The position numbers and the translations under genes are program-made. The notes beneath the pieces are model-generated. The model had not been told where the DNA came from. It worked only from the letters and a program-made list of their open reading frames with translations, and did no database searches. 39,780 nt of DNA from Aquificota bacterium. Lineage in GTDB: Bacteria > Aquificota > Aquificia > Aquificales > Hydrogenothermaceae. The first letter of the stretch is position 1. Each line of letters opens with the position of its first letter. The stretch spans positions 1-39,780 of the forward strand of contig JAADDZ010000018.1 of assembly GCA_013153635.1 (NCBI GenBank), read 5' to 3'. Below are positions 1 to 39,780 of this stretch, piece by piece.

Positions 1-1356
1 ATGTTTTTTCATAATTTTGTTATTTGATACAAAAACCCCAAAATAACCCTTTCTTTCAAACTGTTCAATCCCTTCCCATAAATCAAACTGGTTCATTCTC
101 CTTCCAAGATTTATACAGTAAGTTTTAGGATTTCCTTTTACATAAAAAGCTAATTCTGAAGCTATATGGTAAGAATCACTAAATATAAAAAACTTACCTA
201 AGTTTTTTTCTTCTATTATTTGGGATACTTTTTTTCCTAAATCTTCCCAACCTACAAGTCTTTTGGTCATATCTTTTTCAGGTGGATAAATCTTTGTAAG
301 CCCTAATTTGTCTATCAAAGGAGAGTAAAAAAACAAAATTATGAAAAAACATGAAAACAAAAATCCAAAGAAAAAACTCTTAAACCATCTTTTTTTGTAT
401 ATATAAAATGCTGTAAGTAGATAAAAAGTAGCATAAGCAAATGCTGGCCAGTTTGCCTCAACTCTTTTTTTAAAGGATATATATAAAAAGACCAAAAATA
501 CAAAAACAGCAGGAAACCATAGATAAAAAATCTTAGCATCTTTTATGTTTTTTGCACCTTTATAAAAGGTATACACAAAAAAAGGAAACAAAAAAATAGA
601 GTTTAATAATATCTGCCCTCCTATATATTCAGCTATGTAGGATAGAGACTTCTCTAGAGAGATTTGTTTAATATCAGCCCCTTCTAGATGAGCTATATGC
701 TTGAAAGTAACAAAATCATGTTGAAAGTTCCATATGATTATAGGTAGTGTAAATACTGATGCTATGAGAATAGAAAAATAAAACCATCTATTAAAAAATA
801 TTTCTCTCCTAAAGATAAATAGATAAATAATAGCAATCGGGAAAAAGAATATCATAGAGTATTTAGATAAGAACCCTAACCCCCCAAATATACCTGTAAG
901 TAACCAGTCTGATTTTTGATTTTTATCTAAAGCCCTGAAAAAGAAAAAAGATGTTAAAACCCAGAATAAAAGTAAAGGGGTATCTGTTAAAAATATTATA
1001 GAGGCTATCTCAAAAGCAGGAACAGCCAACACAAATAATGAGCTAAAAAACGCCAGCTTTTTGTCCTTAAAAAGAAAAAATCCAAATAGATAAAAAAGGA
1101 TTCCTACTCCAAAACTTATCAATACAGCATTAATCCTAACACCTATTTCAGTATCTCCTAATATAGAAGTAGAAATAGCATTAAAATAAGCTATCAACGG
1201 AGGTTTAGAATAGTAAGAAAAATCTAAATATTTAGACCAAAGCCAGTATTGAGCTTCTTCTGTAGATAGGTCTAGATGATTCAGTAATATATACCCTATT
1301 CTTATTAGAGATATTAAAAAATGGAGAATTACGGCAGACTTAAAGCTAAACCACAT
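1..1356 (-). CDS. ArnT/GT39-type membrane glycosyltransferase, 3' end outside window
   Basis: The minus frame is open from an ATG at 1354-1356 to the window edge (at least 452 codons), so the C-terminus is cut off. The N-terminal region has the acidic, aromatic loop typical of dolichyl/polyprenyl-phosphate-mannose mannosyltransferases (GT39, ArnT family): EEAQYWLWSKYLDF followed by SYYSKPPL, near residues 32-53. Many hydrophobic helices follow, and then a more soluble C-terminal part containing YCINLGRRMNQFDLW. Members transfer a sugar from a polyprenyl-phosphate carrier to lipid A, protein or glycan on the outer face of the inner membrane. The acceptor cannot be told here. The ATG directly follows the TAA of the response-regulator gene with no gap, so the two are probably cotranscribed. 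Family assignment is firm; substrate is not. Confidence 0.88.
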   Translation of the reverse strand, partial: MWFSFKSAVILHFLISLIRIGYILLNHLDLSTEEAQYWLWSKYLDFSYYSKPPLIAYFNAISTSILGDTEIGVRINAVLISFGVGILFYLFGFFLFKDKKLAFFSSLFVLAVPAFEIASIIFLTDTPLLLFWVLTSFFFFRALDKNQKSDWLLTGIFGGLGFLSKYSMIFFFPIAIIYLFIFRREIFFNRWFYFSILIASVFTLPIIIWNFQHDFVTFKHIAHLEGADIKQISLEKSLSYIAEYIGGQILLNSIFLFPFFVYTFYKGAKNIKDAKIFYLWFPAVFVFLVFLYISFKKRVEANWPAFAYATFYLLTAFYIYKKRWFKSFFFGFLFSCFFIILFFYSPLIDKLGLTKIYPPEKDMTKRLVGWEDLGKKVSQIIEEKNLGKFFIFSDSYHIASELAFYVKGNPKTYCINLGRRMNQFDLWEGIEQFERKGYFGVFVSNNKIMKKH

Positions 1357-2730
1357 TTAGACCTCTATATGATACTGTTTTACTTTCCTGTATAGTGAAG
1401 ATAAATCTACTTTTAAAATTTTTGCCGCCTCTTTTAAATTTTTGTTTGTTTGTATCAAAACTTTTTCTATAAGTTTCTTTTCTGCCTCTTCTCTAAACTC
1501 TTTTAAGGGAACAATTTCTACTGGTATACAGTCCTTATCTATATCTCCTTGATGTTTAGGTTCTACGGAAATCATATTCTTAGGTAGCTCTTCTGGTTTA
1601 ATCGTTTTTCCACTGTAAAAAATCGTTAATCTTTCCATAAGATTCTTTAACTCTCTTACATTTCCGGGCCAAGAATATTTGAGAAATATCTGTTTTACTT
1701 CTTCTGACAGGATAGGAGGCTTTACTTTGTTTTCTACAGCTGATATGTGTAAAAAATGCTCTGCTAGAAGTATTATATCGTTTCCTCTTTCTCTTAGAGG
1801 AGGAACAGTGATAGGAACGACCGCTAATCTATATGCAAGGTCTGGTCTAAACCTTCCTTCTGCAACTTCTTTTTCCAAATCTTTGTTTGTGGCAGAGATT
1901 ACTCTAATATCAACTTTTATCTTTTTATTACTTCCTAATCTGGTAAACTCTTTTTCTTCTAAAACCCTAAGTAGTTTTGCTTGTGCTGAAGGACTTAGCT
2001 CTGTTACTTCATCTAGAAAGATGGTACCTCCGTCGGCTATTTCAAATTTACCCGGTTTACTAGTAACAGCACCAGTAAAAGCTCCTTTTTCATAGCCAAA
2101 GAATTCTGCTTCAAAAAGTTCATCAGGGACAGCCGCACAATTTACGTCAACAAAAGGTTTATCTCTTCTTTCACTTTTAAAATGGATAGATTTTGCTACT
2201 AACTCTTTTCCAGTTCCATTTTCTCCCTGTATAAAAACCCATGCGTTAGTTCGGGCTACCTTTTCTATCTGTTTTTTCAACTCTTTTATTTTTGGGCTGT
2301 TTCCTATGATTTCTATATCTTTTGTTTCTTTTTCTTTTAGGTACAGATATTCTTGCTGAAATTTTATCTCTCTATAAGCTTTTTCTATAGAGGCTAATAT
2401 TGAATCAACAGATAGAGGCTTTTCTAAAAAGTCAAAAGCTCCAAGTTTTAATGCTTTTACAGCTATTGGAATATTTGCATGACCAGAAATCATTATTATT
2501 TTCGTAAGTTCATTATTTTCTAAGATAAATGGTATTAAGTCTGTTCCATCTCCATCAGGAAGCCAAACATCTAAAAATACAATATCAAAGTCTCTTTTTT
2601 CTATTTTGTTTTTTGCTGATTCAATACTGTCAGCAGTCTCTACTATGAAACCTTCATCTTCTAGTATCTCTGAAAGTAAGTTTCTTATGTTTTCTTCGTC
2701 ATCTACTACCAAAATTGACAGCTGTTTCAT
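1357..2730 (-). CDS. NtrC/NtrX-family sigma-54-dependent response regulator
   Basis: This 457-residue protein has the full three-domain plan. The N-terminal receiver has acidic residues at 10-11, phospho-acceptor Asp54 in FLDVWLPDGDG, Ser82 and Lys104. The AAA+ domain has Walker A GENGTGKE (169-176), the sigma-54 contact loop GAFTGA (216-221) and Walker B GGTIFLDE (234-241). A Fis-type helix-turn-helix lies at the C-terminus (LKEAAKILKVDLSSLYRKVK). It should activate RNA polymerase carrying sigma-54 when phosphorylated. The DVWLP signature and plan resemble NtrX-type regulators. No histidine kinase gene is adjacent, so its input signal is unknown. The gene starts inside the end of alr (32-nt overlap) and is followed without a gap by a glycosyltransferase gene. 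Confidence 0.93.
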   Translation of the reverse strand: MKQLSILVVDDEENIRNLLSEILEDEGFIVETADSIESAKNKIEKRDFDIVFLDVWLPDGDGTDLIPFILENNELTKIIMISGHANIPIAVKALKLGAFDFLEKPLSVDSILASIEKAYREIKFQQEYLYLKEKETKDIEIIGNSPKIKELKKQIEKVARTNAWVFIQGENGTGKELVAKSIHFKSERRDKPFVDVNCAAVPDELFEAEFFGYEKGAFTGAVTSKPGKFEIADGGTIFLDEVTELSPSAQAKLLRVLEEKEFTRLGSNKKIKVDIRVISATNKDLEKEVAEGRFRPDLAYRLAVVPITVPPLRERGNDIILLAEHFLHISAVENKVKPPILSEEVKQIFLKYSWPGNVRELKNLMERLTIFYSGKTIKPEELPKNMISVEPKHQGDIDKDCIPVEIVPLKEFREEAEKKLIEKVLIQTNKNLKEAAKILKVDLSSLYRKVKQYHIEV

Positions 2731-3817
2731 CTTTTTTCTTCCTTAAAAATTTTCTAAAAACTCTATTTGAGATATTACACATAATCTCATAGGGTATTGT
2801 GTCTGCAAGTTTTGCTAATATTTCAAATCTTAAATTTTCTCCAGATATTAATACTTCATCGCCTACATTTATATTACTAATATCAGAAATGTCAACTATC
2901 GTCATATCCATAGTGATATTTCCTATTATTTTAGCTTTGTTTCCTCTTATAAGGAAATACCCCTTATTTGAAAGGCTTCTAGGAAGTCCATCAGCGTACC
3001 CAAAGGATATTACAGCTATTTTCATATCTTTTTTGGCTGTAAAGCTACCTGTATAGGATATAGAACTTCCTTTTTTTACAGATTTTGATGCTATGATTTT
3101 TGCTCTTACAGTCATTACTTGTTTTATAGGTATTGGAAAATCCTCAAAGGGTTTTGTTCCGTATAAACCAAGACCCACTCTTACACTGTTACAAAAATCG
3201 CACTGATATATTAACCCAGCAGTGTTTTGTAGATGTACATATCTAAAGCTCTGTTTTGTTAAGTTTTTTAGCTGATTTATTATCTCACGAAAGTTTTTTA
3301 TCTGATTTTTAGTAAGATTTGGGTTTGTGTCTGCACACGGAAAATGAGACATCACTCCTTCTATCTGGATACCTTTTGTATATCTTAAAATTTTAGGCAT
3401 ATCTTCATAATAAAAACCAAGTCTATGCATGCCTGTATCAAACTTTAGATGTATTTTTTGAGGTTTGAGATGTTTCAATAGCTCTAAATGTGTAAAATCA
3501 GATATTACAGGTGTTAGGTTATATCTATTGAACAGTTCTAGCTCCTCTTTTAGAATCCCACCAAGAACCAGTATAGGTTTTTTTACTTTTGATTCTCTTA
3601 AGTCTTTTCCCTCTTGGGCTGTGGCAACACATAGGTATTTTACATCTTTTTGTTTATCTAAAAATCTTCCAATCTCTATAGCTCCGTGACCGTAAGCATC
3701 TGCTTTTATAACTGCAAAAATATCTTTTTTTGTAAAACTATGTATATTTTTTAAATTTTCTTCTAGATTTGATAGATTAATCTCTGCCCAGCTTCTATAA
3801 ACCAATAATGACCTCAT
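2699..3817 (-). CDS. alr: Alanine racemase
   Basis: A PLP enzyme that interconverts L- and D-alanine for peptidoglycan synthesis. The 372 residues match the usual length. The PLP lysine lies in AVIKADAYGHG (Lys38), the conserved HRLGF segment is at 131-135, and the second catalytic base is Tyr255 in SISYTG, followed by the FGYADGLPR segment typical of the C-terminal beta domain. Start is the ATG at 3815-3817, which gives the expected N-terminus (RSWAEINLSNL). The 3' end overlaps the downstream regulator gene by 32 nt, suggesting translational coupling. It is divergent from serA across a gap of about 100 bases that must carry both promoters. Confidence 0.95.
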   Translation of the reverse strand: MRSLLVYRSWAEINLSNLEENLKNIHSFTKKDIFAVIKADAYGHGAIEIGRFLDKQKDVKYLCVATAQEGKDLRESKVKKPILVLGGILKEELELFNRYNLTPVISDFTHLELLKHLKPQKIHLKFDTGMHRLGFYYEDMPKILRYTKGIQIEGVMSHFPCADTNPNLTKNQIKNFREIINQLKNLTKQSFRYVHLQNTAGLIYQCDFCNSVRVGLGLYGTKPFEDFPIPIKQVMTVRAKIIASKSVKKGSSISYTGSFTAKKDMKIAVISFGYADGLPRSLSNKGYFLIRGNKAKIIGNITMDMTIVDISDISNINVGDEVLISGENLRFEILAKLADTIPYEIMCNISNRVFRKFLRKKKDETAVNFGSR

Positions 3818-3903
3818 TTTAGATATATAATGCTAAAATTATAAACTAAATTTTCTAGGACTTTGGTTATATAATATATAATCTCTTTAAAATTCTAAGC
3901 TTC

Positions 3904-3910
3904 AGGAGGT
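3904..3910 (+). promoter_or_regulatory. Shine-Dalgarno that fixes the serA TTG start
   Basis: AGGAGGT lies 5 nt before a TTG codon at 3916. No ATG in this frame fits the conserved N-terminus as well, so the strong site supports TTG initiation. Confidence 0.75.
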
Positions 3911-3915
3911 CTAAA

Positions 3916-5505
3916 TTGTATAAAGTACTGATTACTGACCACCTCTCTAGTGTAGGTATCGACATTTTGAACAAGGAAGAAGATATAGAAGTAGATTATC
4001 AACCAGAGATAAGATGGGAAGAACTTTTAGAGATTATACAAGAGTATGATGCTGTTATCACAAGAAGTAGAACTCCTGTTAACAAAGAGCTTTTAGAAAG
4101 GGCTAAAAATCTAAAGGTTGTTGGTAGGGCAGGAGTTGGGGTTGATAATGTGGATTTGGAAGAATGTTCCAAAAGAGGGATTCTCGTTGTAAATGCTCCG
4201 GGAGCAAATACTGTAGGTGCGGCAGAGCTTACAATGGCTCACATGTATACTATTTTGCGGAAGCTACATCTAGCACATCAATCTATGCTGGAAGGGGAAT
4301 GGAATAGAAAAAAATTTATGGGAGAAGAGCTTGATGGGAAAGTTGTTGGTATAGTTGGTCTTGGTAATGTAGGTTCTCAAGTTGCTGTAAGATGTAAAGC
4401 ATCAGGAGCTAATGTTATAGCGTACGACCCTTATATACCTAGAGAAAAAGGTGAGAGATTAGGTGTAGAGCTTGTGGATACTCTTGAAGAGCTTATAAAA
4501 CGCTCGGATATAATCACCCTTCACTGTCCTCTTACAGAAGAAACTAGAGGAATGTTTGGGAAAAGAGAGTTTGAATTGATGAAAGATGGTGTTTACTTTG
4601 TGAATTGTGCAAGAGGAGGTATCGTTGACGAAGATGCTATGTATGAATTTATGAAAAAAGGGAAATTTGCAGGTATCGGGCTTGATGTTTTTTCTAAAGA
4701 GCCTCCAGATGATAGGATAAGGAGGATTTTTGAGTTTGATAATATCAGTCTTTCTCCCCATATTGGAGCTAATACTTATGAGTCTCAAGACAAAGTAGCT
4801 ATAAAGATAGCCCAGCAGGTAGTTGCGGCTTTAAAGGGAAGATTTGTAGAAGCGGCTGTAAACGCTCCTTTTGCAATAACTCAAGAACTAAAGAATATAA
4901 AAGCTTATCTAGAACTTGCTGAAAAGTTAGGAGATTTTGTTACCCAGTATGGAGGCGGACATTTTAATCAGATAACTATAGAGATAAGAGGAGACATTTC
5001 TGAACATATAAAACCTATAGAGGCATATGTTTTAAAAGGGTATCTTTCTAAGATTTTAGATAGACCAGTGAACATAATAAATGCTCCTTATCTTGCCAAA
5101 GAGAGAGGAATCAAAGTTGTAGAGCAGACCCAAGAAGAAGGAAAAGTGTTTAAAGAGTTTATAAAAGTTACAGCTACTAGTGAAGATTCTAGTCTTACAG
5201 TAGGGGGAACTGTTTTTTATGGTAAATTCCCAAGGATTATGTTAGTGGATAACTACTGGATAGATATAGAGCCTGAAGGTGTTATTCTTATGTTTGAAAA
5301 TAAAGATGTGCCGGGAGTTATAGGTAAACTTGGAACAATTCTTGCTCGTCATAATGTAAATATAGCTGGATTTAGGTTAGGAAGGTTAGAGAAAGGGAAG
5401 ATAGCTTTGGGTGCTTTACAGCTTGATAACCCTTTGAATGATGTTATTTTGGAAGAGATTATGGAAATTCCAGAGATTATAAAGGCTAAGGAGATTATTT
5501 TTTAG
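3916..5505 (+). CDS. serA: D-3-phosphoglycerate dehydrogenase, long form
   Basis: Catalyses the NAD-dependent oxidation of 3-phosphoglycerate, the first step of serine synthesis. The 529 residues are the long type. The catalytic D-isomer 2-hydroxyacid dehydrogenase domain has the Rossmann loop GLGNVG (149-154), Asp171 for NAD, Arg233 in NCARGGIVDE, Glu262, and His282 in SPHIGANT. An intervening allosteric/substrate-binding domain spans roughly 320-450, and a C-terminal ACT domain (DVPGVIGKLGTILARHNVNI) usually senses serine. Translation begins at TTG behind a strong Shine-Dalgarno. The 3' end overlaps convergent xthA by four bases (TTAG). glyA, the next serine/glycine enzyme, lies elsewhere in the window. 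Confidence 0.96.
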   Translation: MYKVLITDHLSSVGIDILNKEEDIEVDYQPEIRWEELLEIIQEYDAVITRSRTPVNKELLERAKNLKVVGRAGVGVDNVDLEECSKRGILVVNAPGANTVGAAELTMAHMYTILRKLHLAHQSMLEGEWNRKKFMGEELDGKVVGIVGLGNVGSQVAVRCKASGANVIAYDPYIPREKGERLGVELVDTLEELIKRSDIITLHCPLTEETRGMFGKREFELMKDGVYFVNCARGGIVDEDAMYEFMKKGKFAGIGLDVFSKEPPDDRIRRIFEFDNISLSPHIGANTYESQDKVAIKIAQQVVAALKGRFVEAAVNAPFAITQELKNIKAYLELAEKLGDFVTQYGGGHFNQITIEIRGDISEHIKPIEAYVLKGYLSKILDRPVNIINAPYLAKERGIKVVEQTQEEGKVFKEFIKVTATSEDSSLTVGGTVFYGKFPRIMLVDNYWIDIEPEGVILMFENKDVPGVIGKLGTILARHNVNIAGFRLGRLEKGKIALGALQLDNPLNDVILEEIMEIPEIIKAKEIIF

Positions 5506-6293
5506 ATATTAATATCAAAAGTTGCTATTAACGGTGCGTGGTCTGAAGGTGTTGGTTTTCTCCTACGCCTTGGCCACAAATCTACTTCTACATCTACTAA
5601 TTTTTCTAGTAGTGGTTTTGTAACGAAGATATAATCGATTCTCATTCCTTCATTTTTCCATATAGCTCCGCCAATATAATCCCACCATGTAAATATCTGT
5701 TGGTCAGGGTATTTTTCTCTAAATGTATCATAAAACCCCCATTTTAATACTTCTTCTAATGATTCTCTCTCTTCTGTCATAGTTCCTATAGAATCTTTTA
5801 GTAATGAGCTGTCGTAAACATCTATATCCTCTCTTGCTACATTAAAATCTCCACACAGTATAATCTTTTCATCTGGAGAAAAGTGATTGTTAAGCCACTT
5901 TAGGAAGATGTTGTACCAATCTAGTTTGTAATAGTATTTGTCTTCTCCTCTAATATCACCATGGGGTACATACACATTTATTATTGTTATGTCTTTGATT
6001 TTTCCAGCTATTAATCTTTTTTGTTGGTCAAAAAATTCTTCTCCAAACTCTTTTTTTATGTTTTCTAACTCTATTTTTGAGCAGATGGAGACTCCGTTGT
6101 ATCTTTTTTGGGCATTTACATAGCAGTGATAACCTATCTTTTTAAAGTCTTCAAAGGGAAAGTATTTTTCTTCCACTTTCAACTCTTGAAAACATAAAAC
6201 ATCTATATCATAGTTTCTTTTTTCTAGCCAGCTAAGTATCAAATCTTTCCTAGCTTTTATAGAGTTTATATTGTAAGTACATACTTTAAACAT
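5502..6293 (-). CDS. xthA: Exodeoxyribonuclease III / AP endonuclease
   Basis: A 263-residue endonuclease/exonuclease/phosphatase-fold enzyme that cuts DNA at abasic sites and trims 3' ends in base-excision repair. Motifs in order are TYNINSIKAR (Asn10), Glu37 in LCFQELK, NVYVPHGD, CGDFNVA, DYIFVTKPL, and SDHAPL with catalytic His252 near the C-terminus. All expected active-site residues are present. It is the last gene of the minus-strand glycosyltransferase run, and its start overlaps the preceding gene by 8 nt. The repair gene may simply ride on the envelope operon. Its stop overlaps serA's stop. Confidence 0.94.
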   Translation of the reverse strand: MFKVCTYNINSIKARKDLILSWLEKRNYDIDVLCFQELKVEEKYFPFEDFKKIGYHCYVNAQKRYNGVSICSKIELENIKKEFGEEFFDQQKRLIAGKIKDITIINVYVPHGDIRGEDKYYYKLDWYNIFLKWLNNHFSPDEKIILCGDFNVAREDIDVYDSSLLKDSIGTMTEERESLEEVLKWGFYDTFREKYPDQQIFTWWDYIGGAIWKNEGMRIDYIFVTKPLLEKLVDVEVDLWPRRRRKPTPSDHAPLIATFDINI

Positions 6294-7206
6294 CTTTTCC
6301 TCTTTTTTGCTTACAAGGTTTTATATTAAAACCTAAGAGTCTGTCTACTCTTATTAATCTTTTTAGTATAGATAAGATGTTTCTGATTGAAAAGAGTAAA
6401 GAAGGTTTTTCTTTTAGTACTAATTTTAAAAATTTTATCCCTATCTTAAATTCCCCGAATCTTAACGAGGTATCTGCCATATGGAACAGAAAATAACCTA
6501 GGTAATTTTTTGGAATTTTGTCTATATAGTCATTGAAAACAGTCATCGTAGAGTAGAAAAAGCATTTGTTAGCACTTGTTCTTCCTTTGTGTTCTCTTAT
6601 CTGGACTTTTTTATTGTCATCTATCTGGATTTTTAGGTTTTTTAGGTAGCTTCTTATAAACATTTCCCAGTCTTCTCTTGGGATATATCTATCTATGTAT
6701 GTTAGGAATTTTTCTTTTTTTAATGCTGTTGCTGATGGATAACCTATGTTCGCTGAAAATATTAAAATCCCTAGGTTTTTTGGGATAGTTTTTTTTGATA
6801 TTTTTGTTATCTGTTCTTTTTCATCTATATGAATTCGGGGGTAGGAATAAACTATATCAGGATTTTTTTCTTTGAAGATTCCCATAACTCTTTGGATATA
6901 ATCTTTTTCCCATTTGTCATCAGCATCTAAAAAGAATATGTATCTACCGGAAGACAGTTCTACCCCTTTGTTCCTAGATTTTGCTCTTTCTATGTTTTTT
7001 TGATTTTTATAGTAGATTATTTTTTTTCCTATTAGATTTTTAAAATTTTCGAATATCACTTTTTGAGTGTTATCTATAGAATGGTCATCTATGATTATTA
7101 TTTCTGTGTTTTTATGTGTTTGGTTTAATGCTGAATTAACCGTTTCTTTGATGAATTTTTCTCCGTTATAAACGGGGATTATCACGCTTACTTTTTCCTC
7201 TTCCAT
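6286..7206 (-). CDS. Family 2 glycosyltransferase
   Basis: This 306-residue protein has an N-terminal GT-A fold: SVIIPVYNGEKFI, IIIDDHSIDNT (Asp40-Asp41 binding the nucleotide) and FFLDADDKW (Asp94, Asp96 and Asp97, the metal-binding DxD). The C-terminal third is basic and has no long membrane helix, so it is likely a cytoplasmic or peripheral inner-membrane enzyme. It overlaps the WaaE-like gene upstream by 19 nt and xthA downstream by 8 nt. Given gmhA and two other transferases in the operon, a role in LPS core or O-chain assembly is the best inference. Donor and acceptor sugars cannot be read from sequence. Confidence 0.88.
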   Translation of the reverse strand: MEEEKVSVIIPVYNGEKFIKETVNSALNQTHKNTEIIIIDDHSIDNTQKVIFENFKNLIGKKIIYYKNQKNIERAKSRNKGVELSSGRYIFFLDADDKWEKDYIQRVMGIFKEKNPDIVYSYPRIHIDEKEQITKISKKTIPKNLGILIFSANIGYPSATALKKEKFLTYIDRYIPREDWEMFIRSYLKNLKIQIDDNKKVQIREHKGRTSANKCFFYSTMTVFNDYIDKIPKNYLGYFLFHMADTSLRFGEFKIGIKFLKLVLKEKPSLLFSIRNILSILKRLIRVDRLLGFNIKPCKQKRGKDV

Positions 7207-7967
7207 AAGTTTTCCCCATATTTTTCTTTTTGATATTTTTCAAACAAAAAAGCGTATTTAAAGAATCCGTAAACAGCTCCTACTACAGAAACGATGAAAC
7301 CTCTGTAACCATCTAAGAAACCTTTCTTTAGAAAATAAAACTTTGTAAAGTAGATAAGAGGATTTAAGATAAGATTATAAAATCTAAACTTCTTTTTGTT
7401 CTTATACATGAGATTTGCTGTCTCTTCTGCGAAATATATCGTTTTTTGAAAGTGATGTTTTAAGTTTTTGTATGAGTAATGGTACAGGTCTCCTTTTAGT
7501 CTTTCTTTTGTTCCGTTACATATAGCTTTTGCGTGTACTCTCTCTTGAAATCTAACTTTACCTTTTTTAAAAAGTCTTATTCTCCATTCAGGTTGCCATA
7601 CGTGATTTAAAAATTTTCCCATGTAGTATGTTTTTCTATTGACTTCATAACAGTCTGCTGTTTGGTCTTTTTTGAGAACCTCTTTTATTGAGTTCCTAAG
7701 CTCTGGAGATACTTCTTCATCAGAGTCCAATACAAAGCAAAAATCTCCTGTCGATTTATCTATTAAGAAGTTCTGCTGTACTCCATAGTTTTCCCATTCT
7801 TTAAAAAAGATTTTAGCTCCTAATTTTTCTGCTATTTCTAATGTTTTATCTGTTGAACCAGAATCTACTACGATAATTTCATCTGCTATCTCTTTTATGC
7901 TATTTATCGCTCTTTCTATAGTGTCTTCTGCATTTTTAGTTGCTATTAGTACTGACAGTTTTTTCAT
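7188..7967 (-). CDS. WaaE/KdtX-like family 2 glycosyltransferase (LPS core)
   Basis: A 259-residue GT2 enzyme of the type that adds glucose to the inner-core heptose of lipopolysaccharide. Visible motifs are SVLIATKNAEDTI, IIVVDSGSTDKT (32-42), the family-typical FKEWENYGVQQN (55-66) and the DxD-like FVLDSDEE (79-85). A short hydrophobic stretch near residues 210-240 (SVVGAVYGFFKYAFLF) could hold it at the membrane. The neighbouring gmhA, which starts heptose synthesis, supports a core-LPS role. The gene sits 13 nt after the GT4 gene. WaaE-like grouping is fairly sure; the exact sugar is not. Confidence 0.85.
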   Translation of the reverse strand: MKKLSVLIATKNAEDTIERAINSIKEIADEIIVVDSGSTDKTLEIAEKLGAKIFFKEWENYGVQQNFLIDKSTGDFCFVLDSDEEVSPELRNSIKEVLKKDQTADCYEVNRKTYYMGKFLNHVWQPEWRIRLFKKGKVRFQERVHAKAICNGTKERLKGDLYHYSYKNLKHHFQKTIYFAEETANLMYKNKKKFRFYNLILNPLIYFTKFYFLKKGFLDGYRGFIVSVVGAVYGFFKYAFLFEKYQKEKYGENLWKRKK

Positions 7968-7980
7968 ATTTCACACCTTG

Positions 7981-9135
7981 TTAACAATTTTTATTCTTTT
8001 GTAGATTTTCCATCAGTGTTATATAGTTGTCCACAGATTTTTCTATTGAGAATTTTTTTGCAAAGGTTAAGGTCTCTTTTTTTAATTTTTCATATAGATT
8101 ATTATCTGTGAGTATCTGTAATATTTTTTCTTCCATTTTTTGTGTATTTAGATAATCTATAAGTGTTTCATAGTTCTTTGAGAAAATCTCTGTAGTATCT
8201 ACGTATTCACCTTTAAAAGCTACTACAGGGGTTTCTACTGCAAGGCTTTCTACTACTACTCTAGGTAATCCTTCGTGTTGGGAGGTGAGTACAAACAGTT
8301 TTGCTCTTTTTACATATTTAAATGGATTTTTTTGAAATCCTAAAAAGTAGACGTCATTTTCTAGTTTTAACTCTTTTATCAGATTTTTTAGTTTTTTTTC
8401 GTTTTCGAAATCCTCTTTTACTCCACACATTCCTATAATCACTAGTTTTATGTCTGGTAGTTTCTTCTTTAGATTTGAAAATATCTTTATTAAAAGGTCA
8501 TGTCTCTTTTGGGGAGATAGTCTTCCTACCGTTATTATAACTCTATGCTTTTCAAAAATAGGTGCATACTCTTTAGGAATCTCTTCATTAGATAGTTCCC
8601 TTATTTTCTCTATGTTGAAGGGATTGTAGATTACTTTTACCTTGTTCTCTTCTAGAAAGAAAGTTTTTATTAGGTCTTTTTTTACAGAGTTAGATACTGC
8701 TACTATACAGTCAAGATTACTGTACACTCTTTTTATCCAGTATCTATACGGTATTTTTGTAGGTTGACCAAAGTTTATGTAATTGCTTGCTCCTCTTACC
8801 ACTCCTATACATTTCGCGTCAAAATGTTTTCTTTTGAACCCTTTTGCTCTAGATAAGGCTATATTTTGGGTCAAAAGGTTGCTTATAACTATGTCTGGTT
8901 TTTCTTCTTTTATTATTTTTCTTAGCTTATAAGGATAAGTGAACTCTCCTAGTTTTGTGTCTAATGAGATAATAGGATAGTGTACTTCTACTTCTTTTTC
9001 TTTTCTTCTGTTTACTATTAATTTTAGTTCGTATCCTCTTTGCTCTAAACCTTCCATTAAGGTCAATACAGAGTAAGTAGAACCTCCGCTAGTTATATCT
9101 AAATCTTTTATGTAAAGGTAGATTTTTTTTATCAA
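7981..9135 (-). CDS. GT4-family (GT-B fold) glycosyltransferase
   Basis: A 384-residue retaining glycosyltransferase. The N-terminal domain has the acceptor-side glycine loop (TSGGSTYSVLTLMEGL). The C-terminal domain has ITVGRLSPQKRHDLL, and the EX7E donor-site motif lies in EGLPRVVVESLAVETPVVAF. It resembles capsule, O-antigen and LPS-core transferases that use UDP- or GDP-sugars. It starts 6 nt after gmhA, so the two are almost certainly cotranscribed and the enzyme probably acts on LPS. The precise linkage is not determinable. Confidence 0.9.
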   Translation of the reverse strand: MIKKIYLYIKDLDITSGGSTYSVLTLMEGLEQRGYELKLIVNRRKEKEVEVHYPIISLDTKLGEFTYPYKLRKIIKEEKPDIVISNLLTQNIALSRAKGFKRKHFDAKCIGVVRGASNYINFGQPTKIPYRYWIKRVYSNLDCIVAVSNSVKKDLIKTFFLEENKVKVIYNPFNIEKIRELSNEEIPKEYAPIFEKHRVIITVGRLSPQKRHDLLIKIFSNLKKKLPDIKLVIIGMCGVKEDFENEKKLKNLIKELKLENDVYFLGFQKNPFKYVKRAKLFVLTSQHEGLPRVVVESLAVETPVVAFKGEYVDTTEIFSKNYETLIDYLNTQKMEEKILQILTDNNLYEKLKKETLTFAKKFSIEKSVDNYITLMENLQKNKNC

Positions 9136-9141
9136 AACTGT

Positions 9142-9732
9142 TTATACCTCTTCAATCTCTCCTGTAAGATACATATCTATAATTTTGCATAATGTATGCT
9201 CTAAAACTAGATGCACTTCTTGTATCCTTGCTGTACTACTATGTCTAACTATAAATGCTTTATCTACTAAATCTTTTAATTTTCCCCCATCTTTCCCTAG
9301 AAAACCTACAGTAAACATGCCCATTTTTACGGCTTTTTTCACAGCTTCTATAACATTTGGAGAGTTTCCACTAGTTGATATTCCTATTAATATATCTCCT
9401 TTTTCTCCTAGTGCTTCGACCTGCCTTGAAAAAACTTTATCAAAACCATAATCATTTCCTATAGCTGTTAGTGCAGATGTATCTGTTGTAAGGGCAATCG
9501 CTGGAAAACCTTTCCTCTCTGCTTCAAACCTACCTACTATTTCAGCGGCAAAATGTTGGCTGTCTGCCGCACTTCCCCCATTTCCGCATATGAGGACTTT
9601 GTTTTTGTTTCTTAATCTTTTTCCAAGGAGTATACCAAAGTTAACTATGTCCTCTGCGTATTCTGTTACAAACTCTTGTTTTAATTTAGCACTTTCATCA
9701 AATATATCTGTAACTAACTCTTCTAATGCCAT
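9142..9732 (-). CDS. gmhA: Sedoheptulose-7-phosphate isomerase
   Basis: A 196-residue SIS-domain protein. The sugar-phosphate site is marked by [32 protein letters not shown] and [11 protein letters not shown], with the catalytic His/Glu region at [13 protein letters not shown]. GmhA converts sedoheptulose 7-phosphate to D-glycero-D-manno-heptose 7-phosphate, the first step of ADP-heptose synthesis for the LPS inner core. The start is backed by a strong AAAGGAGG site about 7 nt upstream. It heads the operon of three glycosyltransferases plus xthA. DiaA, a replication-initiation paralogue, is the main alternative, but the sugar operon favours GmhA. Confidence 0.92.
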
Positions 9733-9794
9733 AATTTTCCTCCTTTTAAAGGATTCATTTTACTAACATATTGTACGGCAAAACCTTCTGAATG

Positions 9795-9823
9795 TTGACA
9801 AGCTAATCCATATTATAGATTAT
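9795..9823 (+). promoter_or_regulatory. Probable housekeeping promoter for the SDR gene
   Basis: A perfect TTGACA (9795-9800) is followed after 17 nt by GATTAT (9818-9823), which matches four of six positions of the -10 consensus. The start site would fall about 45 nt before the ATG at 9876. The region is AT-rich, so the -10 box alone would mean little; the exact -35 box is what supports the call. Confidence 0.45.
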
Positions 9824-9875
9824 AAATATAAAAATTATAAAATTAGAAAAGACTAACTTTTTATTGGAGAAAAAT

Positions 9876-10715
9876 ATGGAAAACAAAAAAGTTGTAGTAA
9901 TAACAGGGGCTTCTAGGGGAATAGGAAAAGCCATAGCACAAAAATTTCTCTCTGAAGGGTTTTGCGTTGTTGGGATTTCCCGTTCTAGACCAAAATGTCA
10001 GCTTTCTTTTCATATACAAGCTGATATAAAAAATGAAGAAGACAGAAAAGAGATAATCAGCAAGGTTATCAGTGAATTTGGAAGAATCGATGTTCTTGTT
10101 AATAACGCAGGAGTTGGGATATACGATACATGGGAGGATATGGACTTGGGGCATTTGAGAGAGATTTTTGAGGTAGATTTTTTTGCCCCTGTACATTTGA
10201 CCAAGTTGGCGCTTCCATACATAAAAAAAAGTAAAGGAACTATAATCAATGTATCTTCTGCGGCAGGAGAGTTGAGAGTACCTTTTGAAAGTGGTTACAC
10301 TGCCGCTAAACATGCTTTTCATGCATTTTCAGAAACGTTAAGAATGGAAGTAGATAATTACAATATAAATGTTATTACTGTAACTGCAGGGAATATAAAA
10401 ACTGGTTTTACTTTAAGTGCAAAAGGGTCTAAACACCCTCCACTGTTACCTTTTGCTGGAAAGAGAAAGGAACTGGCAGATGAGATATACAAAGCATATG
10501 TAAAAGGTAAGAAAAAAGTTATATATCCAAGTTGGTATAAAGTATTTATATTCTATTCAAAACTCTTTCCTAAAGGTTACGAGAAGATAATTATGAAGAT
10601 TTGGGAGAGGAGTTTTGAAAAAAGAGAAGATAAGATAAATGCTCAAAAGAAGGAACATGTATTTAGCTCATCTAGTTCTGTAGTACCTGTCAAGCGGACT
10701 GATAGAGTTGAGTGA
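9876..10715 (+). CDS. Short-chain dehydrogenase/reductase
   Basis: A 279-residue classical SDR. It shows the NAD(P) glycine motif TGASRGIG, NNAGVG after the fourth strand, and the Ser-Tyr-Lys catalytic set in NVSSAAG and YTAAK. ASRG plus a basic context after strand 2 (SRSRPK) suggests NADP preference. A C-terminal tail of roughly 60 residues is Lys-rich and ends in a Ser-rich segment. I take the ATG at 9876, because GGAG lies 6 nt before it. A TTG at 9864 in the same frame would place that same GGAG inside the coding region. The next gene starts one base inside this stop, so the two are translationally coupled. Substrate unknown. Confidence 0.88.
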   Translation: MENKKVVVITGASRGIGKAIAQKFLSEGFCVVGISRSRPKCQLSFHIQADIKNEEDRKEIISKVISEFGRIDVLVNNAGVGIYDTWEDMDLGHLREIFEVDFFAPVHLTKLALPYIKKSKGTIINVSSAAGELRVPFESGYTAAKHAFHAFSETLRMEVDNYNINVITVTAGNIKTGFTLSAKGSKHPPLLPFAGKRKELADEIYKAYVKGKKKVIYPSWYKVFIFYSKLFPKGYEKIIMKIWERSFEKREDKINAQKKEHVFSSSSSVVPVKRTDRVE

Positions 10716-11446
10716 TGGTTCGTTCATTTTTGGTTTTGTTTTTGGTTTTTGTAAACTTATGTTACGCAGATTGGATAGAGGACAGGGTACATTTTATTTT
10801 ATCCTCTAACTCCTATAAAGAAGGTTATCTTATCTATGCAAAGAGATTTGATAGTTTTGAGATTGTCTCTTTGAATTTAAGAAAATCTGAAGAATCTCCA
10901 AGGTTTACTGTTAGAAGTTTTGTTTTAAAAGATGGTTTGATTTTGGCTGAAATAGAGGGAGTACCGGTTAAAGTGACAGACAAACATATATATTTCTATG
11001 ATAGATACAGCTTCTTTAAGTTTTCTTTAGATAAGGAAACAGTTAAAAAAGAAAAAAGGTTGTATGCTGGATTTTTCAAAAGGATACATAGAGAAAACCT
11101 GATAATTTTGGACGGTGTAGATATACATCTAAAAGGTAGGACTGTTGCTATAGACCACCATGCTATAAAAATCCCTCTACCTGAATATATCAATATCTCT
11201 GTTCTAAATTTTGAGTACTGTAATGGGAATCTTTTAGGGATATTTCAATTGAGAGATGGTAGCACAGCGTTTTATCTTATAGATATACAAAAAGGGCAGA
11301 TTTCAAATAAAATGGTTCTGCCCAAAGAAAAGATGGTAGGTTTTTTTGCATGTATAAATGACAAGTTACTAGTCTATAGAAAAGGTCTAAAGTTTTTAGA
11401 CTGGAATCACAAATTCTATAAACTTACGTTATACAGACTATACTAA
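10715..11446 (+). CDS. Secreted protein of unknown function
   Basis: I do not recognise this 243-residue protein. It begins with a clear signal peptide (VRSFLVLFLVFVNLCYA, cleavage probably before DWIEDR), so it should be periplasmic or outer-membrane associated. There is no lipobox Cys at the cleavage site. The rest is rich in short alternating hydrophobic strands and Lys/Asp turns, which suggests an all-beta fold such as a propeller, but this is only an impression. Its ATG overlaps the TGA of the SDR gene (TGATG), and a GTG three bases upstream is an alternative start. The stop overlaps the convergent gene by four bases (CTAA). Confidence 0.75.
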   Translation: MVRSFLVLFLVFVNLCYADWIEDRVHFILSSNSYKEGYLIYAKRFDSFEIVSLNLRKSEESPRFTVRSFVLKDGLILAEIEGVPVKVTDKHIYFYDRYSFFKFSLDKETVKKEKRLYAGFFKRIHRENLIILDGVDIHLKGRTVAIDHHAIKIPLPEYINISVLNFEYCNGNLLGIFQLRDGSTAFYLIDIQKGQISNKMVLPKEKMVGFFACINDKLLVYRKGLKFLDWNHKFYKLTLYRLY

Positions 11447-11730
11447 GTTTTCCTTTTAGTTCTAAACACCCTTTTAATCTCTCCATTATTGTTTATGATT
11501 TCAAGCTCAAAGATGTCCTCTATGGTATGGAGCTGTTTTACATTGTGTTTCTCACATAATACTTGTACCGCTTTTGTTATGTCTTCTTTTGTAAATTTGT
11601 CAGTTTCCCAATAGGTAGCAAAGATAAGGTTATCGTTTTCGTCGTGTATTGCTAGCCTTATTTCATCTACTACATCTAGCTTAGGGTCTCCGTGCATAGT
11701 GAGAGTAGCATACAAAGGTTTTTGTTCCAT
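11443..11730 (-). CDS. Small conserved-looking protein of unknown function
   Basis: A 95-residue soluble, mixed acidic/basic protein with no signal peptide or membrane helix. It starts MEQKPLYATLTMHG and ends in a basic tail (RVFRTKRKT). The predicted pattern is beta strands around one helix (KEDITKAVQVLCEKHN). I do not recognise the family. It sits one base after the 143-residue unknown gene and ends the DJ-1/ROK/cyclophilin run, so it is likely cotranscribed. Length, start codon and codon use fit a real gene. Confidence 0.7.
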   Translation of the reverse strand: MEQKPLYATLTMHGDPKLDVVDEIRLAIHDENDNLIFATYWETDKFTKEDITKAVQVLCEKHNVKQLHTIEDIFELEIINNNGEIKRVFRTKRKT

Positions 11731-11731
11731 T

Positions 11732-12163
11732 TTACACTCCTACAATATCAAAAATCTCTAATATACCTTTTAAAAATTGGTCTTTTGTTTTTATTTTATA
11801 ACCATTAGCTTCCTTTAAAATATCAATAAAATCATATTTATCTTTTAAGACTTTCATAACTTCTGGAAAGTTATCATTTTCTATAAAATATTCAAAGCTG
11901 TTTGATACAAATTTTATCTTAAGTTTTTTGTATTTTAAGATTAATTGTCCTTGATACAAAAGCTCTAATATCATTTCTTGGTTGTTTTTTTCTATTTCTA
12001 ACAGAAATTTACCTCCCAAAGTGGATACCCCTTTCACCTGTATGTGTTCTCCTTTAAGAGGGAACTGGACATTATCATACAACTGTATAATAGCTTCCTT
12101 TGTTTGAATCATTATGGAAAGCGAATTTCCTAGTTTATTGAATATAAGGTTTTGAACAATCAC
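11732..12163 (-). CDS. Unknown protein coupled to cyclophilin
   Basis: A 143-residue protein of unknown family. It starts at a GTG that overlaps the TGA of the cyclophilin gene (GTGA), which argues for translational coupling and for a real gene. It has no signal peptide. The first 90 residues alternate hydrophobic residues as in beta strands (LSIMIQTKEAIIQLY, ILELLYQGQLILKY). The last 50 are more helical and Lys/Asp-rich. A role cannot be assigned. Confidence 0.7.
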   Translation of the reverse strand: MIVQNLIFNKLGNSLSIMIQTKEAIIQLYDNVQFPLKGEHIQVKGVSTLGGKFLLEIEKNNQEMILELLYQGQLILKYKKLKIKFVSNSFEYFIENDNFPEVMKVLKDKYDFIDILKEANGYKIKTKDQFLKGILEIFDIVGV

Positions 12164-12687
12164 TTGTACAGTTTTACCTCTATCATTTTTATTGGAGCTA
12201 TAGGTACATTTTTTAAGCCTTTTATATCTCTTGTAGGTATTCTTGCTATCTTTTCAACTACATTCATTCCTTTTATCACTTTTCCAAATACTGCATAACC
12301 GTAGCCTTCTGGTGTTTCATTTTGGTAATCTAACTGATAGTTTTCAGATAGATTTATAAAAAATTGAGAAGTGGCACTATGAGGGTCTGATGTCCTTGCC
12401 ATAGCAACACTGCCAGTACTATTTCTAAGGTTGTTTTTTGCTTCATTTTTTATAGGAGGATATTTTGGAGGCTTAAAGTTTAGATTTTCATCAAATCCAC
12501 CTCCTTGAACTACAAAGTTTGGTATGACTCTGTGAAATATTAGACCATTATAAAATCCATCTTTGACGTAATTTAAGAAGTTTTCCACTGTTATTGGGGC
12601 TTTTTCTGGGAAAAGCTCTATATAAAAGTTACCTAAATTGGTTATAACCTCTACTATAGGGTTGTCTGTAAAGAATTCTTCACTCAT
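12160..12687 (-). CDS. Cyclophilin-type peptidyl-prolyl isomerase
   Basis: A 175-residue cyclophilin that speeds cis-trans isomerisation at proline bonds. The core motifs are all there: PITVENFLNYVKDGFYNG, FHRVIPNFVVQGG with the catalytic Arg, the SVAMAR segment, SATSQFFINL, and GYAVFGKVIKGMNVV. There is no signal peptide, so it acts in the cytoplasm (PpiB-like). It follows the ROK kinase gene by 5 nt, and its stop overlaps the next start. Confidence 0.94.
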   Translation of the reverse strand: MSEEFFTDNPIVEVITNLGNFYIELFPEKAPITVENFLNYVKDGFYNGLIFHRVIPNFVVQGGGFDENLNFKPPKYPPIKNEAKNNLRNSTGSVAMARTSDPHSATSQFFINLSENYQLDYQNETPEGYGYAVFGKVIKGMNVVEKIARIPTRDIKGLKNVPIAPIKMIEVKLYK

Positions 12688-12692
12688 CTAAC

Positions 12693-13601
12693 CTAAACCT
12701 TAGAATTTTTTATTAAACTGTCTTCAGCTATAGCCAAAGCTCCAAAACTTCCACTAAACTCACCAAGTTTCCCCAAATCTATCTCTACATCTCGAAATGG
12801 AAGAGAAAATGCTAATTTTTTTAAATTTGAGTAAGCCATCTTTTCTATAACAGGATAGTTCTCTACTATACCTCCAGTAAGTAAAATTTTATCAGGATTT
12901 AGTGTGTGCAACAGATTCATAAGACCGTATGCGAGATAGACAGAAAACTCTTCCATAACTTCTACAGCTTCTTTTTTCCCTTCATTTGCTAAGGCTATAA
13001 TCTCAAATGAGCTTTTGTATCTGTCTGTTTTTATAAAAAACAGTCTCTCTAGACCGTATGAAGATACATAAGACTCTAGACAGCCTTTTCTCCCACAATG
13101 GCAAATCCAACCATCTTTATCTATCGTTGTGTGTCCTATCTCCATCGCAGTTCCACTAATTCCCGTAAACAAACGCCCACCAATAACTAGTCCTCCTCCT
13201 AAACCTGTACCTAAGGTGAGGCATACCAATATTTTGCTCCCTTTTCCTGCTCCGTATCTGTACTCTCCATAAGCAGCGGCAGATGCATCATTTTGTATTG
13301 TTATATCTGTTTTTGTTTTTTGTTCTAATATCTGTTTTAAAGGGATTCCTTCTAAAGATTTTAGGTTTGGGGATTGGGATAAGGTCTCTTCTTTTTTATC
13401 ATAAAGCCCTGCAACCGCTATTCCTACTTTTTTAGGACTGTATTTTTTTATTATTTGAATAAATTTTTCTATTAAATCGTCTGGTTTTTCTTTTATATCT
13501 CCTATGAACAGTTTACCCTTTGATATGAGGTCGCCTTGTTTAACAACATACTTTATGTATGTTCCTCCTATATCTATTCCAAGAATAGTTTGATTACTCA
13601 T
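12693..13601 (-). CDS. ROK-family sugar kinase (glucokinase-like)
   Basis: A 302-residue ROK protein. The phosphate-binding motif GIDIGGTYIKY is at 8-18, the catalytic Asp105 lies in QNDASAAAYGE, LGTGLGGG is near 130-137, and the zinc motif combines His157 with Cys167, Cys169 and Cys174 (CHCGRKGCLE). It lacks the winged-helix domain of ROK repressors, so it is an enzyme. Glucose or N-acetylmannosamine/glucosamine are common substrates; glucokinase is the default guess. It overlaps the DJ-1-like gene by four bases (ATGA). Confidence 0.9.
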   Translation of the reverse strand: MSNQTILGIDIGGTYIKYVVKQGDLISKGKLFIGDIKEKPDDLIEKFIQIIKKYSPKKVGIAVAGLYDKKEETLSQSPNLKSLEGIPLKQILEQKTKTDITIQNDASAAAYGEYRYGAGKGSKILVCLTLGTGLGGGLVIGGRLFTGISGTAMEIGHTTIDKDGWICHCGRKGCLESYVSSYGLERLFFIKTDRYKSSFEIIALANEGKKEAVEVMEEFSVYLAYGLMNLLHTLNPDKILLTGGIVENYPVIEKMAYSNLKKLAFSLPFRDVEIDLGKLGEFSGSFGALAIAEDSLIKNSKV

Positions 13602-14107
13602 TCTCCGTTTATCGCTTTTATTACAATTTTAACCATTTCTGGCATAGCTTTAGGGTCTGTTCCTGTTATGATGTTTCCATCTCTCTCAACTGGGTGACCA
13701 GTGTACACAGCTCCAGCATTTATAAGATCATCTTTTATAGAGAAAAAACCAGTAACCTTCTTTCCTTTTATTATTTTTGCTGATATTAATACCCAAGGAG
13801 CATGGCATATTGCGGCTATAACTTTTCTTTCTTTGTTCATATTTTTCACAAACTCTATCGTTTCTCTATCTCTTCTAAATCTATCAGGAGCATATCCACC
13901 GGGAATAAAAACTGCATCGTACTCCCTGTATAAATCAGCATCTATCTGTTTGTTAGGGTAAAAGGTCATACCTTTTTTTCCTTTGAACTCTTTTATCTTT
14001 GGAGCTAGGACATCAACATGAAAATGCTCTTCTTTAAATCTGTAAAATGGATAGATAAACTCTACATCTTCAACTAACTCTTCTAATAATAAAGCTATCT
14101 TTTTCAT
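13598..14107 (-). CDS. DJ-1/PfpI-family protein (class I amidotransferase-like fold)
   Basis: A 169-residue member of the DJ-1/PfpI superfamily. The nucleophile elbow carries Cys101-His102 in AAICHAPW, and the FIPGGYAPDRFRRD loop and GHPVERDGNIITG segment are typical of PfpI/YhbO-like proteins. Proposed activities in the family include deglycation, glyoxalase III, and stress chaperone or protease functions, and assignment is disputed. It heads a five-gene minus-strand set with the sugar kinase and cyclophilin. A Shine-Dalgarno GGAG precedes the ATG. Confidence 0.9.
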   Translation of the reverse strand: MKKIALLLEELVEDVEFIYPFYRFKEEHFHVDVLAPKIKEFKGKKGMTFYPNKQIDADLYREYDAVFIPGGYAPDRFRRDRETIEFVKNMNKERKVIAAICHAPWVLISAKIIKGKKVTGFFSIKDDLINAGAVYTGHPVERDGNIITGTDPKAMPEMVKIVIKAINGE

Positions 14108-14204
14108 GATATTTCTCCATAACTTAGTGTATAACTTTAAATTCTAAAACTTATTAATGCCCAGTTCAAATCTAACTGTTATCATGTTTGAATACTTGCC
14201 TAAG

Positions 14205-14213
14205 TGATATACT
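14205..14213 (+). promoter_or_regulatory. Possible extended -10 promoter for the GlcD-like gene
   Basis: TGATATACT contains the extended TG plus a -10 box TATACT (five of six consensus positions). No good -35 hexamer is visible at the usual spacing. It lies about 40 nt before the start codon. Confidence 0.35.
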
Positions 14214-14237
14214 TTATTGAATAAACTTGTTTGCTAC

Positions 14238-14243
14238 AAGGAG
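14238..14243 (+). promoter_or_regulatory. Shine-Dalgarno that decides the GlcD-like start
   Basis: AAGGAG lies 7 nt before the ATG at 14251 and 4 nt before another at 14248. A TTG at 14227 in the same frame would place this site inside the gene, so it is rejected as the start. Confidence 0.7.
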
Positions 14244-14250
14244 TAAAATG

Positions 14251-15666
14251 ATGTTTACTGTGGATTTAGATAAAATCCAAAGGATACCTGTACCAGACAG
14301 CGTAAAGAGAGCTTTGAGAGAGATACTTGGAGAAGATAGAGTATTAGATGACGATATGGATAGAATGCTCTACTCTTATGATGCTACTAGGATACAGATA
14401 CCTCCTGATGTGGTAGTTATCCCCCAAACCCAAGAAGAAGTCCAAAAGATAGTACATATATGCTATGAAAATGGAATTCCTGTTACACCAAGAGGAGCTG
14501 GTTCTGGTTATACAGGAGGGGCTTTAGCGTTAAAAGGGGGAGTATTAATATCCTTTGAAAAGATGGATAAGATTCTTGATATAGATGAAGAAAATGCTGT
14601 AGCGAGGGTACAACCGGGGGTTGTGACTTTTACTTTACAAAAAGCGGTAGAAAGAGTTGGCTTGTTTTATCCACCAGACCCAGCTAGTTATAAATTCTGT
14701 ACATTAGGAGGTAACGTTGCAGAAAACGCAGGAGGTCCTAGATGTGTAAAGTATGGAGTAACAAGGGAATATGTGATGGAGTTAAATACGGTAGTACATA
14801 CAGGAGAGATTATACATACAGGGAAACCAACCCTAAAAGATGTAGCTGGGTATGATATAACTAGACTTCTAATTGGAAGTGAAGGAACTCTTGGTATTTT
14901 TACAGAAATCACTTTGAAACTCATACCAAAACCAAAGGCAAAAAAAACAGCAAAAGCTATATACAAAGATATAGCTTCAGTGGGAGAAACAGTAAAAGAG
15001 ATTTTCAAAGCAGGAATATCTCCTTCTGCCCTTGAGTTTATGGATAAATTAGCTATTAATGCTGTAGAAGATTTTGGACATTTTGGTCTACCGAGAGATG
15101 CAGAAGTCTTACTATTGATAGAAGTAGATGGTCACCCAAAAGCTGTAGAAGATGAGATAAAAGAAGTAGCACGGATATGTGAGTTAACAGGAGCTATAAA
15201 GGTTGATATAGCTCAAACAGATATAGAAGCAGAAAAGCTGTGGGAAGCAAGGAGAGCTTTGTCACCAGCAGTGGCAAAACTAAATAGAACCAAGATAAAC
15301 GAAGATATAGTCTTCCCAAGAAGTTATCTTCCAGAAGCTTTACCTCAACTAAGAGAAATCGGAAAAAAATATAACTTAAAAATGGTAAATTTTGGACATA
15401 TAGGTGATGGTAATGTACATGCAAACTTTATGATAAACGGGTTAGACCCTGAAGAAGTAGCTAGAGCTGAAAAAGCTGTAGAAGAAGTATTTGACCTAGC
15501 TCTTAGATATGGAGGCTCTATAACTGGAGAACATGGAGTAGGTATAACCAAGGCTAACTTTATGCCTAAACAGTTCAAACCTCAAGAGATGGAGCTGATG
15601 AAAAAGATAAAAAGAGTTTTCGACCCAAAAAATCTGATAAATCCGGGAAAAATGGGACTAGACTGA
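14251..15666 (+). CDS. FAD-linked 2-hydroxyacid oxidase/dehydrogenase, GlcD type
   Basis: About 471 residues of the FAD-binding PCMH/GlcD family, which oxidises glycolate or D-lactate and passes electrons to quinone or a partner subunit. FAD contacts are visible in TPRGAGSGYTGGAL, PPDPAS, TLGGNVAENAGGPR and GSEGTLGI. The C-terminal half has the family His-rich active-site segments FGHIGDGNVH and GEHGVGI, ending in FDPKNLINPGKMG. No GlcE or GlcF partner is adjacent, and there is no membrane helix. It could equally be a D-lactate dehydrogenase. Note GGPRCVKYGVT rather than the usual GGLRALKYGVT, a small deviation near the flavin site. Confidence 0.9.
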   Translation: MFTVDLDKIQRIPVPDSVKRALREILGEDRVLDDDMDRMLYSYDATRIQIPPDVVVIPQTQEEVQKIVHICYENGIPVTPRGAGSGYTGGALALKGGVLISFEKMDKILDIDEENAVARVQPGVVTFTLQKAVERVGLFYPPDPASYKFCTLGGNVAENAGGPRCVKYGVTREYVMELNTVVHTGEIIHTGKPTLKDVAGYDITRLLIGSEGTLGIFTEITLKLIPKPKAKKTAKAIYKDIASVGETVKEIFKAGISPSALEFMDKLAINAVEDFGHFGLPRDAEVLLLIEVDGHPKAVEDEIKEVARICELTGAIKVDIAQTDIEAEKLWEARRALSPAVAKLNRTKINEDIVFPRSYLPEALPQLREIGKKYNLKMVNFGHIGDGNVHANFMINGLDPEEVARAEKAVEEVFDLALRYGGSITGEHGVGITKANFMPKQFKPQEMELMKKIKRVFDPKNLINPGKMGLD

Positions 15667-15706
15667 TTTTTGTACTTTCATTTAAAATAAGCTTCAAAAA
15701 AATCAT

Positions 15707-17640
<1,934 letters not shown>

Positions 17641-17644
17641 AACT

Positions 17645-18010
17645 TTAACCCTTTTTCTCTTGATTTTGTGATTTTTCGTGGTAGTAACCTGTTAAAGATT
17701 GTTTTAGTACTTTTATTATAGTTCCTTCAGCAACTTTTAAATGTACCACATCATCTTCTATAGCTTTTATCTCTCCAATAATACCGCCAGCTGTTATAAC
17801 TTTGTCTCCCTTTTTCAAGTTTTTTAGGAACTCTTCGTGTTGTTTTTTCTGTTTTTGTTGAGGTCTGTAAAGCAAAAAGTAAAAGATAGCTACCAAAAGT
17901 ACCATCCAGATTACAGCACTGATTAGACCTCCAGCACCTTGCGCTCCCTCTTGGGCGTTTGCTATATTTACTGTTGCTAGTGTTAAAACTCCTGCTATAA
18001 GTTTTCCCAT
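17645..18010 (-). CDS. yajC: Sec translocase accessory protein YajC
   Basis: A 121-residue inner-membrane protein of the SecDF-YajC complex that assists protein export. There is an Ala/Gln-rich N-terminus, one membrane helix (about 29-47, SAVIWMVLLVAIFYFLLYRP), then the family signature PQQKQKKQHEEFLKNLKKGDKVITAGGIIGEI. The frame is open 19 codons further upstream inside glyA, but the ATG at 18010 is preceded by a good GGAG and gives the normal length. It starts 2 nt after the glyA stop, so the ribosome site lies in the end of glyA. yajC is usually next to secD/secF or tgt; here it follows glyA. Confidence 0.93.
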   Translation of the reverse strand: MGKLIAGVLTLATVNIANAQEGAQGAGGLISAVIWMVLLVAIFYFLLYRPQQKQKKQHEEFLKNLKKGDKVITAGGIIGEIKAIEDDVVHLKVAEGTIIKVLKQSLTGYYHEKSQNQEKKG

Positions 18011-18012
18011 TT

Positions 18013-19278
18013 TTACTCTCCTAAATATTCTTTTGTCCAATCTGGATATAGTGGATAAGATAAACAAAGAGATAGAACATCTTCTTTTACTTGTTGTAAA
18101 ACATCTTCGTTATCTATATTTTTTAGTACCTTTACTATATTTTTAGCTATCCTTCTCATATCATTTTCTTTCATTCCTCTTGTAGTCAAAGCGGCTGTTC
18201 CAAGTCTTATCCCAGAAGTAACCATAGGTTTTTCTGGGTCAAAAGGAATAGCATTTTTGTTCACGGTTATGTTGGCTTTTCCTAAAGCGTCTTCTGCTTG
18301 GTTACCTTTTACATTTAGGGGTCTAAGGTCTACTAAAACAATGTGAGAATCTGTCCCTCCAGAAACTATCCTTAGACCTTGGGATTTTAATTCTTCAGCA
18401 AGAACTTGGGCATTTTTAACTGTCTGATGTGTGTACTCTTTGAATTCGTCGGTCATAGCATTTTTGAACGCTACTGCCTTTGCGGCTATCACATGCATAA
18501 GAGGACCTCCTTGAAGTCTAGGAAATACCCATTTATCTATGTCCTTTCCATATTCAGCTTTTGATAATATAAATCCTCCTCTTGGACCTCTTAATGTTTT
18601 GTGGGTAGTAGAAGTTACAAAATCAGCATAAGGGATAGGTGATGGATATGCTCCTCCAGCTATAAGACCAGCATAGTGAGCCATATCTACCATAACCAAA
18701 GCTCCAACTTGGTCAGCTATCTCTCTAAATTTCTCCCAATCTATCACTCTAGAATATGCTGAAGCCCCAGCTATTATCATTTTTGGTTTATGCTCTTTAG
18801 CTAGCTTATATACTTGGTCGTAATCTATAAGCTCTGTTTTTGGGTTGACTCCGTACTGAACTGAATGAAACACTATACCTGAAAGGTTGACCTTCGCTCC
18901 GTGGGTTAGATGTCCTCCATGGTCTAACCTCATTCCAAGTATGGTGTCACCCGGTTTTAACTGGGAAAAGTAAACCGCTTGATTGGCTTGAGAACCAGAG
19001 TGAGGTTGTACATTTGCGTGTTCTGCACCGTATATATTTTTTACTCTCTCTATAGCCAAGTCCTCTACTATATCTACGTATTCACACCCTCCATAGTATC
19101 TTTTATGAGGAAGACCTTCTGCATACTTATTTGTAAGAACTGACCCTTGAGCTTCCATAACTTCGTAATATGTATAGTTTTCTGATGCTATCATCTCAAG
19201 GTGTTCTTGCTGTCTTTTAAACTCTTTAGAAACAGCATCAAATACGTCAGGGTCTACTTTTTTTAGATGTTCTAGCAA
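18013..19278 (-). CDS. glyA: Serine hydroxymethyltransferase
   Basis: A PLP enzyme that converts serine plus tetrahydrofolate to glycine and 5,10-methylene-tetrahydrofolate. The 421 residues are normal. Motifs are [35 protein letters not shown], and the PLP lysine in [14 protein letters not shown]. The start is TTG, fixed by AGGAGG 7 nt upstream. It lies about 50 nt after accB and directly before yajC. Together with serA in this window it covers part of serine-to-glycine flux, but the two are not in one operon. Confidence 0.97.
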
Positions 19279-19285
19279 CTGTATA

Positions 19286-19291
19286 CCTCCT
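19286..19291 (-). promoter_or_regulatory. Shine-Dalgarno for the glyA TTG start
   Basis: On the minus strand this reads AGGAGG, 7 nt before TTG at 19276-19278. It supports the non-ATG start. Confidence 0.65.
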
Positions 19292-19327
19292 AAAAATTTT
19301 GTACTAGGATTAAAAAGAGAAAAAAGT

Positions 19328-19780
19328 TTATCTTGGTTCTATATACATAAGCTCTTGACCGTATTCTACAGGTTGACCATTTTCTACTAGTATTTTTACT
19401 ACTCTTCCGTTAACATCACTTTCTATCTCATTCATCACTTTGAGGGCTTCTATTATACACACTACTTGTCCTTTTGACACTATGTCTCCTTCTTCTACAA
19501 AAGGAGGCGCTCCCGGTGAAGGAGCTCTATAAAAAGTTCCAACCAAGGGAGATTTTATAACATGGTATTTTGATTCTTCCTTTATCTCTGTTTTAGGTGC
19601 AGGGGCAGATATTATCTCTTCTTTTATCTCTACAACTGGTTGTTGAACAGGAATTACAGGTTGAGTCTGCCCAAGATATTGTTTTACTTTTATTCTTCCA
19701 TCTTTTGTTTCTAATTCTACTTCTTCTATATTTGTTCCTTTGATTTTTTCTATTATTTCAAATAAAAGCTCTTTATTCAT
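19328..19780 (-). CDS. accB: Biotin carboxyl carrier protein of acetyl-CoA carboxylase
   Basis: A 150-residue BCCP that carries biotin for the first step of fatty acid synthesis. It has an N-terminal helix, a Pro/Ala/Lys-rich hinge (about 40-72), and a C-terminal biotinyl domain with the acceptor Lys114 in [13 protein letters not shown] (usually EAMKMMNEI). The [22 protein letters not shown] segment is classic for BCCP. The gene follows efp by 10 nt with a Shine-Dalgarno overlapping the efp stop. The efp-accB pairing recurs in many bacteria. accC is not in the window. Confidence 0.96.
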
Positions 19781-19790
19781 AACAGGCTCC

Positions 19791-20363
19791 TTATTCGTTG
19801 ACTCTTTCTATGTATTCTCCAGTTCTGGTGTCTACCTTTATCTTATCTTTGGTATTTATAAATAAAGGTACTTGAACTACTGCGCCTGTTTCAATGGTGG
19901 CAGGTTTCGTTGCACTAGTTGCAGTATCTCCCTTTATACCGGGTTCTGTCTCTACCACTTCGTATACTACATGTTTAGGGAGTTCTATGCCTATGGGATT
20001 CCCTTTATCATAGAATATGAAGACTTCCATTCCTTCTTTTAGAAATTTTGCTTCATTTTCTACAGCTTCTTTAGGTATTGATACTGTTTCGTAAGTTTGG
20101 GTATCAAGGAAATAGTAGTAATTTCCGTCTGTATATGAGTAAGTTGCCATTCTTTGTTCGAAATCAGCTAGTTCTATCTTCTCTGAAGATTTAAAAGTTA
20201 TTTCTGTAACGTTTCCTGTTTTCATATTCTTTGCTTTAATTCTTACAAAGGCTTGTCCTTTTCCCGGTTTTACATGTTCATAATTAATCACTCTATAAGG
20301 TTGTCCATCGATAACTATAAACATATCTTTTTGAACTTTATTGATGTCAATTTTTACACCCAT
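19791..20363 (-). CDS. efp: Translation elongation factor P
   Basis: A 190-residue EF-P that rescues ribosomes stalled at polyproline. The KOW-like N-domain has the loop HVKPGKGQAFVR with Lys35 at the tip, the position modified by beta-lysine in some bacteria. Two OB domains follow, ending in TKDKIKVDTRTGEYIERV. The start has a strong AGGAGG site. Its modification state is open. A lysine 2,3-aminomutase family gene lies at 25367-26500, but see that entry for why it may not be EpmB. No EpmA-like gene is visible here. Confidence 0.96.
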   Translation of the reverse strand: MGVKIDINKVQKDMFIVIDGQPYRVINYEHVKPGKGQAFVRIKAKNMKTGNVTEITFKSSEKIELADFEQRMATYSYTDGNYYYFLDTQTYETVSIPKEAVENEAKFLKEGMEVFIFYDKGNPIGIELPKHVVYEVVETEPGIKGDTATSATKPATIETGAVVQVPLFINTKDKIKVDTRTGEYIERVNE

Positions 20364-20503
20364 TAAAACCTCCTAATAATATTAAACTCAAAAAGTTGTT
20401 GTAAAAATTATAAAATGAAAATCTGTTAGAAATAAAATTTCTTTTCTGATAACATTTTTGATATTAACATAATTAACGATAAAAAAATATATGGGAGGAA
20501 CGA

Positions 20504-22738
20504 ATGAAATCCCTTAAATATCTAACTATGTTTTTGATTTTGGCAGTTTCATCTAGTTTTGCCGCAGACCTGTCAGGGAAAATTATACTATCTCCATATA
20601 TAGGTTATTACTTTTTTGGGGAAGAGAGAGACCACAAAAATAGACCTATCAGAAGTTTTAAAAACAGTTACGAATATGGACTTAGGTTAGAATACTTTCT
20701 AACTCCACGTATAAGTATTTTGGGAGGATACGGAAGGATCCCTACAAAAGAAGAATACAAAAAAAATAAATGGAAAAGTAAAGATGTAGACAGAATCTTG
20801 TTTAATTTTATGTATAACTTTGCTTTTATGGGTATAAATAGAGTTCCTTTTGTTTCTCTAGGGTTTGAGCAGACAGCTGGAGATTGGGGAGTAGAGTTTG
20901 GAGGAGGTCTTAGATTCCTATTTAGAAAACAAACCATGGCTTTGAGATTTGAGTTAAAAGATGTATACATACTAAGAGGTATTAACGATTATACCGCTTT
21001 GGTTAGTTTAGATTTTCTATTTGGTGGAAAACCTTACATAAGTGACGAAGATAACGACGGTGTTCCTGATGAGAAAGATTTTTGTCCCAATACTCCCCGT
21101 TGGGTAATCGTAGATGAGAAAGGTTGTCCAGTGGACAGTGATAAAGACGGAGTACCAGACTATTTAGATAGATGTCCTAAAACTCCCCACGGCGCTCCAG
21201 TTGATAATGATGGCTGTCCAGTTGACACAGATAGAGATGGAATACCTGACTATCTAGACCAGTGTCCAGATACTATGGAAGGTGTTAACGTAGATGATTA
21301 CGGTTGTCCTTTAGATTCAGACAAAGATGGCTTTCCAGATTATTTAGATAAATGTCCCGGAACTCCTGAAGGCGCACCTGTAGATGAGTATGGTTGTCCT
21401 TTAGACAGTGATGGAGATGGGGTACCTGATTACAAAGACAAATGTAAGAATACCCCAAGAGATGTGATTATAGATGAAGAAGGTTGTCCTTTAGACACAG
21501 ATAAAGACGGCGTTCCAGATTATTTAGACATATGTCCAAGAACTCCATTAGGGGCAGTAGTAGATAAACAAGGTTGTCCTGTAGATGAAGATAAAGACGG
21601 TGTTCCAGACCACATAGATGAATGTCCAAATACCCCAACTGGAGCGCCAGTGGATAAAAATGGCTGTCCTGTAGATGAGGATAGAGACGGAGTACCAGAT
21701 TACTTAGATAAATGTCTAAACACACCACAGGGAGTAGTAGTAGACGAAAACGGTTGTCCAGTGGACAGTGACAAAGACGGAGTGCCTGACTATCTTGACA
21801 AATGTCCTAATACAGCACAGAACGTTCCAGTAGACAAGAACGGCTGTCCATCTGACAGTGACAAGGACGGAGTACCAGATTACTTAGACAAGTGTCTAAA
21901 CACACCACAGGGAGTAGTAGTAGACGAAAAAGGCTGTCCAGTTGACAGTGATAAAGACGGAGTACCAGATTACTTAGATAAATGTCTAAACACACCACAG
22001 GGAGTAGTAGTAGACGAAAAAGGCTGTCCAATGGACAGTGATAAAGATGGAGTACCAGACTATCTAGATAAGTGTCCTAACACTATTGAAGGAGCAGTAG
22101 TAGATGAGAAAGGTTGTCCATCTGATAGTGATAAGGACGGAGTACCAGACCATATAGATGAATGTCCAAATACCCCAACTGGAGCGCCAATAGACAAGAA
22201 TGGCTGTCCAGTAGACAGTGATAAAGATGGGATACCTGATTATGCAGACCAATGTCCAAACACGCCAGAAAATATACCTATTGATGAAAACGGTTGTCCG
22301 TTAGACAGCGACAAAGATGGAGTGCCAGATTATCTAGATAAGTGTCCTAACACTTTACCCGGGGCAAAAGTAGACAGTAACGGTTGTATAATATCAATAC
22401 GACTGAATATACTTTTTGACACAAACAGTGCAGTAGTAAAACCAGAATACTATCCAGAAATTGAAAAGCTAGCGATTTTCTTAAAAGAACACCCAGAGAT
22501 AAAAATAGAGATTCAAGGACATACAGACAAAAGACCAACCAGTGATTACAAATACAACATGATACTATCCCAAAAGAGAGCAGAAGCGGTTAAAAGAGTA
22601 CTCGTAGAGAAATTTGGAATAGACCCAGACAGGATAATCGCAAGAGGTTACGGTTATACAATGCCGATAGCTTCAAACGATACAGAAGAAGGTAGAAGAT
22701 TAAACAGAAGGGTAGAGGTGATAATCATAAGAGAATAG
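20504..22738 (+). CDS. OmpA-family outer-membrane protein with 15 TSP3 repeats
   Basis: A 744-residue surface protein. It has a signal peptide (KSLKYLTMFLILAVSSSFA), an N-terminal beta-barrel of about 155 residues with aromatic strands, fifteen tandem 30-residue thrombospondin type 3-like repeats (about 180-629), and a C-terminal OmpA peptidoglycan-binding domain with IQGHTDKRPTSDYKYN and RRLNRRVEVIII. Each repeat has calcium-type DxDxDG clusters and two Cys that could form disulfides. The protein should link outer membrane to cell wall through a long, probably calcium-stiffened spacer. Such proteins usually have far fewer repeats. GGGAGG lies 5 nt before the ATG; TTGATA at 20458-20463 is a possible -35. 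Divergent from efp. Confidence 0.93.
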   Translation: MKSLKYLTMFLILAVSSSFAADLSGKIILSPYIGYYFFGEERDHKNRPIRSFKNSYEYGLRLEYFLTPRISILGGYGRIPTKEEYKKNKWKSKDVDRILFNFMYNFAFMGINRVPFVSLGFEQTAGDWGVEFGGGLRFLFRKQTMALRFELKDVYILRGINDYTALVSLDFLFGGKPYISDEDNDGVPDEKDFCPNTPRWVIVDEKGCPVDSDKDGVPDYLDRCPKTPHGAPVDNDGCPVDTDRDGIPDYLDQCPDTMEGVNVDDYGCPLDSDKDGFPDYLDKCPGTPEGAPVDEYGCPLDSDGDGVPDYKDKCKNTPRDVIIDEEGCPLDTDKDGVPDYLDICPRTPLGAVVDKQGCPVDEDKDGVPDHIDECPNTPTGAPVDKNGCPVDEDRDGVPDYLDKCLNTPQGVVVDENGCPVDSDKDGVPDYLDKCPNTAQNVPVDKNGCPSDSDKDGVPDYLDKCLNTPQGVVVDEKGCPVDSDKDGVPDYLDKCLNTPQGVVVDEKGCPMDSDKDGVPDYLDKCPNTIEGAVVDEKGCPSDSDKDGVPDHIDECPNTPTGAPIDKNGCPVDSDKDGIPDYADQCPNTPENIPIDENGCPLDSDKDGVPDYLDKCPNTLPGAKVDSNGCIISIRLNILFDTNSAVVKPEYYPEIEKLAIFLKEHPEIKIEIQGHTDKRPTSDYKYNMILSQKRAEAVKRVLVEKFGIDPDRIIARGYGYTMPIASNDTEEGRRLNRRVEVIIIRE
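21041..22390 (+). repeat. Tandem array of fifteen 90-bp units (TSP3 coding repeats)
   Basis: Fifteen in-frame 90-bp units, consensus VDSDKDGVPDYLDKCPNTP followed by GAPVDENGCP, run without interruption. Most units differ at many silent sites, but some are nearly the same in DNA. Units 8 (from 21671) and 11 (from 21941) share 64 identical bases in a row, units 10 and 11 share their last 48, and units 7 (21581) and 13 (22121) share 36. This points to recent duplication or gene conversion within the array. Confidence 0.95.
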
Positions 22739-22739
22739 A

Positions 22740-22761
22740 AAAGGGGCTTTAAAGCCCCTTT
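22740..22761. terminator. Palindromic hairpin after the OmpA-TSP3 gene
   Basis: A perfect 22-nt palindrome (AAAGGGGCTTT then AAAGCCCCTTT) starts one base after the OmpA-TSP3 TAG. The G+C-rich core is unlike its surroundings. Only TTT and then AG follow, so the U tract is short. It may act as a partial terminator or as a 3' mRNA stabiliser separating high expression of the surface protein from the flagellar genes. Confidence 0.6.
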
Positions 22762-22793
22762 AGAAAAGTATTTTCTGTACGAAAAATAGATTT

Positions 22794-23147
22794 ATGAAAG
22801 TAGAGACTTTGATAGACAAACTTATAAAAAAGTTAGAAGAAGAAAAAGAAGCCCTACTATACACCCTAAAAGATAAAACCTACAGCGAGAAACTCTTGGG
22901 CATTGTTGAAGAAAAAAAGGAGCTTATATCGAAACTTTCTACTTATTCAAAAGAAGATTTTGTAGGACTAGAAGATAGATTAGAGAAAGTTAAGCATCTT
23001 TCACAAGAGAACATGATTTTTGCTATGAATAACATTCAGTTTATAGAAGATATATTTGAAGCTGTATTTAAACAAGAGATAAAAACATACAGCAGTAAAG
23101 GGGACATATCAAAAGAGTCAAAAAGTCTTATCAATAAAAAGATTTAG
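22794..23147 (+). CDS. flgN: FlgN-like flagellar export chaperone
   Basis: A 117-residue, almost fully helical, charged protein (KLIKKLEEEKEALLYTLKDK, EEKKELISKLSTYSK), as expected for FlgN, the cytoplasmic chaperone that delivers FlgK and FlgL to the flagellar export gate. Sequence alone would be weak evidence; position directly before flgK with a 50-nt gap is the main support. No obvious Shine-Dalgarno precedes the ATG. The gap after it contains a sigma-28-like promoter. Confidence 0.65.
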   Translation: MKVETLIDKLIKKLEEEKEALLYTLKDKTYSEKLLGIVEEKKELISKLSTYSKEDFVGLEDRLEKVKHLSQENMIFAMNNIQFIEDIFEAVFKQEIKTYSSKGDISKESKSLINKKI

Positions 23148-23161
23148 TTCATTTCCGATAA
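23135..23161 (+). promoter_or_regulatory. Sigma-28 (FliA) promoter for flgK
   Basis: TAAA (23135-23138), 15 nt, then TCCGATAA (23154-23161) differs from the flagellar consensus TAAA-N15-GCCGATAA at a single base. It overlaps the last codons of the flgN-like gene and would start transcription about 30 nt before the flgK ATG at 23198. Confidence 0.75.
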
Positions 23162-23197
23162 TAGATATAAATACTCTCAAAAAAAGTAGGTGATAAA

Positions 23198-24661
23198 ATG
23201 TCATTATTTTACAATCTGTCTTTAGGAGGGCAAGCTCTTTTATCCAACAAAAGGGCTATAGATATAACTAATAACAATATCTCAAATGTATTTACTGATA
23301 GTTATTCACGGAAACTTCCTATCTTTACAGATGTCTCTACAGGTGGAGTAAATTTAGAAACTGTAAAAAGAGTTTATGATGAGATTCTCTTTCAAAAGGT
23401 TATAGATACTAACCAAGCTTTGATAAGCGACGAAAATTATAAAGATTTATTAGTACAGGTTGAATCTATATTTAATGATATTCAAGGTTCAGGTTTCTCA
23501 ACAGCGTTAAATGAGTTTTTTAACGCTTTTCACCAAGTCTCTCTAAATCCAAATGATATTACTGCTCGTTATGATGCAATAACAAAAGCAAAACAGTTAG
23601 TAGGTAGGATAAGGAACAGTTACGATAATTTAGAAAAAACTCAAGATTATATAAAATTTTCTCTAAAAGACCAGATAAACAAACTGAACTCTCTCACTGT
23701 AGAGCTTGCAAAGATAAACAAAAGTATAAAGCTCTCTCCAGAAGAGAAGAAACTCCACTATCTAGATGAAAGAGATAGAGTACTAAAAGAGATTAGCTCT
23801 TTTATAGATACAAAAGTAATCTTTAGAGAAGATGGGACAGCAGATGTTTTTACTTCGAAAGGTTTTTCTTTAGTTCTCTATGACAAAGCACACCAACTCA
23901 ATGTTATGCCTCCTTCATCTTTGGAAAACCAAGATGAAATAACGATAAGGTGGGAAGGTGTAGATTTGACAGATAATTTTTCAAATGGGAAGATAGGAGG
24001 TTTTATAAAAGGATACAGATTTGTAAAAAATGTAAAAGCAGACCTAAACGATTTTGCATCTCTACTAGCTTTGAATGTTAACAAGATACATAGACAAGGG
24101 TACGACTTAGAAGGAAATACAGATATAGATTTTTTTGGTATAGACCCAGATTCTTCAAAAGAGTTTATAGATGCTTCTAACATATCTTTGGCTTTTGAAG
24201 AACCAGAAAAAATAGCCGCCGCAATTGATGCTACTTTGACAAATTCTGACAATAGAAATGTAAAAAAGTTAATAGAACTAAAAGACAGTATAGATGGTGT
24301 TTTGAGTTCCACAGAAGAAAGCACCTTGATTTCAGGAGGGGAGCTGGTCATAGGTGCGATAAAGTATAAAGTTGAGACTCCTTCCAACCTTACGTTACTA
24401 AAAGAGCGGAATTTTGGTGAGCTATACAATATATCATTTACAACTAAGATAGGTTTTGAGTTAGAAACTGTTAAAAAAAGAGAAGAGCATAACAGATTCT
24501 TATTTGAGGCGGCTGACCAGCAGTACAAAGAGAAAAGTTCTGTAAATATGGACGAAGAGCTGATAAATCTAACAAAACTCCAAAGAGCTTATCAAGCATC
24601 AGCTCGTATAATCAGTGTAACTGATGAGCTACTTCAAACAGTCCTAAATATGGCTAGCTAA
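23198..24661 (+). CDS. flgK: Flagellar hook-associated protein 1
   Basis: FlgK (487 residues) joins the flagellar hook to the filament junction. The N-terminal D0 helix has the family motif ALLSNKRAIDITNNNISNV, and the C-terminal helix has VNMDEELINLTKLQRAYQASARIISVTDELLQTVL, typical of hook-associated proteins. The centre is variable. It lies 50 nt after the flgN-like gene and behind a sigma-28-type promoter, so it is likely a late flagellar gene. flgL does not follow; instead a convergent gene overlaps the last 8 bases. Confidence 0.93.
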   Translation: MSLFYNLSLGGQALLSNKRAIDITNNNISNVFTDSYSRKLPIFTDVSTGGVNLETVKRVYDEILFQKVIDTNQALISDENYKDLLVQVESIFNDIQGSGFSTALNEFFNAFHQVSLNPNDITARYDAITKAKQLVGRIRNSYDNLEKTQDYIKFSLKDQINKLNSLTVELAKINKSIKLSPEEKKLHYLDERDRVLKEISSFIDTKVIFREDGTADVFTSKGFSLVLYDKAHQLNVMPPSSLENQDEITIRWEGVDLTDNFSNGKIGGFIKGYRFVKNVKADLNDFASLLALNVNKIHRQGYDLEGNTDIDFFGIDPDSSKEFIDASNISLAFEEPEKIAAAIDATLTNSDNRNVKKLIELKDSIDGVLSSTEESTLISGGELVIGAIKYKVETPSNLTLLKERNFGELYNISFTTKIGFELETVKKREEHNRFLFEAADQQYKEKSSVNMDEELINLTKLQRAYQASARIISVTDELLQTVLNMAS

Positions 24662-25337
24662 GCTTTCTTCTCCAAAATAGAGCTATACCTACAGCGAACA
24701 GTAGAAGTAAGGTAATATCTTTTTTGGTGGATAACCGACACCCTATAATATCGTCAGGGTCTTCTCCACCATCTTCAATCTCTTCTGGAATTTTGTATTC
24801 TGGATAGTCTGGACAAAAGTCATCATAGTCGAACAAGTCCCCGGTTGGAGATGGAAGACCAACTCCTTCTAAGTCTGCTTTTTCTTCTTTATAATCGTTC
24901 TCTAACAGGTCTTTTATGAGGTCTTCTAAGTTATCATTACCAAAGTACTTCACCACTAGTTTTGCATCTCTTGTACCTTCACTTTTAGGTCTAAATACTA
25001 CTTTTATGCTACAAGCATCTCCAACTGCCAAAATCTTATCTTTGCAGTTGTCTTCTTTTATGTAAAAATGCTCTTCGTCATCACCGTCTATGTAAGATTT
25101 TTTTATATATACAGGTATTCCTCCATCATTAGTAACCATAAAAGGAAATGCTGGACTTTCACAGTCTTCTATGATAGCTCCAAAATACCATTTATCTGGA
25201 AAGATTTTTATGCTTACACCAGCATCTACATCTATATTGTCAAATATATCTCCCAAATCTGCTTGTTTTGATAAATCCAAAGAAAAGGCTTTGTAAATAA
25301 TTAATAAAAATAAGAATAAGAATATATGTTTTTTCAT
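24654..25337 (-). CDS. Choice-of-anchor-D-like surface protein with Cys-TM-Arg tail
   Basis: A 227-residue exported protein. It has a signal peptide (KKHIFLFLFLLIIYKAFS), then an immunoglobulin-like ASH/choice-of-anchor-D domain (about 43-160) with WYFGAIIEDC, FMVTNDGGIPVYIKKSY, DACSIKVVFRPKSEGTRDAKL. An acidic linker follows, then a C-terminal tail of GC (199-200), a membrane helix (208-222) and Arg-Arg (223-224). That tail resembles tripartite CTERM sorting signals with a conserved Cys, which in other bacteria are processed by dedicated intramembrane proteases. No such protease is in this window. Start at 25337 is set by AAAGGAGG; an ATG 33 nt upstream lies before that site. Function unknown. 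Confidence 0.75.
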   Translation of the reverse strand: MKKHIFLFLFLLIIYKAFSLDLSKQADLGDIFDNIDVDAGVSIKIFPDKWYFGAIIEDCESPAFPFMVTNDGGIPVYIKKSYIDGDDEEHFYIKEDNCKDKILAVGDACSIKVVFRPKSEGTRDAKLVVKYFGNDNLEDLIKDLLENDYKEEKADLEGVGLPSPTGDLFDYDDFCPDYPEYKIPEEIEDGGEDPDDIIGCRLSTKKDITLLLLFAVGIALFWRRKLS

Positions 25338-25341
25338 AAAA

Positions 25342-25350
25342 GCCTCCTTT
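25342..25350 (-). promoter_or_regulatory. Shine-Dalgarno that fixes the surface-protein start
   Basis: Minus strand AAAGGAGGC lies 4 nt before ATG 25337. An in-frame ATG at 25370 would place it inside the gene and bury the signal peptide behind extra charged residues. Confidence 0.75.
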
Positions 25351-25366
25351 TTGAATTTAGTATAAA

Positions 25367-26500
25367 TCAAAAAAATATTTTTACAATCTTGTTTTCAAAG
25401 TTTCTAAATGTAGCATGGCTCTTCCCTTTTTCTATGAGGTATTGAGGGAATATAGGAACTTTTCCTAGACCTCCTTCCAAATCAACAGCGTATATAGGTA
25501 TCCCTAATCCAGAGAGTCTTCCCCTCAAGTAATCCATTATTTTTATGCCTTTTTCTAAATCTGTACGAAAATGTAGTACTCCTTTTACAGGGTCGCAGAA
25601 AAAGAGGTAGTAAGGTTTTATTTTTGTTCTTAACAGGTCTCTCATCAAGGTTTCTATAGTTTTTTCGTCGTCGTTTATACCTTTTAGTAGTACTGTTTGA
25701 TTTAGAACAGGTGTTCCTGTAGATAGTATCAATTTGACAGCTTTCTTTGTAATGTCTGTAACCTCATCAGGGTGATTAAAATGGGTTACTATCCAAACTT
25801 TGTCATATCTGTCAAAAAGCTCAAGTAGTCTTTCATCAAAAAATCTATAAGGGTTGACTACTAACTCTCTACTCCCTATCCGTATAATATCTATATGGTC
25901 AATTTTGTATAGATTATCCAAAATGAATTCTAACTTTTTATTAGGAAGAGTTAAAGGGTCTCCTCCAGAGATGAGAACCTCTTTTATATTTTTATTTTTT
26001 TTTATGTACTCAAACATTTCTTCGTATTCTTCTTTGGTTCTTGCTCTTTCTTCTTCTAAAAACATTCTTTTTCTCATACAATGTCTACAGTAGACACTAC
26101 AAAAATTTGTAGCTCGAAAGAGAACCCTATCAGGGTATCTGTGGGTTATCCCTTGGATAGATGGCATTTTGTCTTCTAAAAAGGGGTCTAGAGAGCCAAG
26201 TTTTTGAACCTCTTCATCTAGCTCCTCTAAAGAAGGGAATATCTGTTTCCGTATAGGGTTTTGTCTATCTTTAAAATCCTTTATCAAGGATAGATAGTAA
26301 GGAGTAGTCCCAAAATGGAAAATATCTGCTGTCTTCTCAAAAGCTATTTCTTCTTGTTTAGATATATTTAGAACATTTCTTAGAGGGAGAAGAGATGTTA
26401 ATCTGTTTGCTATCTGCCATTTCCAGTTTTGCCAGTTTTCTAAACTAACATCTTCCCAGATTTTTATCCTTTTCCAAAACTGTTCATCTAGATACTGCAT
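25367..26500 (-). CDS. kamA: Lysine 2,3-aminomutase family radical SAM/PLP enzyme
   Basis: A 377-residue enzyme. The radical SAM cluster motif is CSVYCRHC (Cys134, Cys138, Cys141), followed by VLISGGDPL for SAM binding, and the PLP lysine is probably Lys347 in DLEGGLGKVP. Two aspartates that hold the lysine substrate in clostridial KamA appear kept (FFCDPVKG and AVDLEGG). As I recall, EpmB lacks the second one, so a true lysine 2,3-aminomutase making beta-lysine is more likely than an EF-P-modifying EpmB. Beta-lysine could serve as an osmolyte precursor. The membrane-protein gene ends 1 nt after its own start side and is probably cotranscribed ahead of it. Confidence 0.85.
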   Translation of the reverse strand: MQYLDEQFWKRIKIWEDVSLENWQNWKWQIANRLTSLLPLRNVLNISKQEEIAFEKTADIFHFGTTPYYLSLIKDFKDRQNPIRKQIFPSLEELDEEVQKLGSLDPFLEDKMPSIQGITHRYPDRVLFRATNFCSVYCRHCMRKRMFLEEERARTKEEYEEMFEYIKKNKNIKEVLISGGDPLTLPNKKLEFILDNLYKIDHIDIIRIGSRELVVNPYRFFDERLLELFDRYDKVWIVTHFNHPDEVTDITKKAVKLILSTGTPVLNQTVLLKGINDDEKTIETLMRDLLRTKIKPYYLFFCDPVKGVLHFRTDLEKGIKIMDYLRGRLSGLGIPIYAVDLEGGLGKVPIFPQYLIEKGKSHATFRNFENKIVKIFF

Positions 26501-26501
26501 A

Positions 26502-26906
26502 TTAATAAAGCCTATGGAGAATGATTTCGTTGCTTATTAAGTTTATCAAAATGGCGGTAACATAAAAAAGCATATAAAACACCACTAGTTTTTCTACTAT
26601 TTTTATAAATAGAAATATTCTTATCATTCCTATAACTAAGAACATTACTGTTGTTACAGAACCTAGAATCATATGGATTTTGTAGATAGATATATCTGTG
26701 TATTGAGTTTTTAGGTATAGATACTGAAGGTATCCAGTTATACCTGCAGTGACTACTATAATTGAGCTGACAAGAACTAAAAACCCAGCTAACATAGAGA
26801 CAACTTTTTTCTGTGTTAGTATACCTGCAAGCTCAAAGAAAACAGCTAGTAAAGGTATCAAAATCCCGAATCTTCCAAAAAATGCATGAACTAAATCATA
26901 TTCCAT
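26502..26906 (-). CDS. Four-helix membrane protein, DUF2231-like
   Basis: About 134 residues with four membrane helices (near 10-28, 35-57, 77-97 and 105-127 counted from the ATG). A His in the first helix region (LVHAFFGRFG) and another at the start of the third (YKIHMILGS) recall DUF2231 proteins, a family proposed to bind haem. That link is tentative. An in-frame TTG at 26927 is an alternative start; neither has a good Shine-Dalgarno. It ends one base before kamA and is likely cotranscribed with it, but no functional tie is evident. Confidence 0.6.
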   Translation of the reverse strand: MEYDLVHAFFGRFGILIPLLAVFFELAGILTQKKVVSMLAGFLVLVSSIIVVTAGITGYLQYLYLKTQYTDISIYKIHMILGSVTTVMFLVIGMIRIFLFIKIVEKLVVFYMLFYVTAILINLISNEIILHRLY

Positions 26907-27027
26907 GTTTATAAATTCAATATCCAAATATTCTAATATGCTTATTATACATCATTCATATATAGTTATATTAGATAAAATGTTTAATACATTTATTTAA
27001 AGTTTAAATATATACCTATAAATGCAT

Positions 27028-27046
27028 GTTTTAGAATTACTAAAAC
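27028..27046. repeat. Inverted repeat in the leader of the outer-membrane protein gene
   Basis: GTTTTAG and CTAAAAC form a perfect 7-bp dyad with a 5-nt loop (AATTA), ending about 20 nt before the ATG at 27067 and just ahead of the ribosome site. It could be an operator or a small mRNA hairpin. This about 160-base gap is the largest intergenic region in the window; I see nothing else definite in it. Confidence 0.4.
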
Positions 27047-27066
27047 AACTTAACAAGAGGGAAGAT

Positions 27067-27816
27067 ATGAAAAAATATCTATTGATTACTACACTTTTTG
27101 CCTCATCTTTAGCTTTTTCTTACGAGTCAGAACTTTCTATCGATTACTGGACACCTATACCTGACGGTTACCTAAAAAAAGATGGAACTAAGATAGGTTT
27201 AAAATCCATGCTAAAGCTGTCTACAGCAAAAGATTTTGGAGGGAAATTACTCTTTAAGGAGAAAGAGAGTAGTAACCTCCCTAATATAGTGTTTATGTAC
27301 ACACCTATAAGTTTCGAAGGGCAAGGCACAGCAGATAATCCCTTTTCTTATGGAGATATTACTGTAAACAGTGGAGAAGATTTTGAGGCGTTAGTAGAGT
27401 ATACCAGTTATGACCTTGGGTTTTTGTGGGACATTGGTCATCTAAGAGAAAAAACAGAGGATAGACTTGATTTTAGAGCTGGTTTTAGTATCAGATACAT
27501 AGAAAGGAGTCTAAAAATAAAAACAGGTACAGCTCAAACTACAGAAAATCACAAAGACCTAAAACCTATGTTAGACTTGGAGGCAGAAGTAGAAGTTTTG
27601 CCAGTCCATCAAGAGTTGAGAGCAGAGATAATATTAGAAGCCCAAATATACACAAATGGAAATGAATATCTGTTTGATATTATCGATTCTATAAGAATGA
27701 ACTATAAGAACCTGTTTGCAGAGTTTGGTTATAGGGAAGAAAAATATAAGATGGCAGATGGTATGAAAAAAGTATCTGCTTCTGGTATTTTTTGGAGTTT
27801 AGGGATACATTTTTAG
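27067..27816 (+). CDS. Outer-membrane beta-barrel protein (TIGR04219-like)
   Basis: A 249-residue exported protein. A signal peptide (KKYLLITTLFASSLAFS) is followed by alternating strands, and the last residue is Phe in SASGIFWSLGIHF, the usual C-terminal signal for BAM-assisted barrel insertion. The aromatic/Gly pattern (SYDLGFLWDIGHL, FRAGFSIRYIERSL) fits a small barrel of the TIGR04219 type, which has no known function. The ATG at 27067 has AGAGGGAAG upstream; an ATG 45 nt earlier would spoil the signal peptide. The gene ends 2 nt before queA. Confidence 0.75.
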   Translation: MKKYLLITTLFASSLAFSYESELSIDYWTPIPDGYLKKDGTKIGLKSMLKLSTAKDFGGKLLFKEKESSNLPNIVFMYTPISFEGQGTADNPFSYGDITVNSGEDFEALVEYTSYDLGFLWDIGHLREKTEDRLDFRAGFSIRYIERSLKIKTGTAQTTENHKDLKPMLDLEAEVEVLPVHQELRAEIILEAQIYTNGNEYLFDIIDSIRMNYKNLFAEFGYREEKYKMADGMKKVSASGIFWSLGIHF

Positions 27817-27818
27817 GT

Positions 27819-28835
27819 ATGTACAGATTATCTGACTATGACTATCATCTTCCTCAAGAGCTGATAGCAAAGTATCCAGTAGAACAAAGAGACAGATGTA
27901 GATTAATGGTCTTAGATAGAAAAAAGAAAAGTATAGACCATAGAATATTTAAAGATATAGAAAGTTATCTTCAAGAGGGAGACCTTTTAGTTTTAAATGA
28001 TACAAAAGTAATCCCAGCTAGATTGGTAGGTAAGAAAGAAACAGGAGCAAGTATAGAGGTCTTTTTGCTAAACCCAACTCAAGATGAAAATGTATGGGAA
28101 GTTCTGATAAAGAATCTAAAAAGACTAAAAGAGGGAAACAGGATAATTTTTGCAGATGACTTTTATGCTGAACTTTTAGAAAAAAGAGAGGACGGTAAAG
28201 CGGTTGTAAAATTTTTTGGAGGAGAGTTAAAAGAGAAAATAGATAGATACGGTCAAATCCCTTTACCTCCTTATATAGAAAGGGCGCCAGAAGAAAAAGA
28301 TAAAGAGTTTTATCAAACAGTTTTTGCCAAAAAAGAAGGGGCAGTAGCCGCTCCAACTGCAGGTCTTCATTTTACAAATGAGCTTTTAGACAATTTAAAA
28401 CAAAAAGGTATAAAAATAGGATATATCACCCTTCATGTAGGAATAGGTACTTTCAAACCGATAACTACACAGGACATAACCAAACATAAAATCCATCAAG
28501 AGTTCTACCAGATACCTAAAGAGACTGTACATATGATAGAGCAAACAAAAAAAAGAGGAAATAGTGTCATCGCTGTAGGGACTACTGTGGTGAGAACTTT
28601 AGAAACTTTCGCCAGAAATAGAAAAACTGAAGGTTTTAGCAGTCTTTATATATATCCTCCTTTTGAGTTTAAACTAGTGGATAAACTGGTTACAAACTTC
28701 CATTTACCAAAATCTTCTTTGCTCCTTTTGGTCTCTGCTTTTGCAGAAAGACAGTTTGTTTTAAAGGCTTATAAAGAGGCTGTAGAGAAAAAGTATAGAT
28801 TTTTTAGTTATGGAGATGCGATGTTTATAATCTAA
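27819..28835 (+). CDS. queA: S-adenosylmethionine:tRNA ribosyltransferase-isomerase
   Basis: QueA (338 residues) moves the ribosyl group of SAM to 7-aminomethyl-7-deazaguanine in tRNA, giving epoxyqueuosine at the wobble base. Family segments are seen throughout: MYRLSDYDYHLPQELIAKYP, LVLNDTKVIPARLVGKK, GQIPLPPYIER, APTAGLHFT, TLHVGIGTFKPI, VGTTVVRTLE, FHLPKSSLLLLVSAF and RFFSYGDAMFI. The ATG at 27819 gives the normal N-terminus; a TTG 27 nt upstream lies inside the preceding gene. Its stop overlaps the convergent gene (CTAA). yajC and queA, often neighbours elsewhere, are about 10 kb apart here. Confidence 0.97.
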   Translation: MYRLSDYDYHLPQELIAKYPVEQRDRCRLMVLDRKKKSIDHRIFKDIESYLQEGDLLVLNDTKVIPARLVGKKETGASIEVFLLNPTQDENVWEVLIKNLKRLKEGNRIIFADDFYAELLEKREDGKAVVKFFGGELKEKIDRYGQIPLPPYIERAPEEKDKEFYQTVFAKKEGAVAAPTAGLHFTNELLDNLKQKGIKIGYITLHVGIGTFKPITTQDITKHKIHQEFYQIPKETVHMIEQTKKRGNSVIAVGTTVVRTLETFARNRKTEGFSSLYIYPPFEFKLVDKLVTNFHLPKSSLLLLVSAFAERQFVLKAYKEAVEKKYRFFSYGDAMFII

Positions 28836-29485
28836 TCTTCCTTTAGGACGTATCTGTCTTTTTTAGGTACAAACTTGTATTTTGGTATAATTATCTGCTC
28901 TTCTTCTTTATCTCCGTATATCTCTACATTGTTTTTATCTATAGAGTAAGAGCAAAACGCACATATGACGCTACTTAATTTTCTTCTTAGGAACTTTTTA
29001 TCACTTTCTTCTAGCAGTTCTTTTTTGTATACTACTCCTGTTTTTGGTAGGTTGTACAGCCTTTGTTCTAAACCTTCTCTAGTGTCTGGAGGTAGTAACT
29101 CCCTTCTTATAAATTTTTTATAGAAGGCATCTGGAAAAGTTCTAGCTACTAGTTTTTTTGATTTATCTTTTATCGTTTCTTCGTTTGCTATCTCAAAGTT
29201 GTAGTTTTCTTTTAATATTTGGGTTAATTCTGTTGCAAGTTTTACACGAGGAGGGACTATCTTTGGATTTTTCCTTTCAAACACCTGTAACTGTGCTTCT
29301 GCTTGGGTCATATGTCTATTTAGGACGATGGCAGCGTCCATAGAGATTATTTTTGGGTTTGTATGTTCTACAAACCATAAAAAACCTTCTTTCCAAAATT
29401 TGTTTATCGATTTTACTACTCTATTTTCATCTAAAATCGTTACAATCAGTAGATTGTCGTTCCCTACATTTACTCCCATGTACAT
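28832..29485 (-). CDS. DUF429-like protein (predicted RNase H-fold nuclease family)
   Basis: A 217-residue soluble protein. Features suggesting DUF429 are an N-terminal GVNVGNDNLLIVTIL strand pair, IISMDAAI with a central Asp, a block near VARTFPDAFYKKF that resembles the family's aromatic-Pro segment, and a later VICAFCSYSI resembling the DAxVCAxTA helix, though here without the Asp. The N-terminal acidic residue expected in DUF429 is replaced by Asn, so an active metal site is doubtful. GGGAG precedes the first ATG. It lies between queA and a cation ATPase without obvious link to either. Confidence 0.55.
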   Translation of the reverse strand: MYMGVNVGNDNLLIVTILDENRVVKSINKFWKEGFLWFVEHTNPKIISMDAAIVLNRHMTQAEAQLQVFERKNPKIVPPRVKLATELTQILKENYNFEIANEETIKDKSKKLVARTFPDAFYKKFIRRELLPPDTREGLEQRLYNLPKTGVVYKKELLEESDKKFLRRKLSSVICAFCSYSIDKNNVEIYGDKEEEQIIIPKYKFVPKKDRYVLKED

Positions 29486-29542
29486 TCTAAACTCCCAATT
29501 TGTGTTTTTGTTCTTTATAATAAAACCAATCGACCAATATTT

Positions 29543-32062
29543 TTATGATTTTTTACTCTTTAACAAAAATTCTATCCATTTTTTCACCTCAATTCCTAAG
29601 AAGAATATAAAAGACACAAAAAATACCTTTAACCAGTCATCGATAGATAAGGGTATTATGTGGAGAAAATGGGGGAAAAGGTAAGTAGCCAAAAGCTGTA
29701 GTGTAAAACCTATAAATACACCAAGGTACATATATGGATTTATTGTAAAACTAGATATTATCTTGTAGAAAAAAGGAGTAGATTTTATAGATTGGATACC
29801 ATTTAGCCATTGGCTAACTATTAGAGAGCTAAAGGACATAGTTACTGCATGCTTTACTGACGAATTTTCCAAAGTATACAAAAATATACCTAAAGTTGTT
29901 ACAGTCATCAGTAAAGCCGCAAATAGTATGTCAAACATCTGTTTTCTGTCAAAAAATACTTTTTCTGGTTTTTTAGGTTTTTCTTTCATAACGTCTGTGT
30001 CTTCTTTGTTAAATGCAAAAGTTTTGTCTTGAGTTCCTTCGGTAACAACATTTATCCATAGTATCTGTATTGGGTGCAGAGGTAGAGGATAATTAAGAAT
30101 GAAAGCAGAAGATATAAGTCCTATCTCTCCAAAACTACAAGAAATAAGATAATATATAGTCCTCCTCAAGTTAAGAGCTATAGTCCTTCCATATCTTATA
30201 GCATCTACTATAACTCCTAGATTGTTATCTGTTATTATCATTTTAGCTACTTCTTTTGCGGCTTCTGTCCCATCTCCCATGGCTATCCCTAAGTCTGCTA
30301 CTTTTAGGGCAGGGACATCGTTAACTCCATCTCCGGTTACTGCAACTATCTCTAGATGTTTTTGTAAGGTTTTGACGATTTTGTATTTGTTTTCTGGAGT
30401 TGCCCTTGCAACCACTGAAGTTCTCTTTAGAATATTGTAAAGCTCTTCATCAGAGTATTTATCTATCTGCTCTCCTAAAAGGGAAAAATCTCCTTTTTGA
30501 TAGATACCTACCATTTTTGCAACGGCTACAGCGGTTTTTATATTGTCTCCAGTAACCATGATAACCCTGATTCCTGCCTGTCTTGCCGTTTCTACAGCTT
30601 TTTTAACTTCCTTTTTTGGAGGGTCTAAAAAACCGATAAGACCGATGATATTTATCTTTATTTGGGTTATATCTACTGGAAAAGAGTCTACTTTAGCCCA
30701 ACCTACAGCTATCACTCTCAATCCATTTTCAGCCATTTTGTCATGGATTTCTCTTAATTGGGACATATCGTTTTGTGCTAGTTTTTCTAAGCTTTCAAAA
30801 GCACCTTTTATAAAAAGGAGATTCTCTCCATTGACTTTATTTATGGTTGCCATAAGCCTAAGTTTTGTATCAAAAGGGTGTTCCCAAAGTCTTGGATAAG
30901 ATTTTCTAGCTTTTCTCCAATCAAAACCTTCTTTTTCCAGCCATTTTAGTATAGCTACTTCTAGAGGGTCTCCCTTTTCTTCATAAGCATCGTTACAAAG
31001 GGCAGAGGCTAAAAACAGCTTTTCTTTATCTGTAGAAAAATAATCTTTAACTTGGAGTTTCCCTTCTGTTATAGTGCCTGTTTTGTCTGATACTATATAG
31101 GTTGCACTTCCAAGAGTTTCTACAGCTGGAAGGTATTTTGTAAGAGTTTTTTTCTTTGCTAACTTTAAGGCTCCTATAACTAGTATGAATGTTACAACAA
31201 GGGGAAGTCCTTCTGGGACAGCTGATACCAATTCAGATACTATCAAAAGAAACAATGTATAAAAATCTCTACCTTGAAGGACACCGATTATAAAAATGGA
31301 AAACAGTATAACTATCAAAGCAAAAAGCCATTTTTTTGAAAAAGATTTTAAGGCTCTTTGTAGAGGAGTTTCAGGAGATTTTTCTTTTACTTTTTCAGCT
31401 ATCTTTCCTATTTCTGTGTTTTTTCCTACAGCAAAAACAACCGCTTTTCCTTTGCCTCTGACCACTATGGTACCTTTAAAGACGATATTAGTTCTTTTAT
31501 AAAGAGGAGTATCTTCTGGTAAAACGATTTCTGCTTCTTTCTCTACAGGTATAGATTCACCAGTTAGTACAGATTCATCTACTAATAAACCAGTACTCTC
31601 AAAGAGTCTTGCATCTGCAGGAACGATGTCTCCCTCTCCTAAAACGATAATATCTCCTACGGTTATGTCAGAGACAGGAATCTCTATCTGTTTTCCTTCT
31701 CTTATCACTGTGGCTTTTGATTCTGTAAGTTTTTTTAGAGCTTGTAGGGAAGCTCTTGCCTTTAGTTCTTGCCCAAAGCCTAAAAGTCCGTTTATCAGTA
31801 TTATTCCAGTGATTATCCATGCATCTAGATAATCTCCCATAGCTACGGTGATAAGAGCCGCTACTATAAGAATGAACACTAATGGATTGTTAAACTGACG
31901 GATAAATATCAAAAGGGTACTTTCTTTCTCTTCTTCTAGCTGATTTTTACCGTACAGCTTTAATCTTTTTTTGGCTTCCTCAAAGGACAGTCCATTTGGA
32001 GATGTTTTTAACAGTTGGAAAATCTTATCTACTGTAAGGGAATGGGGATTTTTAATTTCCAT
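29543..32062 (-). CDS. P2-type cation-transporting ATPase (Ca2+-ATPase-like)
   Basis: An 839-residue ion pump of the inner membrane. It has an N-terminal cation-ATPase domain, actuator TGES (167-170), PEGLP (283-287) in helix 4, phosphorylated Asp326 in SDKTGT, the nucleotide-domain segments EKGDPLEVAI and KGAFESL, and TGDGVNDVPALK. Ten membrane helices are expected. Helix 5 has a Glu (CSFGEIGL), and helix 6 reads WINVVTEGTQDKTFAFN, with NxxTE where Ca2+ pumps have NxxTD. Transport of Ca2+ or Mn2+ is likely, but a proton or Na+/K+ role cannot be excluded. No chaperone or regulator is adjacent. Confidence 0.9.
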   Translation of the reverse strand: MEIKNPHSLTVDKIFQLLKTSPNGLSFEEAKKRLKLYGKNQLEEEKESTLLIFIRQFNNPLVFILIVAALITVAMGDYLDAWIITGIILINGLLGFGQELKARASLQALKKLTESKATVIREGKQIEIPVSDITVGDIIVLGEGDIVPADARLFESTGLLVDESVLTGESIPVEKEAEIVLPEDTPLYKRTNIVFKGTIVVRGKGKAVVFAVGKNTEIGKIAEKVKEKSPETPLQRALKSFSKKWLFALIVILFSIFIIGVLQGRDFYTLFLLIVSELVSAVPEGLPLVVTFILVIGALKLAKKKTLTKYLPAVETLGSATYIVSDKTGTITEGKLQVKDYFSTDKEKLFLASALCNDAYEEKGDPLEVAILKWLEKEGFDWRKARKSYPRLWEHPFDTKLRLMATINKVNGENLLFIKGAFESLEKLAQNDMSQLREIHDKMAENGLRVIAVGWAKVDSFPVDITQIKINIIGLIGFLDPPKKEVKKAVETARQAGIRVIMVTGDNIKTAVAVAKMVGIYQKGDFSLLGEQIDKYSDEELYNILKRTSVVARATPENKYKIVKTLQKHLEIVAVTGDGVNDVPALKVADLGIAMGDGTEAAKEVAKMIITDNNLGVIVDAIRYGRTIALNLRRTIYYLISCSFGEIGLISSAFILNYPLPLHPIQILWINVVTEGTQDKTFAFNKEDTDVMKEKPKKPEKVFFDRKQMFDILFAALLMTVTTLGIFLYTLENSSVKHAVTMSFSSLIVSQWLNGIQSIKSTPFFYKIISSFTINPYMYLGVFIGFTLQLLATYLFPHFLHIIPLSIDDWLKVFFVSFIFFLGIEVKKWIEFLLKSKKS

Positions 32063-32080
32063 AATAAAGTTGTCCTTATT

Positions 32081-32110
32081 TTGATTTTGTACACTTTAAA
32101 TAGTTATAAT
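32081..32110 (+). promoter_or_regulatory. Probable housekeeping promoter for the ligase-GGT-thiL operon
   Basis: TTGATT (32081-32086), 18 nt, then a perfect TATAAT (32105-32110) lies about 20 nt before the ATG at 32131. It is the only promoter-like match before three tightly overlapping genes. Confidence 0.5.
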
Positions 32111-32130
32111 TTTTTAAAAAGAGAATTGCA

Positions 32131-33225
32131 ATGGAAAATTTATTAGAGTTTAAGAATTCTAAACCCTTTACAGTAGGGGCAGAATTAGAGATATTTCTAT
32201 CTGATGTAAACAGTTTTTATCCCTCTAACAGTTCAGCTGTTGTTTACAATAGTATACCTGAACATATAAAGCCCTATGTTCAAAAAGAGCTTTTACAATT
32301 CATGATAGAAATCATTACACCGGTATGCTCTTCTCCGGAGGAGATAAGAGAAAATTTTAAAGCTATCTTAAAACCTCTCAAAGAAATAGCCGAGAAAAAT
32401 GGATTTTTTTACTACGCATCAGGTACTCACCCTTATGCGTATCACAAAAAGGTTGCAATAACAGAAGACGAAAGGTACAAAAGATTTTTGGAAGAGTTCC
32501 AAATCGTTTTGAAACACTTTATAATATGCGGTTTGCATATCCATGTAGGTTTTCCAGATAAAGAGATGGCTGTAAAAGCGTACAATATGACTATAAACTA
32601 CCTTCCGCTGTTTTTAGCTCTATCTACTAGTTCACCCTTTTTTGACAAAGAGTTTACAGGTCTTCACTCTTATAGGACAAAAGTTTTTGAACAGCTTCCT
32701 CGAGCAGGAATCCCTGAATATTTTGAAAATTACAACCAGTTTTCAGAGCTTATAATGAGGCTAAAACAAGATAAAGTGATAAATAGTATAAATGATGTAT
32801 GGTGGGACATAAGGATTCAGCCAAAGTTTGGAACTATAGAGCTAAGAATATGTGACTCGATAAACGACCTAAGGAGAATCGAACTTATAACTGTACTATT
32901 TCAAGCTCTATGTCTTTATTCTCAAGATGCGTACCATGATAAGATGTTCTATCAGATAATTAAACAAAACAAATGGAATGCTGTAAGACACTCGATAAAT
33001 GGAGACTTTCTGTTTAAATACGGGAAAATCTCTATAAGAAATGCTCTTATGGATTTAGTCCATATTTTAGAAAAAAGAGGGATATTTAAAGAGCTAAAAA
33101 CCCAATCAGAGGTTAAATATCTAAAAGACCTTATCCTAAGAGAAACTATCTCTTCTCGTATGATAAAAGAATTTAAAAAATCAAGAAGCTATAAAAAAGC
33201 TATGAAATACGGAGTTTTAGATTGA
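32131..33225 (+). CDS. YbdK-family carboxylate-amine ligase (GCS2 glutamate-cysteine ligase-like)
   Basis: A 364-residue ATP-dependent ligase of the GCS2 group. Typical segments are FTVGAELEIFL near the start, CGLHIHVGF, LALSTSSPFFDKEFTGLHSYRTKVFEQLPRAG, and TIELRICDSI. E. coli YbdK makes gamma-glutamylcysteine weakly, and relatives include EgtA, so a gamma-glutamyl-amide product is likely but the amine is unknown. No glutathione synthetase follows. Instead its TGA overlaps the TTG start of a gamma-glutamyltransferase-like gene by four bases, suggesting a synthesis-plus-transfer pair. Confidence 0.88.
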   Translation: MENLLEFKNSKPFTVGAELEIFLSDVNSFYPSNSSAVVYNSIPEHIKPYVQKELLQFMIEIITPVCSSPEEIRENFKAILKPLKEIAEKNGFFYYASGTHPYAYHKKVAITEDERYKRFLEEFQIVLKHFIICGLHIHVGFPDKEMAVKAYNMTINYLPLFLALSTSSPFFDKEFTGLHSYRTKVFEQLPRAGIPEYFENYNQFSELIMRLKQDKVINSINDVWWDIRIQPKFGTIELRICDSINDLRRIELITVLFQALCLYSQDAYHDKMFYQIIKQNKWNAVRHSINGDFLFKYGKISIRNALMDLVHILEKRGIFKELKTQSEVKYLKDLILRETISSRMIKEFKKSRSYKKAMKYGVLD

Positions 33226-34730
33226 AAGGTGTAATATCAGCTGGAGATATACATACTGCCAACGCAGGGGCGCAGATTCTAAAAAAAGGAGGAAATGCAT
33301 TTGACGCAGTAATAGGAGCTGTTTTAGTTGCTGTACTTGCAGAGCCAGCGTTGACTAGTTTAGGAGGCGGAGGCTTTCTCCTTGCCTATCCAAGTGATAA
33401 GAATCCTGTTTTATACGATTTTTTCGTAGATGTTCCTCCAAAAAGGATAGAAAATCCAGATTTTTATCCTGTTTATGTGGATTTTGGGAATACTATACAA
33501 GAGTTCCATATTGGTTACGGCTCTATAGCAGTTCCCGGAACATTGGCAGGACTCTATAGAGTCCATCAAGAGCTTGGTAAACTCCCCTTAGAACAGATAA
33601 TAGAGCCAGCTGTAAAATTAGCAAAAGAAGGTTTTTATCTATCAAAAATGCAAGCATCATTTGTAAAACTTCTAGAACCTATCTTTACAGCAACTGAAGA
33701 AGCAAGGAAGGTCTATCTAAAAGATGGAAAGCTTATAGATGAGAAAACAAAACAGGTCTTGCCCCAGTATGCAGAATTTTTACAAGAGTTTGCTAAAAAA
33801 GGAGCATGGATTTTTTATGAAGGAGAGATAGCAGACACCATCGATAATATCTCAAAAGAGAACAAAGGTCTTATAAGAAAAAAAGACCTATCCATATACA
33901 AGGTAGTAGAAAGAAAACCTTTGGAGTTTGAATTTAGAGATTTTCAAATCTTAACTAATCCCCCTCCCTCATCAGGAGGTATCTTGATTAGCTTTAGTTT
34001 AAAGCTGTTAGAACAGCTATCTTTGGGGAGATTTGGTTCTATAGAGCATATAAAAACTCTTATAGAAACTTTACATACTACATCAATCTTTAGAAAAGAG
34101 TACATAGACAAAAAATTACCATTTGAAGACATATCTATATCTAAAGAAATCTTAAACCAGTATAAAAAGACTTTAAACAGTAGGTTAAATCTTTGGGGAA
34201 ATACAACCCACATATCTGTTATAGACGAAGAAAATAACGCAGTAAGTATCACCACTACCAATGGAGAAGGGTCAGGAGTAGTTATAAAAGATACAGGTAT
34301 CATGTTAAACAATATGTTAGGAGAAGAAGACCTAAACCCAAAAGGTTTTTTCAAATGGCCTCCTTACATAAGACTTCCATCAATGATGTCTCCAACAGTC
34401 GTTTTAAAAGAAAAAGAGCCGATATTCATACTCGGTAGTGCAGGAAGTAACAGGATAAGAAGTGCGATAGTACAGGTAATAATAAACTATCTTCTATTTT
34501 CTATGGATATAGAAAATGCTGTAAACAGTCCTAGAATCCATTTTGAAAACGGTACTGTATATTTTGAGCCGGGTTTTGAAAAACAGATAATAAAAAAAGT
34601 AGAAAAACTCTATAAAGTGGTTGAATTTACAGAAAAAAGTTTGTTCTTTGGAGGTGTTCAAGCTGTAAATAACCATTTTGAAGGGTCAGCAGACAGTAGA
34701 AGAGGAGGTTACGTGATAAAAGTGAGATGA
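33222..34730 (+). CDS. Gamma-glutamyltransferase-like Ntn hydrolase, leaderless and divergent
   Basis: A 502-residue member of the GGT family, which self-cleaves before a Thr that becomes the nucleophile. Here that is Thr328 in NTTHISVIDEENNAVSI. Other matches are HTANAGAQILKKGGNAFDAV, GGGGFLLAY, VPGTLAGL, PPPSSGGILIS and TTNGEGSGV. Two oddities stand out. There is no signal peptide, so it is cytoplasmic, unlike E. coli GGT. And the Arg that binds the gamma-glutamyl carboxylate (in DYREMAP of the E. coli enzyme) appears to be Phe68 (YDFFVDVPP). Substrate may differ from glutathione. The TTG start overlaps the ligase stop. Confidence 0.85.
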   Translation: MKGVISAGDIHTANAGAQILKKGGNAFDAVIGAVLVAVLAEPALTSLGGGGFLLAYPSDKNPVLYDFFVDVPPKRIENPDFYPVYVDFGNTIQEFHIGYGSIAVPGTLAGLYRVHQELGKLPLEQIIEPAVKLAKEGFYLSKMQASFVKLLEPIFTATEEARKVYLKDGKLIDEKTKQVLPQYAEFLQEFAKKGAWIFYEGEIADTIDNISKENKGLIRKKDLSIYKVVERKPLEFEFRDFQILTNPPPSSGGILISFSLKLLEQLSLGRFGSIEHIKTLIETLHTTSIFRKEYIDKKLPFEDISISKEILNQYKKTLNSRLNLWGNTTHISVIDEENNAVSITTTNGEGSGVVIKDTGIMLNNMLGEEDLNPKGFFKWPPYIRLPSMMSPTVVLKEKEPIFILGSAGSNRIRSAIVQVIINYLLFSMDIENAVNSPRIHFENGTVYFEPGFEKQIIKKVEKLYKVVEFTEKSLFFGGVQAVNNHFEGSADSRRGGYVIKVR

Positions 34731-35674
34731 GGATAGAAAATATTGGAGAGTTTGGTCTTATAGAAAGGTTGACAAAACTGATACCTATAAAAGACCAAGA
34801 TGTTATTGTAGGATTTGGAGATGATTGTTCTTGTGTAAAAGTAGATAAAAAACTTCTCCTTTTCACAAATGATATTCAAGTAGAAAATGTACACTTTATA
34901 AAGCATCTCCAAGACCCGAAAGATATAGGTTGGAAATTAATATCTGTAAACGTAAGTGATGTTTTAGCTTGTGGGGGTATTCCTAGATGGGCGCAGGTAT
35001 CTTTGGGTCTTCCTAAAAATTTAGAGTATCAATTTATAGAAGATGTGTATTTAGGGATAAGACAGGCTCTTGATTATTACCAGTTCTATGTTATCGGTGG
35101 AAATGTATCTTCTTCAAAACAGATTGTTTTAGACCTTTTCTTAGTGGGAGAAACCCAAAGATTTTTGTCTAGAAAAGATGCACAAGAGGGAGATTGGGTA
35201 TATATGTACGGCTATACAGGACTTTCTAAAGCTGGTTTAGAACTGCTCCTTATGGGAAAAAGCTCATACGAAGATTTTGAAAAAAGATTGATAGAGTCTT
35301 TTACAAGACCAGTGATTGATTTAGAATTTAGGCAGTTTTTACACAAAAATGCAAAAGCATGTATAGACATAAGTGATGGATTAGTTGCAGATTTGGGACA
35401 TATAGCAAACCAGAGCAGAAAAAAGATAGTCATATTTAAGGATAGACTCCCTATACATAGAGACCTTACAGCTTACTGCAAAAAATACAAAAAAGACCCA
35501 TATCAGTATATTTTGTATGGGGGAGAAGATTACATTCCTGCTTTTAGCTCTAGCAAAGACCTAAATAGAAACAAAGTATTCAAAATAGGAAAAGTAGAAG
35601 AAGGACAAGGGGTTTACCTAAAAACAGGAACCAAGTTGCAAAACTTAAAACCACAAGGTTTTGAACATTTTTAA
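34727..35674 (+). CDS. thiL: Thiamine-monophosphate kinase
   Basis: A 315-residue AIR-synthase-fold kinase that phosphorylates thiamine monophosphate to the active diphosphate. Motifs are IGEFGLIERLTKL, GFGDDCSCV (metal/ATP aspartates), NVSDVLACGGIPRWAQVSLGLP, GGNVSSS, CIDISDGLVADLGHI, and LYGGEDYIP near the end (usually YGGEDYEL). The start overlaps the GGT-like stop (ATGA), so thiL is translated from the same message, probably by chance of operon packing. The stop lies 4 nt from the convergent nuclease gene. Confidence 0.94.
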   Translation: MRIENIGEFGLIERLTKLIPIKDQDVIVGFGDDCSCVKVDKKLLLFTNDIQVENVHFIKHLQDPKDIGWKLISVNVSDVLACGGIPRWAQVSLGLPKNLEYQFIEDVYLGIRQALDYYQFYVIGGNVSSSKQIVLDLFLVGETQRFLSRKDAQEGDWVYMYGYTGLSKAGLELLLMGKSSYEDFEKRLIESFTRPVIDLEFRQFLHKNAKACIDISDGLVADLGHIANQSRKKIVIFKDRLPIHRDLTAYCKKYKKDPYQYILYGGEDYIPAFSSSKDLNRNKVFKIGKVEEGQGVYLKTGTKLQNLKPQGFEHF

Positions 35675-35683
35675 CCTTTTATT
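35655..35683. terminator. Weak hairpin between convergent thiL and nuclease genes
   Basis: AAGGTT (35655-35660) and AACCTT (35673-35678) can pair around a 12-nt loop, followed by TTATT on the plus strand. The stem is short and A/T-rich, so this is a weak candidate. It covers the last codons of thiL. Confidence 0.3.
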
Positions 35684-36305
35684 TGTAACATAAACATTCC
35701 ATTATCTTATAGTAATCTTTCCATAGACCTCTTCTCTTTTTTTTGGCTTCTTCTAATAAATCATCTAGGTACTTTGGGTATTTTGCTTTTTTATATATGC
35801 AGGCGTATCCATCTTTTATGATTTCTTCGTTGTAAAGCTCTCCTTTTTTGTTCCATACAAGAGCTAGGTATCTTTTAAACTGTCCTTGACCTTCTATTTT
35901 TACCTTTATTTGATCTTTTACATGGAAATTTCTCTTTGCGTAGGCGGTAGCTTTTTGTCCCATCTGTTTCATCTTCTTTTTTGAAGTATTACATTTATCT
36001 ACATCTTTTAGTAACTTGTAACCTTCATTTTTTTCTGGTGTGTCTATCCACAAGAGTCTAAGTTTTGCCTTTGTTCCGTCTTCCATCTGAACAGTAATAG
36101 TATCTCCGTCAGCTACTTTTAGAACTTTTGCTGTGTATTCTCCAGATGGAAGTACCCCACTTTGTTCTTTTTTGGTAGTTTCTTGTTTTTGAGATGTTTC
36201 CTTCTGGAGAATTTTACTTAGTTCAGGGAACTTCTTTTCTAAAAAATAACCAGCTAGAGCCATTACAAGAACAGCTATCGTTGATACTGTAGTCTTTTTT
36301 TTCAT
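35679..36305 (-). CDS. Membrane-anchored thermonuclease (SNase-like)
   Basis: A 208-residue nuclease. An N-terminal hydrophobic anchor (about 6-22, TVSTIAVLVMALAGYFL) is followed by a Lys/Gln/Thr-rich linker and then a staphylococcal-nuclease OB fold. The active-site set is complete: Asp68 in ADGDT, Arg83, Asp88 and Glu91 in LRLLWIDTPE, and Arg145 in QFKRYLALVW. It should cut DNA or RNA with Ca2+ on the outside of the inner membrane, possibly for nucleotide scavenging or DNA processing. The start has a strong AAAGGAGG. The C-terminal MECLCYK has two Cys of unknown use. Confidence 0.92.
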   Translation of the reverse strand: MKKKTTVSTIAVLVMALAGYFLEKKFPELSKILQKETSQKQETTKKEQSGVLPSGEYTAKVLKVADGDTITVQMEDGTKAKLRLLWIDTPEKNEGYKLLKDVDKCNTSKKKMKQMGQKATAYAKRNFHVKDQIKVKIEGQGQFKRYLALVWNKKGELYNEEIIKDGYACIYKKAKYPKYLDDLLEEAKKKRRGLWKDYYKIMECLCYK

Positions 36306-36345
36306 TTCCTACCTCCTTTAAATCTTTTCAATTATAACCTTTAAT

Positions 36346-36373
36346 TAGACTTACAAAAAATAGTTATTATAAT
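36346..36373 (+). promoter_or_regulatory. Possible promoter for lpd
   Basis: TAGACT (36346-36351), 16 nt, then perfect TATAAT (36368-36373), about 30 nt before the ATG at 36405. AT-rich context lowers its weight. Confidence 0.4.
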
Positions 36374-36404
36374 TAGATATAGAAAAATAGCAAGGAGTGG
36401 GGTT

Positions 36405-37784
36405 ATGTATGATTTAGCTATCATAGGTACAGGTCCCGGGGGATACGAAGCAATAATGACCGCTCTAAGAATGGGACTAAAGATAGCCGTTATAGAAAAA
36501 GACAAATTAGGTGGAAACTGTTTAAACAGGGCTTGTATACCAACTAAGTACTTTAGAACAGGAGCGCATCTCGTAGAAAAACTCTCTGTAACAAATGAAT
36601 ATGGGATAGTACTAGGAGATTACAAATTAGATTATACAAAAGCTTGGGAAGGAAAAGAGAAAGCTATAGGATTTTTAAGGAGAAGCTTAGAACAGCTACT
36701 AAAGGCGAAAAAAACGCCTGTTTACAAGGGTGTAGGAAAAATAATAGACAAGAATAAGATAGAAATAACAAAATCAGACGGTACAAAACAAACAATAGAA
36801 GCTAAATATATACTTATAGCTACAGGCTCTTTACCTGTGAATGTAGGTAATATAAAGATAGACGGAGAAAATGTCCTTTCTACAGAAGATTACATGGACA
36901 AACTAAAACAGTTACCGCAGAAAGTTCTTGTAGTAGGAGGTGGTGTTGCTGGGTGTGAGTTAGGTTATATAATGAACAGATACGGGACACAGGTTTTTAT
37001 AGTAGAACTGATGGATAGATTACTACCTTCACCGATAATCTCTACAGAAATATCTAGATACCTACACAGAAAATTTAAAAAGTTAGGAATCCAAACATAC
37101 CTAAAAACCACTCTCGAAAATTACAGTATCTTAGATACAGGGATACATTGCAAACTGTCCAATGGAGAAGAGTTAACTGTAGATAAGATACTCCTAAGTG
37201 TAGGGAGAAAACCAAACACAGACATAGATACTATCGGTATAGAAAAAGACGAGAGAGGTTTTATAAAAGTAAACAGTTACATGCAAACTAACTATGAGAA
37301 CATGTATGCCTGTGGAGATGTAGTTAATTCACCGATGCTTGCCCATGTTGCCTCATATGAGGCACGGTTAGCTGTAAACAATATGTTCAATGAAAAAAAG
37401 GAAAAGGCAGATTACTCTTTGGTACCTTGGGCTATATTTACAGCCTTTGAGATAGCTCATATAGGACTAAATGAAGAACAGGCAAAATCTCAAGGTATAG
37501 AAACTGTTTCAGGATACTATCCGTATACTTACAACGAAAAAGCGGTTGATGAGCATGAGCCAGAGGGTTTTGTAAGACTCGTCTTTGAAAAAGGCTCTCA
37601 AGAAGTGATAGGAGCATCTATCGTAGGTATAGGAGCTTCTGAAATTATCCATGAGATAGCTTTTGCTATCAAAGACAGGTACACAGCGAAAGACTTACAT
37701 GAGTTTATATATTTTCACCCTTCTTTAAGTGAGATATTTATCTATGCTACTTATGACATAGTTGTAGGAAAACTTTTTAGGTAG
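36405..37784 (+). CDS. lpdA: Dihydrolipoyl dehydrogenase (E3 component)
   Basis: A 459-residue flavoprotein disulfide reductase that reoxidises dihydrolipoamide in 2-oxoacid dehydrogenase or glycine cleavage complexes. The FAD loop GTGPGGYEA is at 8-16, the redox pair Cys39/Cys44 lies in GGNCLNRACIPTK, the NAD loop GGGVAGCELG is mid-protein, CGDVVN binds FAD, and the C-terminal active-site His438 and Glu443 lie in FHPSLSEIF. It stands alone, with no E1, E2 or lipoyl protein adjacent, so the complex it serves is not shown. Mercuric reductase is unlikely, as the C-terminal Cys pair is absent. Confidence 0.93.
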   Translation: MYDLAIIGTGPGGYEAIMTALRMGLKIAVIEKDKLGGNCLNRACIPTKYFRTGAHLVEKLSVTNEYGIVLGDYKLDYTKAWEGKEKAIGFLRRSLEQLLKAKKTPVYKGVGKIIDKNKIEITKSDGTKQTIEAKYILIATGSLPVNVGNIKIDGENVLSTEDYMDKLKQLPQKVLVVGGGVAGCELGYIMNRYGTQVFIVELMDRLLPSPIISTEISRYLHRKFKKLGIQTYLKTTLENYSILDTGIHCKLSNGEELTVDKILLSVGRKPNTDIDTIGIEKDERGFIKVNSYMQTNYENMYACGDVVNSPMLAHVASYEARLAVNNMFNEKKEKADYSLVPWAIFTAFEIAHIGLNEEQAKSQGIETVSGYYPYTYNEKAVDEHEPEGFVRLVFEKGSQEVIGASIVGIGASEIIHEIAFAIKDRYTAKDLHEFIYFHPSLSEIFIYATYDIVVGKLFR

Positions 37785-39495
37785 AGTTAATATATTTTTT
37801 TATATTTTGAGCTATAGTTCTTGGTATACCTAACTTTACCAGCTCCTCTTCTGGAGCTGATGCTATGTTTTCTACTGTTTTGTAAGTCCTGTATAGAATC
37901 TCTTTTCTCTTTTTACCTATACCTTTTATCTGGGATAGAATATCTTTTAGAGCTTCTTTTTCTCGGAGTTTTCTGTTGTAAGAAATGGCGAATCTATGTG
38001 CTTCATCTCTAATCTTAGTAAAAAGCTTTAAAAGGGGTTGATAATCAAACAGATGTATCTGTCTGTCATCGTCTGTGTACAGTATCTCTTCCTTTTTTGC
38101 CAAAGAGAAGATTCTTAAATTATCTAACCCTAGGGCATCTTTTACGATAAGTCCTTGTTTAAGTTGACCTTTTCCTCCATCTATCAAAACAAGTTTTGGA
38201 GGGTTATCCATCTCTTTGTAGCGCCTAAATCTTCTAAAAAGAACTTCCCTCAAAGAAGCATAATCATCAACTCCCTCTACAGTTTTAACCTTAAAACGCC
38301 TGTACTCTTTTTTGTTCATTTTTCCATTTTCCCAAACTACACAAGAGCCAACTGTAAACATTCCTTGAAGAGTAGAAATATCAAATCCTTCTATTCTACT
38401 TGGGAGCTGGAAATGGAAAATATTTTCAAAACTTTCTTTCAACTGGGTACTGATATTAGTTTCAGGCAGATTTCGCAATATAAAACCATGAATCTCTTCA
38501 GGAATCTTGAAAAAGACTTCTACTTTCGATTTTTTGGCCTCTTTTAACCATTTTTTAAAAATCTGTATATCTTTCAAATCTCTATTTAGATAGATGTTTT
38601 CTGGGATAAGGTTACCTCTGCTGTAGTAATCTGTAAGGATACTTAGCTCTAGGTTATCGCTAAACCCTTCTTCTATTTTTAGAATTTCCTTTCCAACTAT
38701 TCTATGACCTCTAACAATCGCCAAAAAAACTGAATCGTCTGTAAAAAAGAAAATATCTGCCTCTTTTATCTCAAAACCTAGAACTTCCTGTTTTCTTATC
38801 ACATTTTCTATAGCTAATATCTGGTCTTTTACAATACTGGCTTTTTCAAACATAAGTTTTTGGGAATAATACTCTATCTTGTCGTAGAGCTGGTATATAA
38901 CATTTTTTACATTACCAGATAGAAATTCTTTGGCTACCTTTGCGTTAAAACGGTAGTCCTTTTTGGATACCTTATCAGCACAAGGTCCAGAGCAAAGCCC
39001 TAGATGATAATCAAAACATACCAAACTCCTAGTAGGCATAGGTTCACAAGTTCTCAACTTAAAAAGTTTATGTAACAAATCTTTCATAGCTCTAGCGGTT
39101 TTAGCTGGTATAAAGGGACCAAAATAAGCTCCCTCAAACTCTCCGTACTGACGGCTTATTTTGATAGTGGGATACTCTTCGTCGGTAATTACTATCATTG
39201 GATAACTGCTACCAGATTTGAGACGAACATTGTATTTTGGTTTGTACTGTTTTATAAGCTCATTCTCTAGAACATACGCTTCATAGTCAGTTTTTGTTAT
39301 AATCCACTCTACGCTAACGCTCTGGGAAAAGATTTTTTTCTCTTTAGGGTCAATAGAAACCTGCTGTAAGTGTTGCTTTAATCTATTTTTGATATTCTTT
39401 GCTTTTCCTATGTAGATATATTTTTTTCCATTTTTAAAAATATAGACTCCAGACTTTTCAGGAGCATTTTCTATCTCTTTTATAAGCTTTTTCAT
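37777..39495 (-). CDS. uvrC: UvrABC system subunit C (excinuclease)
   Basis: UvrC makes both incisions in nucleotide-excision repair. From the ATG it has 572 residues. It has an N-terminal GIY-YIG nuclease (SGVYIFKNGKKYIYIGKAKNI), LGLCSGPCADKVSK, a UvrB-interacting UVR helix pair, the RNase H-like 5' nuclease core (GFDISTLQGMFTVGSCVVWENG, VLIDGGKGQL, RDEAHRFAI), and C-terminal helix-hairpin-helix motifs (LSQIKGIGKKRKEIL). A GTG at 39507 with GAAGG upstream is an alternative start; the ATG at 39495 follows the upstream stop by one base. The stop overlaps convergent lpdA by 8 nt. Confidence 0.95.
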   Translation of the reverse strand: MKKLIKEIENAPEKSGVYIFKNGKKYIYIGKAKNIKNRLKQHLQQVSIDPKEKKIFSQSVSVEWIITKTDYEAYVLENELIKQYKPKYNVRLKSGSSYPMIVITDEEYPTIKISRQYGEFEGAYFGPFIPAKTARAMKDLLHKLFKLRTCEPMPTRSLVCFDYHLGLCSGPCADKVSKKDYRFNAKVAKEFLSGNVKNVIYQLYDKIEYYSQKLMFEKASIVKDQILAIENVIRKQEVLGFEIKEADIFFFTDDSVFLAIVRGHRIVGKEILKIEEGFSDNLELSILTDYYSRGNLIPENIYLNRDLKDIQIFKKWLKEAKKSKVEVFFKIPEEIHGFILRNLPETNISTQLKESFENIFHFQLPSRIEGFDISTLQGMFTVGSCVVWENGKMNKKEYRRFKVKTVEGVDDYASLREVLFRRFRRYKEMDNPPKLVLIDGGKGQLKQGLIVKDALGLDNLRIFSLAKKEEILYTDDDRQIHLFDYQPLLKLFTKIRDEAHRFAISYNRKLREKEALKDILSQIKGIGKKRKEILYRTYKTVENIASAPEEELVKLGIPRTIAQNIKKYINST

Positions 39496-39496
39496 C

Positions 39497-39780
39497 TTAC
39501 ATTGCACAGCAACCTTCGTTTTCTATATAAAATATAAAATCTAAAATTTCCTTTGCAGGAGGGACATAGTCTAAACTTCTGTACTGTAGTACCCCGTATC
39601 TGTCTATAACATAGATAAACTCTCTATCCTCTTCACACCCAAATTTTTCACAGAAATCTTTTGTTATTATCTGGACAAAATCTATCAATTTTGCCCCTAA
39701 TTTTTCAAATTCTTCTTCTATATCCTCATACTCATTAGACTTTTTAGTATTGTATATAACAAGATGGTACTTTTGTCTTA
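39497..39780 (-). CDS. Redoxin-like protein, 5' end outside window
   Basis: The minus frame is open from the window edge to the stop at 39497-39499, giving the last 93 or so residues of a longer protein. The segment FEKLGAKL followed by CEEDREFIYVIDRYGVLQYRSLDYVPP looks like the second half of an AhpC/TSA peroxiredoxin or redoxin fold (edge strand IYVIDRYGVLQYR). The tail has GCCAM, a vicinal Cys pair. The catalytic N-terminal Cys would lie outside. It precedes uvrC by one base and is likely cotranscribed. A TTG at 39688 is internal, since coding continues upstream of it. Confidence 0.5.
   Translation of the reverse strand, partial: RQKYHLVIYNTKKSNEYEDIEEEFEKLGAKLIDFVQIITKDFCEKFGCEEDREFIYVIDRYGVLQYRSLDYVPPAKEILDFIFYIENEGCCAM

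Follow-up and report, generated by a model that had tools for sequence, protein, structure and literature searches.

A candidate Cys-type C-terminal sorting signal on exported Aquificota proteins and its genomic association with CPBP proteases and type II secretion

On the minus strand of the window (the whole stretch of DNA analysed, 39,780 nt from a draft genome of the Aquificota family Hydrogenothermaceae), the gene at positions 24654–25337 encodes a protein of 227 aa, P0001, which ends in Gly-Cys, a short linker, a hydrophobic helix and Arg-Arg. An earlier note on this DNA read the ending as a CTERM-type signal. The locus raises the question of whether this tail is a sorting signal or an ordinary membrane anchor and, if a signal, which protease and export machinery would handle it. 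We consider it probable that the tail serves as a modular, Cys-containing sorting signal at the C-terminus (MYXO-, Synerg- or JDVT-CTERM-like), used across Aquificota with a route made up of Sec, a CPBP protease and the type II secretion system (T2SS).

The P0001 open reading frame was confirmed as a complete CDS, and the layout first described for it (signal peptide, GC, short linker, 15-residue helix, RR) was found again in the sequence and in hydropathy. An in-frame TTG at 25370 is an alternative start; the ATG at 25337 is preferred because a Shine-Dalgarno sequence, AGGAGG, sits 5 nt before it at 25343–25348 (minus strand, as are all P0001 features given here). The signal peptide (residues 1–19, MKKHIFLFLFLLIIYKAFS, 25281–25337) has a hydrophobic core, with a hydropathy peak over residues 1–23, and an AFS cleavage-like site; inspection of its sequence found no lipobox Cys. 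At the other end of the protein an acidic linker (residues 174–199, 24741–24818; net charge −13 over residues 161–199) closes with Gly199, the first residue of the Gly199-Cys200 motif (24738–24743) that holds the invariant Cys of the tail. A spacer of seven residues, RLSTKKD, leads from Cys200 to the 15-residue hydrophobic helix (residues 208–222, ITLLLLFAVGIALFW, 24672–24716), after which the protein ends in RRKLS. Arg223-Arg224 (24666–24671), which correspond to the RR or R conserved among the tails, would form the basic cytoplasmic end. A single-sequence AlphaFold2 model of P0001 (mean pLDDT 39.8) was confident only in the signal peptide and in a helix spanning residues 204–226, and was uninformative on the domain in between.

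That domain, at approximately residues 45–173 (24819–25205), appears to be an ASH or choice-of-anchor-D-like Ig domain, weakly supported by profile. The NCBIfam model choice_anch_D (NF012200) matched P0001 with E 4.7e-6 and 27.1 bits against a cut-off of 45, and Pfam PF22544 with 17.5 bits and E 0.005 against a cut-off of 25.5. The nearest relative of P0001 in its own genome is a choice-of-anchor-D paralogue on contig C22, which matches NF012200 better and is 39% identical to residues 28–175 by BLAST (E 2.8e-22). Members of the choice-of-anchor-D family (NF012200) ride on varied C-terminal anchors.

Upstream of the P0001 gene, at 25367–26500 on the same strand, its operon neighbour encodes a radical SAM aminomutase of the KamA family (TIGR00238, 297.7 bits, over cut-off). 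Both congeneric genomes carry P0001 orthologues, at L076 9020–9697(+) in G075 and at L058 in G074, and G075 also conserves the upstream DUF2231-KamA order with the tail gene downstream of kamA. The Cys is kept in both orthologues, whose tails read IFGCKLGS... and IIGCQLSS.... Elsewhere in the window, 20504–22738(+) encodes a 744-aa protein whose C-terminal OmpA domain matches strongly and whose repeats match thrombospondin-type-3-like families; it is likely an outer-membrane/peptidoglycan linker. At 27022–27816(+), three genes away from the tail gene, lies an outer-membrane barrel related to TIGR04219 (OMP_w_GlyGly; 56.6 bits, below the cut-off of 105); the name of this family hints at GlyGly-CTERM systems.

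P0001 shares its GC-TM-RR/RK end with seven further exported proteins of its own genome: ASH proteins, two subtilases, an SBBP-type protein and a multihaem cytochrome c. On other contigs, the ends of five exported proteins read GGCNFG...RRIRG, GGCSFG...RRFRR, GGGCSYG...RRLKQNF, GGCSFSS...RRVLV and NGCNYS...RRFTIRNMV. A six-tail profile recovered a seventh on an S8 subtilase, and a 32-tail profile (alignment A5) an eighth on the multihaem cytochrome c, all eight being counted at E ≤ 1e-3. Several of these proteins pass or approach NF012200, and the eight carry the tail on unrelated N-terminal parts. In A5 the Cys is invariant (32/32 tails), and the Gly before it and the Arg are each present in at least 90%; the first seven tails recovered from the own genome all have RR. 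The context around the single Cys is G-G-C-[SNT]-[FLY]-[SG]. A signal peptide is thus combined with an invariant C-terminal Cys, one hydrophobic helix and a basic end, recurring at the extreme C-terminus of eight unrelated exported proteins of one genome, which supports the Cys-type CTERM assignment made in the earlier note. The multihaem cytochrome c (L241 4957–7062(−), own contig C9) has 701 aa, many CxxCH motifs and the tail SGGGCTLSSRYTDAGLILSLIAVLGIFIIRKRNN, and is a candidate surface-displayed cytochrome.

If the helix were instead an ordinary single-pass anchor, with an incidental or disulphide-forming Cys and no processing, the acidic P0001 linker, set against the Gly-rich linkers of many family members, and the lack of a detected CPBP in the own assembly would both be accommodated. 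However, plain anchors conserve no Gly-Cys at a fixed distance and do not pair with a T2SS-linked CPBP, and here all 32 tails, borne by unrelated proteins, have the Cys, as do both congeneric orthologues. We regard an ordinary anchor as quite unlikely. The two observations named in advance as counting against a sorting signal were a tail found on no other protein and homologues ending in a helix that lacks the Cys; other proteins do carry the tail, and the congeneric orthologues keep the Cys.

The tail extends beyond this genome. A first profile, built on six tails, found matches in 15 of 136 Aquificota genomes; the refined 32-tail profile found them in 68 of 136 (58 at E ≤ 1e-3) and in 21 of 30 genera. 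The tail family expected in this lineage is therefore present, with eight members in the own genome, and an Aquificota genome may hold up to about nine tail substrates. In the loci examined nearly all tail matches end 0–16 residues from the stop codon, and proteins with a tail match begin with a signal peptide wherever the start is visible. In G049 one protein end occurs twice (L070 2–256 and L074 2–1609): one copy stops after the Cys tail, and the other is an in-frame fusion with roughly 450 additional residues that have a TPR-like part and, at the C-terminus, a barrel-like one, which recalls the internal MYXO-CTERM of MXAN_5598. In G080 a subtilase gene adjoining a CPBP gene (L121 6120–6987(−)) is broken into fragments that retain the tail, and may be a decaying or mis-assembled substrate gene.

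As to the protease, Pfam PF02517 (CPBP) scored over cut-off in 96 of the 136 genomes. The tail was present in 53 of the 96 CPBP-positive genomes vs 5 of the 40 CPBP-negative ones (p 3e-6, uncorrected for shared ancestry), and in 52 of the 93 gspK-positive vs 6 of the 43 gspK-negative ones (Fisher p 2.5e-6, likewise uncorrected); both contingency tables were compiled by hand from the search tables. In forty-three CPBP-positive genomes no tail reaches E ≤ 1e-3, which may reflect limited profile sensitivity or other substrates. Three of the five tail-positive genomes without CPBP are less than 90% complete. In G046 (99% complete) the tail-bearing protein has a lipobox-like N-terminus, and neither CPBP nor gspK was found.

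The candidate proteases are short, 160–200 aa. Fifteen were aligned (A4), with EExxxR, H and HxxxN invariant; Pfam score, catalytic residues and fold together class the family as Rce1-type glutamic intramembrane proteases. An AlphaFold2 model of the CPBP protein (pLDDT 96) gave confident Foldseek matches to CPBP structures only, SpdC (6u0o) and MmRce1 (4cad), at probability 0.98–1.00 and E 0.05–0.2; a PDB sequence search with the protease returned nothing significant, and a search of viral contigs gave no match. Twenty-nine Aquificota CPBPs are grouped together by a branch of SH-aLRT 97. This clade spans Hydrogenothermaceae and Aquificaceae and contains both the T2SS-embedded CPBPs and those of the two congeners, and a 319-aa CPBP paralogue lies outside it, as do the CPBPs linked to lspA in family f5. 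In f5 (L116 6956–7998 in G134; L118 7197–8236 in G133) a different CPBP gene overlaps or abuts a gene that by sequence resembles lspA (signal peptidase II), a pairing that would fit a lipid-linked role.

All 15 proteins in A4 match NCBIfam myxosortase models (MrtS, MrtJ, MrtP and Mrt_core). Among the matches listed, all fall below cut-off, Mrt_core reaching 60 bits against 100, and the equivalog level of MrtX, MrtS, MrtJ, MrtP or MrtC is not reached. The family may work like the Mrt enzymes but fits no curated Mrt family. We rejected this similarity as proof of function and judged it non-specific because the unlinked 319-aa paralogue scores about as well.

Gene neighbourhood ties tail, protease and secretion system together. 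In the own genome a tail-bearing S8 subtilase is the last gene of the T2SS operon gspG-I-J-K-L-M-N, and tail-bearing subtilases stand beside T2SS genes in G104, G078, G047, G101, G025 and G077. In G072 and G073 such a subtilase lies near a gene resembling a prepilin peptidase (assigned by eye). Small CPBP genes are located inside the T2SS operons with a tail-bearing subtilase in G047 and G104, and these T2SS-operon CPBPs match PF02517 with 64.4 and 48 bits (cut-off 22.4). Match coordinates place a CPBP directly downstream of gspK on the same strand in 17 genomes, with 194–227 nt between the profile matches; all 17 cases belong to a single family and are spread over four of its genera. Thermocrinis has the order gspE-gspL-gspM-gspK-CPBP, with a convergent tail-bearing subtilase. 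A tail-bearing gene is found no more than approximately 2 kb from a CPBP in about ten genomes; in the genus of the window the CPBP gene is not adjacent to a tail gene. The co-occurring protease suggested as a check on the signal was thus recovered: CPBP co-occurs with the tail, often beside tail genes and in the T2SS operon of relatives.

A CPBP inside a T2SS operon could do other work, such as T2SS assembly or peptide processing, and lie near tails through a shared relation to T2SS. CPBP proteins vary in function, SpdC (the top fold match) was solved within a peptidoglycan release complex and not as a sorting enzyme, and many CPBP-positive genomes have no tail. Against this, CPBP-tail gene pairs occur away from T2SS operons in Persephonella (14–23 nt apart), G080 and G063. 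Similar Cys tails also adjoin CPBP genes in loci from Planctomycetota, Nitrospirota, Oligoflexales and the gammaproteobacterium Simiduia, and MrtX offers an experimentally supported precedent (PMC11980579). An unrelated task for the protease is, in our estimation, unlikely. Among the loci from other phyla, Cys-TM-basic tails were seen on large proteins near CPBP matches in L143, L145 and L189 (Planctomycetota), L154 and L169 (Nitrospirota), and L159, L163 and L199; several of the tails in other phyla have a mixed acidic and basic end (KRRDARRRR), unlike those of Aquificota.

The earlier note expected a CPBP, rhomboid or exosortase-like protease elsewhere in the genome. A CPBP that co-occurs with or adjoins the tail was found in the phylum and in both congeners (G074 and G075), and none was found in the own assembly, an incomplete draft (96.3% complete, 28 contigs), by PF02517, the A4 profile or direct BLAST. 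In G074 the gene is part of a block serS-...-clp-trmA-CPBP-ubiX-xer (names assigned by eye). For the tested members of this block, the only match in the own assembly was an Xer paralogue with 26% identity. The serS gene is essential in bacteria. Because these neighbours, including serS, are missing too, an assembly gap is the likeliest explanation for the missing CPBP, and a specific loss from this genome was judged less likely. The genes pyrC and radA, located further out in G075, do occur in the own genome, in contig interiors and flanked by different genes; conserved gene order therefore does not reach past the block.

Were CPBP truly lost, a genuine tail might be cut in this genus by another protease, for example the single rhomboid of the own genome (C12:44828–45508); rhombosortases process GlyGly-CTERM tails, which also work with T2SS (PMC11980579). 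The own rhomboid, however, scores 22.4 bits against the rhombosortase cut-off of 84 (TIGR03902) and its gene is not near any tail gene, and we rejected this ordinary rhomboid as the processing enzyme. Since CPBP is kept in both congeners and the absence of the whole serS-clp-trmA-CPBP-ubiX-xer block looks like a gap, we hold processing by a different protease to be very unlikely.

The CPBP-dependent reading places the Aquificota tail among known sorting systems. For MYXO-CTERM of Myxococcota, PMC11980579 ties Cys, CPBP protease and T2SS together by experiment. The tripartite tail (invariant Cys, helix, Arg cluster) is alike in both systems, and the catalytic residues EExxxR, H and HxxxN given there for MrtX are those invariant in the Aquificota CPBPs. 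MYXO-CTERM substrates are described in that source as carried by T2SS, whereas the Aquificota tails are linked to T2SS by genes alone. The systems differ in phylum, in the tail, which in Aquificota has one Cys in the context given above, and in the protease, which is 160–200 aa vs 238 in the MrtX model and scores 25 bits against its cut-off of 180. Placement of the CPBP gene within a T2SS operon is a further apparent difference, not being reported for mrtX in the consulted parts of PMC11980579. The MYXO-CTERM model TIGR03901 gave no match to the own-genome tails tested.

Synerg-CTERM with MrtS (TIGR04564, NF040589) shares a Gly-Gly-Cys tail and a small CPBP of approximately 170 aa. MrtS is the best NCBIfam match of one Aquificota protease and its model matches all 15, yet at 56–66 bits against a cut-off of 130 among the matches listed, and the taxa are distinct; TIGR04564 matches the tail of the C22 paralogue faintly (E 0.63, 10.2 bits, cut-off 22.5). 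JDVT-CTERM with MrtJ (NF033191, NF033192) likewise has a Cys tail and a neighbouring small CPBP. The P0001 tail matches NF033191 faintly (E 0.19, 11.7 bits, cut-off 27), and the Aquificota CPBPs listed as matching MrtJ reach 38–52 bits (cut-off 75). JDVT-CTERM is described as having one substrate beside MrtJ in beta- and gammaproteobacteria (PMC11980579), whereas Aquificota genomes have up to about nine and a T2SS link. GlyGly-CTERM with rhombosortase is similar in being a T2SS-dependent C-terminal signal of equal layout (PMC11980579), but lacks the conserved Cys, and its enzyme is a serine rhomboid protease. The anchoring system termed unreported in the earlier note is therefore new, as far as checked, for the lineage, for a protease subfamily under the curated cut-offs and for the T2SS-operon arrangement; its general kind, myxosortase/MYXO-CTERM, is already known from PMC11980579.

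Comparative genomics supports the tail as a sorting signal, and a route can be proposed for P0001. It is modelled on the MYXO-CTERM pathway as PMC11980579 presents it, so the order of steps is by analogy. The signal peptide would direct the precursor to Sec for export, and the helix with RR would keep the tail in the inner membrane. Cys200, which lies immediately outside the helix, would be modified, most likely lipidated, and a small myxosortase-like glutamic intramembrane protease of the CPBP family would cut after it. T2SS would then take the cleaved protein to the surface of the cell, to be anchored there by the lipid. More tentatively, and with rather less confidence than doubt, we suggest that Aquificota have built the anchoring protease into the T2SS operon (gspE-L-M-K-CPBP), a T2SS with its own sortase in which tail cleavage and export would be coupled physically or temporally. 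One tail-bearing subtilase would travel along with such an operon, and in lineages like the genus of the window the tail would have spread to many surface proteins, a multihaem cytochrome among them.

Taken at this strength, the findings would extend Cys-type CTERM sorting to Aquificota with a candidate protease family that falls under the curated models, and they add a genetic linkage between a myxosortase-like protease and T2SS structural genes. If the reading is true, a compact and probably thermostable protease of approximately 165 aa, paired with a single neighbouring substrate, would become available for studying Cys modification before CPBP cleavage, and the surface-displayed proteins of Aquificota, cytochromes included, would become predictable.
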